DNA of 64,000 nt, from assembly GCF_026240635.1 (NCBI RefSeq), contig NZ_CP110848.1, positions 1,986,501 through 2,050,500 of the forward strand, read 5' to 3'. Shown here piece after piece: positions 1-64,000 of this stretch; the stretch's first letter is position 1, and each line of letters starts with the position of its first letter. Both the position numbers and the translations under genes were made by a program. The notes under the pieces were generated by a model that was not told the origin of the DNA, searched no databases, and saw only the letters and a program-made list of their open reading frames with translations. Origin of the DNA: Trichothermofontia sichuanensis B231 (GTDB lineage: Bacteria; Cyanobacteriota; Cyanobacteriia; B231).

Positions 1-169
1 TCATCACATCTAGCAAAATGACATCAGGCGCGAAGGTCGCAAGGGACGTAATCGCCTCAAGCCCACTGGCTGAGTAATGCAAATCATAGCTCTGGTTAGC
101 CAGCAGCGCTTCGATGACCTCAAAGTTGGTGGGTTCATCATCCACAATCAAAATTGAAGGGGTAAACAT
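1..169 (-). CDS. Response regulator, receiver domain (partial, cut by window edge)
   Basis: The reverse strand opens with ATG at 169 and reads MFTPSILIVDDEPTNFEVIE, the acidic-pair start of a receiver domain. It runs on to VILLDVM, where the Asp is the expected phospho-acceptor, before leaving the window at base 1. Only about 56 residues are visible, so any output domain is unknown. It begins 10 bases after the stop of the upstream hybrid kinase on the same strand, so the two are very probably co-transcribed, and phosphorelay from that kinase is the simplest inference. Confidence 0.85.
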   Translation of the reverse strand, partial: MFTPSILIVDDEPTNFEVIEALLANQSYDLHYSASGLEAITSLATFAPDVILLDVM

Positions 170-179
170 AGGGCAGACC

Positions 180-3100
180 TTAGGTGTAGTAGGGGACGAG
201 CAACCGTTGGATGAGGTCTACTAACTGTCGCAATTTGACGGGTTTGGTCAGATATTCATCCGCCCCTGCCGCCAGGCAACGTTCCCGATCGCCTGGCATG
301 GCCAACGCTGTTAAGGCAATGATGGGTAACTGGGCAAATTGCGGATCGCGGCGCAGTTGCTGAATTGCCATTAACCCATCCATTCCCGGCATCTGAATAT
401 CCATCAAAATCAGATCGGGACGCTGGGCTTGGGCTTGGGCGATCGCCGCCTGACCATCACGAGCAACCATCAACTGATACCCCTTAGCCTTGAGGTAGGC
501 AGAAATAGTCATAATATTGGCCTCGTTGTCTTCGGCCAGGAGAATTAAGGGTAGATGTCCCTGGGTTGTAGTTGGCAGCGAAACAGCCGAAATCGTAACG
601 GCTGGTGTGGATGCTGTTTGGGGGATTGGAGAGCAAGGGAGCGTGAATGAGAAACAACTACCGCGACCGACCTCACTGCTGACGGCAACACTGCCTCTGT
701 GTAGCTCAACAATCCGTTTAACTAACGACAGCCCTAAGCCAGTGCCCGCATACTGACGATTAAGGGCACTGTCAATCTGGACAAACGGTTGGAAAAGTTT
801 TCCGAGATCGGTGGCGGCAATGCCAATCCCGGTATCAATAACGGCAAAGCGGATATGAGCAGTATGGGGGATTCCCTCTCGATCAGTTGTTGCGTTTGTC
901 GGTGCATCTGTATTGCCTTCCTTGACAAGAACTATGTCGGTTCCTGTCTCTGCTAGGGTGGGTGCCTCCAGGTCAACCTGAAGGGTAATCTGCCCGCCGA
1001 TAGGGGTAAACTTAACCGCATTACTAAGCAGGTTAATCAGTACCTGACGAATACGGCGTTCATCTAGCCGGATAGCTGGTAAATTGGGGGCAACTTGCAA
1101 GCGAACCTGAATTTGTTTTTTCAGGGCCTGATCCTTAATAAACAGCAGACTGGATTCACACAGGCACTGGATATTGCTCGTTGTATATTCAAGGGTGACT
1201 TGACCTGCTTCAATTTTGTCTAAATCCAGGATGTCATTAATCAGTTCGAGTAGGTGCGTGCTACTTTTCTCAATCGTGCGCAGTACCCGCTGCTGCTGTT
1301 CATTAATCGGGCCAAAGATCCCTTCCTGTAAGCTTTCATTCATGCCCAGGATCGCATTCAAAGGCGCGCGCAGTTCATGGCTCATGTTGGCCAAAAATTC
1401 ATCCTTAAGGCGGGTCGCACGGGCCAATTCTTGGTTAGAAATGACCAGTTGTTGATTCCGTTCCGCGAGTTCCTGCTGTGCCTGTTGCCGATCGCGCAAT
1501 TCCTGCTGGAGTTGCCGGAATAGATTCGCCTGTTGAATTGCGATCGCTAATTGGTTAGCAATTTGTTGCAGGAGTTCAGCTTCCGATGGCAGCCACTGTC
1601 GCTGTTCCCGACAGGCATAGGCTACTAAAATGCCCCAAAGCTGTTTAGTGCCATTGTTGGTAACCCAACGATCCTGACTCCGACTGACGACTGCCAGCGG
1701 CACTTCCAAGAGGATCGGTGCCACGACTTTCGATCGGATTTGTCCTTCAAGATTATATTCAGTTAAACAATGGGTCCAAACATCATTGTTCACATCTGCA
1801 ACAATCCGAGGGATACCTTGCCAGTACATTTCGAGGATCTCCTGAGACCAGGTTTCATCCTCCCAGTGACGATCTTTGAGCCTTGCAAACTCCTCGGCAA
1901 CCGCCTCTTCAACGATTTGACCTCTACCATCCGGAAACACTTGGAAAATAATCACGCGATCGCAGTTCAAGACCGCCTTAACCTGCTGTGTCACCGTTGC
2001 TAGAATTTCATCCAGATCGAGGGATCGCCGAATCCGTTCGGTAACGGTTCGCAGGAGCGTCTCCCGTTCTCCCTGCTGCTGGAGCAAGGCTTCTGCCCGC
2101 TTACGCTCACTAATATCAAACAGTGTGGTGCGGCTATAGAGATACTGACCGTTAGCATCTGTGACTGCCGTTGCACTGACTAAAACCGGCATTCTTCGGC
2201 CATCTTTACAGACCAGCGTGAATTCCAGATCCTTGATCGACCCCTGTTGCTTAAAAATTGCAAAGCTCTTGGCAAACTGGGCGTGGCCCTCGGCATCGAT
2301 GAAATCGGTCCAAGGACGATCCAGGACTTCTTCACGGGTATAGCCTAACCACTGGAGTTCGGTATCATTGATTTGCACAATGCGACCCTCAGCATCCAGG
2401 GAATGGTAACCACAGGGGGCGTTATTGTAGAGATCCTCGACTTCCCAGGCATAGTCAGCTAGGGCTAGTTCCACCTGCTTGTGTTCGGTAATGTCTCGAC
2501 AGACACAAATCAACAACCCATCGGCAGTCAGGGTCAGAGACAGCCCCTCATCAAATGTTGAACCATCCTTGCGAATAGCAATGGCCTCCCCTTCCCAGGC
2601 GCGATCGCGAACCAAGGCCGGAAACACCTCTGTCTCAAAGCGGGCAATCTCTTCTGGAGAGTACAGACATCGCCAGGATTGCCCTAGCAGATCCTCCGGA
2701 TCGTCATACCCAAACATTTGCAGATATGATCGGTTGAGATACACATAGGTCTCATCCCGGAGAATGGCAATGCCATCGATCGCGGCCTCGATCGCGGCCA
2801 GTTGCTGGTTAATTTGGGCCTCGGCCCACTTACGGGGGGTGATATCAAAGCAAATGGCTAAGGACTGTTCGACTTTGCCCTGGCTATTGAGAAATGGCAC
2901 AACTGTGCTATCAACCCAATACAAATGGCCCGCTTTTGCCCGATTACAGATTTCACCTCGCCAAACCTGACCCTTTTGTAGGGTGGACCACAAATCAACA
3001 AAAAACTGGGGAGGATGGTACCCTGAATGGATCAACCGATAGGTTTGCCCTAACCATTCCTCACGCGAGTATCCAGTAATTTGACACAGCTTATCATTGA

Positions 3101-4964
3101 CGTAGGTAACTTTGCCCTGACTATCCGTCATCGCCACAATTGCAGCTTGATCCAGGGCAAACTTAAAGCTCGAAAGTTGTTGGAGTAAGCACTGCCGTTC
3201 CCATTCCAACTGGGTGCGATCGGTAATGTCCTGGACCAAGGCCAATACATACTGTTGGCCGTCATAGGGGGTCAAGGCCGAGGTGGAAATCGCGATCGTA
3301 CGGCGTTGTCCATCCCGGCGGTGAATCTCCCACTCAGCGCCTACCAGGTGATCGCCCTTAAAGACCCGCTCCATCCTAGCGATCGCCGCCGCTTGGTTCT
3401 CAGCGTTAGGGTATAGACATTGATGCCAACCCAGCCGGTTAATTTCCTCGACGCTATACCCCGTAATGATGTGCATCTGGGGATTCCAGAGCGTGAAGCG
3501 CAAAAAGGGGAAAGTGGTAATGGGATGGCATACACACAGCCCTTCTGCCATGTTCTTCACAATTTGCTGATATAAGGCCTGTGCCTGTTTGGTGGCAGCA
3601 GTCATCTGGCGGCGATCGCGGATATCTCGGAACGTCACCTGAATTAGGGTTTTACCGTTAACCGTTAAAACAGCCGCATTGGTAGACATGGGTAGCAACT
3701 GGCCATCCTGGCAACGCCAATCGCTCTCCAATGCCTCGCAGGTTTCCCCGTTATTAATAACCCTGGCAATTTTTGCCAGGATTAGGGGAATGGCCTCCGG
3801 TGGATGGAGTTCGGTAAACGACATCCCCAACAGTTCGGAGCGAGCATATCCCAAGAGTTCTAATGCCTTCTGGTTCGCTTCGACGATCTGTCCCTCCCTA
3901 TCAATCAGGAGGATGCCATCACTAGTACTGGTCAGCAATGCCCGGTAGCAGGCTGCCTGGGTATGCAGGGTCAGAGGGCATTCAACCACCGGCGTTGAGC
4001 AGGTCAGAGTCTGCGCCACAAGCGAGCCTGCTTGCCCATCCGCCTGCCCCAGTTGACCTGTCTGCGCCGCCTCTAGCCGTTCCAGTTGGCGGGTCAGTGT
4101 CTCGATGAACATACACAGTTCGCTGGGACGCAATGCCCTCAAGATGTTGGCTTGGGTGACGATCCCCACAGGTTCACCATAGGCCCCTGTCACGACAAGC
4201 CGCCGAATCTGGTGTTGTTCAAGCAACTGCTGTGCGCTCAAGAGGGACGCGTCTGGACAAATGCTGATGACGGGACCACTCATCACCGTTGCCGCCGGAC
4301 AGCGAGATAGGTCAAGGCCCTGGCTGAGGGGTTGTAGCAGATCGCCACTGGTAACTATCCCCACAGGGTAGACAGGACCGTTTTCGGATAGCGCATGGGT
4401 GGGGTCGATGATTACGACACTCCCAACCTGATGAGCAGTCATCTGCCGGCTGATCGTTAGTAGATCACTCTCTAAACCTGCACATACCACTGGTTGAGTC
4501 ATCACCTCTGCCACGGATCGCCGCCGCAAGTAAGCAAATGTACTGGGGGGAATTGGCAAACTGACATCAGTAACTAGGCCCACTAGCTGATCGTGCTCAT
4601 CCAGAATAGGCAAATGGCAAATTTGGTGCTGCTCAAACAGGCTGGCAATCGTAAAGACATCCTGCCCAGCCGTTTCCCGCAAGGCAACAAGCGTGCGGGT
4701 CATGACCTGCCGCAGGGTTAGACAATCAAGGGGAGATTGCTGGGCAATGAGCCGCACGATATCCTGTTTGGTCAAAATGCCAATGACCCGATCGCTCGCC
4801 TCAACTAACACACACCGCGATCGCGCTGCCACACTCGAACAGCTTGTCTTGAGGCAGCTCATTTGGCTAATAGCAAACTGCACTGACTGAGCGCCATCAA
4901 CAACAACTGATGGTGCTCCAAGGAGAGAGTGTGCCAGATCACTAGCTTTGTCAGCAGGCGGCAT
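180..4964 (-). CDS. CBS-PAS-GAF hybrid sensor histidine kinase with C-terminal receiver
   Basis: A soluble giant sensor kinase of about 1,594 residues with no membrane segment. Numbering from an upstream in-frame TTG at 4988: four CBS motifs (about 25-290), five PAS domains (about 345-965), a GAF domain (about 980-1155), a coiled coil, HisKA with MSHELRAPL (His1204), HATPase with DTGIGI and GTGLGL, and a receiver with LILMD (Asp1530) and TKP. CBS domains usually bind adenine nucleotides, and PAS and GAF domains bind small ligands or chromophores. I chose ATG 4964 because the TTG lies inside the inverted repeat of an IS element, and the tandem paralogue aligns from this Met. The IS ends 13 bases upstream, so the native leader is displaced. 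A receiver-only regulator follows 10 bases downstream. The signal is unknown. Confidence 0.9.
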   Translation of the reverse strand: MPPADKASDLAHSLLGAPSVVVDGAQSVQFAISQMSCLKTSCSSVAARSRCVLVEASDRVIGILTKQDIVRLIAQQSPLDCLTLRQVMTRTLVALRETAGQDVFTIASLFEQHQICHLPILDEHDQLVGLVTDVSLPIPPSTFAYLRRRSVAEVMTQPVVCAGLESDLLTISRQMTAHQVGSVVIIDPTHALSENGPVYPVGIVTSGDLLQPLSQGLDLSRCPAATVMSGPVISICPDASLLSAQQLLEQHQIRRLVVTGAYGEPVGIVTQANILRALRPSELCMFIETLTRQLERLEAAQTGQLGQADGQAGSLVAQTLTCSTPVVECPLTLHTQAACYRALLTSTSDGILLIDREGQIVEANQKALELLGYARSELLGMSFTELHPPEAIPLILAKIARVINNGETCEALESDWRCQDGQLLPMSTNAAVLTVNGKTLIQVTFRDIRDRRQMTAATKQAQALYQQIVKNMAEGLCVCHPITTFPFLRFTLWNPQMHIITGYSVEEINRLGWHQCLYPNAENQAAAIARMERVFKGDHLVGAEWEIHRRDGQRRTIAISTSALTPYDGQQYVLALVQDITDRTQLEWERQCLLQQLSSFKFALDQAAIVAMTDSQGKVTYVNDKLCQITGYSREEWLGQTYRLIHSGYHPPQFFVDLWSTLQKGQVWRGEICNRAKAGHLYWVDSTVVPFLNSQGKVEQSLAICFDITPRKWAEAQINQQLAAIEAAIDGIAILRDETYVYLNRSYLQMFGYDDPEDLLGQSWRCLYSPEEIARFETEVFPALVRDRAWEGEAIAIRKDGSTFDEGLSLTLTADGLLICVCRDITEHKQVELALADYAWEVEDLYNNAPCGYHSLDAEGRIVQINDTELQWLGYTREEVLDRPWTDFIDAEGHAQFAKSFAIFKQQGSIKDLEFTLVCKDGRRMPVLVSATAVTDANGQYLYSRTTLFDISERKRAEALLQQQGERETLLRTVTERIRRSLDLDEILATVTQQVKAVLNCDRVIIFQVFPDGRGQIVEEAVAEEFARLKDRHWEDETWSQEILEMYWQGIPRIVADVNNDVWTHCLTEYNLEGQIRSKVVAPILLEVPLAVVSRSQDRWVTNNGTKQLWGILVAYACREQRQWLPSEAELLQQIANQLAIAIQQANLFRQLQQELRDRQQAQQELAERNQQLVISNQELARATRLKDEFLANMSHELRAPLNAILGMNESLQEGIFGPINEQQQRVLRTIEKSSTHLLELINDILDLDKIEAGQVTLEYTTSNIQCLCESSLLFIKDQALKKQIQVRLQVAPNLPAIRLDERRIRQVLINLLSNAVKFTPIGGQITLQVDLEAPTLAETGTDIVLVKEGNTDAPTNATTDREGIPHTAHIRFAVIDTGIGIAATDLGKLFQPFVQIDSALNRQYAGTGLGLSLVKRIVELHRGSVAVSSEVGRGSCFSFTLPCSPIPQTASTPAVTISAVSLPTTTQGHLPLILLAEDNEANIMTISAYLKAKGYQLMVARDGQAAIAQAQAQRPDLILMDIQMPGMDGLMAIQQLRRDPQFAQLPIIALTALAMPGDRERCLAAGADEYLTKPVKLRQLVDLIQRLLVPYYT

Positions 4965-4977
4965 AGGAACTTTATCT

Positions 4978-5001
4978 GAGAGTTTCAAGTAAATAATGAT
5001 A
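4978..5001 (+). repeat. IS1-like left inverted repeat
   Basis: 24 bp matching the reverse complement of 5759-5782 except for A versus G at the sixteenth base. It overlaps the TTG that an ORF caller would pick as start of the downstream kinase. Confidence 0.85.
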
Positions 5002-5004
5002 TTC

Positions 5005-5010
5005 TATAAT
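5005..5010 (+). promoter_or_regulatory. Probable -10 box of the transposase promoter
   Basis: A perfect TATAAT lies just inside the left inverted repeat, 41 bases before the transposase ATG. The only -35 candidate (TTTCAA, 4983-4988) is weak and would lie in the repeat itself, a common arrangement in IS elements. A small palindrome AGACT-N5-AGTCT follows at 5011-5025. Confidence 0.45.
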
Positions 5011-5050
5011 AGACTATAAAAGTCTACCATCAAGCGTCAAGGATAGTCCA

Positions 5051-5775
5051 ATGGCAGAGTGTTGCGTCAAGTGTGGTCACCCGCATGTGGTCAAGAATGG
5101 CTTCGTAGCTGGACGCCAACGCTTCAAGTGTAAGTCCTGTCACTACCAGTTCACAACTGAGAAGCTAGAGCGAGGTAAACCCCTATGGATGAAGTTAGAA
5201 GCGGTTCTACTCTATATTAGTGGTCTGTCCCTGAATGCCATTGCTGAGAACTTGGATGTATCGGCTCAGGCGGTGTTGAACTGGGTTCGCGACTTTGCTA
5301 GGGCCAATATTGAGAAGCCGGAACCGGGCAAAGTGGTTGTCGTGGAGTTAGATGAGTTCTGGCATTTCGTCGAGTCAAAAAAAACCGAATATGGATCTGG
5401 AAAGCGTATGACCGTGATCATGGGCAACTTATTGACTGGGAATTGGGAAATCGTGATTGTGAGACTGTAGAGAGACTGCTGGAACGCTTAGCACAGTGGC
5501 AAGTTACGGTTTACTGCACCGATGGTTGGCAGGGCTTTGAATCCCTGCTGGACGAGCATCCGGATGCTTATCATGTCGCAACTAAGACTGAAACGAAGGC
5601 GATCGAACGGAACAACTCAGATCACCGTCATTGGTTTGCTCGCTTTAAGCGGAAAAGCAAGGTTGTCTCCAAAAGTCTGGAAATGGTCGATCTGACAATG
5701 GCACTATTTGCAAAGTTTCGCGTCAATGGCAATATTGAGTTACTGCGAAATTGGAGGCTATCATTACTTACTTGA
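5051..5775 (+). CDS. IS1-family transposase made by -1 frameshifting (InsA-InsB type)
   Basis: The first frame (5051-5470) carries a zinc-ribbon start (CVKCGHPHVVKNG, CKSCHYQF), a helix-turn-helix region and the first catalytic Asp in VVVELDEFWHF. At an A8 run (5377-5384) a -1 shift gives the fused reading ESKKNRIWIWKAYDRDHGQL, then CTDGWQGF (second Asp) and KAIERNNSDHRHWF (catalytic Glu with the Asn-rich IS1 signature). It ends at TGA 5773-5775. In IS1, translational -1 slippage on an A-run makes the active InsAB' protein, and the same layout here argues for a programmed shift rather than decay. Without the shift, a 139-residue DNA-binding protein is made, which in IS1 acts as a repressor. 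Confidence 0.85.
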
Positions 5776-5782
5776 AACTCTC
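5759..5782 (-). repeat. IS1-like right inverted repeat
   Basis: Reverse complement of 4978-5001 with one mismatch. It overlaps the last bases of the transposase gene. Confidence 0.85.
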
Positions 5783-6174
5783 TCTACGCTCTGTAGGTAT
5801 ACATCATGTTGCAATACATCCATCAATTAATAGGATTTAAGGGGGGGATGAAGGAGATTCAAAGCGACTCGCAGCCAGGGATACAACGGACAAGAGGAAA
5901 ATCACGATAGGTTAGGAAGAAGCAATATAAAATATCTCAAGAAAATGATAAAAAACCACTTTATAAATCTACATTTTTACAATAATCTCATTTTAGCTGA
6001 GATTTTATTGTAAAGACTATTGTAAATTTTACAATTATTGTATTATTGCAAAGTAGATTTATTACAATTTTAATGAGTTCATACAATAATCATTACATTC
6101 ATACAATAATCATTACATTTTTTAAATCCTAAAATTTTTTAGTTTTTATTTTATCTTATCATAACAAAAATACT
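5783..6174. other. A+T-rich spacer with tandem repeat and hairpin, no gene seen
   Basis: This stretch, especially from about 5,930, is strikingly A+T-rich compared with the G+C-rich coding neighbourhood, and it has no HIP1 octamer. It holds a bulged inverted repeat (5978-5990 with 5998-6012) and a perfect 20-bp tandem duplication at 6078-6117. I see no open frame with a recognisable product. It once joined kinase 2 to kinase 1, so it may hold leader or promoter sequence for kinase 1, now cut off by the IS. Confidence 0.6.
6078..6117. repeat. Perfect 20-bp tandem repeat, two units
   Basis: Unit TTCATACAATAATCATTACA occurs at 6078-6097 and again at 6098-6117 in the A+T-rich spacer. Confidence 0.85.
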
Positions 6175-6182
6175 GTTCGTTT

Positions 6183-6294
6183 GGTTCTTCTGGGATTTTG
6201 GGGTAAGCAGTATCAGCAGCTACAAATAAACGATCGCAAATGCTGAGTTTATGGTGGGGGCGCGTAGCGCCCCCACCATAAACTCAGAAGAGCC
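6183..6294 (+). mobile_element. 112-bp MITE, copy A, with 8-bp target duplication
   Basis: Terminal inverted repeats GGTTCTTCTG / CAGAAGAGCC (one mismatch) are bounded by a perfect 8-bp direct repeat GTTCGTTT (6175-6182 and 6295-6302). The right part is a 41-bp palindrome (6245-6285) with 19-bp arms and a GTA loop. No coding capacity. Two further 112-bp copies lie at 21667 and 53879. GG-starting ends and 8-bp duplications fit mobilisation by an ISL3-type transposase, which is inference. The element supplies the last three codons and the stop of kinase 2. Confidence 0.85.
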
Positions 6295-9200
6295 GTTCGT
6301 TTTCCCTATGCGAGGCTTGATTGAGCAGGGTTTGGATCAAGTTAGCCAGCTCTTTGAGTTTGATCGGTTTGCTCATATACGCGTTAGCACCAACGGCTAA
6401 ACAGCGATCGCGATCGCTAGGCATGGCCTGCGCCGTTAGGGCAATGATCGGTGTCTGCGCCAGGTTGGCATCCTGGCGGATCTGTTGCATTGCACTCAGA
6501 CCATCCATTGCTGACATTTGCACATCCATCAAAATTAAATCGGGCTGTTCTGTCTGGGCCATAGCGATCGCTGCCTGACCCGTTTTCGCCACAATTAGCC
6601 GGTACGCCTTGGCCTGCAAATAGCTAGAGATCGTTTTGATATTGGCTTCATTATCTTCAGCCAGCAGAATTAGGGGCAATTCGCGATGACGGGTTTCCGT
6701 TGTGGCGCCATCAGCAACTGGCCAAGGTAACTGCCCCGCTTCTTGGCAGGCCGATGGCACAGCGGAAGTGACAGGGGCCGCAACCGTTGTACAGGGTAAG
6801 GTGATCGTAAAACAACTGCCAACTCCTAATTCGCTACTGACCGTTACTTCACCACCATGTAGCTCCACCAGACGCTTCACCAACGCTAAACCTAAACCTG
6901 TCCCGCTGTATTGGCGGTTGAGAGCACTATCAATTTGGATAAAAGGTTGAAATAACTTTGACAAATTCTCTGGCGCAATCCCAATTCCCGTGTCACGAAC
7001 TGCGATCGCTAAACTAGGTTCACCTGTCGCTAATCGCTGCGATCGGGAGGAAACCTCTAAAACAACTTTCCCTTGTTCTGGAGTAAATTTAACTGCATTG
7101 TTTAGTAGATTAATCAATACCTGACGAATGCGCCGCTCATCAACCTGCAACTCTGGTAAATCAGACGGGATATCCAGGTACAGTTGAATGTTTTTTTTCA
7201 GTGCCTGCTGCTTAACAAAAACCAGACTTGATTGACAGAGAGAAACTACTGAAACCCTAGTTTTTTCTAGTTTAATTTGTCCTGATTCAATTTTAGCAAC
7301 ATCTAAAATATCATTGATTAATGACAGTAAATGAACGCCGCTCTTCTCAATCGTTTCTAGTGCTGTTTTTTGTTGTTTATTGATTGCACCAAACACCTCA
7401 TCTTGCAAACCCTCGGTCATTCCCAAAATTGCATTCAAGGGTGTGCGCAGCTCATGACTCATATTGGCCAGAAACTCATCCTTCAGGCGTGTCGCCCGCA
7501 GGAGTTCTTCATTAGCTTGCTGCAGTTGCATTTCAGTTTGTTTCAAGGTACTAATATCGGTATGGGTACCAATCATACGCAAAGGCTTGCCATCAGCATC
7601 CCAAGCTACCACCTTACCGCGAGCCAGTATCCACTTATAAGTGCCGTCCTTACAGCGCATACGGTGTTCATTTTGGTAAATGGGAGCTTCACCCCTAAAA
7701 TGTCTAGATAAATCGGCATAACAGCGTTGTCGATCGTCCGGATGCACTCGACTCTCCCATTCTGTGACCGTATCCCCAATATCCGTAATGCTATAACCAA
7801 GCATCAGCTTCCAGGGGGGAGAATAAAAGACCTTATTAGTTTGCAGGTTCCAGTCCCAAACGCCATCCCCCGCCCCCTCTAGCGCAAATTGCCAACGGGC
7901 TTCACTTTCCCGTAAGGCTGCTTCGGCCTGTTTGCGTTTAGTAATATCCTGGGCAATCACCAGGAAGCCAATAATGTATTGATCGACATCATACAAGGGA
8001 GCTACTGATAGCAATACGGGAAACCGTGACCCATCTTTGCGAATGTAGGTCCACTCGGATTCCCATACAATCCCCCGACGGGCTTTAGCAATCAGGACCT
8101 CAACCCCCGGTGTAATCGGCTCACCCAGTTCTCTTGAGAGTTGGGCAGCCCGATCGATCATCTCCTGGCGATCGTGGATGATTTCCGGTGTCGCTTTACC
8201 CACCACTTCCTCTGCTGTGTATCCCAACAGGCGTTGCGCAGCCGCATTAAAGGTTTGAATGATGCTTGTAGTATTTGTGGTAATGATTACATAACTCGCA
8301 CTATCAAAAATTGCCTGTTGTAAACTATTAAGGTACTGAAGTTCCTGGGTTCTTGCCAGCACTTTGGCCTCTAGAGATTGGTTCAGCTCTCGCAGTTGCT
8401 GCTCAACTTTTTTAAGATCGGTAATATCCCGAATGATTACCACCACTTGATCATCGGTCAGGGGTACAATTCGTACCTCTTCATAGCGCTGTTTATTGGC
8501 AACCTCCAATATCTGTTCATAAACCTGGAGGCTTTTGGTTTTCAGGGCAAGCTGGATATAGAATAATCGTTGTTTGACTAAATGAGCAGGGAGGACATCA
8601 GCTAGCTCAATCTTTTCTTCAGCAGGATGCAGTTGCTTGACCTGCATACCCCCTTGCCCTAGTATTTGCAAACAACGCCCGTGCTGATCCATGTGGATTA
8701 GCAAGTCAGGCAGGGCAGCGACAATTGCCTGATTAGTCCGCTTACTGGCCAACAGTTCTGCTTCTATTTGTTTGCGTGCAGTGATATCCCGAATGATCAA
8801 CAGGGCCTCATCTTCACCACATTTGCTTATCCGGACTTCTTCGATTTGTTGACGATCGCCGACTTGTAGGATTTGTTCGTGTGTCTGGACTTCATTCGTC
8901 GCTAGGGCACGGTGTATTGCCCGTAGGTTAGTTTGTGCGATCGCAGGTGGCAAAACGTCGGTCATGGCAAGACCCACATAGCTCTTCTCATCGGGCCATA
9001 TGTCAAACGGCCGATTGGGAGTGATCACCTGGCGGTAAATCCCGTCCTTCCCTACCCGGACAATGAGATCGGGGATGGCGGCTAAAAGCGCCCGACTCTG
9101 GGCTTCTTGTTGTTGGAGGGCCAGTTCGGCCCGTTTGCGATCGCTAATATCTGTAAGCGTCCCCACATAGCCCGTGACTTGGCCCTGCTCATCTCGCTCA

Positions 9201-11011
9201 GCCACCACCTGACCATAGACCCACACCACCTTCCCATCCGGCCATTGATAGCGAAACTCCAGTTGCATATCTCCCGTTCCCTGCAAACAGGCAGCCCAAT
9301 TGCGGCTGAGGCGATCGCGATCGTCCGGATGAATTGCCTGGAGCCAACCCTGCTCACGGATGGTTTCTAGGGTCAGGCCAGTCATTTGACAGTAACAATC
9401 ATTCACATAAATACATTCCCCCTGGGCGTTGGTCCGGAAAATCCCCACTGGAGCCAGGGCCGCCAGCGTGGCATAGTGACGTTCACTGGCCCGCAGCCGT
9501 GCCTCGATCTGTTTACGGGCTGTCAGTTCTGCCAGTGTTTGGTGATAGGTGGTAGATTGCTGGATGACGATCGCCAACTGGGTAGTTACGGCGCGTAATA
9601 GGGCGATCGTCTCCTCAGTGGAAAGGGACGAGGGAGCCTGGGTAACTGACGTTCTCAGCACAACCCTGATCAACCCCCACAGATGCTGGCCAACCATAAT
9701 CGGTAACCGCACCTCCGCCGCCCCCAAGCCTTGAGTAGCCTCAACAGACATCAGCCGGGGGCGATAGGGCAATACTTGTCCTACCGGAAGGGGAGCCTCC
9801 GCCACAACCCAACAGTTACCATCAGCACCCACCTGAGCAATCAACACCCGCTCACTCTCCAACAGCGATCGCAGAGCCTGGACACTGGCTGTCAGGATTT
9901 CCGACAAATCTAGGGAAGTCCCGATCTGAGTTGCGATCTCTGCCAGGAGTTGTTGCCGTTTGGCCTGAGCTGCTAGGGCCGCTGTGCGCTCCGCCACCAA
10001 ACATTCCAGTTCTGCTGTGCGGTTTTCCACCAGGGTCAGCTTTTCCGCCGCCAGGGTAGTTACCTTGGCTCCCAGAGCGGTCGTCAGTTGGTAAAGGGCC
10101 AGGGGGGTCAGAGTTTGCAGCAAACAACTTTGGGTCACCAAGCCCATCCATTCCCCCTGAGGACCGATGACGACTGCCTGCTGGCTCTGGTGCTGGATCA
10201 GCAACTGCTGCACCGCCCCTAGGGATGCCTCTGGTTGTACGGTCAAGAGTGACGTGCTCATTACCTGTTCGGCAGTGTATGCCGTCAGATCCAGGGCCTG
10301 TGCCTGGCACTGCATCAAGTCCCGTGCCGTCACTATCCCCACCGGAAAAAGCAGATCCAGTTTCTGGTCAGGCGGTGAGGCGTTAGGTAACCAGCGTGAG
10401 ACGTCGGTGCCTGCCTTGCTCACTGCTGATGGCTCAGCCCTCCCTGCGGTAGCAGTCGGGGCCGCAATGACGATCGCACTGATGGAATGCTCGGCCAGAC
10501 GCTGAGCGATCGTCAAAAGCGAAGTCCTGGGGGAGGCCCATACCCGATCGGTCAGCATCACCTCACTCACCGTGCGTAACTGTAGGACTTCGAGGGCTTG
10601 AGCTAGCCCCCCCAGACTCTCCTGAGTGATCACTCCCACCAGCTGATCCTGCTCATCCAGAATTGGCACGTGGTGAATAGTCTGGGTTTGGCAAAGTTGA
10701 ACAACAGCCAACAGATCTGGACAGGCCGACTCGCGGAGGGTAATGGGTGCCTGGGTCATCACCTGTCGCACGGTTAAATCCGCCAGGGGACACTGTTGCG
10801 CACTCAAGCGGATGACATCCCCCTCGGTGAGAATGCCCACCACCTGCCCCCTGTCCACCACCACTCCACAACTGTACGGTGTGTTCGTCCCCAGTCCACT
10901 CATCTGGCCGATCGCATCCAGCAGGGGGGTCTCTGGGGTCACCACTAGGGGATCACGGATAATCGCAGCACTCAAGTCCGGCAGCGAGAGGGTAGTTGCG
11001 GCAGTTAGCAT
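6284..11011 (-). CDS. CBS-GAF-PAS hybrid sensor histidine kinase with C-terminal receiver
   Basis: 1,575 residues, a tandem paralogue of the next kinase downstream. Order: four CBS motifs (about 15-305), a coiled coil, GAF (about 355-485), five PAS domains (about 508-632, 640-755, 762-872, 905-1035, 1043-1170), HisKA with MSHELRTPL (His1186), HATPase with RDTGIGIA and GTGLGL, and a receiver with LILMD (Asp1496) and SKP. No membrane segment, so a cytoplasmic sensor. An Ala/Pro-rich insert splits the third and fourth CBS motifs. It differs from kinase 1 in having GAF before the PAS array. The final residues RLF and the stop lie in a MITE. Without that insertion the frame would run on for seven more codons to a TAA. 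The upstream spacer is about 850 bases, so this gene is probably first in the operon. Confidence 0.9.
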   Translation of the reverse strand: MLTAATTLSLPDLSAAIIRDPLVVTPETPLLDAIGQMSGLGTNTPYSCGVVVDRGQVVGILTEGDVIRLSAQQCPLADLTVRQVMTQAPITLRESACPDLLAVVQLCQTQTIHHVPILDEQDQLVGVITQESLGGLAQALEVLQLRTVSEVMLTDRVWASPRTSLLTIAQRLAEHSISAIVIAAPTATAGRAEPSAVSKAGTDVSRWLPNASPPDQKLDLLFPVGIVTARDLMQCQAQALDLTAYTAEQVMSTSLLTVQPEASLGAVQQLLIQHQSQQAVVIGPQGEWMGLVTQSCLLQTLTPLALYQLTTALGAKVTTLAAEKLTLVENRTAELECLVAERTAALAAQAKRQQLLAEIATQIGTSLDLSEILTASVQALRSLLESERVLIAQVGADGNCWVVAEAPLPVGQVLPYRPRLMSVEATQGLGAAEVRLPIMVGQHLWGLIRVVLRTSVTQAPSSLSTEETIALLRAVTTQLAIVIQQSTTYHQTLAELTARKQIEARLRASERHYATLAALAPVGIFRTNAQGECIYVNDCYCQMTGLTLETIREQGWLQAIHPDDRDRLSRNWAACLQGTGDMQLEFRYQWPDGKVVWVYGQVVAERDEQGQVTGYVGTLTDISDRKRAELALQQQEAQSRALLAAIPDLIVRVGKDGIYRQVITPNRPFDIWPDEKSYVGLAMTDVLPPAIAQTNLRAIHRALATNEVQTHEQILQVGDRQQIEEVRISKCGEDEALLIIRDITARKQIEAELLASKRTNQAIVAALPDLLIHMDQHGRCLQILGQGGMQVKQLHPAEEKIELADVLPAHLVKQRLFYIQLALKTKSLQVYEQILEVANKQRYEEVRIVPLTDDQVVVIIRDITDLKKVEQQLRELNQSLEAKVLARTQELQYLNSLQQAIFDSASYVIITTNTTSIIQTFNAAAQRLLGYTAEEVVGKATPEIIHDRQEMIDRAAQLSRELGEPITPGVEVLIAKARRGIVWESEWTYIRKDGSRFPVLLSVAPLYDVDQYIIGFLVIAQDITKRKQAEAALRESEARWQFALEGAGDGVWDWNLQTNKVFYSPPWKLMLGYSITDIGDTVTEWESRVHPDDRQRCYADLSRHFRGEAPIYQNEHRMRCKDGTYKWILARGKVVAWDADGKPLRMIGTHTDISTLKQTEMQLQQANEELLRATRLKDEFLANMSHELRTPLNAILGMTEGLQDEVFGAINKQQKTALETIEKSGVHLLSLINDILDVAKIESGQIKLEKTRVSVVSLCQSSLVFVKQQALKKNIQLYLDIPSDLPELQVDERRIRQVLINLLNNAVKFTPEQGKVVLEVSSRSQRLATGEPSLAIAVRDTGIGIAPENLSKLFQPFIQIDSALNRQYSGTGLGLALVKRLVELHGGEVTVSSELGVGSCFTITLPCTTVAAPVTSAVPSACQEAGQLPWPVADGATTETRHRELPLILLAEDNEANIKTISSYLQAKAYRLIVAKTGQAAIAMAQTEQPDLILMDVQMSAMDGLSAMQQIRQDANLAQTPIIALTAQAMPSDRDRCLAVGANAYMSKPIKLKELANLIQTLLNQASHRENERLF

Positions 11012-11296
11012 AATCAGCTTGGGTACTTATAACCTGTCACCTAAACCGGAGTAATTGCCCAAGTTTAGCAGCGTGGCTCGGATAGCCGTTCCCCCCAGTA
11101 GCCAGACACCTATCCAAATACCTATTCATCGCCTCTCTGCCATCACAAGGATAGTCAAGACCACAATCGGCACCCTTTAGAGACGCACTCATCAAACCAG
11201 GAAGGCATCGCTGCAACCGCATCCAGCTCGAACACAGAAATACCTAGAAACAGAAATACCTAGAACAGGAATAGTGATCACAACCTGGAATCAGAT
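11012..11296. other. Spacer upstream of kinase 2
   Basis: No convincing gene. It must hold the promoter of the kinase operon, but no clear -10/-35 pair stands out. A perfect 16-bp tandem repeat (ACAGAAATACCTAGAA) lies at 11234-11265, and the R-family repeat begins at about 11297. Confidence 0.5.
11234..11265. repeat. Perfect 16-bp tandem repeat, two units
   Basis: ACAGAAATACCTAGAA at 11234-11249 is repeated exactly at 11250-11265. Confidence 0.85.
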
Positions 11297-11503
11297 ACCG
11301 CCTTTACCGAATTCACCCAGCACACAGTCAAGGTTTGGATCTTGATCCACCGGCAGCCCTCATCCCCCAACCCCTTGTCCCAAACCGAACGAAGGGGGAG
11401 CCAAATTCTTCAGTCCCTCTCCCAGAGCCGGCGGGGGATTTAGGGTGAGGGTCGCACCCGTGGGATGTACCCATCCTACCCCTGTAAAAAAGGTAAAGGC
11501 TGT
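11297..11503 (+). repeat. R-family dispersed repeat, copy 1
   Basis: About 205 bp. It starts like the other R copies (CCTTTACC, CACACAGTCAAGGTTTGGAT), has the shared core (CCCTCATCCCCCAACCCC, then a run ending GATTTAGGGTGAGGG), and ends GGTAAAGGCTGTA. The right end lacks the ACTGTACTTTATGATT segment of full copies, so it is internally deleted. The 360 bases from here to the next gene at 11861 hold no recognisable feature. Confidence 0.75.
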
Positions 11504-11860
11504 AAAAAGTTGCTATTTAGGCAAGTGAGGCAATCACGATGACTCCCTAGCTCCTTGCGATCTCCTCATTAGAGGGTATTTACACACTACCGAAATTGGG
11601 AGGAATTTACCAGGATAGTTACACGGTATCCAAAAACACCAGCAGCCGCGAAAGACCACCTAAACTTGAGGCTCGATGGTGCCAAGCTTATTGACTATGA
11701 CAGACAAATATGACGTGACTCTAGCTTAGCCAAGCAAACTGATGCTGGCACAGTCTCAGCTCTAGCAGAATTACTGGGGTACAGAACTGGCCAGGACGAC
11801 GTACCGTGCAACACTAGGGAAGAACATTCTTGTCAGCCAGATCACAAAATTGAACACGTT

Positions 11861-13054
11861 ATGGACGGGCAAGCATCGCAACAGGAAAGGGCATGGCCGT
11901 TTTGGCCGATCGTGCCCCTCTATCCCTACGGTCAACGGGCCACCCTGCGCCGAGAGGTTCTCGCCGACCAGGTGTGGACCTTTGAGCAGGTGCAGGGCAT
12001 TCTCTACGTCGTCGTGCCCATTCGGATGACCGTGATCCGGCTAGCGGCTGGCGGATTGCTCGTCTATGCCCCGATCGCCCCCACCCGGGAATGTATTGCC
12101 CTCATGCGTGAGCTAGAAGCCGCCCACGGTCCGGTGAAGTACATCCTGCTCCCAACCGTATCAGGGTTAGAGCACAAAGTCTTTATCGGTCCCTTTGCCC
12201 GCTATTTTCCCACGGCCCAGGTGTGGGTGGCGCCCAACCAGTGGAGCTTTCCCCTCAATTTGCCCCTCAGTTGGTTAGGACTCCCAGCGAACCGCACCCA
12301 GGTGTTGCCAATCGATAGTGGCCAGACCCCCTTTGGCGATGAGTTTGACTATCAAATGCTGGGACCGATTAACCTGGGGTTGGGTCCCTTTGGCGAAGTG
12401 GCCCTCTTCCACCGGCGATCGCGCACCCTTCTGCTCACGGATACGATCGTCGCTGTCAACGAACGACCCCCCGCGATCGTCCAACTGGATACCTATCCCC
12501 TCCGCTTCCATGCCAGAGACACCGTGACCGATGTCGTCCCTGACGATGAAGCCACGCGCCGTAAGGGCTGGCAGCGGATTGTCCTGTTCGCCCTCTACTT
12601 CCGCCCCAGCGCCCTAGAAGTCATCCCCTGGGGAACAGCATTCCGGGCTGCCCGTCAGGCCCCCGATCGCTCCCGCCAAGCCTACTTTGGCCTCTTCCCC
12701 TTCCGCTGGCGATCGGGCTGGGAACGATCGTTTGCGGCCTTGTGCGGCGGTGGGCGTCCCTTTGTTGCCCCGATTTTGCAAACCCTGATCTTAAATCGAG
12801 CACCCCAACAGGTCATTGGCTGGGCCGATCGCGTCCAGCAATGGCAGTTCGAGTCCATCATCCCCTGCCATTTCGAGGCCCCCATCAAAGCCAATCCCCA
12901 TCAATTTCGCCAAGCCTTCAGCTTCCTAGAAAAACACCCCGCCCTAGGACCAGAGATCGCCCAATTACCCGAACCCGATTTTGCCCTCCTGCGATCGCTC
13001 GAAGCAAGGTTAATTAAACAAGGCGTCACCCCACCCGCCCAAGACAAAGTCTAA
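11861..13054 (+). CDS. DUF4336 domain-containing protein
   Basis: 397 residues, soluble, no signal peptide. The N-terminal third (AWPFWPIVPLYPYGQR, then VWTFEQVQGILYVVVPIRMT) and the middle (YAPIAPTRECIALMRELE, LLPTVSGLEHKVFIGPFAR) match my memory of the DUF4336 family of cyanobacteria and plant plastids. The general shape resembles metallo-beta-lactamase-like proteins, but I see no complete HxHxDH metal motif, so enzymatic activity cannot be claimed. It is transcribed alone, after 850 bases of spacer and before repeat R2. Function unknown. Confidence 0.8.
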   Translation: MDGQASQQERAWPFWPIVPLYPYGQRATLRREVLADQVWTFEQVQGILYVVVPIRMTVIRLAAGGLLVYAPIAPTRECIALMRELEAAHGPVKYILLPTVSGLEHKVFIGPFARYFPTAQVWVAPNQWSFPLNLPLSWLGLPANRTQVLPIDSGQTPFGDEFDYQMLGPINLGLGPFGEVALFHRRSRTLLLTDTIVAVNERPPAIVQLDTYPLRFHARDTVTDVVPDDEATRRKGWQRIVLFALYFRPSALEVIPWGTAFRAARQAPDRSRQAYFGLFPFRWRSGWERSFAALCGGGRPFVAPILQTLILNRAPQQVIGWADRVQQWQFESIIPCHFEAPIKANPHQFRQAFSFLEKHPALGPEIAQLPEPDFALLRSLEARLIKQGVTPPAQDKV

Positions 13055-13067
13055 ACCGTTTACCTTT

Positions 13068-13470
13068 TACAGCTTTTACCTAATTTACTCAGCACACAGT
13101 TATAGTCAATCCAAATAAGAACGACACAGTTTTTGACTCCCCTCTCCCGCTCTGGGAGAGGGGTTGGGGGTGAGGGTGCTGTTTCAGCCTAAATGGCAAT
13201 GACTATGAGTTTGGAATCACGATCCGACCGGCAGCCCGCATCCCCCACCCCCTTCTCCCACAAGGGGAGAAGCGGAGCCGGATTGGCCTAATTAGCAAGT
13301 GCTCGATTTCGTGCAAATCTATAACTTCTCCCACAAGGGGAGAAGGGGAGCCGGATTGGCCAGTCCCACTCCCGCCCTAGGAGAGGGATTTAGGGTGAGG
13401 GTCGTACCCGCGGGCTGCCCCCAGCCTACCCCGGTAAAACTGTACTTTATGATTAAGGTAAAGGCTGTAC
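13068..13470 (+). repeat. R-family dispersed repeat, copy 2, with nested S element
   Basis: The left end ACAGCTTTTACCTAATTTAC and right end TTATGATTAAGGTAAAGGCT mark a full R copy swollen to about 400 bp. An S element (13102-13206) is inserted after CACACAGT, and the segment CTCCCACAAGGGGAGAAG-GGAGCCGGATTGGCC is duplicated internally (around 13255-13285 and 13327-13360). ORFs here are repeat-encoded and not genes. Confidence 0.75.
13102..13206 (+). mobile_element. S-family MITE-like element, copy 1 (nested in R2)
   Basis: 105 bp from ATAGTCAATCCAAATAAG to TAAATGGCAATGACTAT. The ends are imperfect inverted repeats of about 27 bp. The core is a C/T then G-rich hairpin around CTCCCGCTCTGGGAGAGGGG. 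No coding capacity. Confidence 0.75.
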
Positions 13471-13506
13471 CTTTTACCTTTTACCTTTTACCCTTTACCC
13501 TTTAAT

Positions 13507-14931
13507 CTACTCTCGATACCCTTCCCATGGACTAACCTGCAATACTCCCCTCGGCGTAAAGACCACCTTAAAGGTGGCCACTGCCTGGGGAGTTGCCGCG
13601 ATCGCCTTAGCCGTTGCTTGCTGTAACTCAGGGAGAGGGATTTCTGCCGCATACTGGGCTGCCTCAGGGTTTGTCGGTTCATACCGGAGGACCTGGCCGT
13701 CAGCAGTCGCTTCTACCCGATAAATCAAGTCTGTTTCAAAAGTAGGTTTGGTCTGCCACTGGGTATCAATCCGCTCATAGAGAGCAGGCACGATCGCGGC
13801 CACAGCAGCTGGGTCAGTGATCGTCGTTGTCTGAGGGGTTGCCGCTGCATCCGTCCCAGTGGGGGAAGCCGACACCGGACTGGGCGTAGCAGCACTGGGG
13901 CTGGGGGAAACTGGGCTGGTGGCGGATTCAGGCGCTAACCCCCGCCAGGGACTCACTTCCAGGACCCCCCTGGGGGTGAAGACCACTTTGAACAGGGCGA
14001 TCGGCCCCTGGGTTGCGGTTCCCCCCTCAACCGGGATAAAGACCAGTTTGGGAAGCGGCGTGCGATCGACCTGGAGCCGGGAGGTTTCATCGTCCGGAGC
14101 GTAACCGACGATCGCACCCTGGAGATCGACACTGACTTTATAGGTCAGGGTTTCATCAAACGCCGGTTCATCCCATTCTTTATCGATCGCATCATAAAGC
14201 TGGGTACGCAAACGTCGCAATTGATCGGGATCCGTAATTTCAATGTTGGCAGCAGCTCCCTCTGGCATCTGCGGACTGACGGTGGGAGAGGGACTGGCAG
14301 TAGGAGAAGCCGTCGTTTCTGTCCCCGCCCGCCACTCCGGTTGCCGGGGACGTTGGGTTTCTGGGACCGGCAGGAGGAAAAAGGCGGCGGCGCCCGCAAT
14401 CACCACACTGGTAACCCCCAGCGCGATCGGCGTCACCTGTTCCCGAATCGGGGGCGCGGGGGCATCCTTGCGGGAGACGGGTTGGAGTTGGATTTGCACA
14501 TCAGGCAGCGTACGGGCATCAGCTCGGAATTGATCGATCGCCTCCACCAGATCAAACAATTGCACCGTGGTAATGTCCGCTTGCATCAGGGCCGTGGGAT
14601 TGCTAGTCGCGATCCCCTGGGGTTGAATCGTCAAACGATGGAGGTGGCCCACCCGTTCCAATTGCACCAGAGTCGGTCGGGGATGCTGGCCACGCACCGC
14701 CCGCACCCCACTAAAGAGTTCCTGGACATAGAGATTGACAGCCTGCACCAACTGTTCAAAAAACTCCCGCCCACCGATCAGGGCATCATGCTCACTGATA
14801 TGGCATTCCGCATTCAGTAACGTCGCCAGGAGGGGGCGGGTTTCCCCCGTTGGCTCCAATTCCGTGGCGTCACCTAACCCCTCCAGGATCAGGGTGCAAT
14901 TGGGTAAGCGATAGTGGCGCTGAATCGTCAT
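13507..14931 (-). CDS. DUF4335 domain-containing protein
   Basis: 474 residues. The N-terminal part (MTIQRHYRLPNCTLILEGL, about 1-170) is the cyanobacterial DUF4335 domain. A single membrane helix follows at about 185-205 (ALGVTSVVIAGAAAFFLLP), then a Ser/Thr/Pro linker (SPTASPSPTVSP). The C-terminal part has two repeats, each ending in FKVVFTPRGVLEVSPW-type sequence (about 310-330 and 450-470). It shares a 4-base ATGA overlap with the upstream DUF3038 gene, so the two are translationally coupled and probably act together. Function unknown. Repeat R2 abuts the stop. Confidence 0.85.
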   Translation of the reverse strand: MTIQRHYRLPNCTLILEGLGDATELEPTGETRPLLATLLNAECHISEHDALIGGREFFEQLVQAVNLYVQELFSGVRAVRGQHPRPTLVQLERVGHLHRLTIQPQGIATSNPTALMQADITTVQLFDLVEAIDQFRADARTLPDVQIQLQPVSRKDAPAPPIREQVTPIALGVTSVVIAGAAAFFLLPVPETQRPRQPEWRAGTETTASPTASPSPTVSPQMPEGAAANIEITDPDQLRRLRTQLYDAIDKEWDEPAFDETLTYKVSVDLQGAIVGYAPDDETSRLQVDRTPLPKLVFIPVEGGTATQGPIALFKVVFTPRGVLEVSPWRGLAPESATSPVSPSPSAATPSPVSASPTGTDAAATPQTTTITDPAAVAAIVPALYERIDTQWQTKPTFETDLIYRVEATADGQVLRYEPTNPEAAQYAAEIPLPELQQATAKAIAATPQAVATFKVVFTPRGVLQVSPWEGYRE

Positions 14932-15596
14932 GCAACTTCTCCATCAAACAGACTGACCCAAAAGCGCTGCATCCCGGCGGTCCCCGTACAGAACAGTAAC
15001 TGTTCGAGCAGGTTCAGGGCCAGTTGGTTCAATTTTTCATCGGTATCGTAGATCAGCACCCCACCCCGTCGGGGATTCATGCGAGCGCGGAAGTGCGCCC
15101 GGAAGCGTTCGAGATAGTGGGACAGGCGAAAATGGTGATCAGTAGACAAGTTCTTTTGACGCAATTGCTGGTAGTCCAACAATAACTGGCGAATGATCAC
15201 AGTCAGGCGACGGGCTAGTTGGCAGATGAGCAAGACCAGGGCTTTGGCTTCGGCAAGGGTCAGGGGGCGTCGTTGACTGTAGCGCCGGAGAGGGTTGGTG
15301 CTCCGTAGCCGCCAGAGGTGGACGCGGTTTTTAATTAAGCTCTGGAGTCCCAGTTCTTTGGCCATATAAAGGATAGCTTCTGAACCATTCAGGTCTAACG
15401 CTTCGATCGCCAGGAGCATGAGGTCAATCTGCTGACGTGCCCGTTTAGGACAGTTCGCCTCCGGCAAGGGGATATCAGGCAGACTGTCCAGGATCAGCGG
15501 AATAGGATCAGACGCTTGGGTGGGTGTGGGCATTGTGCTGGCAGAAACATTCATGCGAACCGATTCGACCCCAGTATGTGGAACATCCAGCAGCAT
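14928..15596 (-). CDS. DUF3038 domain-containing protein
   Basis: 222 residues, soluble and helical, rich in Leu and Arg (RKRARQQIDLMLLAIEALD-like region near 50-75, then ARRLTVIIRQLLLDYQQLRQ). It matches the DUF3038 family of cyanobacteria, which commonly sits beside DUF4335. It is the first gene of a two-gene unit, and its stop overlaps the start of the DUF4335 gene by 4 bases. The start at 15596 is an ATG. It is divergent from apt, with about 115 bases between them holding both promoters. Role unknown. Confidence 0.8.
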   Translation of the reverse strand: MLLDVPHTGVESVRMNVSASTMPTPTQASDPIPLILDSLPDIPLPEANCPKRARQQIDLMLLAIEALDLNGSEAILYMAKELGLQSLIKNRVHLWRLRSTNPLRRYSQRRPLTLAEAKALVLLICQLARRLTVIIRQLLLDYQQLRQKNLSTDHHFRLSHYLERFRAHFRARMNPRRGGVLIYDTDEKLNQLALNLLEQLLFCTGTAGMQRFWVSLFDGEVA

Positions 15597-15714
15597 TGTA
15601 TCGAAATCCGGATCTCGCTCAGTATAGTGTAAACCGCCGAAGTTAGTCTTCTAGTGTACGATCGTCACTGCTCAGTTGACGCTGATCTGCGGTCATTCGT
15701 TTCTCTGTTTCTCT

Positions 15715-16230
15715 ATGGATCTGAAAGCCTTGATTCGCGAAATTCCCGATTTTCCCAAGCCAGGGATTGTTTTCCGCGATATTACTACTCTATTGCATAA
15801 TGCCGAAGGGCTACGCTACACAATTGATTTGCTGGTTGACCAGTGCCGGGACTGGGGGGCAGAGCAGGTGATTGGCATTGAGTCACGGGGGTTTATCTTT
15901 GGGGTACCGCTGGCTTATCACCTGAATGCAGGCTTTGTGCCGGTGCGCAAGCCAGGGAAGTTACCAGCGGCTGTACATGCGATCGAATATGACTTAGAGT
16001 ATGGCACCGATCGCCTCGAAATTCACCAGGATGGGCTACAACCGGGCTGCAAGGTGATTATTGCTGATGATTTGATTGCGACGGGGGGCACGGCCCGGGC
16101 CACCGCAGAATTGGTACAACGCATTGGCTGTGAACTCGTAGGGTTTAGTTTTATTGTGGAGTTGAAGGCGTTGGGAGGACGGCAACAGTTGCCCGATGTC
16201 CCGATCGTCAGTTTGGTGGCCTACGATTAA
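15715..16230 (+). CDS. apt: Adenine phosphoribosyltransferase
   Basis: 171 residues, full length for Apt. The enzyme makes AMP from adenine and PRPP in purine salvage in the cytoplasm. Visible signatures are [18 protein letters not shown] at the start, [12 protein letters not shown], and the PRPP loop [16 protein letters not shown]. An upstream in-frame TTG at 15676 would add 13 residues of non-family sequence, so ATG 15715 is chosen. It is transcribed alone, 60 bases before a Uma2 gene. Confidence is high from the conserved motifs. Confidence 0.96.
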
Positions 16231-16360
16231 ACCCAACTGTGCTGAGAACTGTGCTGAGCGTTGGGGCAAGTCGAACTAGGTTCAGGTCCTAGTGTCGAGA
16301 AGGGTAACGGTTAAAGAGGCGATCGCCCGTCATGAGATACCGTATCAAGGAGCCTTGAAA

Positions 16361-17011
16361 ATGGTTGGTGCCGTACCGGTAACGCAAAATTTGGTCACGG
16401 ATACCTGGGTAAAAGCCAGTTGGGAAGAGTTTGTTGCCCTGGCGGATGCGCCCGAGCTAGCAAAAGCTCGATTTTACTATGATACTGACTCAATGAGGAT
16501 TGAGACGACGCCGATCGGCTCAGGGCATAGCCAAGACAATACCATCCTTTCGCAAGTGGTTAGCCTCTACGGCACGGTTAAAAATATTCGAATCAAAGGA
16601 TTTACGAATGGGAGTTTTCGCAAACAGGGGGTGTGGGAATGCCAACCTGATATAGCCTTCTACATTGGAGCTGCTTTCCGTATTCCCCCCAAGACTTCAA
16701 AACCGATCGATGTGGATGAGTATGGTGTGCCGGATCTGGTGATTGAAATTGCATCTACCACCCTGAGTGATGATATTGGTCGGAAACGGCTCCTCTACGA
16801 ACGGTTGGGTATCAAAGAATATTGGGTGGTGGAGGTCGATCGTAATGAGGTGATGGCCTTTGCAGTGGCAGATGGGGGCAGCCGGCAGATTCGGGCGTCG
16901 CAGGTGTTGCCGGGATTAGAGATGGCGCTAATCGAGGAGGCACTGAGGCGTAGCCAGACTCAGGAGGATGGCGAGATTAATCGCTGGTTGTTACAGGTGT
17001 TTAATAACTAG
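16361..17011 (+). CDS. Uma2 family (DUF820) putative endonuclease
   Basis: 216 residues. A PD-(D/E)XK-like layout is visible: CQPDIAFYIG, then VPDLVIEIASTT, then KRLLYERLGIKEYWVV, the hallmark order of Uma2 proteins that abound in cyanobacteria. No biological role is established for most members. ATG 16361 is preferred over the GTG at 16292 because AAGGAG lies 8 bases upstream of it. The S element copy 2 follows the stop by 15 bases. Confidence 0.88.
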   Translation: MVGAVPVTQNLVTDTWVKASWEEFVALADAPELAKARFYYDTDSMRIETTPIGSGHSQDNTILSQVVSLYGTVKNIRIKGFTNGSFRKQGVWECQPDIAFYIGAAFRIPPKTSKPIDVDEYGVPDLVIEIASTTLSDDIGRKRLLYERLGIKEYWVVEVDRNEVMAFAVADGGSRQIRASQVLPGLEMALIEEALRRSQTQEDGEINRWLLQVFNN

Positions 17012-17026
17012 GAAGTCTTGCCATGT

Positions 17027-17142
17027 ATAGTCAATCTCAAGTCAATCTCAATAAGAACGATACAGTTCTTCGCTCCCCTCTCCCGCTCTGGGAAAGGGGC
17101 TGGGGGTGAGGGGGCTGTTTCAGCCTAAATGGCAATGACTAT
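17027..17142 (+). mobile_element. S-family MITE-like element, copy 2
   Basis: 116 bp from ATAGTCAATCTCAA to GGCAATGACTAT. It has the same core as copy 1 and an 11-bp internal duplication (GTCAATCTCAA). The rest of the 375-base spacer to ndhF1 holds a 14-bp direct repeat CTAGCCATGTATAT (17144-17157 and 17160-17173) and no gene. Confidence 0.75.
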
Positions 17143-17385
17143 ACTAGCCATGTATATATCTAGCCATGTATATTGACTGGGACGATCAGGGCATGATTGA
17201 GGGCGAGGAGAGTTATGCTGGCCCCCACCCTCCCCAGGGATTTCTATTTAAGATAGGAAATTCTGCTTGAGAGCATACTGTGGATTATTAAGTCTGTGTA
17301 ACAATATGGGATGGTCTGGAGAGTTACACGGTTTGCTAGGCAGTGGGACTCCTCCTGGACCTTTGGGCTAACGCGAGTGTCGCTT

Positions 17386-19515
17386 ATGGAAGCAATTTAT
17401 CAGTATGCATGGCTGATCCCGGTCTTGCCCTTGTTAGGGGCGTTCCTGGTCGGGGTTGGTTTGATTTCGGCCAATCAGGCTATCAATCGGCTCCGGCAGG
17501 TGAATGCGATCGTTGTGGTGTCACTCTTAGGGGCTTCAATGGTCCTCTCCTTTGCCCTGCTGGTGAGTCAAATCCAGGGCCACCCCACCTACTTACGGGT
17601 GTTTGAGTGGGCGGAGGCGGGCAGTTTCCACCTGACAATGGGCTACACGATCGATCACCTGACAGCGGTGATGTTGGCGATCGTCACCACGGTTGCCTTT
17701 TTGGTGATGATCTATACCGATGGCTATATGGCCCATGATCCAGGCTATGTCCGGTTCTATGGCTATCTGAGCCTGTTTAGTTCCTCGATGCTGGGACTGG
17801 TGGTCAGTCCTAACCTGGTACAGGTTTATGTGTTCTGGGAACTGGTGGGGATGTGCTCCTACCTGTTGATTGGCTTTTGGTACGATCGCAAGGCGGCTGC
17901 CGATGCCTGCCAGAAGGCTTTTGTGACCAACCGGGTCGGGGATTTTGGCCTGCTGCTGGGGATGTTGGGTCTTTACTGGGCTACCCAAACCTTTGAGTTT
18001 GACCTCATGGGTGAACGGTTGCACAGCATGGTCGAGTCGGGCGCGTTTAGCTCCGGTCTGGCGATTCTGTTTGCCATCCTGGTATTTTTAGGGCCGGTGG
18101 CCAAGTCGGCCCAGTTCCCGCTCCATGTGTGGCTACCAGATGCGATGGAGGGTCCCACCCCAATTTCGGCCCTGATCCACGCGGCGACGATGGTGGCGGC
18201 AGGGGTGTTCCTGATTGCCCGGATGTTCCCGGTGTTTGAGAGCGTCCCGGTGGCGATGACGGTGATTGCCTACACGGGCGCGTTTACGGCGTTCCTGGGG
18301 GCGACGATCGCGATTACCCAAAACGACATTAAGAAAGGGCTGGCCTACTCGACCATTTCCCAGTTGGGCTATATGGTGATGGCGATGGGTGTGGGAGCCT
18401 ACGGGGCGGGTTTATTCCACCTGATGACCCACGCCTACTTCAAGGCGATGCTGTTCCTCTGCTCGGGGTCGGTGATTCATGGCATGGAAGCCGTAGTGGG
18501 GCATGATCCGGTGTTGGCCCAGGATATGCGCCTCATGGGCGGGTTGCGCAAATATATGCCGATTACGGCAATTACCTTTTTGATTGGGACGCTGGCCATT
18601 TGTGGGATTCCCCCCTTTGCGGGATTTTGGTCGAAGGATGAAATCCTCGGCGCTACCTTTGCCGCCAATCCGGCCCTGTGGGCGATCGGCTGGCTGACGG
18701 CAGGCATTACGGCGTTCTATATGTTCCGGATGTACTTCATGACCTTTGAGGGCGACTTCCGGGGCAAGGATACGACGATCCAGCAGCAACTGTTGGCTGA
18801 GGCCAAAGCGATGGGCCTGGAAATCGCCACGGTACCTGCCTTCGGTCCGGGGGCGATGCATCCCCAAGAATTGGTTGTCCACGGCAGTCATGGGCATGGC
18901 GATGAACACAACTCTGAGCACGGCCATGAACATGGGCGCAGTCATGGCCATAGCGATAGGCCCCACGAGTCGCCGCTGACAATGACGCTACCGTTGATGG
19001 CATTGGCGGTGCCCTCGGTCCTGATTGGGTTAGTGGGAACCCCCTTTGCCAATTACTTTGGGGAATTTATCCATCCCCCCGCGGTGGGTGCCGCCGCAGA
19101 ATTAGCCCTCGCAGAGGCGGAAGCTTTTGATCTGGGTGAGTTTATCTTGATGGGCGGCAGTTCGGTGGCGATCGCTTTGGCGGGAATTACGCTGGCGGTG
19201 TTGATGTATGCCTGGGGTAAGATCGACCCGGCGGCGATCGCGGCCAAAATCGAACCTTTGTACTGGTTCTCGCGCAATAAGTGGTATCTGGATGACATTA
19301 ACGATCGCTTGTTTGTCCAGGGCAGTCGCCGGTTAGCCCGTCAGGTGATGGAGGTCGATTTGCGGGTGGTGGATGGCCTGGTCAACCTTACCGGCTTTAT
19401 CACCATGATTACGGGGGAAGGGTTGAAGTATTTCGAGAATGGCCGTGCCCAGTTCTATGCCCTCATCGTGTTTGGGGCAGTGCTGGGGTTGGCGATCCTC
19501 TCTGGTGTGACCTGA
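17386..19515 (+). CDS. ndhF: NAD(P)H-quinone oxidoreductase subunit 5 (NdhF1)
   Basis: 709 residues, a proton-pumping membrane subunit of thylakoid NDH-1 used in respiration and cyclic electron flow. It starts MEAIYQYAWLIPVLPLLGAF, diagnostic of NdhF1. The region VFWELVGMCSYLLIGFWYDR and the core LPDAMEGPTPISALIHAATM are typical, with about 15 membrane segments. An upstream in-frame start (17311) would add 25 non-family residues, so ATG 17386 is chosen. A loop at residues about 498-528 is unusually His-rich. ndhD1 follows after 18 bases, the usual ndhF1-ndhD1 operon. Confidence 0.96.
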   Translation: MEAIYQYAWLIPVLPLLGAFLVGVGLISANQAINRLRQVNAIVVVSLLGASMVLSFALLVSQIQGHPTYLRVFEWAEAGSFHLTMGYTIDHLTAVMLAIVTTVAFLVMIYTDGYMAHDPGYVRFYGYLSLFSSSMLGLVVSPNLVQVYVFWELVGMCSYLLIGFWYDRKAAADACQKAFVTNRVGDFGLLLGMLGLYWATQTFEFDLMGERLHSMVESGAFSSGLAILFAILVFLGPVAKSAQFPLHVWLPDAMEGPTPISALIHAATMVAAGVFLIARMFPVFESVPVAMTVIAYTGAFTAFLGATIAITQNDIKKGLAYSTISQLGYMVMAMGVGAYGAGLFHLMTHAYFKAMLFLCSGSVIHGMEAVVGHDPVLAQDMRLMGGLRKYMPITAITFLIGTLAICGIPPFAGFWSKDEILGATFAANPALWAIGWLTAGITAFYMFRMYFMTFEGDFRGKDTTIQQQLLAEAKAMGLEIATVPAFGPGAMHPQELVVHGSHGHGDEHNSEHGHEHGRSHGHSDRPHESPLTMTLPLMALAVPSVLIGLVGTPFANYFGEFIHPPAVGAAAELALAEAEAFDLGEFILMGGSSVAIALAGITLAVLMYAWGKIDPAAIAAKIEPLYWFSRNKWYLDDINDRLFVQGSRRLARQVMEVDLRVVDGLVNLTGFITMITGEGLKYFENGRAQFYALIVFGAVLGLAILSGVT

Positions 19516-19533
19516 TTTAAGGGCGTGTGAGTG

Positions 19534-21162
19534 ATGAATACGGCTGATTTTCCCTGGTTGACAACGATCATCCTGTTGCCGATCGTGGCGTCCCTGTTGA
19601 CCCCCCTGTTCCCAGTGAACGACGACGGCAGGGCCGTGCGCTGGTTTGCCCTGGTGGTGGGGCTGGTGGACTTTGTGTTGATTGTGGCGGCGTTTTACAC
19701 CCAGTACGACTTAAGTAATCCGGGATTGCAACTGGTGGAGCGCTATCGTTGGGTACCCGCGATCGACCTGAACTGGTCGGTAGGGGCAGATGGGCTGTCG
19801 ATGCCGCTGATTCTGCTGACCGGTTTTATTACCACTCTGGCGATCCTGGCAGCTTGGCCCGTGACGCTGAAGCCCCGCCTATTCTATTTCCTGATGCTGG
19901 CCATGTACGGCGGTCAGATTGCTGTGTTCGCCGTGCAGGATATGCTAGTGTTCTTCCTGGCCTGGGAGTTAGAACTAATTCCAGTGTACCTACTGCTGTC
20001 GATCTGGGGCGGCAAGGGACGGCTCTATGCGGCGACGAAGTTTATCCTCTATACGGCAGGGGGGTCGCTGTTTATCCTGGTGGCAGGGCTGGCGATGGCC
20101 TTCTATGGCGATATAGTGACCTTTGATATGGAGGCGTTGGCGACCAAGGATTACGCGATCGGTTTCCAACTACTGGTCTATGCCGGATTCTTGATTGCCT
20201 ATGCGGTGAAGTTGCCGATTTTCCCGCTGCACACCTGGCTCCCCGATGCCCACGGCGAAGCAACGGCTCCGGTCCACATGCTGCTAGCGGGGATTCTGCT
20301 GAAGATGGGCGGCTATGCCCTGATTCGGATGAATGCGGGGATGTTGCTGGATGCCCATGTTCGGTTTGCCCCGATTCTGGTGATTCTGGGGGTGGTGAAT
20401 ATCATCTACGCGGCGCTCACGTCCTTTGCCCAGCGGAATTTGAAGCGCAAGATCGCCTACTCGTCGATTTCCCACATGGGCTTTGTCCTGATCGGGATTG
20501 CCTCGTTCACGGATTTGGGCCTGAGTGGGGCGGTGCTGCAAATGGTGTCCCACGGGTTGATTGGGGCAAGTCTGTTCTTCTTGGTGGGGGCGACCTACGA
20601 TCGTACCCATACGCTGATGCTCGATGAGATGGGCGGTGTGGGCCAAAAGATGCCGAAGATCTTTGCCATGTTTACGGCCTGTTCGCTGGCGTCGTTGGCG
20701 CTGCCGGGGATGAGTGGCTTTGTAGCGGAGTTGATGGTATTTGTGGGCTTTGCCACGAGTGATGCCTACAGTTTGACGTTCCGAGTGATTGTGGTGTTGT
20801 TGGCAGCGGTGGGCGTCATTCTGACACCGATCTATCTGCTGTCGATGCTGCGAGAGATTTTCTACGGTCAGGAAAACCAGGAGTTGGTCTCCCATGAGGT
20901 TCTGATTGACGCCGAACCCCGTGAGGTGTTTATCATTGCCTCGCTGCTGGTGCCAATTATCGGGATAGGCCTCTATCCGAAGTTGTTGACACAGATGTAT
21001 GACTCGACGACATTGCAGGTGACGGCCCGATTGCGCGATGCGGTGCCCTCGTTGATTGCGGAGCGGAAGAGTGAGGATGGGGCAATTCTCCAGGGGAGAC
21101 GCTACGCGAACGTGGCTGCGTTTGAACCTATGACTGCACCTGCGATTCCGGTAACCCGTTAG
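19534..21162 (+). CDS. ndhD: NAD(P)H-quinone oxidoreductase subunit 4 (NdhD1)
   Basis: 542 residues, partner of NdhF1 in the membrane arm of NDH-1. It begins [19 protein letters not shown]. The family core is present: [40 protein letters not shown] and [20 protein letters not shown] 19534 is preferred over the overlapping GTG 19531. It is co-transcribed with ndhF1 (18-base gap), and a GC-rich hairpin lies 23 bases after the stop. The NdhF1/NdhD1 pairing marks the NDH-1L complex rather than the CO2-uptake forms that use NdhF3/D3 or NdhF4/D4. Confidence 0.95.
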
Positions 21163-21185
21163 CGTTAGCCTTACGTTTTTGCTCT

Positions 21186-21223
21186 AGGGGTGAGTGTTCC
21201 CAGGGATGGGGGTGCTCACCCCT
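21186..21223 (+). terminator. Hairpin after ndhD1
   Basis: Perfect 9-bp stem AGGGGTGAG (21186-21194) with CTCACCCCT (21215-21223). It is followed by TATTCG and not a real T-tract, so it is a terminator-like or mRNA-stabilising hairpin. Confidence 0.6.
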
Positions 21224-21292
21224 TATTCGTGGATTACACTAGGAGCAGGTTATAAATGCCGACTCCGTTGACGTTAGGTACCTGAAATACTG

Positions 21293-21524
21293 ATGATTCA
21301 GCAAGTCAACATGACAGATGACACGCTGACAGTGGATTTATCCAATGGCCAAACGATATCGGTGCTGCTAGCCTGGTATCCATGCCTAGTGCATGGTTCG
21401 GTTGCAGAACGCCATGACTATTGTTTGATCGCGGGTGGGAGGGGGATTCATTAAGAATATCATCCTTGGACAATCCTCTGGCGAAAGCCAAAAGTCATTT
21501 CAGCGCTGGTTAATTAGTCGATAA
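21293..21524 (+). pseudogene. DUF2442 family protein, frameshifted
   Basis: Frame 1 reads MIQQVNMTDDTLTVDLSNGQ, then AWYPCLVHGSVAERHDY and GGGRGIH-type sequence before a stop at 21452. This is the body of a DUF2442 protein. The expected C-terminus appears in another frame from 21456 (LGQSSGESQKSFQRWLISR, stop 21522). A short deletion or shift around 21450-21456 broke the gene. DUF2442 genes often pair with DUF4160 or toxin-antitoxin-like genes, but no intact partner remains here. It forms part of a decayed stretch that also contains a MITE. Confidence 0.7.
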
Positions 21525-21545
21525 CTTCTAAAACTAAAGGCTGCC

Positions 21546-21713
21546 ATGGATCACTCTAAAACAATACATCTATCTAACGAAATTGACCTGAGTCAGGAAG
21601 CTTGGGCAGGTATTCATAAAATTGCTGATCGGCTCAATCTTTCAGTTGTTGAACTCCTGGAAAATCGGTTCTTCTGGGATTTTGGGGTAAGCAGTATCAG
21701 CAGCTACAAATAA
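21546..21713 (+). pseudogene. Small gene truncated by MITE copy B
   Basis: A 55-codon frame starting MDHSKTIHLSNEIDLSQEAW and continuing IADRLNLSVVELLEN, then running into the MITE, which encodes the last 15 residues and the stop. The native part looks like a small DNA-binding or antitoxin-type protein in which a helix is followed by VVELLE, but I cannot name the family. Beyond the MITE (21779-22027) fragments of open frame remain without a recognisable product, so the original 3' end is lost or scrambled. Confidence 0.5.
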
Positions 21714-21778
21714 ACGATCGCAAATGCTGAGTTTATGGTGGGGGCGCTACGCGCCCCCACCATAAACTCAGAAGAGCC
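21667..21778 (+). mobile_element. 112-bp MITE, copy B (loop inverted, no target duplication)
   Basis: Exactly 112 bp with ends GGTTCTTCTG / CAGAAGAGCC, nearly identical to copy A through the left 60 bases. The palindrome has the same 19-bp arms but loop TAC instead of GTA, i.e. the hairpin is inverted. The flanks GGAAAATC and GTCAATTT do not match, so the 8-bp duplication is lost or never existed. Confidence 0.85.
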
Positions 21779-22027
21779 GTCAATTTGAGCCTGTGCAACT
21801 GGTATTTGCATGGACACAGGCTATCAATGTCCCCCCCCTGCGCTTTGGTCGTTCCTCCCATCGCTCGGGCTTCCGGCGGCGGGTGAGCTTAGTCATTGGG
21901 CTGTTTGGTGTTTCGGTTAGGACGGTTGCCTGAAGATTATCCTTTAGCAGGGGAAGGGGAGCGCATTTTAGGATGTTTCCAGGCGATAGCTAAGCGACAG
22001 GGAACGAGATTTAACCAGAGTGGCTAG

Positions 22028-23086
22028 TTAGGGGATCTCTTGGGCTGCATATAGGGCAGCACCAAGCAAGCCCACTTGGGGATTCAAAACTACCTGTACG
22101 GAAATTTGTTCCAAGATTGCTCGAAACCGCCCCTTATCCTTAAACGCCGCCATGAATTCCCCCCCTTCTAACAGGGGCAGAATCTTGGGCGCAATTCCCC
22201 CCGCAATGTATAAGCCGCCATAGGGCAATAATTTTAGAGCGAAGTTGCCGGCTTCCGCACCGTAGGCGCTCAGAAAGATTTGCATGGCTTGAGTACAGAG
22301 GGGATCATGCCCCTCTAGGGCTGCCTTCGACACCGCAGCGGCAACATCGATTGTGGAATGCCCCTGGGCCTGTTCCTGTTGCCACTTCTGGAAAACCGTC
22401 GCCAGAGCAGGCGACTCTTGTTCCGGCGATCGCTGACGCAGGAATTGATAGATAGACGCAATCCCTCGGCCTGATACCACCCGTTCCACAGAAACCCGGC
22501 TCAGTTGCCGTTCGGCCTGAAGGTACATCCGTAGTTCATCCTCTAGGGGCGAACGGGGCGCAAAGTCGGCATGGGAGCCTTCTGAGGGATAAACATGGTA
22601 GTGCCCCCGACAGGCTGTCAAAAAGCACTCCCCTAATCCGGTCCCAGCCCCTAGGACCGCGATCGGAGCCTGGCGATCGATCGGCGCAACCTGCAAAGGG
22701 TACAACTCTTCCGAAGTTAGGCCCAACACGCCATAGCCGACCGCCGCAAAGTCATTGATCAGGGCAATCTGGGGAATTGCCAAAGCCTGTTCCAAGCGAT
22801 CGGCTTGTAGGGACCAATGGAGATTCGTCAGTTCCGACGCATTATTGATCACGGGGCCAGCAATTCCAAAACAGGCACGGGCAACTTGCAGGCGACTCCC
22901 TAGGGCTGTTTCAGCCGCTGCCAAAAAGGTCTGCACCATCGGCACTAAGTCAGGGAAACGCTGACTGGCATAGGTTTCCTGGTAGAGCGTCGTGGGGGTA
23001 GGCAGCCCATCCCCATGCACCGCCGAATCCACCAGGCGCAGGATCGTTTTCGTTCCGCCAATATCACCAGCAAGCAGGATCGTCAT
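22028..23086 (-). CDS. glk: Glucokinase
   Basis: 352 residues. It phosphorylates glucose with ATP to glucose-6-phosphate in the cytoplasm. Visible motifs are LLAGDIGGTKTILRLVDS (phosphate 1), ARACFGIAGPV, ALINDFAAVGYG (catalytic Asp), AVLGAGTGLGECF and YIAGGIAPK. This is the bacterial Glk family rather than ROK. It starts at ATG 23086 and is transcribed alone. Downstream lies the decayed island with MITE copy B, and upstream a truncated R repeat. Confidence 0.94.
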   Translation of the reverse strand: MTILLAGDIGGTKTILRLVDSAVHGDGLPTPTTLYQETYASQRFPDLVPMVQTFLAAAETALGSRLQVARACFGIAGPVINNASELTNLHWSLQADRLEQALAIPQIALINDFAAVGYGVLGLTSEELYPLQVAPIDRQAPIAVLGAGTGLGECFLTACRGHYHVYPSEGSHADFAPRSPLEDELRMYLQAERQLSRVSVERVVSGRGIASIYQFLRQRSPEQESPALATVFQKWQQEQAQGHSTIDVAAAVSKAALEGHDPLCTQAMQIFLSAYGAEAGNFALKLLPYGGLYIAGGIAPKILPLLEGGEFMAAFKDKGRFRAILEQISVQVVLNPQVGLLGAALYAAQEIP

Positions 23087-23222
23087 AAGGTTGGGACTCT
23101 CAGATTCAAAACAGCGTCGCTGAAGTCACTCAGAGGCATTCTAACCTTCGGTTACGCAGGCAAACCTACCACGAATAGGCCAAACTTGTTGGTATTGGCG
23201 GCATAAGCAGACGCTCAATCAT

Positions 23223-23362
23223 TACAGCCTTTACCTAACTGACTCAGTACCCCGTTAAGGGTTGGAGCTTGAGCCTACCAGCCGCCCTCATCCTCCAACC
23301 CCTTCTCCCAAGTGGGGAGAAGGGGAGCCAGATTTGCCAGTCCCTCGCCCGCTCTGGGAGAG
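23223..23362 (+). repeat. R-family dispersed repeat, copy 3 (right end missing)
   Basis: Begins TACAGCCTTTACCTAACTGA and keeps the CCCTCATCCTCCAACCCC core. It stops at CTCTGGGAGAG, so roughly the right third is lost. It lies in the 315-base spacer between glk and the acyltransferase gene. Confidence 0.7.
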
Positions 23363-23402
23363 TTGATCAAATTACCCAATTTCAGCGTTTAGCATTATCC
23401 AG

Positions 23403-24032
23403 CTAACCTTCTTCTGACACAGGTTCTTGTGACAAAGGTTCTTGTGTCTTTTGACATTCGCGTATCTTAACTATTTTGGCCGGAATTCCTACTACAGTTG
23501 CGCCCGACGGTACATCGTCTAGCACAACTGCATTTGCACCAATGTTGACATCATCACCAATCACAATCTTGCCAAATAATTTAGCACCGGCCCCAACATT
23601 TACCCGCGCTCCCAATTTGGGCACATCATAAGGATGTTCCAAGTACCGTAGGCCCATTGTTACACCTTGGCGAATAATACTACCGTCTCCAATTTCACAA
23701 TGGCCGTGGATCACAATATCGCCTTGGTGTTCAAAGACAACTTGTCTTCCTAATTTGACCGTATAGGGTAACTCAATGCCATAAGTATTCCGAACCTTGC
23801 GATAAAGGGCATTATAAAGAAGACTAAAGGGTAATCGCAGAAGCCTCGTTTTAATTTGCATTCTCCATACCCCTAATCGATGGACAAAAACCGCCCGGAA
23901 TCCTGGCAGTGTCCAGTCTTTCCCGTGAGCAATCCAATCTTCACGCACCATATCCCAGAATTTTAAGGGGAGAGGATCAGGGTAGCTAATATCATCAGAA
24001 GTCGGAGAATCCGGGTCAAGTGGCAATGTCAT
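23403..24032 (-). CDS. Left-handed beta-helix acyltransferase (serine acetyltransferase-like)
   Basis: 209 residues. The C-terminal half carries hexapeptide turns: IVIHGHCEIGDGSIIRQGVT, GARVNVGAGAKLFGKIVIG, DDVNIGANAVVLDDVP and VVGIPAKIVK. This is the layout of CysE-like acetyltransferases, also used in polysaccharide O-acetylation. The N-terminal helical region (FWDMVREDWIAHGKDWTLPG) resembles the short CysE-like forms found in sugar-decoration clusters, so the true acceptor is uncertain. ATG 24032 is chosen over TTG 24041. No operon partner is close. Confidence 0.75.
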   Translation of the reverse strand: MTLPLDPDSPTSDDISYPDPLPLKFWDMVREDWIAHGKDWTLPGFRAVFVHRLGVWRMQIKTRLLRLPFSLLYNALYRKVRNTYGIELPYTVKLGRQVVFEHQGDIVIHGHCEIGDGSIIRQGVTMGLRYLEHPYDVPKLGARVNVGAGAKLFGKIVIGDDVNIGANAVVLDDVPSGATVVGIPAKIVKIRECQKTQEPLSQEPVSEEG

Positions 24033-24291
24033 AGCAGGCAATACATAACCCTAGGTTAGGGGTTGGATATATCCACACATTAATCCAATTCTTTGGGGAA
24101 ATGCCAGTCAAACCGGCAGTAATCCCCGCTTGCGGAGAAAACGCTCCTGATTAAACTGACAACAAAACTCGCATCACCCTCACCCCCACTCCTGTGCCAA
24201 GGGATTTAGGGATGGGGGGCAAAGATTTTTCAGGTAACCAGGAAAACGCCCCCATTACGATGGGCCAACTAAAGAAGCTGCGCGATCGACG

Positions 24292-24687
24292 TTAACTCGT
24301 CGATCGCATTTTCTCGGTTAAGGCCAGTCGCATGGCTGCCAGTTGGGCAGTGAGTTCCTGCAGATCTCGTTCAATTTCGGGGACAACAGGATGCTCTGGC
24401 GGCGGCGGGGCAGGCATACCGGTTTCACTCATGGGGTTGGTAGGGGACTGACCACCGAGATGGAAAATTGAATCGACAAAGGCCCGGGCTTCTTTCTCCG
24501 TGACTTCACCCTTGGCAGCCCATTCCGCCGTTAGTTGGTCAAAGTCGGTTTGTAAGCGCTTGAGGGTTTCCTCCCGTTTGACCGGATCTTGGATCGCGTC
24601 CGCGATCGCATTGATCGCACCAAGGGTCGTGCGGAAGCCTTTCTGAATGGTTTGAACCAGATTATCGGTACTCATGTCTTCACTCAT
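24292..24687 (-). CDS. Conserved cyanobacterial hypothetical protein, phasin-like helical
   Basis: 131 residues, soluble. The N-terminus is helical (LVQTIQKGFRTTLGAINAIA, then EETLKRLQTDFDQLTAEWAA), with KGEVTEKEARAFVDSIF and a Pro-rich linker (APPPPEHP), and a final coiled coil (IERDLQELTAQLAAMRLALT). The pattern of amphipathic helices followed by a 'GxxTxxEA' turn resembles the PhaF/phasin-like proteins of cyanobacteria, but I cannot assign the family firmly. It is 70 bases downstream of another small conserved gene on the same strand, likely one transcript. Confidence 0.65.
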   Translation of the reverse strand: MSEDMSTDNLVQTIQKGFRTTLGAINAIADAIQDPVKREETLKRLQTDFDQLTAEWAAKGEVTEKEARAFVDSIFHLGGQSPTNPMSETGMPAPPPPEHPVVPEIERDLQELTAQLAAMRLALTEKMRSTS

Positions 24688-24757
24688 GCTTTGTAGACGT
24701 GACAGCGTTAGCAGTGAACAGCCGCCCCAGGGGTATACCCAAGGGGAACCTGCCCCC

Positions 24758-25120
24758 TCAACGGGTCTGTTCGAGATATTGGTTCAGGTCTTCCTGAAGT
24801 TGACTGAGGGCAATCTCAGTTGTCACCCGAATGCGATCGTCGCGCAGGGTTAGCAACACCTTAGCGGCAAACGGGCTGGACCAGATATTAGGGTTACAAA
24901 AGAGTTCCAGGAAGACATCGCCGGTATAACGATATTCCATCGGTGGCTGTTGGCCCGCGCGACTGCCTCCCGCACTAGCACTAGGAGGTTTGGCCGCGTT
25001 AACCTTGAGGGTATGCATTAAATCCGCGATCGCGGCCTGCAAATTTTGGGCTGCTTGGGGGGTAAAGTGAAAAGCCACTGATCCCTCATTGAGGTTCAGC
25101 GTCAGGTGTTCAGACAGCAT
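24758..25120 (-). CDS. Conserved hypothetical protein
   Basis: 120 residues from ATG 25120 (MLSEHLTLNLNEGSVAFHF). An earlier in-frame ATG at 25156 would add a short hydrophobic leader (LLFLVAFSVP), so a lipid- or membrane-targeted longer form cannot be excluded. It contains FTPQAAQNLQAAIADLMHTL and, after a low-complexity Ser/Gly linker, YRYTGDVFLELFCNPNIW and a C-terminal coiled region. I do not recognise the family. It is co-oriented with the phasin-like gene 70 bases downstream. Confidence 0.6.
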   Translation of the reverse strand: MLSEHLTLNLNEGSVAFHFTPQAAQNLQAAIADLMHTLKVNAAKPPSASAGGSRAGQQPPMEYRYTGDVFLELFCNPNIWSSPFAAKVLLTLRDDRIRVTTEIALSQLQEDLNQYLEQTR

Positions 25121-25279
25121 GGGTACGGAGAAAGCAACCAGAAACAACAGGGGCATGGCTCAGTATTCGCCTCTCTATCTTAACCAATGGCAACGTTCCT
25201 GCTGGTAATCTCCAGGCATACTAGAGTGGGCAGATTAATCTGAGATACCCTGTCCTTTGCTGTCTTCTGACCAACCCGT

Positions 25280-26212
25280 ATGTCGATCGACAATCGCCCG
25301 ACCGTTCGTCGAGTTCTGATCATCACCCTGCTGCTGAATATTCTGGTCATGATCATCAAAGTCGTAGTGGGGCAGATGACTGGCTCCCTGAGTCTGATGG
25401 CTGATGCCCTGCACAGCGTGACCGATAGCGCCAATAATGTGCTGGGGTTGGTAGCCAGTCAATTCTCGTCACCCCACCCCGATCGCGAACATCCCTATGG
25501 CCATTTAAAATTTGAAGCCGTGGGTGCCCTGGGGATTGCCGCATTTTTGGGGATCGCCTGCTTTGAAATTCTCAAAGGGGTGGTCGATCGCCTCCTGACG
25601 GGCGGTAAACCGGTGCAGATTGGGGCGACTGAACTCTGGATCCTACTGATTGTGTTAGGGATCAATATCTTCGTCGCCTTTTATGAACGACGGGAAGGTC
25701 AACGGGTGGGTAGCCCGATCCTGATTGCCGATGCCCATCACACCATGAGCGATATCTGGGTGACGATCGCCGTGCTCGCGGGCCTGATTGGGGTTTGGCT
25801 GGGGTATCCCTGGCTGGATATTGTCCTCGCCTTCCCCGTCGCCTGTCTTGTATTCTGGAGTGGTTGGGAAGTCCTACGCACCAATTTGCCGTGGCTGGTG
25901 GATGAAGCGGCGATCGCCCCTGAAGCCATTCATGACCTGGTTATGCAAGTACCAGGGGTGATTAATTGTCACGACATTGCCTCACGGGGGGTTGTGGGTC
26001 GCCAGGTATTTGTGGAAATGCATCTAGTAGTCGCGGCTGATGATGTGGAGCGGGCGCACCAAATTACTGAAGATGTGGAAGTTGAGATCCGCAATCGCTT
26101 TGCTCCCGTGCGGGTTCTGATACATGTCGAGCCACCCACCTATGAGTCTGATCAGATTAGCTACGGTCCCCCCGCTCCCTCCCCAGGGGAAGACCTCAAA
26201 ACCCAGAATTAA
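25280..26212 (+). CDS. Cation diffusion facilitator family metal transporter
   Basis: 310 residues, an inner-membrane M2+/H+ antiporter of the CDF family (Zn, Fe, Mn or Co by family knowledge). About five to six membrane helices are visible, with metal-site motifs LMADALHSVTDSANN in helix 2 and IADAHHTMSDIWVT in helix 5, and the cytoplasmic dimer domain at about 210-290 (VPGVINCHDIASRGVVG). HPYGHLKFE after helix 2 is the usual family motif. The metal cannot be told from sequence. A DUF4168 gene starts 17 bases after the stop, so a short operon is likely. Confidence 0.92.
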   Translation: MSIDNRPTVRRVLIITLLLNILVMIIKVVVGQMTGSLSLMADALHSVTDSANNVLGLVASQFSSPHPDREHPYGHLKFEAVGALGIAAFLGIACFEILKGVVDRLLTGGKPVQIGATELWILLIVLGINIFVAFYERREGQRVGSPILIADAHHTMSDIWVTIAVLAGLIGVWLGYPWLDIVLAFPVACLVFWSGWEVLRTNLPWLVDEAAIAPEAIHDLVMQVPGVINCHDIASRGVVGRQVFVEMHLVVAADDVERAHQITEDVEVEIRNRFAPVRVLIHVEPPTYESDQISYGPPAPSPGEDLKTQN

Positions 26213-26229
26213 ACCAATGGGTCAGCGAT

Positions 26230-26673
26230 ATGCTGCGAGATATACTGAGAAAACTCTTAGCCATTTTGGGCACCATGCTGCTGGGATTCGTGGGAACGGC
26301 GACCTTCGCCCTAGCCCAACCCTCACCAGCAATCCAAACACCAGAGGTCATGGATACCAGCGGGAGCATGAACACCCGCCTACCGACCGGGATCGACAGC
26401 AACGATATTTCAGCCGAAAAGGTGAACCAGTTCATTCAGGCGTACCTGCAAGTGGTAGCACTGATTGATCAACGACAGGCCGATCTCCAGGGCGCAGACA
26501 GTGAACTAGAGTCTCTACGGATCCAGCAGGAAATTGAAGCCCAAGCCCAGGCAATGATTCAAGCAGCAGGTTTAACGCTATCGGAATATCTTCAAATGTT
26601 GAACCTAGCCCACCTGGACCCAGAGTTTGGGGAACGGGTGGTGGTCCAAATTCAGGAGCAGGCAAATCGATGA
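26230..26673 (+). CDS. DUF4168 domain-containing exported protein
   Basis: 147 residues. An N-terminal signal peptide (LLAILGTMLLGFVGTATFAL, cleavage probably after ALA, residue 29) precedes a helical domain. The end of the domain, AAGLTLSEYLQMLNLAHLDP, is typical of DUF4168, a periplasmic family in cyanobacteria and proteobacteria of unknown role. Its stop overlaps the start of the next gene (ATGA), showing translational coupling to the hydrolase. Confidence 0.85.
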   Translation: MLRDILRKLLAILGTMLLGFVGTATFALAQPSPAIQTPEVMDTSGSMNTRLPTGIDSNDISAEKVNQFIQAYLQVVALIDQRQADLQGADSELESLRIQQEIEAQAQAMIQAAGLTLSEYLQMLNLAHLDPEFGERVVVQIQEQANR

Positions 26674-27524
26674 CACCGTCTCTGCCCAGACGCAGTGCAA
26701 ACCTATTGGTGGTAGAGGAGCGGGGAGAAGGCTTACCCATTTTGTGTCTACATGGGCACCCTGGGTCTGCGGCCAGTATGGGAGTCTTTACCGACCACCT
26801 GTGCCAGCGCTTTCGCACGATCGCGCCCGATCTCCAGGGCTATGGCCGCAGCCAAACCCACCAACCGTTCGCCATGACCGATCACCTGAGTGATCTCGAA
26901 AGTTTACTCACGCAGCAGGCGGAACCCTGTTTAGTGTTGGGCTGGTCCCTGGGCGGGATTCTGGCCCTAGAGTTGGCCCTGCGCGTGCCCGATCGTGTGC
27001 GGGGGCTAATCCTCATTGCCACCGCCGCCCGTCCCCGGAGTAGCCACCCAGCCATCACTCAGGCCGATCAGATCTATACGGCGCTCGCCTCGCTCCTGAA
27101 TCTTCTTAGACCGGGCTGGCGCTGGAATATTGAGACCTTGGGCAAACGCTCGCTTTACCGATATCTCTTGCAGCGTCATACGCCCCAAGCCTACCATTAC
27201 CTGGCACAGGTGGGGACACCCGCCTATCTACGGACCTCCCGTTTCGCTACCCAGGCCCTGAAGGCAGCCCTGCGCCAGGGGTACGATCGTCAACCGGATC
27301 TCCCCCAGATCACCTGCCCCTGTCTAGTTATGGCCGCTAGCCACGATCGGCATATCACTGCTGCCTCCAGTCAGGCCACCGCCCAAGCCCTGCCCCAGGC
27401 AACCTGGCATCTTTATGACCACACCGCCCATCTGTTCCCCTGGGAGATCCCCGACCAAGTCTTGGCCGATCTCGATCGCTGGTTAGTGCAATGGGAGTTT
27501 GACCAGCCTCAACCCACACGCTAG
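26670..27524 (+). CDS. Alpha/beta hydrolase
   Basis: 284 residues. It is an alpha/beta hydrolase fold: oxyanion region LCLHGHPGSAASMG, PDLQGYGRS, nucleophile elbow VLGWSLGGILALELAL (Ser), a late Asp in AASHDRHITA, and the His in YDHTAHLFPWEIP. All three catalytic residues are present, so it should be active, but the substrate cannot be inferred. It overlaps the DUF4168 gene by 4 bases upstream, and its last 4 bases overlap the convergent DUF1816 gene. Confidence 0.88.
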   Translation: MTPSLPRRSANLLVVEERGEGLPILCLHGHPGSAASMGVFTDHLCQRFRTIAPDLQGYGRSQTHQPFAMTDHLSDLESLLTQQAEPCLVLGWSLGGILALELALRVPDRVRGLILIATAARPRSSHPAITQADQIYTALASLLNLLRPGWRWNIETLGKRSLYRYLLQRHTPQAYHYLAQVGTPAYLRTSRFATQALKAALRQGYDRQPDLPQITCPCLVMAASHDRHITAASSQATAQALPQATWHLYDHTAHLFPWEIPDQVLADLDRWLVQWEFDQPQPTR

Positions 27525-27796
27525 GCACTCAAGAGACGGGAGGAATCACGGCGATTGACCTCGTTCTCCTCCTCATAAACCGTGAGATTATCCGGTTTGC
27601 AGCGCTTAATAGTCACGATGATACCCTGAGCACCCTCCTGTTCCAGATCCTCGATATAGCCTCGCTTCTCAGCACGGGCTTCCTGCTCACTGGCAAAGGG
27701 ACCAAAATAGTAGGTGCAGTGAGGGAATTCCGTTGTGATCTCAATCCACCAAGCCAGGCCCAAGACCTGCAGGAAGTTAACCCAAAGATTGCTCAT
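27521..27796 (-). CDS. DUF1816 domain-containing protein
   Basis: 91 residues. The core WWIEITTEFPHCTYYFGPFA and GYIEDLEQEGAQGI match DUF1816, a small family found in cyanobacteria, often described beside phycobilisome-linker-like domains. The Cys in PHCTYYFG and the EGAQGI box are conserved in the family. It is convergent with the upstream hydrolase (4-base overlap of stops). It is transcribed alone, with 150 bases to rlmB. Role unknown. Confidence 0.85.
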   Translation of the reverse strand: MSNLWVNFLQVLGLAWWIEITTEFPHCTYYFGPFASEQEARAEKRGYIEDLEQEGAQGIIVTIKRCKPDNLTVYEEENEVNRRDSSRLLSA

Positions 27797-27949
27797 AAAC
27801 GTTGCCAGGATCGTGGAAGTTATTAGAGCTAACCCAGAAACCCATCGAACATCAGCGGGACGTTAATCTAATCGGGTTTCTAATCGTGTTAGGTTTCTGA
27901 TCGTGTTATAGTTGCAATTGCGCTAAGTGTTTTTATCCGTATCTAACGA

Positions 27950-29137
27950 TTACGTTTCTTTTCCAGATATTACCGTTTTTTCAAGGCGAGTCGATGTAAG
28001 CTGGTACAAGGGGTGGATGTTAGCCCAGCGCTGGCGATAGGCTTCATAAAGGGTCATGGCGGCAGCGATCGCGGCATTCAGGCTTGGCGTTTTCCCCTGG
28101 AGGGGGATCGCCACTAATTCGTCACAGTAGCGCTGCGTCTGTAAACTCAACCCATTAGCCTCCGAGCCAACCACCAGGACGATAGGTCCTGTGAGCGATA
28201 CCGTAGGCAGAGCGCGACTAGCGGTGGTAGCCGTCCCATAAATCCAAAAACCAGCCGTTTTAAGGGTTTCTAGGGCACGGCCCAGATTCACCACCCGTGC
28301 CACCGGAAAGGTTTCCAAGGCACCCGCAGCCACCTTCACGACAGCGGCAGTAATCCCCACTGATCGCCGCTGGGGCAACACCAGCCCCTGGGCACCGAGG
28401 GCTTCTGCTGTGCGGATAATCGCCCCTAAATTTTGGGGATCGGTCAGGCTATCCACCGCAACGAGGACCGGTTGTTCCGAAGCCGTTTTGGCCCGTTGCA
28501 GCAGCGTCTCTAAATCGAGATAGGCATAGGGGGCAACCTGGGCAGCCACCCCTTGATGATTGGCCCCCGCGGTCAAGTAATGCAACCGCTGTGGCTCAAC
28601 TTCATCCACGATCGTGCCCTCTGCCTTGGCCTGTTGCAGCAAGCTGTGGAAGCGGGGATCATAGCGCAAACGGGGCGTAATCCAGACCCGATTAAGCGTT
28701 CGTCGTCCTTCCAACGCCGCCAAAACCGTATGGCGTCCATAAATGAGATCCGGTTCCGGTTCATCCAAGTGCGGTGGGGTTGGGGTAACAGTAGGCTCTA
28801 GGGTTGCCAACTGCTCTCGCTCAGCCGGTGGGGGGAGATCGGGATGCACAGGTGAGCCTTGAGCAACTTGATGCCGGATAACAGGACGCTCAAGCGGCGG
28901 GCGATCGCCCTTGAGTTTTGGGGGCCAATGCTTATGGGGTGTTGTCGCCTGTCCCTCCCCTGTTCCGCTGCCCGATCGCCGCTTGGGCGGCAAAGGTCGA
29001 TGGCCAAAGGCATCACTACGAGCATCCCCCGTCCGTCGGCGGGGACGAGGGGTACCAGCGTCTGAGCGGGGCCGACCAGGTCGGTTAGGACGCCCAGCTT
29101 TAGAGGAGTGCCGAGGAGTACGTTTAGGGGTCGCCAT
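27950..29137 (-). CDS. rlmB: 23S rRNA (guanosine-2'-O)-methyltransferase RlmB (SpoU family)
   Basis: 395 residues. An Arg/Pro-rich, disordered N-terminal extension (about 1-120) precedes the substrate-binding domain ([20 protein letters not shown]) and a trefoil-knot SPOUT domain with [20 protein letters not shown] (motif 1), [10 protein letters not shown] (motif 2) and [20 protein letters not shown] (motif 3). RlmB methylates G2251 (E. coli numbering) in the peptidyl-transferase loop. Cyanobacterial forms typically carry such a basic extension. It follows the mini-RNase III gene by about 220 bases on the same strand, fitting a small rRNA-maturation neighbourhood. Confidence 0.92.
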
Positions 29138-29356
29138 ACGCGTTTACGGGAGAGTGTGCCGGAAATAGGAGGGGAAAAGCAGCAAGAGCCGAGACGACGC
29201 TAGGGGGGAAGCGATGAGGGGTACACAAGCATGGCAAGCAAGTCTGAAGGTTTGATAATGAGGTTTGATGACGCGGGCCAAATGAGAAACGGGATGGGTC
29301 GGCAGGAGGATAACTACTTTGCTCACGCCTCCAACCTCTCTCCTGCCCAAGGGCGG

Positions 29357-29881
29357 TTAATTGACATGGGGGAGTTCTAACGCTAAAAGCGAGAGCAGGT
29401 GGCTGAGTCGCTGGGGGCTGGTGAGATAAAGGTAACCGATCAACGCTTCTAAGCTCGTTGCCTGTTGATAAATTTCCGGATCAACCGACCGCGATCGCCT
29501 ACCCGTAGCATTGCGTCCCCGTCTCACGATCGTTTTTTCCATATCCGTCAGATGGGCCTCCAACTGCTGGAGATGCTGGGCCTGGGCTTCAGCCCGCACC
29601 TGTGCCACCACCGCCTGGTGATAATCCTGAATTCGCTTAGGCGGGAGTAAGTAGTAATGACGAATAAACAGTTCATAGACCGCATCCCCTAAATAGGCGA
29701 GGGCGGTAGGCGAGAGTTGTTGAGCCTGCGCTCGAGCCACCGTTGGGACAAGATTATCACCTTGCCCCAGGATGATTCCCAATGAACCCAAACAGACAGG
29801 CATGACAGCTATCGGATTAGCTGAGTGAGGGCCTTCCCGATCGTTGTCCTCCGTCGGTGTCACAGGCGTCCGCAGACTCAC
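29357..29881 (-). CDS. mrnC: Mini-ribonuclease 3
   Basis: 174 residues. It is a stand-alone RNase III catalytic domain without a dsRNA-binding domain. LSPTALAYLGDAVYELFIRH is the signature with the catalytic Asp, and ATSLEALIGYLYLTSPQRL holds the second acidic site. Mini-III matures 23S rRNA ends in Gram-positive bacteria and is found in cyanobacteria. The first 50 residues lack similarity to the family, so the start may be internal. It lies upstream of rlmB on the same strand. Confidence 0.88.
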   Translation of the reverse strand: MSLRTPVTPTEDNDREGPHSANPIAVMPVCLGSLGIILGQGDNLVPTVARAQAQQLSPTALAYLGDAVYELFIRHYYLLPPKRIQDYHQAVVAQVRAEAQAQHLQQLEAHLTDMEKTIVRRGRNATGRRSRSVDPEIYQQATSLEALIGYLYLTSPQRLSHLLSLLALELPHVN

Positions 29882-29933
29882 ACGTTTATCATCGCATTAT
29901 TACTCAAAGCCAACCGGCTACTAAGGTGAAATC

Positions 29934-30302
29934 TTAAGATTGACTGACGCCCGCGATCGCCGCCTCGATCGAGGGTTGCAGCGTGAGGTATTTATCCAAG
30001 CGGACCAACTTCATCGTCTGGGTAACACGCGGATTGGCAACAATTTGCAGGCTACCATTGAGGCTTTGGGCCTTTTTGAATAATTGCACTAGAGCGCCTA
30101 AGCCGGAACTATCCACAAAGTCAATCTGGGAAAGATCAAGGATCAAGTGGATCGGCCCCTCTTCCAGACATTTGTTAAAGACCTTGCGAAAGGCTGGTTC
30201 AGAAAAGGCGTCTAATAACCCGGTCAGGCGGAACAGTTGGTAACCCTCCTTTACCTCGCGGGTGCCTCTCAGACTGACAGTTAGGGTGAGTGGCTCAGGA
30301 AT
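29934..30302 (-). CDS. STAS-domain protein (anti-sigma factor antagonist-like), probable ATT start
   Basis: 122 residues if started at ATT 30302. The frame reads PEPLTLTVSLRG, YQLFRLTGLLDAFSEPAFRK, then LILDLSQIDFVDSSGLGALV, with the phosphorylatable Ser in DSSG, and ends at 29934. The first ATG/GTG/TTG in frame is a TTG at 30146, which would delete the first beta strands, so it cannot be right. Upstream there is no ATG, GTG or TTG before the domain, but GAGGAG lies 6-7 bases before an ATT (30300-30302), which gives a domain of normal length. STAS antagonists bind serine-kinase anti-sigma factors in partner switching. The next gene is divergent. Confidence 0.75.
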   Translation of the reverse strand: MPEPLTLTVSLRGTREVKEGYQLFRLTGLLDAFSEPAFRKVFNKCLEEGPIHLILDLSQIDFVDSSGLGALVQLFKKAQSLNGSLQIVANPRVTQTMKLVRLDKYLTLQPSIEAAIAGVSQS

Positions 30303-30506
30303 AGGACGCTCCTCGTGACTACAAACGACAACCTTGAAACAACGATCCTCAATTCGAGTTTGACGGTACAGTATAGGCTATCACAGCCCCCCAGACAACT
30401 AGCAAGGCACAAAATTTCGGATAGGTGACAGATCACAAAAGCCAAGCGATCAAGATCACTAAAATAGCCATTGTCTTGATCAGGCTGACAATGCCAGGAT
30501 GAATCG

Positions 30507-31341
30507 ATGTATGACAACGTTTGTAAATTTCTGGTTGAAACCTACAGTCAAGACTTTGCCCAGTGGCTGCTGGGAGAAGCGATCGGACTCACCCAACTTA
30601 GCCCCTCAGCACTGTCAGTGGAAGCGGTGCGGGCTGATGCCTTGATCTTGCTAAGTGCCGAGGAACTGGTCTTGCACTTGGAGTTCCAGACTCAACCAAA
30701 CCCCAACATTCCTTATCGTATGGCTGAGTATCGCCTCCGGGGCTATCGCCATTTCCCAGACAAGCCCATGCGTCAAGTGGTGATTTACCTGAAATCAACC
30801 CGCTCCCATCTGGTGCAGCCAACCACGTTTGAAATTCCCGGCCTCCGCAGTGAATTTGAAGTCATCCGTCTTTGGGAATGTTCACCTGACGATCTCTGCC
30901 AGTTTGCCGGTCTATTGCCGCTAGCGATCTTAGGCAGGACAACGGATCGGCAGCAAACCCTGCGGAAAATCGCCCAACACATTGATACCCTACCGGATCA
31001 ACGCACTCAGCGCCATGTCAGCGCCGCCACCGCAGTATTAGCTGGCTTAGTATTAGAAAAAGCCGTGATTCAGCAAATTTTACGGGAGGAGATTGTGAAG
31101 GAGTCTGTTATCTATACAAGATATTTTGAGCCAGGGCCTCCAACAGGGCCTCCAACAGGGCCTCCAACGGGAGATCGGCTTGGTGCAACGCCAACTGGAA
31201 CGTCGCTTCGGGAAGTTAGCCCCTGGGGTAGAAGCCCGTTTGCGATCGCTCGCGATCGAGCAAGTGGAAGCCTTGGGAGAAGGGTTACTCGACTTTACCC
31301 AGCCAGAAGACCTCCTGACCTGGTTAGATCAAAATACTTAA
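30507..31341 (+). pseudogene. Rpn-family nuclease/DUF4351 gene, frameshifted
   Basis: The first frame (from ATG 30507) reads MYDNVCKFLVETYSQDFAQW, the acidic region VRADALILLSAEELVLHLEF with ExQ, and the rest of an Rpn/PD-(D/E)XK domain to EEIVKESVIY. The expected continuation QDILSQGLQQGLQQG, then RRFGKLAPGVEARLRSLAIE (the DUF4351 tail), lies in another frame ending at TAA 31339-31341. One surplus base near 31113-31116 causes the break. In the shifted frame, three 12-bp GGCCTCCAACAG repeats read GPPT. Rpn proteins are linked to DNA breakage and recombination. This copy is most likely dead or makes a truncated nuclease lacking its C-terminal tail. Confidence 0.8.
31135..31170 (+). repeat. 12-bp tandem repeat, three units
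   Basis: GGCCTCCAACAG at 31135 and 31147, with a last unit differing by one base at 31159. In the native frame it encodes GLQQ repeats at the nuclease-tail junction. Confidence 0.8.
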
Positions 31342-31400
31342 CCCGTTTACAGGAGACACCCTGATACCCTGCGGCACTAGTCCCATTAGCTTGGGCAGGC

Positions 31401-32564
31401 TTAGGCCGGTTGGGGTTGCCGCTGCTGGCGATACTCGCGCATGGCCTGGATAAATTGCTCGAACAGGTAATCAGCGTCGTGGGGACCGGGGCTAGCTTCG
31501 GGGTGGTATTGCACTGAAAAGAAAGGCAGGGTTTTGTGACGTAATCCAGCAATCGTACGATCGTTGAGATTCAGATGGGTGACCTCGATGTCATCAGAAA
31601 GGCTTTCCGGTACAATAGCAAACCCGTGGTTTTGGCTAGTAATCTCCACCTTACGTTGCAGTCCGGCAGGTTGATTAAGGCCGCGATGGCCGAATTTAAG
31701 CTTAAAGGTTTCGGCACCGAGGGAACTGCCCAGAATTTGGTGACCTAAGCAAATGCCAAAGATGGGTTTTTGGGCGGCGAGGAGGGCCTGGGTGGTCGCA
31801 ATGCCATCAGTGACGGCAGCAGGATCACCAGGGCCGTTGGACAGAAAAATCCCATCCGGGTCATAGCTCAGAATCGTCTCAGCCGGGGTGCTGGCGGGTA
31901 CCACAATGACCCGACAGCCGTAGCTCGCCAGCCGCCGCAGGATGTTGCGCTTTACCCCAAAGTCGATCGCAACTACCCGCAGCGGATCATCCGTGTTTGC
32001 CCGGACATTGGGACTAAATTCCCAATGACTGCTAGTCGGCTCGGTCCATTCGTAGATTTCAGCCGTGGTCACCTGGGGCACCAAATTAAGTCCAGCCATC
32101 GGGGGAGCGGCTTTCACCTGGGCCAGGAGTTCCCTGGGGTCAAGGATTTCGGTGGAGATGCCGCCATTGAGAGCACCAAAGCTGCGGATCTTGCGGGTGA
32201 GGGCACGGGTATCAATGCCGTAGATCCCTGGGATCTGGTGTTGTTTGAGATAGTCGGGCAGGGATTGGGTCGCTCGCCAGTTACTGGGACGTTCGGCGAT
32301 ATTGCGGGCGATCGCACCCCGCACTTGGGGACGGGCCGACTCCTCATCTTCGGGATTAACGCCAGTATTTCCTAACTCTGGATAGGTAAACGTGACAATC
32401 TGACCACAATAACTGGGATCGGTGAGTACCTCCTGGTAGCCTGTCATACCCGTGTTGAACACCACCTCTCCGATCACGGTGCCGGGAGCACCAAAGGAGA
32501 AGCCTTCGTAAACGGTCCCATCAGCCAAAACCAGAATTGCCGGAGTAGGGTCAGAAGCCATCAT
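31401..32564 (-). CDS. carA: Carbamoyl-phosphate synthase small subunit
   Basis: 387 residues. This glutaminase subunit supplies ammonia to CarB for carbamoyl phosphate, the precursor of arginine and pyrimidines. Visible: [20 protein letters not shown] at the start, [34 protein letters not shown], and the class-I amidotransferase site [20 protein letters not shown] with the nucleophile Cys. The start is set at the MMASDP methionines (32561-32564), because the longer frame to 32624 adds sequence not seen in CarA. carB is not in the window. Confidence 0.95.
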
Positions 32565-32628
32565 GTTGAGCCGCCCGCAAGATCGAGGATTTATTATCGC
32601 ACGGGAATCCGGGTCAGCAAGCATTTGT

Positions 32629-32883
32629 CAACAGGTGCTCACAAGGTTCGCTAGCGTGGTTCCCCAATACACTGCCACGGTCAATACCGCAACAGCAGCC
32701 AATGTACAACTCCCCGTGGGGAGGGTGGACGCGATCGCTGTGGGGGGACGGGTGCTCCATCAGGTGCCCGTCGCGATCGCCGGTCCCGCCCTCGCGATCG
32801 GCCTACTGGGGCAAGACTTCTTCGAGGGCTACGACCTCGTGATTCGGGAGTCCGTAGTCGAGTTCCAATCGCGCAGCGGTTAG
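32629..32883 (+). pseudogene. Retropepsin-like aspartic protease relic (C-terminal part)
   Basis: The open frame TATVNTATAANVQLPVGRVD, then VPVAIAGPALAIGLLGQDFF and ESVVEFQSR matches the second half of single-domain retropepsin-like proteases. The N-terminal half with the catalytic DTG is not in frame. A weak LSTGAHKV appears in a neighbouring frame just upstream and could be the ruined DTGA box. The fragment lies head-to-head with carA, whose promoter must therefore lie within it. Confidence 0.55.
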
Positions 32884-33155
32884 GACCTGTAGGGGCGGGT
32901 TTTACCTCAACCTGCCCCCGTCGCCGTCAATTCGCCGTCAATTCGCCGTCAATTTAGGTCAACCCGCCCTCTCGGATTGGGTAGAGCCAATCTTAAATCT
33001 TTCCCCGTAACCACCAATTTGGGTGAACGCACCCCTCTAAAATTTGTCAGGGTTGACCACCACCTTGCCCCATAATTACCAATTCTGGTGACCCCACCCA
33101 TTTTGAACGTTGAATTTTGAACGTTGAATTCTTAACCCTTTTTGGAATTTAGAAT
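32884..33155. other. Spacer with two sets of perfect short tandem repeats
   Basis: CGCCGTCAATT occurs three times in a row (32922-32954) and TTTTGAACGTTGAA twice (33101-33128). The phrase ACCACCAATTTGGGTGA / TTACCAATTCTGGTGA is also loosely repeated. No gene seen. It contains the leader of the lipoprotein gene. Confidence 0.6.
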
Positions 33156-33680
33156 ATGGAGAAATCTATGCTGATGGTGCGTTGGCGGCGGGCACTGGCC
33201 CCCCTCTTTCTCAGCCTCTTGCTACTGGTCACTGCCTGTGGTCCAGCCGAACCCCCCTCACCCTATGCCCAGGTCCAGGAGGAAACCACCCAACGAGGGG
33301 CTGCCCCCGCAGTCGCGCCGGACGCTACCCAGGGCGCAAAATTTAATCGTTTTTTCCCCGCTTCTGCTGACGGCTATCAGGTGGTCCCAGCCCAAGAGAA
33401 AAAGGGCTTTGCAGAATATAAGCTGAAGCGAGACGGCAAGGATGTGGCCATGCTGGCCATTAGTGATACTACCGGCACCGAAGCCACCGCCAAGTTCGCG
33501 CAGAGTACAGAAAAAATTGGGGGGTATCCAGCCGTAGATCAGGGAACCCAGGCAACAGCAATTCTAGTGGGCGATCGCTACCAGGTGAAGGTCCTCTCGC
33601 GGGATGATGCGTTTACGCGTGCCGATCGCGTCGCTTGGCTCCAGAAATTTGATCTCAACGGTTTGGCAAACTTGAAATAA
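33156..33680 (+). CDS. Putative lipoprotein
   Basis: 174 residues. A positively charged start (MVRWRR), a hydrophobic stretch (LAPLFLSLLLLVTAC) and a lipobox with Cys28 predict signal peptidase II processing and membrane anchoring on the periplasmic side. The mature part has a Pro/Ala linker, then FNRFFPASADGYQVVPAQEK and YKLKRDGKDVAMLAISDTTG, a small globular domain I cannot name. The next gene follows after 12 bases behind a strong AGGAGG site, so the two are co-transcribed and may work together. Confidence 0.75.
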   Translation: MEKSMLMVRWRRALAPLFLSLLLLVTACGPAEPPSPYAQVQEETTQRGAAPAVAPDATQGAKFNRFFPASADGYQVVPAQEKKGFAEYKLKRDGKDVAMLAISDTTGTEATAKFAQSTEKIGGYPAVDQGTQATAILVGDRYQVKVLSRDDAFTRADRVAWLQKFDLNGLANLK

Positions 33681-33692
33681 AGGAGGATCAGC

Positions 33693-34577
33693 GTGAGCCA
33701 ACCCATTTATAAATTAGTCGATGACCTGCCCACGGGGGGCCTGACGGTCATGGCACTCAAGGCATTGGACTTTATCATCCCCGGTCAATGGCAGAATTTA
33801 GTGGGTTTTGATAACACCATTCGGACGATCACCCGGGAAACCGATCCCGCTCTAGTCAAACAAATTGGCGAACGAGCCGTCACGTTATTTAACGATAAAT
33901 CCCAGGGTTACCAGCAGGCACTGTGGCTCTATGAAACCGTGGATTCGGCCTCTGGCCTGTTGGGCACGGCGGCACTGGCCAATCGGATTGGCCAGGATAC
34001 CTTCCTGAGCTTTTTGCAGAATTTCACCCCCAAACCGGAAAAGGCCCAAAGTATCGATCTAGGAGTCAAGTTGGTGACGGAAATTGTGGCTTTCTGCCAG
34101 ATTAATGGTATTCCGGGGGACAGTGTGGGGGACTTTCTGGCTGCGATCGTGGACTATAGCGGGGAGGCGTTAATGCGCATGGCGGCCCTGGTTTGCTTCG
34201 ATGGCATTATTCCCCTGGGACCCACCTTCGCCGAGCAAGCCCTGAATACCTTAACGGGGACAAGCCCCACCGAACTGGACAATAACCCAACCTTCAAGGG
34301 GGTCAAGGACCTCATCCCTGGCAACAACCCAGCCGGGAAATTGGGCTTCATTACCGACAGCTTTGCTGCTACACGGGGCTGGATGGAAACCTTTGTGTCC
34401 TCCCACGGCATTACCCGCGACAAACTGCTGGGTAACCTGCGGGGGGTGATTGAATTCACCGACGACAAAGCGGACTATGTGGGAGCACTGCTAGATATGA
34501 ATGTCAAGTATTATCGCCATACCGGCATCCAAACCCTCGCCCGTCGCCTGGTGGAGCGGGCCGTCGCGGAAATTTAG
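33693..34577 (+). CDS. Conserved hypothetical protein
   Basis: 294 residues, soluble and mostly helical, with no signal peptide. A GTG start is supported by AGGAGG at 33681-33686, 6 bases upstream. Notable segments are LVGFDNTIRTITRETDPALV, DFLAAIVDYSGEALMRMAAL and DDKADYVGALLDMNVKYYRH. I do not recognise the family. It follows the putative lipoprotein gene with a 12-base gap. It is the last gene before a 180-base spacer that holds short CTCTGTG-type repeats. Confidence 0.75.
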   Translation: MSQPIYKLVDDLPTGGLTVMALKALDFIIPGQWQNLVGFDNTIRTITRETDPALVKQIGERAVTLFNDKSQGYQQALWLYETVDSASGLLGTAALANRIGQDTFLSFLQNFTPKPEKAQSIDLGVKLVTEIVAFCQINGIPGDSVGDFLAAIVDYSGEALMRMAALVCFDGIIPLGPTFAEQALNTLTGTSPTELDNNPTFKGVKDLIPGNNPAGKLGFITDSFAATRGWMETFVSSHGITRDKLLGNLRGVIEFTDDKADYVGALLDMNVKYYRHTGIQTLARRLVERAVAEI

Positions 34578-34759
34578 CCCGCTGGTCAAGGGCTGGTGGC
34601 ATAGCCGTTCCGGTTCATCCTCTGTGCTCTCTGTGTCTTTGTGGTTTCCGGTTCACCGCAGCAGCACAGAGGACACAGGGGTGATCCCAAAAGGTAGAGG
34701 GGGATAGGCCCAAGCTGAACTAGACTGATACGATTGAGTCAGAATTAGGGACGCTGTTC

Positions 34760-35845
34760 ATGAACGCAGGACGTAGCCTGAGCCAGTTAATGCAACCTGC
34801 TACCTACCGTATCCTCGATGCCAACCTTGATCGGGCGCGGGAAGGTCTGCGCATTGTCGAAGAGTGGTGTCGCTTTGGCCTTAATCAGTCCCAACTGACG
34901 GAAGAGTGCAAGCAACTGCGACAGGAACTGGGCCAGTGGCATAGTCCCGAAATGCGGGCAGCTCGCAATACTACCGATGATCCCGGCACGGAACTCACCC
35001 ATCCCGCAGAGCGACAACGATCGGATCTGACCCAGGTGCTATCCGCCAACTTGGCGCGGGTTCAGGAAGCCCTACGGGTTTTGGAGGAATATGGCAAACT
35101 CTACGATGCTAAGATGAGCGAAGCCTGTAAGCAGATGCGTTATCGCGTCTATACTTTGGAAAGTCGTTTGCTGACCTACGAGCGTCGCCAAAAACTCGAA
35201 AGTGCCTACCTATACCTGATCACATCTGCCTCCGATAATCTATTCGCGGTGGTTGAGGGTGCTCTCCGGGGGGGGCTAACACTGGTTCAGTACCGAGATA
35301 AGGAAGCCGATGATCTGACCCGCTTGGAACGGGCGGAACGGTTACGCCAACTGTGCCATCACTACGGGGCGCTGTTTATCATGAACGATCGCATCGATCT
35401 CGCCCTAGCGATCAATGCTGATGGGGTGCATCTAGGCCAACGGGATGTTCCGATCGCCTTCGCTCGTCAAATTTTGGGTCCCAATCGGCTTATTGGGCGA
35501 TCCACAACGAATCCCCAGGAAATGGAGCGGGCGGTGCAGGAAGGGGCTGACTATATCGGCGTCGGTCCCGTCTTTGCCACCCCCACCAAACCAGATAAGG
35601 CCCCTGCTGGCTTAGAATATGTGCGCTATGCTGTCGAAAATGCCCCGATCCCCTGGTTTGCGATCGGGGGTATTGATACCGAAACCCTGGGTGAGGTTCT
35701 GATGGCGCGTGCCGAGCGGGTAGCGGTGGTGCGGGCCATTATGGAAGCGGATCAGCCAACGTTGATTACCCAGTATTTCCTGTCTCAGCTAACCCAAGCC
35801 CGCAAGCTACGATCTCTGGAAGCGGCTAAGGAGGTGAGTCGTTAA
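34760..35845 (+). CDS. thiE: Thiamine phosphate synthase with N-terminal helical domain
   Basis: 361 residues. The C-terminal TIM barrel (about 150-350) has the ThiE motifs GLTLVQYRDKEADD, FIMNDRIDLALAINADGVHL, GQRDVP, GADYIGVGPVFATPTKPDK and FAIGGIDTETL. It joins HMP-PP and THZ-P to thiamine phosphate. The N-terminal extension (about 15-140) has two similar halves (LDANLDRAREGLRIVEEWCR and LSANLARVQEALRVLEEYGK), as in other cyanobacterial ThiE proteins. The stop overlaps the thiS start by one base (TAATG), so the genes are coupled. No TPP riboswitch signature was found upstream. Confidence 0.94.
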   Translation: MNAGRSLSQLMQPATYRILDANLDRAREGLRIVEEWCRFGLNQSQLTEECKQLRQELGQWHSPEMRAARNTTDDPGTELTHPAERQRSDLTQVLSANLARVQEALRVLEEYGKLYDAKMSEACKQMRYRVYTLESRLLTYERRQKLESAYLYLITSASDNLFAVVEGALRGGLTLVQYRDKEADDLTRLERAERLRQLCHHYGALFIMNDRIDLALAINADGVHLGQRDVPIAFARQILGPNRLIGRSTTNPQEMERAVQEGADYIGVGPVFATPTKPDKAPAGLEYVRYAVENAPIPWFAIGGIDTETLGEVLMARAERVAVVRAIMEADQPTLITQYFLSQLTQARKLRSLEAAKEVSR

Positions 35846-36066
35846 TGGCTAGTGTGGAAGCCATGATCGCCATCCAGGTCAATGGGGAACCCAAGACCTG
35901 CCCATCCCAAACAACGCTACCCGACTTGCTCACACAGTTGGGTCTGAATCCGCGTCTGATTGCCGTCGAATACAATGGCGAAATCCTCCACCGCCAGTTT
36001 TGGCCCACAACGGTGATGCAGGCGGGCGATCGGTTGGAAATTGTCACGATCGTGGGCGGGGGATAA
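35845..36066 (+). CDS. thiS: Sulfur carrier protein ThiS
   Basis: 73 residues. Ubiquitin-like fold: IAIQVNGEPKTCPSQTTLPD, then GLNPRLIAVEYNGEILHR, ending RLEIVTIVGGG. The C-terminal Gly pair is adenylated by ThiF and carries the thiocarboxylate for thiazole formation by ThiG. It has one Gly more than the common GG end. A strong AAGGAGGTGAG lies in the end of thiE. The earlier Met (residue 1) and Met7 are both possible starts, but spacing favours ATG 35845. Confidence 0.92.
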   Translation: MASVEAMIAIQVNGEPKTCPSQTTLPDLLTQLGLNPRLIAVEYNGEILHRQFWPTTVMQAGDRLEIVTIVGGG

Positions 36067-36105
36067 GAGATCAAGAGGAAACAGCAGTGAGGAAAGGGGG
36101 AAGGC

Positions 36106-37107
36106 TTAGACAGCACCGGCTTCTTTTTGGAAGATAATCCAGAGGGTTTTCAGGATGAGTTGGCAGTCGTACCAGAGGCTCCAATTTTCTTGATAGCGAA
36201 GATCGAAAGCGATAATGTCTTCAAAATTACGTACTTTGGAACGACCATTTACTTGCCATTCCCCCGTCATACCGGGTTTGACATCCAGGCGCTGCCACTG
36301 CGGAATTTCGTAAATACCGACTTCCTGGGGGGTGGGTGGGCGGGTACCTACCAGACTCATTTCTCCCCGCAGCACGTTCCAGAACTGGGGCAGTTCATCT
36401 AAACTGGTACGTCGCAGAAAACGACCAACACGGGTTATACGGGGATCATTGTCATTTTTGAAAATTGCCCCAGAGGCCTGGTTCGGGATCGTTGCCTTCA
36501 GGGCCTCGGCATTGACCACCATTGAGCGAAATTTCCACATCCGAAACGGATGTCCCATTAACCCTAGGCGAATTTGACCAAAAAAGATCGGCCCTGGACT
36601 TTCCCAATAGATGGCCAGCGCAATAAAGGGGAATAACAAGGCTGTGATCAGCAACCCCACGATCGCCCCCACAATGTCCATCAGTCGTTTCCAGCGCGAT
36701 CGCACGGAGGGGTGAGTCACGGGCAATGACTCTTCAGCGTTGAGTAAATCTGCCGTCACGACCGCATCTGTCCGTTCGTCGATTTTGAAAAACTGAGATA
36801 ACCCACTAACCTGCAAGACCATTTTGGGCTGATCGTTCAAGCTCCATAGGACCGTTTCAATATTGTTCTCAATTTGGGATAGGCTAATCATGCGCATTAA
36901 TAGGCCCACACCGCTGCTATCCATAAAAACGGTGCGCCCCATATCCACAATGATCCGTTGCGGTGGAGGGTCCTGATGACACAGCTTTTCCCAATAATGC
37001 TTGATGGGTAGACTGACCTGGGCCGTGAGGCGGGGAGGCATTTGGATCAGGTACACCCCATCCACAACCGTTACCGCAAACGGGGAGTCCGAACTAGAAG
37101 GTGTCAT
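36106..37107 (-). CDS. STAS-sugar transferase fusion (undecaprenyl-phosphate glycosylphosphotransferase)
   Basis: 333 residues. The N-terminal STAS domain (about 8-115) contains RIIVDMGRTVFMDSSGVGLL, with the conserved DSSG Ser. A membrane hairpin (IVGAIVGLLITALLFPFIAL) follows. The rest is a bacterial sugar-transferase domain: ESPGPIFFGQIRLGLMGHPF, MWKFRSMVVNAE, RVGRFLRRTSLDELPQFWNV, GEMSLVGTRPPTP and KPGMTGEWQVNGRS. Such enzymes load the first sugar phosphate onto undecaprenyl phosphate for exopolysaccharide synthesis. The initiating ATG is set at 37107. The ORF extends to 37197 with no family support. It is followed upstream by pssE and pssD. Confidence 0.88.
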   Translation of the reverse strand: MTPSSSDSPFAVTVVDGVYLIQMPPRLTAQVSLPIKHYWEKLCHQDPPPQRIIVDMGRTVFMDSSGVGLLMRMISLSQIENNIETVLWSLNDQPKMVLQVSGLSQFFKIDERTDAVVTADLLNAEESLPVTHPSVRSRWKRLMDIVGAIVGLLITALLFPFIALAIYWESPGPIFFGQIRLGLMGHPFRMWKFRSMVVNAEALKATIPNQASGAIFKNDNDPRITRVGRFLRRTSLDELPQFWNVLRGEMSLVGTRPPTPQEVGIYEIPQWQRLDVKPGMTGEWQVNGRSKVRNFEDIIAFDLRYQENWSLWYDCQLILKTLWIIFQKEAGAV

Positions 37108-37222
37108 AGGAGGTGAAGAGCTAGTACAGCCGCGCAAGAAGAGACTACTCGCCTCTATTATGGCGGGAACCCTTACTGACAACCATGACTTACACAATCA
37201 TGACTTACAACCCTAACGACGG

Positions 37223-37741
37223 CTACTTAGCAGTCGATGGCGAACTCGACTTAACCCGTGGCTGCCCATCACCAAAGTGTGCTTCCAGATGGTCGCATAG
37301 CAACGCTGCGGCAATCCCGGTCAATAGAGGTAAATTCACATAGTAAGGGGTTTGTAGGTAACGGACAAGATCACCAGGGGACCAGGCAATGGGAACACCC
37401 CGTTGATAAAGGGCAGCGGCTAACATGATTTGCTGGTTATCGGCACGCTCCCCCAAGCGCTGACAGCGAGGCACCAAGATATAGGGCCGCCGAGCCGATC
37501 GCAGTAAGCTGGCACTCCCTTCGCCACAGTGGCTAATAATTAGTTGGGCTTCAGCCGCCCGTTGTTGGAGTTCGGCTGGTTCTAGAAAAGGCACATTAGA
37601 GACATTGGGGGGAAGTTGGGAGCAGGTGCCAGATTGAATCAAGAGGGAATTGGGGATCAGGTTGGCTTCCAGTAAGACGGTTAGCCAATTCATTAAGCGG
37701 TTGAAGGGATACTGCTCTGTGCCAACGGTAACCAAAATCAT
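37223..37741 (-). CDS. pssE: PssE-type glycosyltransferase subunit (Alg13-like)
   Basis: 172 residues. It matches the catalytic half of the split Alg13/Alg14 type: MILVTVGTEQYPFNRLMNWL, IQSGT and AEAQLIISHCGEGSASLLRS, with the nucleotide-sugar site ILVPRCQRLGERADNQQIML. Paired with PssD it forms a glycosyltransferase acting on polyprenyl-linked sugars in exopolysaccharide assembly. Its ATG lies within the stop of pssD (4-base overlap), as expected for subunits made together. Confidence 0.85.
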   Translation of the reverse strand: MILVTVGTEQYPFNRLMNWLTVLLEANLIPNSLLIQSGTCSQLPPNVSNVPFLEPAELQQRAAEAQLIISHCGEGSASLLRSARRPYILVPRCQRLGERADNQQIMLAAALYQRGVPIAWSPGDLVRYLQTPYYVNLPLLTGIAAALLCDHLEAHFGDGQPRVKSSSPSTAK

Positions 37742-38220
37742 AATAAGGTATGCCCGCTAATCAGCACAGCTTGGGGATAGCGTTGCTTAAGCTGTGCCCA
37801 GTGAACATACAGCATATCGAGAAATGGGACGGCTAGCCGAGCCGCTGGGCTGAGATAGGTTACCTGGGTAATGGATTCGACAAAGGCGGTGTGGCTTCCC
37901 AGTAGCTTCCCCAGGATCAGGAAGGGGACGGCAATATGGGACCCGGTGGATAAAATCAGGTAAGGACGCTCCTGGAGCAAAACTTGCAGCGCCCATAGCC
38001 AAAAGCGGCTGCGCCAGTACAGACTCTGCTGAGAATAACGGTACATCTGTGAGATAACCGGCAGATGGTTGACCCAGTACACAGTCTCGGTGGCAAGCTG
38101 CGCTTCACTGACGTCAGTCGCGATCGTAATCCAGGTGCGATCGTACTTACCCCAAAACGCCTTAAGTTCACCCAAAGCCTCGAAGGGTTCACCTTCTGAG
38201 CAAACGAGAAGAATTTTCAT
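37738..38220 (-). CDS. pssD: PssD-type glycosyltransferase subunit (Alg14-like)
   Basis: 160 residues. It begins MKILLVCSEGEPFEALGELK and contains YLILSTGSHIAVPFLILGKL and LGSHTAFVESITQVTYLSPA. This is the membrane-associated Alg14-like partner that recruits PssE and the lipid acceptor. It is first of a minus-strand run pssD-pssE-STAS transferase. The STAS transferase starts 116 bases after pssE. Its acceptor sugar is unknown. Confidence 0.85.
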   Translation of the reverse strand: MKILLVCSEGEPFEALGELKAFWGKYDRTWITIATDVSEAQLATETVYWVNHLPVISQMYRYSQQSLYWRSRFWLWALQVLLQERPYLILSTGSHIAVPFLILGKLLGSHTAFVESITQVTYLSPAARLAVPFLDMLYVHWAQLKQRYPQAVLISGHTLL

Positions 38221-38417
38221 GTCCCATCTAGATAACCTGGATAACGGTGGTTGGGCGCCTACCCCCTGGTTGGCAGACTGAGGTCAAATCAGGTTGGGCT
38301 GGCTACCCGACAAGGGAACGGGGCTAGTTGAATGCCCGTAAGCACTCACCGCTAACCCCAATCTCAGGTGAGATATCCCCCAGTAAGGGCACCCGCTTTG
38401 TAGTCTCAGTTAGGAAT

Positions 38418-38640
38418 ATAGCCTTTACCTAATTTACTCAGTACACAGTCAAGGTTTGGATCTCGATCCTACCCGCAGCCCTCATCCCCCAACCCCTTCT
38501 CCCCACTTGGGAGAAGGGGAGCCGGATTTTCAAGTCCCTCTCCCAGAGCGGAAGAGGGATTTGGGGTGAGGGCCGCACCCGCAGGCTGCACCCATCCTAC
38601 TTCTGTAAAAGTGTACTTTATGATTGAGGTAAAGGCTGTA
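38418..38640 (+). repeat. R-family dispersed repeat, copy 4 (full length)
   Basis: 223 bp with both ends: TAGCCTTTACCTAATTTACT left and GATTGAGGTAAAGGCTGTA right, near-complementary as terminal inverted repeats. It sits in the 490-base spacer between pssD and the antiporter gene and covers most of it. An ORF reading across it is an artefact. Confidence 0.8.
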
Positions 38641-38706
38641 TCTTCTAATATCCCTAACATCAGGTGAGGGATCCCCCGGTGAGGACACCCGATAGGAGCG
38701 CGATCA

Positions 38707-40131
38707 CTAACTGGGGTCGCTACCCTGGGGAACCGCTTCCGCCACTGCCTCAGCCTGTGCCTGTCCCTTAAAAGCAAACCGGAGGCCAGGCGGTGCCAGG
38801 AAGGTGGTCAAAATCACCATCACAATAATGGCAGCTTCTAGGGGTTTGCTCAGAACGCCACTGGCAGTCCCAATGCCGGCAAAGACTAGCCCCACTTCAC
38901 CTCGTGGGATCATGCCAATGCCGATCGCTAATCGATTGACGGCCCAATCACCCCAGACGACCCAGCCGGTGACCATTTTGCCCAAGATAGCGATTAGGAT
39001 CAAAAAGCTGGCGATGACCAATCCTTCTCGATTGGTGGGAATGGCAGGATTGAGAACACTTAAATCGGCTTTGGCCCCGACTGTGACAAAGAAAATGGGG
39101 ACGAGAATGTCAGCGATCGACTTGATTTGCTCGTCCAATTCCTTGCGCGTATCGGTTTCGTCGAGCACTAACCCAGCCGCAAAAGCTCCCAGAATCGCTT
39201 CCAGGTGAATTACGTTACCCAGGAAGGCCATCACAAAAGCGAAGATCAGGGCTGGGATGACGAGATTCCCACGGGTTTGCAAGCTACTGGCAACGGCAAC
39301 GAAGCTCTTGTTGAAGAATTTGCCCAGGAAAATGGCCCCTAAGAGGAATGCGGTAGCGCTGACAATTAGGTAGATGACGTTGAGGACATCAATTTCACCG
39401 GTTTTGGCCAGACTGGCCACTACTGCCAGCACGATAATCCCCAAGACATCATCAATCACGGCGGCGCCAACGATAATCTGGCCTTCGCGGGATTTCAACT
39501 GGCCCAGTTCCGAAAGCACCTTGGAAGTAATCCCAATACTGGTGGCGGTGAGGGCGGCCCCGGCAAAGATGGCCGGAATGGCGGGGACGTGGAACAGGAG
39601 CATGGCCCCGGCTGTCCCAACGCCAAAGGGAACGGCAACCCCCACCACAGCGACGAGGGTGGCCTGGTACCCAACTTTTTGCAATTCCCGCAGATCCGAC
39701 TCTAGGCCAATTTCAAACAGAAGAATAATCACCCCCAGTTCGGCCAATACCGATAGCACCTCGCTCTGGGTGGCGAAGATGGCTGGGATGTCCGCAGGAG
39801 AGAGGCCGCCCACCCATTGCAAAACCGTCATGATCTGGGAGTCGGCGGCGGTTGCCCCGGTTTCAGGGAAGACAACTAAGCGTAGGGCGGATACCCCAAT
39901 GACCACACCACCAATCAGTTCACCCAAGACGGGGGGCAGGTCCAGGGATTTGGTGATTTCCCCCCCCACTTTGCTGGCGAGGTAAATCACTACCAAGCTC
40001 AGCAGGACGCCGGCCAGCACGATCGGACCACTATCTGCCGGGACTTCGGTTGCTAATAACGGTAAGCCTAGCTCAGGCAGAGAAAATGGCAAGAGTGGGA
40101 AGTTTCCCAAGGGAGTGATGATTGAGTTCAT
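38707..40131 (-). CDS. nhaS3: Na+/H+ antiporter, CPA2 family (NhaS3-like)
   Basis: 474 residues with about 11-13 membrane helices. Family features: LPPVLGELIGGVVIG, LAELGVIILLFEIGLESDLR, ALTATSIGITSKVLSELGQL, VGAAVIDDVLGIIVLAVVAS (the DD pair for cation and proton) and IGMIPRGEVGLVFAGIG. Similar proteins in Synechocystis (NhaS3) act in the thylakoid membrane and are needed for Na+ or pH balance. ATG 40131 is chosen over TTG 40137. It lies downstream of bicA on the same strand with an R repeat between, which suggests it helps remove Na+ taken up with bicarbonate. Confidence 0.85.
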   Translation of the reverse strand: MNSIITPLGNFPLLPFSLPELGLPLLATEVPADSGPIVLAGVLLSLVVIYLASKVGGEITKSLDLPPVLGELIGGVVIGVSALRLVVFPETGATAADSQIMTVLQWVGGLSPADIPAIFATQSEVLSVLAELGVIILLFEIGLESDLRELQKVGYQATLVAVVGVAVPFGVGTAGAMLLFHVPAIPAIFAGAALTATSIGITSKVLSELGQLKSREGQIIVGAAVIDDVLGIIVLAVVASLAKTGEIDVLNVIYLIVSATAFLLGAIFLGKFFNKSFVAVASSLQTRGNLVIPALIFAFVMAFLGNVIHLEAILGAFAAGLVLDETDTRKELDEQIKSIADILVPIFFVTVGAKADLSVLNPAIPTNREGLVIASFLILIAILGKMVTGWVVWGDWAVNRLAIGIGMIPRGEVGLVFAGIGTASGVLSKPLEAAIIVMVILTTFLAPPGLRFAFKGQAQAEAVAEAVPQGSDPS

Positions 40132-40178
40132 GGACAAAGGCTGTCTAGGTTTGCGTTTGGAGGTTTAATCTTAATAGT

Positions 40179-40401
40179 TACAACTTTTACCTAATTTACT
40201 CAGTACACAGTTAAGGCTTGGATCTCAATCCTACCGGCAGCCCTCATCCCCCAACCCCTTCTCCCCACTTGGAGAAGGGGAGCCGGATTTTCAAGTCCCT
40301 CTCCCGCTCTGGGAGAGGGATTTAGGGTGAGGGCCACATCTGTGGGCTGTGCCGATCCTACCCAGGTAAATCTGTACTTTATGATTAAGGTAAAGGCTGT
40401 A
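40179..40401 (+). repeat. R-family dispersed repeat, copy 5 (full length)
   Basis: 223 bp, starting TACAACTTTTACCTAATTTA and ending GATTAAGGTAAAGGCTGTAA. It has the uninterrupted left target CACAGTTAAGGCTTGG, where copies 2 and 6 carry an S element. It lies in the 480-base spacer between the antiporter and bicA, and the remainder of that spacer is without features except a terminator at 40577. Confidence 0.8.
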
Positions 40402-40576
40402 ACTTGATGACAAAGTAACCAAGTAATCAACTAACCAACCCATTAAACTGGATCAGTTGACAAAAGCTGTTTCCACCTTAACAACAATCGGCAGGCAAGG
40501 GGACTGTCTCCTGACAGGGACCCGCTTGAGATCCCAATGCCAAATATCGCTTTAGCGCCTTGCCGCCCAACTAGGC

Positions 40577-40611
40577 TTAGACAGACTGGTCCCAACCAAC
40601 CGTCTGTCTAA
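40577..40611 (-). terminator. Hairpin ending the bicA transcript
   Basis: Perfect 10-bp stem TTAGACAGAC (40577-40586) with GTCTGTCTAA (40602-40611), with a 15-base loop. It lies 3 bases after the bicA stop. It lacks a clear T-tract. Confidence 0.6.
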
Positions 40612-40614
40612 CCC

Positions 40615-42354
40615 TCAAGTGCGGGAATAGCCGGCTTCGCTGGTGGTTGGTTCAGGACTATTAAGGCCGATCGCGGGGGTTGAAACGGCGGGGGTCGTCT
40701 CCTTCTTCAGATGGGTGAGCGCTTGCCGGAGGGCTGCGGTCCGATCCATGAGCAGGTTCTCCGGCGGCAGTTGATCGAGGATGCCAAACTTTTCTAGCCG
40801 CCGCTTGATCTTGCCGGCTGCACCAACGATCAAGACCTCGCGACCCTTGTCAAAAGCATCCCGGATGGCGTTTTCGATCGCCAGGGAGGCCGTCACCCCC
40901 AACAGCGGCACATCGCTCAAGTCCATTACCAGCACATCCGCATCCTGCATGGCGTTATGTTCACGAGCGATCGCCTTGGAGACGCCAAAGATCATCGGCC
41001 CGCTCAGATAGAACAATAGGATCCGTCCCTTGGCTTGATCCAGGATTTGTTTTTCTTCGCTGGTGAGGCGGGCATCGTCGTCAGTATCGGTAATCAGCTT
41101 GACTTCCTGGGATTGCAGGCTGCTAAGGCGCTCGATCGTTAGGATATTGGCGATAAAGACCCCCACACCGACAGCAACGATCAGATCCACAAAAACGGTC
41201 AGGAGTAAGACCCCGTACATGATCAGCGATCCCTTCAGCGAGACCTTGTGCGCCCGCTTAAGGAAGCTCCAGTCGAGGATATCGATCCCCACCTTAAGGG
41301 CAATCCCCGCGAGGACCGCCATTGGAATCGGCTTGGTCAGTTCGGCTGCCCCCAAAACCACCACCAGCAGAATCAGGGCACGGGTCAGACCCGACACTGC
41401 CGATCGTGCCCCGGTTTGAATATTCACCACCGTCCCCATCGTGGCCCCGGCACCGGGCAGCCCCCCGCAGAGGCCAGACACCAGGTTGCCAATCCCCTGG
41501 CCGATCAGTTCCTTGTCGGACTTGTGCTCAGTCCGGGTCAGGCTATCGGCAATGACGGCGGTGAGCAGGGTGTCAATACAACCGAGCATCCCCAACATGA
41601 CCCCATCGACAAACATGCGGGTCATCTGGCCAGCGGTGAAGGTGGGCAGTTGGAATGTGGGTAACCCGGTGGGGATTTCACCAATGCTGCTAATCCGGCG
41701 AATGTCTACGTCGTGGAACAACACGAGGGACAGAACCGTTCCCAGGATCAGGGCGACCAGTTGGGGGGGGACAATCCGTTTGGCCTGCTTGGGCATCAGG
41801 TAAATGATCGCCAGGGTCATAAAACCCAACAGCGCTTCCGGCGGGTTAATCTGGCCCAAGAGATCGGGTAAGGCCCGCAGGGTACCGAGGACGCCGCCTT
41901 TGGGTACGGGATACCCCAGAAACGGCCCAATTTGCAAAATGATCAGGATCACCCCAATCCCCGACATAAAACCGGAGATGACGCTATAGGGCATCAGGGT
42001 GATATATTTTCCCAGTTTGAAAACCCCAAAAATAATCTGGAAGATCCCCGCCAGCATCACGACGGTAAAGGCCATCGCCAGCCCATTTTGGGGATCGGCT
42101 GCCGTCAGACTGGCAATGATCGCGGTCATAACGACAGTCATCGGCCCGGTGGGTTCGGAAATCAACGTGGGGGTTCCCCCAAACAGGGCGGCGAAGAAAC
42201 CCACGCAGACGGCCCCATACAGACCCGCGATCGGACCAGCCCCTGAGGCCACCCCGAAGGCCAGGGCCAAGGGTAGGGAGACGATCGCGGCAGTGACCCC
42301 GCCAAAGATATCCCCCCGTAAGTTTTTGGTATGGATGAGGTTAAAGACTTGCAT
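40615..42354 (-). CDS. bicA: BicA-type Na+-dependent bicarbonate transporter (SulP family)
   Basis: 579 residues. It is a plasma-membrane HCO3-/Na+ symporter that feeds the CO2-concentrating mechanism. It starts MQVFNLIHTKNLRGDIFGGV, matching known BicA, with SEPTGPMTVVMTAIIASLTA in helix 3, GIGNLVSGLCGGLPGAGATM near helices 9-10, and a C-terminal cytoplasmic STAS domain (about 440-550; VMDLSDVPLLGVTASLAIEN). It is divergent from pds across 357 bases. A Na+/H+ antiporter gene lies 480 bases downstream on the same strand. STAS mediates dimerisation and regulation in BicA. Confidence 0.93.
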   Translation of the reverse strand: MQVFNLIHTKNLRGDIFGGVTAAIVSLPLALAFGVASGAGPIAGLYGAVCVGFFAALFGGTPTLISEPTGPMTVVMTAIIASLTAADPQNGLAMAFTVVMLAGIFQIIFGVFKLGKYITLMPYSVISGFMSGIGVILIILQIGPFLGYPVPKGGVLGTLRALPDLLGQINPPEALLGFMTLAIIYLMPKQAKRIVPPQLVALILGTVLSLVLFHDVDIRRISSIGEIPTGLPTFQLPTFTAGQMTRMFVDGVMLGMLGCIDTLLTAVIADSLTRTEHKSDKELIGQGIGNLVSGLCGGLPGAGATMGTVVNIQTGARSAVSGLTRALILLVVVLGAAELTKPIPMAVLAGIALKVGIDILDWSFLKRAHKVSLKGSLIMYGVLLLTVFVDLIVAVGVGVFIANILTIERLSSLQSQEVKLITDTDDDARLTSEEKQILDQAKGRILLFYLSGPMIFGVSKAIAREHNAMQDADVLVMDLSDVPLLGVTASLAIENAIRDAFDKGREVLIVGAAGKIKRRLEKFGILDQLPPENLLMDRTAALRQALTHLKKETTPAVSTPAIGLNSPEPTTSEAGYSRT

Positions 42355-42545
42355 CGTGGAGCAACCTAAGTAAGCACCTTAATAGTTATAAGGCTATGGA
42401 AACTTAAAAAATCATTGACTAATTTGAATAATAGTACCATTAGTTTTCCTCTGGGGATCGCCCTGATTTTATAATTTTGTTAGATTTGCTCATGGGCGAA
42501 TTCAGGACTCCTTATGGATGGCAGTTGCCGGGAGGCGGGGGCGAT

Positions 42546-42571
42546 CAGGATAGCTAAACAGGATAGCTAAA
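42546..42571. repeat. Perfect 13-bp tandem repeat, two units
   Basis: CAGGATAGCTAAA at 42546-42558 and 42559-42571 in the bicA-pds spacer. Confidence 0.8.
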
Positions 42572-42663
42572 ACTGTCTGAGAATCAGGGTCTTGGGAAAT
42601 GACAGCCGGCTGGGATCCGGGCAAGCCTGCGGGGGAGCCACCGGAGTGTCAAGGAATGTAACG

Positions 42664-42669
42664 TATAAT
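42664..42669 (+). promoter_or_regulatory. Probable -10 box for pds-crtB
   Basis: A perfect TATAAT lies 42 bases before the pds ATG. No good -35 is seen at the right spacing, so it is either an activated promoter or chance. Confidence 0.4.
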
Positions 42670-42678
42670 GGAGAGTGA

Positions 42679-44127
<1,449 letters not shown>

Positions 44128-44243
44128 TGGGTGCCCAGTCCCGAAAAAATCCCCAGGAATTCCCGCGCAATGCCGCCAAAATGGCCCGTCAGGATTGACA
44201 ATTAAGGCTAATGGCTAGACTGCTGATAGCGAATCGCACCCGA

Positions 44244-45167
44244 ATGCTGCAATCGCCTTCCCCTCCCAAACCCACAACTTCCCTGGACGAGGCATACGAG
44301 TTGTGTCGGCAAACGACAGCAACCTATGCCAAGACGTTTTACCTGGGGACCTTGCTGATGTCGCCACCGAAACGGCGGGCGATCTGGGCCATCTATACCT
44401 GGTGTCGCCGCACGGATGAATTGGTGGATGGTCCCCGTGCTCGGCTGACCACTGCCGAGACCCTCGATCGCTGGGAGCGGCAATTGGAGTCGGCCTTTGC
44501 GGGCCACCCTTGGGATGAACTAGACCTGGCGCTGGTGGATACCTTGGAGCGGTTTGATCTCGATATTCAACCGTTTCGAGATATGATTGCCGGCCAACGC
44601 ATGGATCTGGTGCGGAATCGCTATGAAACGTTTGAGGATCTGTACTTGTACTGTTATCGGGTGGCGGGCACGGTGGGCCTGATGTCGGTGGCCGTGATGG
44701 GGGCCGATCGCCAAGCTCATAATGCTCCCTGGGATCGCCATCAGACACCCTACCAGCCGGTTGCGGAAGCGGTTACCCTGGGAATTGCCAATCAGTTGAC
44801 TAACATCCTGCGGGATGTGGGTGAAGATGCCCGCCGGGGTCGCATTTACCTGCCCCTAGAAGATTTGGCCCTGTTTAACTATACGGAGCAGGATTTGTTC
44901 AAGGGGGTGGTGGACGATCGCTGGCGGGAATTGATGCGTTTCCAGATTCAACGGGCACGCAAGTATTTCAGTGAGGCGGAGGCTGGGGTCCGGTACTTGA
45001 GTCCGGATGCCCGCTGGCCTGTATGGACAGCGTTGATGCTCTATCGCCGAATTTTGAATGCGATCGAGCGTAATGACTACGATGTATTTCACAAACGGGC
45101 TTATGTCCCGGACCTGCGTAAGTTATTGGATGTGCCGATCGCCTTCCTCCGGGCGCAAGTCCTGTAA
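44244..45167 (+). CDS. crtB: Phytoene synthase
   Basis: 307 residues. It condenses two geranylgeranyl diphosphates to phytoene, the first carotenoid step. Both Asp-rich motifs are visible: [14 protein letters not shown] and [20 protein letters not shown]. The start is set at ATG 44244 because the frame from 44211 adds an unconserved arm. It lies 116 bases after pds, on the same strand, and is most likely co-transcribed. The product feeds Pds directly. Confidence 0.95.
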
Positions 45168-45307
45168 TTAGGAATCGCAGCGATCGCGATCGCCGTTGTT
45201 GGGCGATCAAGACAGTCAGGATGGTCATCCCATCAGCCCCAAAACCAGCCCTTCGGGATAATGGGCGGTGTCAAACCATCTGTATCTTGCAACTTTTCAA
45301 GCCAGTT

Positions 45308-45412
45308 ATAGTCATTGCAATTTAGGCTGAAACAACCCCCTCACCCCCAGCCCCCCTCCCAGAGCGGGAGAGGGGAGTGAAAAACTGTATCGTTCTTATT
45401 TGGATTGACCAT
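45308..45412 (-). mobile_element. S-family MITE-like element, copy 3 (inverted)
   Basis: 105 bp, reading ATGGTCAATCCAAATAAG to AATTGCAATGACTAT on the minus strand. Same ends and core as the other S copies, with one changed base in the end repeat. It occupies the middle of the crtB to pentapeptide spacer. Confidence 0.75.
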
Positions 45413-45424
45413 AATCGTGGATTG

Positions 45425-46129
45425 TTAATCGTGGATACTACCATCGGGCATGGTGGCACCGGTGAGATTGGCATCAGTCAGAACAGCACGGCTTAAATCC
45501 GCCTCATTCAGGTAGGCGCCACTCAGATCCGCTCCCGTCAAATTAGCACTGGTCAAAATCGCCCCATTTAGGTTAGCGCCCTGGAGATTCGCCCGCCGCA
45601 GAATAGCCCGACTTAGGTCGACCTCTCGCAAAATTGCCTGGCTGAGATTAGCCTCCCGCAAAATCGCCCGTGTTAGATCTGCCCCCCACAAATCCGCTTC
45701 CTGGAGGTTCGCCCCACAGAGATAGGCATTGCTTAAATTAGCCCCCGTCAATTCAGCCTGCGCTAACTGGGCATGGCTTAAGTCCACCTGCCACAGGTTC
45801 GCGCTGCTCAAATCAGCACCGGTTAAGACCGCTTCACTTAGGATAGTACCCACCAGTTTGGCACTACTGAGATCGGCATGGCTGAGATCGGCAGCCGTCA
45901 AGTCGGCCTCCCGCAGAATGGCTCGTTTTAACTTGCTGTGACTCAAGTCAGCAGCACTGAGATCGGCCCCATTGAGCTTAGCCCCAACCAAGATAGCCCC
46001 ATGCAGATTGGCACCACACAGATTAATGCCGTTCAAGCTAGCCCGCTCCAGGTCTACTTCGTGCAGATCAGCATGGGCAAAAGTGCGCTCTCCAGTCAGG
46101 TACCGCGCAAGCAATTCTTCTGCATTCAT
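45425..46129 (-). CDS. Pentapeptide-repeat protein
   Basis: 234 residues. After a short N-terminal arm (MNAEELLARYLTGERTFAHA) it is built almost wholly of A(D/N)LxX pentapeptides, forming a right-handed quadrilateral beta-helix of about 40 repeats. It ends MPDGSIHD. The arm and the MPDG ending are shared with the divergent protein encoded at 46770, so they are paralogues. No membrane segment. Cellular role unknown, as with most such proteins in cyanobacteria. Confidence 0.9.
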   Translation of the reverse strand: MNAEELLARYLTGERTFAHADLHEVDLERASLNGINLCGANLHGAILVGAKLNGADLSAADLSHSKLKRAILREADLTAADLSHADLSSAKLVGTILSEAVLTGADLSSANLWQVDLSHAQLAQAELTGANLSNAYLCGANLQEADLWGADLTRAILREANLSQAILREVDLSRAILRRANLQGANLNGAILTSANLTGADLSGAYLNEADLSRAVLTDANLTGATMPDGSIHD

Positions 46130-46769
46130 GAGCGTTTAGGTTCTCGCTAACATTGGCCAACGATCGCGGGCAGATTGCAAATAGAGGACGAATCTCCCCT
46201 AGTGTATTAGGACTAGTGTATTAGGATATAAGCTCATAGTGTACCCACCTCAAATCGGGCAGGTAGATCTTGCTCACACCTGTACTCTAGTTTATAGCCC
46301 TCTGGTCGATAAGCCTCTGGTTTGTATCGTTTGTATAGCCCTCTAGTTTACCAGGAGAGTCCCCACTATCCTAATCAGGCCATCAAGGCACGGCTCTTGC
46401 TGCGTCTAGCCAAGGATGATTAGTAGGGTCAATGCCTATTCACCAGTAATACAGTGAGATGGGTGATGCCTACGATCGCTTCCTCCATTCTTAATCTTAA
46501 TAAAGATTTAGTATCTACAGGGACTAATGCAGCGATCCGCCCACAGTCAAGAAGCCTTGAAAAGGGGGCAGTCATTGGTGGTTAATTTCAGTGGTTAATT
46601 TTGCCAGGATGCCGCGAAGGAGGGGACAAACTGTTTGGGGTAGGAGCGTTAAGGGGGGGAATATCGTTATTCTATTCAGAAGGGAGAGGCATCGACGTAA
46701 CATATGCGGATTGGCAGCCGAGGTTTGACAGCCGTTTGAGCGTAACTCTGGCTGGGCAACCCTCGCCCA
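46130..46769. other. Large divergent spacer between pentapeptide genes
   Basis: 640 bases with no gene. It has loosely repeated words, GTGTATTAGGA (about 46200-46225) and TATAGCCCTCTGGT/TAGTT (about 46295-46350). Both divergent promoters must lie here, but I cannot place them. Confidence 0.5.
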
Positions 46770-47852
46770 TTGTCTGAGGAGACTTTACTGGTACTTGGTA
46801 TGGTTCAGCAGATCATCTTACAGTTGGCAAAACGAGGCGATCCTAAGGCATTAGCAACCTTATTGAACCATGCCCTAGAGTCGCGCGGCATTACGGCCCA
46901 CGTCTCCCTCAAAGAGAAGTCGCTGCAAATTATTTTGGAAGCAGAATCAGTCCCCGAACAGCAGCCGACGATCGCCGTTGTCCGCTCGGGCTTAATGAAT
47001 TTGGGGATGATGGGCATCGATCGCGTTAATGTGTACGGGCGGCAGGCAGGACAAGACTTTCTCGACTGGCAGGAATTCATTACTTTGAATACCGGCGAGG
47101 AAGAAATGGCAGCGACCGCAGCGGCAGCCAACTCCCTTGAGGATCTGCTGAATCGCTATGCCCAGGGTGAGCGTAACTTTAGCCGTGCCCACCTGGATCG
47201 GGTTGATCTCAAATGCGCCAAACTTGCCCAAATTATCCTACGGCAAGCGGATCTCAGTCGGGCGATCTTGCGGGAAGCAGACCTCCGGGAGGCAGACATG
47301 ACCGGGGCGATCCTGCGGGGAGCCAACTTGAGCCAAGCGGATCTCACGGGTGCTAACCTGACACGGGCAATCCTAGGGGCTGCCTCAGTGAGCGGCGAAG
47401 TAGCCAGTCGCATGGTGGGTGGCGTCCTGACGGTCAGTACCAACCTCCACGGCACCATCTTGACACGCGCCAATTTAACGGAAGCGGACCTGAGTCGGGC
47501 CTCGTTGGAACGGGCAGTGATGCAGCGCACAGATCTGAGTCGGGCCAATCTGAATCGAGCCAACTTCAGCCATGCAGACATGAAGGGAGCAACCCTCACG
47601 GGTACGGATCTGACGCGAGCCACGGGGGAAAAGGCCAACCTCACGGGCGCTAACCTCTCGAAGGCGGACCTGAGTGGGGCCGATTTAATGGGCGCTAATT
47701 TGAGCTTTGCGATCCTGCGGCGGGCCGATCTAAGCGATACCAATTTGCGCTATGCCAAGCTGGATGGGGCGATTTTAGATGGGGCAATCATTAAGGATGC
47801 CATCATGCCCGATGGCCAGGTTTACAATAATCGCCGTCACTTTCGCAAATAA
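46770..47852 (+). CDS. Pentapeptide-repeat protein with N-terminal alpha/beta domain
   Basis: 360 residues if started at TTG 46770, or 350 from ATG 46800. The N-terminal part (about 10-105; VQQIILQLAKRGDPKALATL, then LNLGMMGIDRVNVYGRQ-like) is a small alpha/beta domain seen with other cyanobacterial repeat proteins. The rest has two pentapeptide blocks (about 125-205 and 225-345) parted by a short unrelated insert (SGEVASRMVGGVLT). It shares the NRYAQGERNFSRAHL arm and the final MPDG with the divergent paralogue. Function unknown. Confidence 0.88.
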   Translation: MSEETLLVLGMVQQIILQLAKRGDPKALATLLNHALESRGITAHVSLKEKSLQIILEAESVPEQQPTIAVVRSGLMNLGMMGIDRVNVYGRQAGQDFLDWQEFITLNTGEEEMAATAAAANSLEDLLNRYAQGERNFSRAHLDRVDLKCAKLAQIILRQADLSRAILREADLREADMTGAILRGANLSQADLTGANLTRAILGAASVSGEVASRMVGGVLTVSTNLHGTILTRANLTEADLSRASLERAVMQRTDLSRANLNRANFSHADMKGATLTGTDLTRATGEKANLTGANLSKADLSGADLMGANLSFAILRRADLSDTNLRYAKLDGAILDGAIIKDAIMPDGQVYNNRRHFRK

Positions 47853-47900
47853 GTGCGTTTGCCATAAGTTCGCATATTATCGCTCAGCCTTGCAAAGACT

Positions 47901-48779
47901 ATGATTTCCCCTGCACCTGTCATGGCCGTGGATGCGGCCCCCCGTTGGGTTGTTTCTGCCGACTGGCTCCACCGACAGCTTCAGGCCGGTCCCCCTGCCT
48001 CCCTCGTGGTCGTCGATTGCCGCTTTTCCCTAGCCAACCCGGAACAAGGACAGCAGCAATACCAAACAGGGCATATTCCTGGTGCCTATTACCTCGACCT
48101 CAACCGCGACCTATCCAGCCCAGTACAGACCCACGGTGGACGCCATCCCATGCCCGATTTGTCCCAATTGGCGGCGACGTTGGCGGCGATCGGGGTTACT
48201 TCAGCCAATGCCGGAGAGCCAACCCTGGTAGTTGCCTACGATGATTCACGCCTTGCCTTTGCTGCCCGCCTATGGTGGTTACTGCGCTATATGGGGCATG
48301 ATCAGGTTGCGGTTCTCGATGGCGGCTTTGCCGGATGGCAGGCTGCCGGGTACCCGGTCACAACCGAGGTTCCAGGTCCCCAAGCAGGCCAATTCATTCC
48401 CGAACTCCGACCAGAACTATTGGTGGATATTGAGGCGGTAAAGGCTCGCAAGGATCAACCGGGCGTGGTGCTGGTGGATGCACGGGAGCCGGAGCGGTAT
48501 CGCGGGGAACGGGAGCCGATCGACCCGATCGCAGGCAGTATCCCCGGTGCCGTGAATTACCCCTGGCAAGACACCACGGACGCGCACGGCTATCTCAAGC
48601 CCCTGGATGACCATCGCCAGCGCTGGGCTGATCTCGCAACAGCAGCGGAGGTGATGGTGTACTGTGGCTCTGGGGTCACGGCCTGTGTGGACTTGCTCTC
48701 CCTGGCGTTAGCTGGCAAACCGGAGAGCAAGCTCTATATGGGCAGTTGGAGTGATTGGTGCTCGTATCTAGAGGCTTAG
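47901..48779 (+). CDS. Sulfurtransferase, two-domain rhodanese
   Basis: 292 residues. Two rhodanese domains: the first (about 15-150) is structural, with PGAYYLDLNRDLSSP. The second (about 165-290) carries the active loop VMVYCGSGVTACVDLLSLAL. CGSGVTA is typical of 3-mercaptopyruvate sulfurtransferases, although thiosulfate use cannot be excluded. It is cytoplasmic, with no signal peptide. Its stop overlaps the convergent DUF4912 gene by 4 bases. Confidence 0.9.
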   Translation: MISPAPVMAVDAAPRWVVSADWLHRQLQAGPPASLVVVDCRFSLANPEQGQQQYQTGHIPGAYYLDLNRDLSSPVQTHGGRHPMPDLSQLAATLAAIGVTSANAGEPTLVVAYDDSRLAFAARLWWLLRYMGHDQVAVLDGGFAGWQAAGYPVTTEVPGPQAGQFIPELRPELLVDIEAVKARKDQPGVVLVDAREPERYRGEREPIDPIAGSIPGAVNYPWQDTTDAHGYLKPLDDHRQRWADLATAAEVMVYCGSGVTACVDLLSLALAGKPESKLYMGSWSDWCSYLEA

Positions 48780-50368
48780 GCTAGCCATTCGGCGATCGCA
48801 GCCTCCTTCGTATTGGTTTGTTGGGAGGGGGTGTCGCGCTGGAACCGCAGGTGGATAGAGCGGCTTTGTTCGCCATCTGCGGCAATCGCCATAATGGGAT
48901 AGTCGATCAGGCCATCCGGGAAGGACACTTGAATGCGGAAGGTCCCATCGGGGTTCAGGCGCACGGGTTGCCCCGCGATCGTCACCGTGGCATCCGGCTC
49001 TGTGGCCCCGTAGACAATGAGTTCTGCATCGGCCACCAACCAGAATTTGCGCGATCGCAACGGCGGGGCAGACGCCGAGAACATCCCAACGCCAGAGGCC
49101 CACAAGCCCACGCCCGACGGGAACACATAGGAGCTAACGGCCCGCTCCGCTAGGTGGACCGAGCCAAAGATAGACCCAGCGACATGCTGCATGGAACCAA
49201 ACAAAGACCCAGCCAGACGCTGGGCTGCCGCTGCTTGGGCCAGATCGTAGATTTGCTGGGCGATCCCCTCCGTTCCCGGCTCGCGGGTCGGCGGCGGCAC
49301 GAGGCGGAAAAAGGTGCGTCCCTGGAGGCTTTCTTCCCAACCGATCGTGATGAAATTATCTTCAATCCAGTCTGAGGGATAGATGGGGGGCATGTGGGTA
49401 GAGAGGGAACGGGCCAGGATCAGCCAGCGACCATCCCAACAGCGGTAACCAATTTCGGCAATATAGTCACGATCGCTCATCGGGATCGGTACATACCACT
49501 CCCGCGCCAACTCATCGCAAGGGTATTCCTGCATACGGTGGGGCGGCTGAACCGTCAGGTCGATCGCCGTCACATCGTACAGGCGCAGGGCCAATTGTTG
49601 TCCCCCTTGCTGTCGGAGTTCCTCGCGGTGCTCATTGGGCACATCCCAATAGACATAGGCCCACTGGGGATCACGCGGCAGGAGAACAATCCGGCTTTCG
49701 CCGTACCCACCGGGGAGATCCGGTAACCCCTCATCAACAGTTGCCAGTTCAGCTTCGATCGGGGCGGTTTGCCCCACATCAAATTTTGCGGCTTCCACGG
49801 CTTCCTGGGCTTCTAACGGTTCAGCCGATGGTGGGCCACTGGGACCCGCCACTTCGGTCGCAGCCGTCGGCAGGGGCGCGATCGCGGCGGCAGGTGGTTG
49901 AGCCGTTGTCCCCGTAGGCGGTGGGGGGGGAACGCTTTCTGACGGCTGGGGTTGGGGTGTCCCAGGCGGAGTCACGGCCCTGGGCGCAGGCGTCATTTCC
50001 GGTGGGATCGCGGTGCGGCGCGGCGTTACCGTCGGTGGTTGTGGCTGAACGGTTTGGCTAGGGGTAGCCGCGATCGGCGTCACCGTTCCGGCTTGCGGCG
50101 TGAGGGTCACACCGGGGGGAGAAGTGGGCACGATCGGCTGCGAACCCGGTGGAGCAACCGGCTGCAATGAAACCGACGGCGTTAAGGGGGTTACAGTCGG
50201 AGAGGTCGGCGGGGGGATCGGTGTAGGGCTAGCCCCTTGTACCGCTTGAATCGCAGCGAGCAGTTGGGCCTTACGCATCCGACTGTAGCGCGAGATCCCG
50301 CACTCACTGGCAACCCGGCGGAGTTGCCGGAGTGTCATTTCTTCTAACGGCGGACCTTGCTTAGACAT
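48776..50368 (-). CDS. DUF4912 protein with Rho-N-like start and Pro-rich linker
   Basis: 530 residues. An N-terminal SAP/Rho-N-like helix pair (MTLRQLRRVASECGISRYSR) suggests nucleic-acid binding. A Pro/Thr/Ser-rich disordered stretch follows (about 45-200). The DUF4912 domain (about 220-345) contains LPRDPQWAYVYWDVPNEHRE and DYIAEIGYRCWDGRWLILAR. The C-terminal part includes LIVYGATEPDATVTIAGQPV, a beta-sandwich-like region. Function unknown. It converges with the sulfurtransferase gene. Confidence 0.85.
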   Translation of the reverse strand: MSKQGPPLEEMTLRQLRRVASECGISRYSRMRKAQLLAAIQAVQGASPTPIPPPTSPTVTPLTPSVSLQPVAPPGSQPIVPTSPPGVTLTPQAGTVTPIAATPSQTVQPQPPTVTPRRTAIPPEMTPAPRAVTPPGTPQPQPSESVPPPPPTGTTAQPPAAAIAPLPTAATEVAGPSGPPSAEPLEAQEAVEAAKFDVGQTAPIEAELATVDEGLPDLPGGYGESRIVLLPRDPQWAYVYWDVPNEHREELRQQGGQQLALRLYDVTAIDLTVQPPHRMQEYPCDELAREWYVPIPMSDRDYIAEIGYRCWDGRWLILARSLSTHMPPIYPSDWIEDNFITIGWEESLQGRTFFRLVPPPTREPGTEGIAQQIYDLAQAAAAQRLAGSLFGSMQHVAGSIFGSVHLAERAVSSYVFPSGVGLWASGVGMFSASAPPLRSRKFWLVADAELIVYGATEPDATVTIAGQPVRLNPDGTFRIQVSFPDGLIDYPIMAIAADGEQSRSIHLRFQRDTPSQQTNTKEAAIAEWLA

Positions 50369-50949
50369 GTGTAGCCTCTAAAGCATCAAGACAAATTGCG
50401 TGGGGCCTCATAGGAGTCAATATGTCCCACCCGGACCCCCCAGGGTCATCGGCATCGATTGCGATCGCCCCAAAAGAACACAGAGTTTCTTCGGGATCAA
50501 ATAAATACCTAGGGAGCGGTTTGTCGTCTCCCATAGTGCCGTGGAGCTTGCTCAAGGTCAAGACACCAAAATGCTTGATTCAAGAGACTTTGACGGGTTT
50601 ATAAGGGCTTTAGGGATCTTAATGTCAGAGATTCATAACATTAAAAACAACAGGGATTATGCATTTGTCATAAAGTCCTGACACAGCTTTTGGCAAGGAG
50701 ATGGGGACGGGGATCTGAAGGGATCAGCAGGATACCTCCCTTGGGACCCTGAAGGGATCAGCAAAATACCTTGACGTTGGCATGGCTGGGGCTATACCGG
50801 CATGAGGGTTGGGGCCAGCATACCCGTACTGATGCGGACTGGATTTGAGTGCGGAGATTGGGTCAACCGCCAGACAGGAGGATACAGACAGGGTGGCTAT
50901 TGGCCATTGGTCCCTACGGAAGCGGCTGAGCGAGGGGCAAAAATCAAAA
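50369..50949. other. Spacer with a 23-bp direct repeat
   Basis: 580 bases. CTGAAGGGATCAGCAGGATACCT (50715-50737) is repeated with two changes at 50749-50771. A 66-codon minus-strand frame at 50361-50561 overlaps the DUF4912 start and reads like protein, but has no recognisable family. I do not call it a gene. Confidence 0.5.
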
Positions 50950-51023
50950 TCGGGATGACAGGATTTGAACCTGCGACATCCTGCTCCCAAAGCAGGCGCG
51001 CTACCAAGCTGCGCTACATCCCG
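50950..51023 (-). tRNA. tRNA-Pro(TGG)
   Basis: 74 nt on the minus strand. The acceptor stem CGGGATG pairs with CATCCCG. The anticodon loop TTTGGGA (TGG) lies in a CCTGC/GCAGG stem, the T-loop GGTTCAAATCC is present, and the discriminator is A. It lies in the leader region of glmU on the other strand, with no CCA encoded. Confidence 0.95.
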
Positions 51024-51144
51024 GAATGCTTAATCCCTCTAATTGTAGACCATTCTGGCCAAAACGTTGGTTCAGGTTGGGCGTAACCCCTGGGTGATAT
51101 ACTTTTCACGATTTATGGCTCATGGCCAGACGCGAAGGGTTGAC

Positions 51145-52551
51145 ATGGTAGCAGTTGCAATTTTGGCAGCGGGGCGGGGCACACGCATGAAGTCTAGCCT
51201 GCCCAAGGTGCTGCATTCCTTAGGAGGAAAGTCCCTGGTGGAGCGGGTGATTGATAGTCTCGCCGCGCTCGCGCCGACTCAGTGTTATGTCATTGTGGGC
51301 TATCGGGGCGATCTGGTCCGCACTGCCCTAGGGGATCGTCCAAATCTGCAATGGGTGGAGCAAACCGAACAACTGGGCACGGGCCATGCGGTCCAGCAGT
51401 TAATGCCGTATTTGCAGGGATTTGCCGGGGATCTAATTGTGCTCAATGGCGATGTTCCCCTGCTACGTCCCGAAACGATCGCCCAACTCCTCAATACCCA
51501 TCAGCAAAATCGGAATGCAGCCACCTTGCTGACTGCGCAACTGCCCCAGCCCAAGGGCTATGGTCGGGTGTTCTGTGATAGTCAAAATCTTGTCAAGGCG
51601 ATCGTCGAAGATCGGGACTGTACGCCCGCCCAACGGCAAAACCATCGCATTAATGCTGGCGTTTACTGTTTTCGCTGGGCTGACTTAGCCAGGGTTTTGC
51701 CTAATCTCCAGAGTAATAATGATCAACAGGAGTATTACCTGACGGATGCCGTCAATGAACTGGTCGCAGCGGGAGCAGACCAGTCCCCCGTGATGGCGAT
51801 CGAGGTTGAAGACTACCAGGAGATTCTGGGGATCAATGACCGCAAACAATTGGCGACGGCCTACAGCATCCTCCAGGATCGGCTAAAAACCCATTGGATG
51901 GCGGCTGGGGTCACGTTGATCGATCCGGATAGTATTACCCTCGATGAGACCGTCGAGTTACAGCCAGATGTGATCATCGAACCCCAAACCCATCTGCGCG
52001 GCCAGACTCGCATTGGCCGGGGTACCCGCATTGGCCCTGGCTGTCTGATCGAGAATAGCGAAATTGGCGAAAATGTCACGGTCCTCTATTCCGTGATCAT
52101 GGATAGCCAGGTACAGGCAGGTTCGCGGGTGGGTCCCTATGCCCATTTACGGGGTCATGCCCAGGTGGGGAGTCAGTGCCGCATTGGCAATTTTGTGGAA
52201 CTCAAGCAGGCTCGTTTGGGCGATCGGACGAATGTGTCCCATTTGTCCTATCTAGGAGATGCGGTGGTTGGTTCCCAGGTGAATATCGGGGCCGGAACGA
52301 TTACGGCCAATTACGACGGGGTGAAGAAGCATCAGACCCAGATCGGCGATCGCAGCAAAACGGGATCGAATAGCGTCCTGGTCGCGCCGCTGAGCCTAGG
52401 AAAGGATGTGACGGTTGCAGCGGGATCAGTCATCACCGAGGATGTGCCTGATGATTGTCTGGTGGTTGCCCGTGCCCGTCAAGTTGTTAAACCGGGATGG
52501 CGGCCTAAGTTCCTGATTCAACAGGATGAGGAAGCCGGTGCGGGCGGTTAG
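51145..52551 (+). CDS. glmU: Bifunctional UDP-GlcNAc pyrophosphorylase / GlcN-1-P acetyltransferase
   Basis: 468 residues. It makes UDP-N-acetylglucosamine for peptidoglycan and lipopolysaccharide. The N-terminal pyrophosphorylase starts [20 protein letters not shown], with [17 protein letters not shown]. The C-terminal left-handed beta helix carries the acetyltransferase ([40 protein letters not shown]). The longer frame from 51067 adds 26 unconserved residues, so ATG 51145 is used. Its last 47 bases overlap the convergent cofH. Confidence 0.95.
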
Positions 52552-53704
52552 CTTGACTTGATCCCCTGACTTCGCCGTACAGGGTATCCCGTTGACGGTA
52601 GGGGCGGCCTAGGGCGATCGCGGCTCCTTGTAAGTCAGCAACTGTCATGCAGGTTCCCCCCTGGGCACCGGCCATACTGGAAATATGCTCTTCCATCAGG
52701 GTCCCACCGATGTCGTTGCACCCCCAGGTCAAAGCCTCCGTGGCACCCGCTAAGCCTAACTTGACCCAACTGGGTTGATGGTTGCTGATCCAGTTGCCCA
52801 GGAAGATGCGGGCGACAGCCATCAGTAAGAGGGCATCGGCTAACGTGGGTTGATCGCGTCCCACCCGTCGCCGTAGGGCAGGGGGAGCATCCTGGCCCAC
52901 GAATGGGAGCAGGATAAATTCAGTGATACGGGCAGGATAGTCCTCGGCGATCGCACGTTGCTGGAGCGATCGTAGGTGGTTGAGGTGTTCAATCTGCTGG
53001 ACGGGGGTTTCAATGTGTCCTGACAGCAGGGTACTGGTGGTGGGCATTCCCAGACGATGGGCGGTGCTGATAATCTCCAGCCAGGTCGCAGTATTGATTT
53101 TTTCTGGGCAGATCACCCGGCGGACGCGATCGTTGAGCACTTCCGCAGCCGTTCCTGGCATCGATCCAACCCCAGCACTTTGGAGGGTGCTAATCACCTC
53201 GGCAAAAGATAGCTGGTCCTCCCGGGCAATAAACGCAATTTCCTGGGGAGAAAAGGCGTGGAGGTGGATCTGGGGAAAGGCCGATTTAATGGTCGTAACC
53301 AATTGTTGATAGTAGGCCAGGGTTGAGCCGTGGTGTTTGGCTGCCGGATTGAGGCCCCCCTGCATACAGATTTCCGTGGCCCCCCGTTGGACGGCGTCTT
53401 GAGTTTTCGCCAAAATCGTGTCCCAATCCAGCCAATAGGCTCCGGGTTGGTCGGCATCCCGGCGAAAGGCACAGAAGTTACAGTGCTGTTCGCAGATGTT
53501 GGTGAAGTTAATATTACGGTTGATCACGTAGGTTACCGTATCGCCAGCCTGTCGCTGGCGAAGACGATCGGCAGTGTCACGGATCTGAGCGATCGCCGCT
53601 GGGTCCGTTTGTTGGAGCAGGCAGATCCCTTCGGCCACTGTCAGATCGAGGCCACTGAGGGACTTGGCTAGAATATCCGCGATCGGAGGAGATGCAATCA
53701 ACAT
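52505..53704 (-). CDS. cofH: FO synthase subunit 2 (radical SAM, CofH)
   Basis: 399 residues. The radical SAM cluster motif is [10 protein letters not shown] in [12 protein letters not shown]. The CofH signature [18 protein letters not shown] and the end [20 protein letters not shown] are clear. With CofG it makes 7,8-didemethyl-8-hydroxy-5-deazariboflavin (FO), which in cyanobacteria is the antenna of DNA photolyase. ATG 53704 gives [10 protein letters not shown], and the frame reaching 53716 starts at GTG/TTG-type codons. cofG is not in the window. The 3' end overlaps glmU by 47 bases on opposite strands. Confidence 0.92.
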
Positions 53705-53878
53705 GTTGAGTCGCACAGGGCGCTAGAGTTTACACTTGGACTATAAAGGCAGCAATGCCGCCCCGTAACCCGGCAGAAATCAGATATACCATAACCGACA
53801 GGAATCACGGGTGCAGAGGGATATCTTCCCGCCCAATTAAACTGGCAATAGCAACTGCTGTCACAACCTTGGGATACG

Positions 53879-53990
53879 GGCTCTCCTGAGTTTATGGTGG
53901 GGGCGCTACGCGCCCCCACCATAAACTCAACGTTTCCGATCGTTTATTTGTAGTTGCTGATACTGTTTACCCCAAAATCCCAGAAGAGCC
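53879..53990 (-). mobile_element. 112-bp MITE, copy C, with 8-bp target duplication
   Basis: Reverse orientation to copies A and B, exactly 112 bp, bounded by GGGATACG (53871-53878 and 53991-53998). One end has changed from GGCTCTTCTG to GGCTCTCCTG. The palindrome has the same 19-bp arms, and the loop reads GTA in element orientation, as in copy A. It lies in the 600-base spacer between cofH and sppA. Confidence 0.85.
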
Positions 53991-54164
53991 GGGATACGAC
54001 GATCCTGAGAAACCCCTAATAAACTTTGACGAATTTTTATAATTGCTCCTGATTCCTGTAAGGTATTCAGCAATAGAATTGCCCTAAACATGATGTAGAG
54101 GATTTCCAGGGTCACGATAAATCCTTCGATCGTGGATGCTGCAATATGCATAAACGAGACTTTG

Positions 54165-54268
54165 CCCCTCTCCCACAGGGGGAGAGGGGTTGGGGGTGAG
54201 GGCCGCACCCGCGGGCTGCCCCCAGCCTACCCCAGTAAAACTGTACTTTATGATTGAGGTAAAGGCTA
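54165..54268 (+). repeat. R-family dispersed repeat, copy 7 (right half only)
   Basis: Keeps TGAGGGCCGCACCCGCGGGC and the right end ACTGTACTTTATGATTGAGG-TAAAGGCT. The left half is missing. It lies 35 bases before the sppA stop. The rest of this spacer (53991-54164) shows no feature. Confidence 0.7.
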
Positions 54269-54303
54269 CATCTCATTACATCGAGATGCGCTTTAAGCAA
54301 GGC

Positions 54304-56151
54304 TTATTTAAGCGTTAAGTTAAAGGGCAGGCGGGCGTAAATTCCCAAGGGATCAGGGCGGGTATACAGCCAGTTGAGGTGGGTTTGTAAATGCTGGAAC
54401 TCACGGGCTACTGGAGATAGGGTGGGTGGCAGTCCTGTGGGGTGGGCCGGAAGCCGTTTCAAGGTGACGGCCTGCTGTAACCAGCGCTCGATTATTTGTT
54501 CCTCCAGCGTTCGCCGGGGTGGGTATTCCTCTACCTGCCAGTTATCGCCTAACTGGACCTGTTTCGCAGCATAGGCGATCGCATCCTCCAGGCTACCGAG
54601 TTCGTCTACTAACCCCAGCTTTTGGGCGGCTGCGCCCGACCAGACCCGCCCCTCGGCCACTGGGGCAACTTTTGCCCTGGGTAGTTTTCGCCCCTCGGCC
54701 ACGGCGGTGACAAAGCGATCGTAGATCGCATTGGCAAATGCCTGCCGCAGGGCCAGTTCTTGCGGGGTGAGCGGACGGCTGAGGGTTTCACCTTCGGCAG
54801 AGGGAGCCGTTTTGATCGCATCAAAGGTAATCCCCTGATTATTGGCCAACTGTTGGATGTTGAAGTGCAAGCCAAAAACGCCGATCGACCCTGTAATGGT
54901 CGTCGGTTCAGCAAAAATACGGCCAGCGGGTACGGCAATCCCATACCCACCAGAGGCAGCTAGATCGCCCATTGAGACGATCACCGGCTTTTGCTTTTGA
55001 GTCAGGGCAACTTCGTGTTGAATCAGTTCGGACGCGATCGCACTGCCACCCGGACTATTAATCCGCAGGACAACTGCTTTGACCGCCTGATTCTCCCGGA
55101 GGGCGCGTAAATCACGGATAAGGCGATCGCTGTCAATGCTGGCTTGACCCTCGCTCAGTTTCCCCGCCACAATGTCGCCTTCGGCATAGAGGACAGCTAG
55201 GCGGGGCGTATCAGCAGTTAACTTTGGTGACTGGGCCGCCAACGAGTCGGCGTAGGGACGCACCCCAATCTGGCGAAAGGCTTCCTCCGCCTCGGGTTCC
55301 CCACCCAATTGCCGCAGTTCTGTCAGTAGGTCTTCTTGGTGGACCAGGCGGTCAACTAACCCACTGGCCTTGGCCTTCTCAGCGCTCAGCAGGCCACCTG
55401 CGTTGGCGATCGCTTGGAGTTGCTGGGGCGAACGTTGGCGGGCTGTGCCAATTTGGGAGAGGGTCGTTTGCCAGAGATCTCCCAGCCAGCGTTGAGTTTG
55501 AGCAACCGTTTCCGGGCTACTTTGGGTGAGCAGAACCGGTTCAACGGCGGATTTGTACTGCCCCACGCGAATCACCTGTACCCCTACCCCAAACTTTTTC
55601 AACGCACCGGTTAAAAAGGTATTCTCAACGCTAAAGCCGTTCAGTTCCACCATACCCGAGGGGTTAATGGCTAAAGTATCGGCACTCGACGCGAGAAAAT
55701 AGGCTGGTTCAGACCAATTAACAGCATAGGCAATTACAGGTTTGCCACTGGCCTGAAACTGGGCGATCGCTGCTCGCATTTCCTGGAGGGAAGCCAGCCC
55801 TGCTAGTCCAGTTCCGGCCCGCCCATCCAGAAAAAGCGCAACAATATTGTCATCAGTAGCCGCATGGGTCAGGGCTTGGGTGAGGGAACGGAGGGTAATT
55901 TGGGTTTCGTTTTCCCCCTGTAACACCCGATTAATCACGCCAGCGGGATCGAAGCGTGGGGGGGAGTCAGTCACCGTCAGGGAGAGATCAAAAACCAGCA
56001 CCGACTGGGCCTTCACCTTGGGGGTAGCGTCACGACTGGCCGTGACCACCAGCAGGAACAGCAGCAGTCCGCCTAACCCCGCAACCACCAGGGATGAAAA
56101 CAGGATTAGCCCTACGATCGTGGCCAGGACTTGTTTGAGAAAATCACGCAT
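54304..56151 (-). CDS. sppA: Signal peptide peptidase SppA, 67K type
   Basis: 615 residues. It is a membrane-bound Ser/Lys-dyad protease that degrades leftover signal peptides. An N-terminal membrane helix (VLATIVGLILFSSLVVAGLG) is followed by two tandem S49 domains. Lys is in VGQYKSAVEPVLL and the nucleophile Ser in GDLAASGGYGIAVPAGRIFA, both in the expected positions for the 67K type. In cyanobacteria SppA relatives also act in thylakoids on antenna proteins. ATG 56151 is chosen over the longer ORF to 56181. Confidence 0.94.
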   Translation of the reverse strand: MRDFLKQVLATIVGLILFSSLVVAGLGGLLLFLLVVTASRDATPKVKAQSVLVFDLSLTVTDSPPRFDPAGVINRVLQGENETQITLRSLTQALTHAATDDNIVALFLDGRAGTGLAGLASLQEMRAAIAQFQASGKPVIAYAVNWSEPAYFLASSADTLAINPSGMVELNGFSVENTFLTGALKKFGVGVQVIRVGQYKSAVEPVLLTQSSPETVAQTQRWLGDLWQTTLSQIGTARQRSPQQLQAIANAGGLLSAEKAKASGLVDRLVHQEDLLTELRQLGGEPEAEEAFRQIGVRPYADSLAAQSPKLTADTPRLAVLYAEGDIVAGKLSEGQASIDSDRLIRDLRALRENQAVKAVVLRINSPGGSAIASELIQHEVALTQKQKPVIVSMGDLAASGGYGIAVPAGRIFAEPTTITGSIGVFGLHFNIQQLANNQGITFDAIKTAPSAEGETLSRPLTPQELALRQAFANAIYDRFVTAVAEGRKLPRAKVAPVAEGRVWSGAAAQKLGLVDELGSLEDAIAYAAKQVQLGDNWQVEEYPPRRTLEEQIIERWLQQAVTLKRLPAHPTGLPPTLSPVAREFQHLQTHLNWLYTRPDPLGIYARLPFNLTLK

Positions 56152-56241
56152 AAGGACGTTTGCCACCCAAATGGAACTCACCCAGCCGACCTCGCTGCTG
56201 GCCTCCGTGATCTACCGACGCAGCGAGTGTTATCCAACCCA

Positions 56242-56322
56242 TGCGGACGGAGAGACTCGAACTCTCACGTCAAAGACACTAGAACCTAAATCTAGCGCGT
56301 CTACCAATTCCGCCACGTCCGC
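56242..56322 (-). tRNA. tRNA-Leu(TAG)
   Basis: 81 nt on the minus strand, type II with a short variable arm. The acceptor GCGGACG pairs with CGTCCGC. The anticodon loop TTTAGGT (TAG) lies in a CTAGA/TCTAG stem, with T-arm GAGTTCGAGTCTC and discriminator A. It lies between sppA and nnr. Confidence 0.95.
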
Positions 56323-56366
56323 AGATCCCTGACTTCCCTATCCTACCAAATTTCCTCACGGTCACC

Positions 56367-56397
56367 GCACCGCCCTTGGGTGTTCCCTGGGCGGTGC
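56367..56397 (-). terminator. Hairpin after nnr
   Basis: Perfect 9-bp GC-rich stem GCACCGCCC (56367-56375) with GGGCGGTGC (56389-56397), with a 13-base loop. It is 35 bases after the nnr stop on the minus strand and lacks a strong T-tract. Confidence 0.55.
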
Positions 56398-56431
56398 CGG
56401 AACTCAGCCCCATGCCCCTCGATCGCGAGGG

Positions 56432-58048
56432 TCACGGCGGCGGCAAGTGGCGTTGCAAGGCAGGTAAGAGGTAGCTGCTCAGGGTTTGGGCATCAACACC
56501 GAGGATGGTTCGCTCTGCTGCTGCCATCAGGGCAGCTTGGGAATGCCACCAGACCCCAGCAGCGATCGTCTCCGCTAGATTCTCCCCGGTCAGGGCTGCC
56601 TGGGCGATGAGTCCTCCTAATAACCCGGTGAGGACATCGCCACTGCCTCCACGGGCCAAGGCTGGGGTACTGTCGGGGTTGACCCACTGGGTGCCATCCG
56701 GATCAGCGACGAGCGTGCGTGCCCCCTTGAGAACCACGATCGCGCCACTGGCCTGGGCTGCGGCCTGGGCCTGGCTCATGCCGTCGGTTGTCGCCGTTGC
56801 CAGATCTGGGAACAGGCGTCGGAATTCGCCCGCATGGGGGGTGAGGATCGTGGGGGCAGAGCGTTCCTGACACCGACTGGCGACCGCCTGAGTAGCTAAC
56901 CAGTTCAGGCCATCTGCATCTAGGAGCAGCGGACAGGTGGTTCCTGTCATGATGGGTTCTAATACCCTGCTGGCGGCCAGGGTTAAGCCAGGTCCTGCCG
57001 CAATCGCGCTGTAGGGACAATGGGTTGCCAAATCCAGATCCGCCGGTAGATCCGCGATCGCCCCCGTCTCCGTCTCCGGACAGCCCAGAATCAGAGCATC
57101 GGGGAGTTGACTGACCAAAAAAGGCTTCAAACGCTGGGGGACTGCGATCGACAGCATTCCCACCCCACTGGCCCGTGCCCCTAACCCCGCCAGCAGCGCT
57201 GCCCCTTGATACCGCTCCGATCCGGCGATGAGGAGCAGATGGCCCTGTTTGTACTTGTGGGTCGTAGCCGGTCGCCGCAGGGGCAAGTGGGCGATCGCCG
57301 TGGCCGCCGTCAACCGGCGTAGGGGAGGCGTTGTTCCCACGACCGCTGTCACAGTAGCTAAGGGCAGACCAAAGTCAATCAGAGTCAACGCACCGCAATA
57401 GGGTAGGGCCGCTTCCTGGCACAACCCGCGCTTCCACAGGCCCAGACACAGGGTATGGTCAGCCCGGATGGCGGTTCCCAAGGCCATGCCCGTATCGGTG
57501 TGGAGACCCGAAGGGAGGTCAATGCTGACGATCGCCGCACCGGCTTGACTGACGCGATCGACCAAGGTTGCCACTTCCCCCGTTAAGGGCCGTTCTAACC
57601 CAAAGCCAAACAAGCCATCGATCACCAAGCTACAGGCAAGCAAGGGTTCGATCGTCTCCACAAAGGGGATACCTAAATACTGGGCATACTGGGCATGGTT
57701 AGCCGTTAAGGGCTTTTGTTTAGCGATCGGGGCATGGATTAAAACTGAATACCCCTGGAGATGGAGTTCACGGGCGACAACCAGGGCGTCCCCACCATTA
57801 TGGCCAGGCCCCACCAGAACTCCCACCGATTGATCCGCCAGTTGGGCACGAGGATACAGGGTTTGAATCCGGCTGGCCACCAAACCTGCGACCTTCTCCA
57901 TCAAGGCCGCAACCGGCATACCTGCGGCAAACACCTGGGCTTCAATTTCTCGCATCTGCGCTGCGGTCACCACCCAGCGATTGAGTTCCGCTTGTCGAGA
58001 TCCTGCCGATTCTAAGACTGACGTTCCCGATTGTAATGGTGCGGTCAT
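56432..58048 (-). CDS. nnr: Bifunctional NAD(P)H-hydrate repair enzyme (epimerase and dehydratase)
   Basis: 538 residues. The N-terminal YjeF epimerase (about 20-240) shows VGVLVGPGHNGGDALVVARE and VSIDLPSGLHTDTG. The C-terminal ADP/ATP-dependent dehydratase (about 270-530) shows LLIAGSERYQGAALLAGLGA, ILTPHAGEFRRLF and ARGGSGDVLTGLLGGLIAQ. It repairs hydrated NAD(P)H. ATG 58048 has GGAG 8 bases upstream. An alternative ATG at 58066 and longer frames to 58135 fall inside an R repeat, whose end lies at the gene's leader. Confidence 0.94.
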   Translation of the reverse strand: MTAPLQSGTSVLESAGSRQAELNRWVVTAAQMREIEAQVFAAGMPVAALMEKVAGLVASRIQTLYPRAQLADQSVGVLVGPGHNGGDALVVARELHLQGYSVLIHAPIAKQKPLTANHAQYAQYLGIPFVETIEPLLACSLVIDGLFGFGLERPLTGEVATLVDRVSQAGAAIVSIDLPSGLHTDTGMALGTAIRADHTLCLGLWKRGLCQEAALPYCGALTLIDFGLPLATVTAVVGTTPPLRRLTAATAIAHLPLRRPATTHKYKQGHLLLIAGSERYQGAALLAGLGARASGVGMLSIAVPQRLKPFLVSQLPDALILGCPETETGAIADLPADLDLATHCPYSAIAAGPGLTLAASRVLEPIMTGTTCPLLLDADGLNWLATQAVASRCQERSAPTILTPHAGEFRRLFPDLATATTDGMSQAQAAAQASGAIVVLKGARTLVADPDGTQWVNPDSTPALARGGSGDVLTGLLGGLIAQAALTGENLAETIAAGVWWHSQAALMAAAERTILGVDAQTLSSYLLPALQRHLPPP

Positions 58049-58065
58049 TACCTGATCTCCCCTCA

Positions 58066-58368
58066 TACAGCCTTTAGCTAATTTACTCAGTACACAGTTA
58101 TCGTCAATCCAAATAAGAACGATACAGTTTTTCACTCGCCTCTCCCACTCTGGCAGAGGAGCTGGAGGTGAGGGTATTGTTTCAGCCTAAATTGCAATGA
58201 CTATCAGGTTTGGATCGGGATCCGAGCAGTAGCCCCCATCCCCCAACCCCTGCTCCCAGCCCCCCTAACCCCCCGTTTGCGGGGGGATGGGGCAAAGGGG
58301 AGTCAGATTTGCCAGTGCCTCTACCGCTCTGGGAGAGGGATTGAGGGTGAGGGCCGCATCCGTGATGC
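58066..58368 (+). repeat. R-family dispersed repeat, copy 6, with nested S element
   Basis: The left end TACAGCCTTTAGCTAATTTA begins at the leader of nnr. An S element lies at 58099-58204 directly after CACAGT, and the R core resumes CAGGTTTGGATCGGG. The right end is truncated near 58368. Extra CCCCCTAACCCCCCGTTTGC sequence lies in the core. It fills most of the 390-base spacer to the SPOR-like gene. Confidence 0.75.
58099..58204 (+). mobile_element. S-family MITE-like element, copy 4 (nested in R6)
   Basis: 106 bp from TATCGTCAATCCAAATAAGA to AATTGCAATGACTAT, inserted at the same position of R as copy 1. Confidence 0.75.
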
Positions 58369-58440
58369 ACCATTCTATCGATATCTGGGCTTTCTTGGGC
58401 TTTCTGCTTGAGGGAGGGGCTGTAGTGAGCCGTCAATTCT

Positions 58441-59310
58441 CTAGTAACCAAAATAAACCCGACTATTGCGAAAGCCGGAACTTTGTAAGAAGTTATTCCA
58501 GAACTCTGCCTGACTGCGCCGCTCGTAGGGACCGATCGCCACATGGGGGCCTCTCGGCTGCAACCGCGTGACGACCTGTAATTGATTCCCGCCTAACCCC
58601 CGCACCCGGTTGGCAATAAAAGCCAACTCATCCTGACGACCAGGAATAACCACAAAATAGGCCCGGACTCGTGCCGGTAGAACCACGGGCGGTTGCGGAT
58701 TGACGATCGGGGGCAGGACTTGGGGCGGTAAAGGATTGACCAAGGTCGGATCACCGATGGGGTTGGTCACTGGGGGCGGGGTCACGATCGCTGCATTTGT
58801 CAGCGTCAAGACTCTGGCGGTAAAGCCACTGGCAGCCAGGGTATTCGCCTGTTGAATTGCGTTCGATTCGTAACGAAACAAACCCGCCTGGATCACCGAT
58901 CGCCCATCGAGCGATCGGATAAAGGCATCCGGCACAACCCGCTGTACCTCCGAGAGCAGTTGGGGGCTACTGTTATCGATAATGACGACATAGTTACCGA
59001 TCGTCCCCAAACTGGGCGGCGGGGTATAGACACTCTGGCTGGAGTCTGGCATGACAACCGTGGGCGAAAAGTCAAATTCCGTCCCACTTGGGACGGTGGC
59101 GGGGGGGAAGGCATTGGGGTCGATCGCCGGCGGGGGGGGCGGTAGGGCATCCCAAATCGGCGTCTGGGCCAAACCGGGGGCGAGCGCACTGGCCCCCCAA
59201 GTGGCGATCGTCAGGAACACGATCCCCAGATTCTCCAAACATCGCGGCGATCGCCCTTGTGGCGATGGCTGGTGTTGATCTTGAGGTCGATTGGCTTGAT
59301 CCGGCAACAT
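58441..59310 (-). CDS. SPOR-like periplasmic protein, putative
   Basis: 289 residues. A polar start of about 27 residues is followed by a hydrophobic segment (LGIVFLTIATWGASALAPGL) that may be an uncleaved anchor or signal peptide ending in LAQ. A Pro-rich linker comes next (PPPPPAIDPNAFPPATV). Two SPOR-like segments occur: NYVVIIDNSSPQLLSEVQRV to GLFRYESNAIQQANTLAASG (about 105-170), and YFVVIPGRQDELAFIANRVR to VAIGPYERRSQAEFWNNFL (about 215-289). SPOR domains bind denuded peptidoglycan at division sites. Function otherwise unknown. Confidence 0.75.
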   Translation of the reverse strand: MLPDQANRPQDQHQPSPQGRSPRCLENLGIVFLTIATWGASALAPGLAQTPIWDALPPPPPAIDPNAFPPATVPSGTEFDFSPTVVMPDSSQSVYTPPPSLGTIGNYVVIIDNSSPQLLSEVQRVVPDAFIRSLDGRSVIQAGLFRYESNAIQQANTLAASGFTARVLTLTNAAIVTPPPVTNPIGDPTLVNPLPPQVLPPIVNPQPPVVLPARVRAYFVVIPGRQDELAFIANRVRGLGGNQLQVVTRLQPRGPHVAIGPYERRSQAEFWNNFLQSSGFRNSRVYFGY

Positions 59311-59607
59311 GAGCGTCCTCCCACCCCGTAGGCAGACCGTGTGGTAAATGGCCTCAGCGGCCCCGATCGGACTCTAATTCGGCTCCGATCGAGCAAAGTC
59401 GCCGATAGTCTATCACGCGCAATTGAGAAGGTCGAATGTGATGAGCAGCAGGCTATGGGCTGGGTAACACGACGATCGCCGGTTGCGATGATTAAGGTTG
59501 CGATGATTAAGATCGATTTAGGTCTAGTCCCCGATTGAGAATCGATAGTTTATCTCTCTTAGCTATCTCTGCTAACCCTTTTCGCCCGATTTCTGGTTTA
59601 ACGATCC

Positions 59608-60732
59608 ATGAACTTGCCTTCCTCCCAATGTGCCGCCCCCTGTGTGCCTTCCCCAAACACCACATCCCCGACCAAAGTAGTCGTGGGGTTATCCGGGGGG
59701 GTTGATAGTTCCGTCGCGGCTGCACTATTGGTCCAGCAGGGATATGAGGTGGTGGGTCTGACGCTCTGGCTCATGCAGGGCAAGGGACAGTGTTGTTCCG
59801 AGGGGATGGTGGATGCGGCAGCTATTTGTGAACAGTTGGGGATTCCCCATACTATTGTGGACAGTCGCGATCGCTTCCAAACCCACATTGTTGATTACTT
59901 AGTTGCGGGCTACGGTGCCGGCATTACCCCGCTGCCCTGCTCCCAATGCAATAAGGCGGTTAAATTTGGCCCGATGCTGGACTACGCCCGGAACGTCCTA
60001 GGAGCCACCCATGTGGCAACAGGGCACTATGCACAAGTCCGCTATGATCCTGCTCGCGATCGCATGCAATTGCTACGGGCGGTCGATCGCAGTAAGGACC
60101 AATCCTATTTTCTCTACGATCTCCCCCAATCCATCCTGGCTTACCTGATGTTTCCCCTAGGTAATCAGCTTAAGCGCGATACCCGCCGGATTGCCCGTGA
60201 CTTGGGATTAAGGACAGCGGCCAAGCCCGAAAGCCAGGACCTTTGCCTGGTCGAGTCCCACGGCTCCATGCGCACCTTCCTGGATCGGTACCTTGCCCCC
60301 AAGCCAGGCGATATCGTGGATCAAGACGGGAACGTGCTGGGCCAACACAATGGCATCCACCATTACACGATCGGACAACGCCGGGGGATTGGCATCTCAG
60401 CCGCCCACCCCCTCTATGTCATTGGCTTAGATGTGGCACGGAATCAGGTGATTGTCGGCGATCGTACCCAAGCCACCCAACCCGACTGTACCGTGCGGCA
60501 AGTTAACTGGGTATCGATCGCAGAACCCCAGACCCCCATTCCGGCCACGGTCCAAATTCGCTATCGCACGCCAGCTATTGCCGCCACCATCTTGCCGCTT
60601 CCCGACGCTCGCGCCAAAATTGTATTTAAGGAGCCACAATTTGGCGTCACGCCTGGTCAGGCTGCGGTCTGGTATGAGGGAGACTACCTACTGGGGGGAG
60701 GCATTATTGAACCGGTGACTACGGCGAGCTAA
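59608..60732 (+). CDS. mnmA: tRNA-specific 2-thiouridylase MnmA
   Basis: 374 residues. It thiolates the wobble U34 of tRNA-Lys, Glu and Gln. The PP-loop [19 protein letters not shown] activates ATP. The two active Cys lie in [15 protein letters not shown] and [10 protein letters not shown]. The central tRNA-binding and C-terminal beta-barrel domains are present ([20 protein letters not shown]). The ATG at 59608 gives an N-terminal arm of about 25 residues before the PP-loop, slightly longer than usual. It is transcribed alone. Confidence 0.95.
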
Positions 60733-61213
60733 GCTAGTCGGCCTGAGTACTAACTATTTCAAATTGTTACCCTTATTGATTAAAGTAGCGTTCAAAAGCA
60801 ATACTTAAGTTAGGTTATTGTCTATCAAGAGATTGAGGTCGACTGTTGAGAGGATCAGCCTGCTGCTGACTGATTAATTCAGCATCTGAGCAGAGGCTGA
60901 TTGCCGTGATTTCATACATTGCCGTGATTTCATACTTCTAGGGGATGTTCTGCTGGTCGGGCGATCGCCTTCCCGATGATGAGGATTCAGACTTGTGACC
61001 CTGACCAGGTCAATCACTGCCACACGATGCGGCCATGAGGCGGGTACCATAGACCACTGCTAGCAAACCATTGTGGGGAAAGGTGAAGCGAGTCGTCATC
61101 CGGTGGGGAAATCATTACCGATACTTTGGAATGACCGGGGGTTCCAATTCCGATTGTCCCGGAGGTTGGGGTGTATCAATAACCACTTCTCCTTCACTGT
61201 GCAAGGTGCTGCT
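60733..61213. other. Spacer with a perfect 18-bp tandem repeat
   Basis: 480 bases without a gene. ATTGCCGTGATTTCATAC occurs at 60900-60917 and again at 60918-60935. The end of this spacer is the leader of the next gene, where an in-frame extension to 61073 has no family support. Confidence 0.55.
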
Positions 61214-61954
61214 ATGAAGCTTTCACCCTTTACCCACTACTATCTGCGTAAACTCTTGAGTGAGCGACTGGCTCAAGCTGAGACGCAGACCCCTTTGTCA
61301 GCCCAGGTTAGAGATACTAATCTTAACGCGGTGTTAGATGAACTCTACCGCAGTGAACTGAGTATCAGCATTGTGGTGAAAGAGTTAGAAAATCTGGTCA
61401 CTAATCACCAATGGATCACAACCAAGCATGTCCATAGTCAAGCCAATACCTCGGCGATCGAGGATCGCATTCTGCAAATCTTTGAGCCAACGCCAACGGC
61501 TGAGCGATCGCAATTAGAGGCCACATTCGAGCATCCCCCTGACCTGGAACCCGCTCATTCCCCGCCGCTGCAAGCGCTCAAGGCTAAGTTGAATCGTCAG
61601 CCCTTAGGGGCATGGCTGGTCGAGGCAGGGCTGTTGACGCCTTACCAAGTTAAGGTTGCCCTTGTTGATCAGCAATATGAACCTCGTTATCGCTTTGGCG
61701 AAGTGTTATTATCGCGGGCCTGGATTAAGGTGACTACCCTGGAATTTTTCCTGCATCTGGAGCGGGCCTTTACGCCTGAATTCCATCGTCTTAAGCTGGG
61801 CCAACGTCTACAGGTTGCTGGATTAGTTGGCGAAACGGAAATCCAAGCCGCGATCGCCCAGCAGCAACAACAACGCCAACTGCGCTTGGGTCAAATCCTC
61901 TGCCGGCAGGGACTGATTCAACCCAAGACCGCTGATTTCTTTGCCCAGTTTTAG
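61214..61954 (+). CDS. Protein with two MshEN-like domains, function unknown
   Basis: 246 residues from ATG 61214 (MKLSPFTHYYLRKLLSERLA). The N-terminal helical part is followed by a variable linker (about 90-130). Two similar segments, LGAWLVEAGLLTPYQVKVAL to FGEVLLSRAWIK (about 140-190) and LKLGQRLQVAGLVGETEIQA to LGQILCRQGLIQ (about 195-243), resemble the MshEN/GspE N-terminal domains that bind c-di-GMP in some secretion and pilus ATPases. No ATPase domain follows. It could be a free c-di-GMP-type receptor or pilus partner, but this is inference. Confidence 0.7.
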   Translation: MKLSPFTHYYLRKLLSERLAQAETQTPLSAQVRDTNLNAVLDELYRSELSISIVVKELENLVTNHQWITTKHVHSQANTSAIEDRILQIFEPTPTAERSQLEATFEHPPDLEPAHSPPLQALKAKLNRQPLGAWLVEAGLLTPYQVKVALVDQQYEPRYRFGEVLLSRAWIKVTTLEFFLHLERAFTPEFHRLKLGQRLQVAGLVGETEIQAAIAQQQQQRQLRLGQILCRQGLIQPKTADFFAQF

Positions 61955-61987
61955 GGAAGTTTTCCCATTTCCCCCTGTCCGTGAGGC

Positions 61988-62485
61988 TTAGTCTAAATAA
62001 ACCAGCAAACCTTGCTGGGTTGCGGCTGCCTGTTGCAGGAAGGTCCGTAATTTCTCGAACATAGCTCCACTGGCGGCCCGCAGTTCCGTATCCCCGTGCC
62101 CTTCCCCAAAGCCAGGATAGAGATCAGCCGCCTGTAAACGTTCGCTGGAACAGCGATCGGCAACAGTAGCGGCATCGATGGCGTCTACTAAGTCGGCGAG
62201 GGTCGTTACTTCCGAGGCCCACAAGGCCCGTGCTGGACCATAGCCTAAATCTTCTTCCCCAATCGGGATGCCCCCTGCCAACAGGAAACCGATTGGCCAC
62301 GCACCTTCCCCCGCTTCCCCCGTCAGGATGTAGTGGAGAATGTGCCAATACTTGCCCAAATCCAGGTGATCGGGATCTGCCTCATCGGGTTCGGCGTCCA
62401 CGATCCCATAAATGGCTTCTGGGTTAGCTAACAGTGCCTCAATCGTGGAATCCCTCACCAGCCGCAGGTGACCCATCATACTCAT
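61988..62485 (-). CDS. DUF1877 family protein
   Basis: 165 residues. The start MSMMGHLRLVRDSTIEALLA, LGKYWHILHYILTGEAGEGA, FLLAGGIPIGEEDLGYGPAR and the final FLQQAAATQQGLLVYLD match DUF1877 (YfbM-like), small soluble proteins of unknown function found widely. It begins 29 bases after the next upstream gene's stop on the same strand, so the two are probably co-transcribed. Confidence 0.85.
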   Translation of the reverse strand: MSMMGHLRLVRDSTIEALLANPEAIYGIVDAEPDEADPDHLDLGKYWHILHYILTGEAGEGAWPIGFLLAGGIPIGEEDLGYGPARALWASEVTTLADLVDAIDAATVADRCSSERLQAADLYPGFGEGHGDTELRAASGAMFEKLRTFLQQAAATQQGLLVYLD

Positions 62486-62514
62486 CAGCTCTACCTCCCC
62501 AGGCAGCGTGCCTA

Positions 62515-62802
62515 CTAACCGACATGAGTTGCATCATTACTCAGGATAAACGGTGACTGTCGGGGGCGGTGATCCGGACAGCCGATCGCCTGTTCGGTCA
62601 ACGCCAGATGGGGATGCACAGTACATTTCAGATGATAGTCGCCGGTAAAGTACTGGCAGCGGGCACAGGGAATGCGATGCAAGTGCTGGCTCCGACGTAC
62701 CCCATCCCGTAGTGCTCCCCACACACTGACGACTACCATCAACACGAGTCCCCAGGCTAATACTGCACACAAGGGAATCAAGTAGGGTTGAAGTGCTGTC
62801 AT
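62515..62802 (-). CDS. Small membrane protein with Cys cluster, cyanobacterial
   Basis: 95 residues from ATG 62802 (the frame extends to 62826). One membrane helix (LIPLCAVLAWGLVLMVVVSV) is followed by a cytoplasmic tail with IPCARCQYFTGDYHLKCTVH and AIGCPDH. The four Cys (CxxC, then C, then C) look like a metal or iron-sulfur site. It resembles small conserved cyanobacterial proteins whose tail is of this form, but I cannot give a function. It lies directly upstream of the DUF1877 gene. Confidence 0.75.
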   Translation of the reverse strand: MTALQPYLIPLCAVLAWGLVLMVVVSVWGALRDGVRRSQHLHRIPCARCQYFTGDYHLKCTVHPHLALTEQAIGCPDHRPRQSPFILSNDATHVG

Positions 62803-62826
62803 GACTGCATGAAGGATAGGCAACAC

Positions 62827-64000
62827 AAGCGACTCCTCATTAATTCTTCAAGTATTCAATCTGCAAGGGACAATCAGTGGCGATCGCTAGGGATTGGGGG
62901 TTAACCACGAATTTTTAACCACCAATTCCTGCTCGACTAACAAAACTCGAACTGCCCTCACCCCAACCCCTCTCCCAACGCGGGCGAGGGTTAAAGTCCC
63001 TTCGTCCCTAGTGGGAGAAGGGGTTTAGAAGTGAGGATAGAGAAGTGAGAAGTGAGGAAAACTGAGCGACTATCGCCGTTCGCTTTCCGCTCTTCTCTGT
63101 CCTCTGTCTTCTGTCTTCTGTCCTCTGTCCTCACGCGAGGGGCAAAGATTGGTCAGTCAATCAGCCACAAATTCTTAGGTATAGATACTTAAATCCTACA
63201 GAATAGACATGGCTAGAACTCTCGTTAAAACTATTGTTGCGATCGCGGGAGCGGTTGCCAAGTCTGCTTGGCCAAAATACAAATTTCCTAAATATCAATA
63301 CCAAATATCAATTGTGGTTGAGGGTGACCGGCAACGGGGTTGAGTATCGATCAGGGGGATTGCTGCGTCGGTTGCCTCGCTATGGGGAAGCCAGCGATCG
63401 GGCAGTCCTGCGGCAACGGCCCCCGGCCATCGTGACGGCTAACAGTTAGGAGTGAATGTGATTGGCCCTAGCTGAGGGGAGGCAGTTGCTGCGATCGTCA
63501 CACCGAAGGCAGCGAAACCTAAACTGCTCAAAAATACCGCCCAAAAGTTAAGACTTGCGTCAAAACTTGGGGGGATTGCTAGCGTTAGGGAAAGTAACCG
63601 ACTAGAATAAAATCGTTCTCTCTCGATTTGGAAAGTTCTGCCGCGATTCGTGCAGCGTTCGCATATCCTCTGTGCAGGAGAATCCCTACGGGAATCCGTG
63701 AATGGCACGATCGTTGTGGGGCACTCAGGCGACAGCTAAACCAGCTCCAAGGAGGCTAACATAGCCTGGAACATAGCCTGGAGGAAAGCGTGATTTAAGA
63801 ATGCGTGAGTACCTAACCTGAGTACGAACACCTAGTTCTTAAGCCGCCTATTGCCAACAGCTATTCCGTGGCCCCTGCCGACTGTACCTGAGTGCGATGC
63901 CTTGAGTGTCGTGATCGCGTAACGACGCCGATGGCAAAGGGCGGAACCTTCCTACATGCTGAGATGCTGAATTGCAAACCAAGGACTAAGCGCTACATGG
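62827..64000. other. Gene-poor right end with repeat traces
   Basis: An R-like fragment (CTCACCCCAACCCCTCTCCC to GGAGAAGGGGTTTAGAAGTG) lies at about 62945-63040. Heptamer repeats of the CYTCTGT type lie at 63092-63132. A frame at 63210 begins MARTLVKTIVAIAGAVAKSA but stops after 44 codons, and a continuation in another frame (WLRVTGNGVEYRSGGLLRRL) hints at a broken small gene. A minus-strand frame at 63439-63708 has a hydrophobic segment but no support. I call no gene here. Confidence 0.5.
63092..63132 (+). repeat. Short tandem heptamer repeat
   Basis: About five units of CCTCTGT or CTTCTGT in a row, of the short tandemly repeated repetitive (STRR) type common in cyanobacterial spacers. A weaker version lies at about 34620-34645. 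Confidence 0.7.

What the first reader, a model, noticed from the sequence alone, without database searches (positions are those of the whole stretch)
21727..21769. Hairpin loop inverted in MITE copy B relative to A and C
In element orientation the palindrome loop is GTA in copies A and C but TAC in copy B, while the 60 left bases of B keep the same orientation as A. That is what inversion of the hairpin by its 19-bp arms would give. It hints at cruciform or hairpin processing, or a flip-flop during transposition or replication. Copy B is also the one without a target duplication.
Basis: partly seen in the sequence, partly recalled or inferred. Interest (0 to 1): 0.55.

Follow-up and report, generated by a model that had tools for sequence, protein, structure and literature searches.

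The report
Hairpin loops flipping in bacterial repeats
A short mobile repeat in a cyanobacterium carries a perfect DNA hairpin whose three-base loop is found facing either way among otherwise identical copies, which is what a known copying error (template switching at inverted repeats) would leave, and unrelated repeats in the same genome show it too.

Summary
Copies A and C have loop GTA and copy B has TAC in element orientation; B alone of the three lacks a target duplication. The element is a 112-bp ISL3-like MITE with 8-bp target duplications. The genome holds 147 hairpin cores; I read 123 of these plus 3 weaker ones. Of 113 perfect cores, 70 have GTA, 40 TAC, 2 TAT and 1 ATA: states related by reverse complement, not random loops. 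Both states occur inside haplotypes identical elsewhere (27 GTA and 18 TAC; 23 and 6; 1 and 1) and in older subfamilies, so the flip recurred or was shuffled between copies. Loop state does not follow strand, chromosome half or target duplication. Other hairpin repeats of the same genome, with different flanks and loops, also show exact loop inversion, and a homologous MITE in a distant cyanobacterium shows reverse-complement loop pairs. This points to a general process at hairpins, best explained by polymerase template switching between the arms, known from yeast genes, rRNA genes and plastid 'small inversions'. Not testable here: both states at one locus, since no near relative was found. 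Verdict: real and recurrent, but a new instance of a known process.

The parts
21667..21778 (+). MITE copy B, 112 bp, subfamily 1, imperfect terminal repeats GGTTCTTCTG / CAGAAGAGCC, no target duplication
21727..21747 (+). left arm of perfect hairpin, 21 bp
21748..21750 (+). loop TAC, inverted state
21751..21771 (+). right arm of perfect hairpin, 21 bp; overlaps the right terminal repeat
6183..6294 (+). MITE copy A, subfamily 1, loop GTA at 6264-6266, 8-bp duplication GTTCGTTT
53879..53990 (-). MITE copy C, subfamily 2, loop GTA in element orientation, 8-bp duplication CGTATCCC

Best explanation
The hairpin is a fixed part of a 112-bp non-autonomous element with ISL3-type ends. Its loop inverts because the two perfect arms let a DNA polymerase switch template: the nascent strand leaves one arm, anneals to the complementary copy of that arm on the other strand, copies the loop from the wrong strand, and returns within the second arm. 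The result is an exactly reverse-complemented loop with unchanged perfect arms. The same switching can copy one arm from the other and so keep the arms paired. Shown here: loop states related by reverse complement, recurrence across haplotypes and subfamilies, and the same pattern in other hairpin repeats of the genome. Inferred: the polymerase mechanism, the number and timing of events, and that flips happen at fixed loci rather than only when copies are made.
For: Exact-pattern census of left part plus loop (up to 2 mismatches): 39 GTA and 22 TAC places (the first count includes some copies of other haplotypes). Subfamily 1 by haplotype: 29 GTA/21 TAC with 5 substitutions in 50 copies; identical haplotype 27/18. 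Subfamily 2: 26/8 with 6 substitutions in 34 copies; identical 23/6. A third identical haplotype has 1/1, and parsimony over the 33 haplotypes needs 11 further changes. Unrelated hairpin repeats: 68 copies of family F2/F4 have AGAGC 35/GCTCT 8, ACAGG 3/CCTGT 3, AGAAC 3/GTTCT 1, ACTCT 2/AGAGT 1, AGATC 1/GATCT 1, against 3 of 1564 and 0 of 952 exact inversions in control 5-base windows beside the hairpin; F3 has AGAGC 15/GCTCT 2 of 20. Second genome G007: TGA 8, TCA 3, TCC 2, GGA 1, TTA 1 of 15 oriented copies (L120 repeats L234). Paired arm changes at several positions. No dependence on strand or chromosome half. Published: spacer inversion by template switching at perfect inverted repeats in yeast, arms over 9 bp (PMC8604942, passages read); loop-only inversions in rRNA genes, bacteria included (PMC8794818, passages); repeated flip-flop of hairpin loops in plastid genomes (PMC6824564, passages).
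Against: No locus was seen in both states; no near relative was found, so flips at fixed loci are not shown. Copies are so alike that one old flip per subfamily followed by spread of two source copies could give the within-subfamily mixture; subfamily-2 TAC copies are clustered (5 of 8 lie at 0.08-0.79 Mb, where no subfamily-2 GTA copy lies; neighbour concordance P=0.04), which suggests inheritance of the state. Chimeric elements show that copies recombine, so loop states could be exchanged by conversion. In G007, TGA and TCA differ by one base, so that pair alone is weak. Most arm differences counted are one-sided (54 one-sided, 20 paired, 10 changed on both sides but unpaired, summed over 21 arm haplotypes; many of these come from broken copies).
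Confidence: 0.72

Rival explanations
1. Two source lineages: the loop flipped once or a few times long ago in each subfamily, and both versions then spread by transposition with the state inherited. The initial flip still needs a mechanism.
For: Identical haplotypes with both states are also what two source copies would give; subfamily-2 TAC copies are clustered along the chromosome (P=0.04).
Against: No base outside the loop separates GTA from TAC copies in either subfamily. Both states recur in subfamilies 1 to 5 and in a minor haplotype. Subfamily 1 shows no clustering (P=0.74). Other repeats show the same.
Confidence: 0.16
2. Ectopic gene conversion: a copy lying in the opposite orientation pairs through the palindrome and donates its loop inverted.
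For: Subfamily chimeras show exchange between copies; the palindrome allows pairing in both orientations.
Against: Inversion of single-copy hairpins is reported in yeast genes (PMC8604942) and plastids (PMC6824564), so no second copy is needed. Subfamily 2's outer T/G mismatch stays put in both loop states (29 GTA and 9 TAC), so any donated tract must be shorter than the hairpin.
Confidence: 0.07
3. Transposition-coupled flip: the transposase or a hairpin intermediate inverts the hairpin during excision or insertion.
For: The hairpin arm overlaps the right terminal repeat; the loop differs among inserted copies.
Against: Loop state is independent of target duplication; repeats without these ends flip too; the only ISL3 transposase match is a broken relic.
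Confidence: 0.03
4. Assembly or library artefact at perfect palindromes in repeats.
For: Palindromes within near-identical repeats are hard to place; raw reads were not available.
Against: The loop lies 28 bp from the right end of the element, so ordinary reads reach unique flank; the same pattern appears in two separate genomes and in hairpins with arms of about 10 bp.
Confidence: 0.02

Closest known systems
Spacer inversion by template switching between inverted-repeat arms (yeast genes, PMC8604942)
   Same: Perfect arms over 9 bp, short spacer exactly reverse-complemented, arms unchanged, recurrent and reversible
   Different: There inferred on strain trees at single loci; here inferred between dispersed copies of repeats in one bacterial genome
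Plastid 'small inversions' in hairpin loops (e.g. PMC6824564)
   Same: Loop orientation flips many times while the stem stays
   Different: Single-copy stems compared between species; here a mobile element with many copies
Loop-only inversions in rRNA genes, bacteria included (PMC8794818)
   Same: Loop inverted without a footprint in the stem
   Different: Function-bound RNA stems, typically four-base loops; here dispersed repeats
MITEs of the ISL3 insertion-sequence family
   Same: No gene, ends like an ISL3 relic in the same genome (27 of 32 bases), 8-bp duplication
   Different: Carries a 45-bp hairpin near one end; no intact mobilising transposase was found

Membership tests
Template-switch spacer inversion | Loop replaced by its exact reverse complement, no intermediates | tested here: met
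   70 GTA, 40 TAC, 2 TAT, 1 ATA of 113 perfect cores
Template-switch spacer inversion | Flanking perfect arms of about 10 bp or more, short spacer | tested here: met
   21-bp arms, 3-base loop; mostly 10-bp arms, 5-base loop in the other repeats
Template-switch spacer inversion | Homogenisation of arms (paired changes) | tested here: inconclusive
   20 paired changes, but 54 one-sided and 10 unpaired, over 21 arm haplotypes
Template-switch spacer inversion | State change at one locus between near relatives | not testable with these tools
   No near relative:
ISL3-type MITE | Ends homologous to an ISL3 insertion sequence | tested here: met
   27 of 32 bases shared with the left end of a relic with Zn_ribbon_ISL3, HTH_Tnp_ISL3 and DDE_Tnp_ISL3
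ISL3-type MITE | 8-bp target duplication (recalled as typical of ISL3) | tested here: met
   82 exact of 114 elements with both ends found
ISL3-type MITE | Moved by an ISL3 transposase | not testable with these tools
   One PF01610 match in the genome, a fragment
Site-specific invertible switch | Recombinase acting at the inverted repeats | not tested
   No recombinase search was made; the pattern recurs at hairpins of different sequence

The most novel reading that the evidence does not exclude
Hairpin loops in this genome flip at individual loci so fast, relative to base substitution, that each copy acts as a reversible two-state mark. If every TAC copy of subfamily 1 were its own event, a flip would be about 460 times as frequent as a change at one base (21 of 50 copies against 5 changes in 50 x 109 bases); with a single event, about 22 times.
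Probability: 0.2. Interest if true: 0.55.

Novelty: new member of a known kind. Interest (0 to 1): 0.36.

Why it matters
Multi-copy elements turn a hard-to-see mutation into a census: dozens of near-identical copies, in which the loop is the chief difference within a subfamily, could give a rate for template switching in bacteria. It also warns that loop bases of repeats should not be read as several substitutions in phylogenies, and it removes the need for a special transposition mechanism.

Tried and rejected
Same-locus comparison: no near relative among 39 genomes of 'relatives' (only distant G007 matched besides the own genome), in 388 genomes of the class (only G000 and G007), or in genome contigs with the neighbouring glucokinase-like protein (two loci at 59% identity; records of the window's own genome may be left out there). 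Plasmids and viral contigs gave no match.

Duplicated insertions with shared flanks were sought as a stand-in for one locus in two states; none had both flanks shared in the same order.

Replication direction: GC skew from the part read gave no clear origin or terminus, so only chromosome halves were tested. Known RNA: only sub-threshold microRNA and ftsZ-DE matches to the hairpin. Folding energies are equal in the DNA model for both loop states. C-GTA-G is a GNA triloop, recalled as unusually stable; no effect of it was seen.

Rows dropped: of 134 hits with up to 3 mismatches, 8 were dropped as not this element, leaving 126. Two could not be oriented (1750787, 3949127) and one (1335428) was re-oriented from TAC to GTA after inspection; the counts use the earlier orientation (1335428 is not in the tree). 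24 of the genome's 147 cores with up to 2 mismatches lie in parts not read. In G007, 16 of the 18 places were read, 15 of them oriented.

Full report
Observation. The window holds three copies of a 112-bp element. Copies A (6183-6294) and B (21667-21778) match one consensus exactly outside the three loop bases; A has GTA, B has TAC. Copy C (53879-53990, on the minus strand) belongs to a second subfamily and has GTA. A and C carry 8-bp target duplications, B does not.

The element. The genome (4,436,989 bp, one contig; window at 1986501-2050500) holds 147 hairpin cores with up to 2 mismatches, against 3 for the reversed control pattern. I read 1,384,829 bases of it, covering 123 of the 147 and 3 weaker copies, 126 elements in all. 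Of 114 with both ends found, 82 have an exact 8-bp duplication and most are 112 bp long. The ends, GGYTCTTCTG and CAGRAGAGCC, resemble the left end of a broken insertion-sequence relic at about 3638.8-3639.6 kb (27 of 32 bases; sequence). That relic has Zn_ribbon_ISL3, HTH_Tnp_ISL3 and DDE_Tnp_ISL3 domains in two frames and is the only PF01610 match in the genome. I therefore call the element an ISL3-type MITE. The organism is taken to be a cyanobacterium: the glucokinase-like neighbour's matches are in Chlorogloea and Aliterella, and GCGATCGC occurs 63 times in the window; that this octamer marks cyanobacteria is recalled.

Loop census. In element orientation, the 113 perfect cores have GTA 70, TAC 40, TAT 2 and ATA 1; with the imperfect ones, 124 oriented elements give GTA 75, TAC 43, TAT 2, ATA 2, GGA 1 and TAG 1. 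TAT is the reverse complement of ATA, so the rarer loop is seen both ways too. Subfamily 1 (haplotype 1111111) has 29 GTA and 21 TAC with 5 other substitutions among 50 copies; subfamily 2 has 26 and 8 with 6 substitutions among 34 copies. No position outside the loop separates the two states.

Recurrence. With the loop removed, 107 elements with GTA or TAC fall into 33 haplotypes. Three of these hold both states (27/18, 23/6, 1/1), and parsimony needs 11 changes between haplotypes. The tree is weak and copies recombine (chimeras at 1867083, 2096504, 3262882, 3755311, 3954175), so these numbers are a guide. Older subfamilies also hold both states: S3 (TAC at 547013, 1413329, 1425545, 3541210, 4311603; GTA at 1627259 and 1335428), S4 (GTA 3713683, TAC 3812917) and S5 (GTA 4145219, TAC 1423088) (the sorting into S3 to S5 is by eye).

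No correlate. Loop state is independent of element strand (P=1.0 in both subfamilies), chromosome half of the plus-strand loop (P=1.0 and 0.74), and target duplication (P=0.14 and 1.0). Subfamily-2 TAC copies cluster: 5 of 8 lie at 0.08-0.79 Mb, where no subfamily-2 GTA copy lies, neighbour concordance P=0.04, while subfamily 1 shows none, P=0.74. This is a sign that state is inherited on transposition, and it argues against flips being very fast.

Not special to this element. A screen of hairpins in the part read found another abundant arm ending CTCTCCC/GGGAGAG. Oriented by their flanks, its families also show inverted loops. For 68 F2/F4 copies with a left anchor: AGAGC 35 and GCTCT 8, ACAGG 3 and CCTGT 3, AGAAC 3 and GTTCT 1, ACTCT 2 and AGAGT 1, AGATC 1 and GATCT 1; the other loops there have no reverse-complement partner. 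Exact inversion of 5-base windows beside the hairpin was seen in 3 of 1564 and 0 of 952 copy-windows. F3 has AGAGC 15, GCTCT 2, AGAAC 2 and ACTCT 1 of 20; 9 further copies of this arm could not be oriented. In the distant genome G007, the homologous MITE has TGA 8, TCA 3, TCC 2, GGA 1 and TTA 1 among 15 oriented copies (counting L120 and L234 once; L232 not oriented). Of 388 class genomes only G000 and G007 hold the hairpin.

Mechanism. Template switching between inverted-repeat arms predicts exact loop inversion with intact arms, recurrence, and arm homogenisation. The first two are met. For the third, paired arm changes exist (for example positions 4, 6, 9, 10, 11, 14, 15, 17 of the arm), but unpaired ones are more numerous, many in broken copies, so this is inconclusive. 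Subfamily-2 arms keep their outer T/G mismatch in the same sense in both loop states (29 GTA, 9 TAC), so the inverted tract lies within the hairpin. Published parallels, read as passages, are PMC8604942, PMC8794818 and PMC6824564. My searches for MITE, cyanobacterial or bacterial reports of loop inversion (listings and abstract starts only, apart from the papers named) showed no report on MITEs, but the library is partial and this is no proof of absence.

Verdict. A real and recurrent inversion, ordinary in kind: a known mutational process seen unusually clearly because the element is so abundant and uniform. The missing target duplication of copy B is a coincidence as far as these data go. 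What remains open is whether loops flip in place and how fast.

Noticed in passing
window 21546-21713: Copy B lies at the end of a small open reading frame that starts at 21546; the element supplies its last codons and stop, so a gene may be truncated.
   Followed up: no
L094:980-1836 (G000 about 3638.8-3639.6 kb): Broken ISL3 transposase relic in two frames, itself ended by a MITE copy; the only PF01610 match in the genome.
   Followed up: partly
G000 1867083, 2096504, 3262882, 3755311, 3954175: Elements with mixed subfamily-1 and subfamily-2 markers, a sign of recombination or conversion between copies.
   Followed up: partly
G000 0.08-0.79 Mb: All five subfamily-2 copies here have TAC, though GTA dominates subfamily 2 elsewhere.
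   Followed up: partly
G000, e.g. 2152438, 3425148, 3608942: Abundant second hairpin repeat (CTCTCCC arms, 5-base loop) in several families with different flanks; also shows loop inversion.
   Followed up: partly
G007 (L096-L124, L226-L240): Homologous MITE in a distant genome of the same class with TGA, TCA, TCC, GGA and TTA loops.
   Followed up: partly
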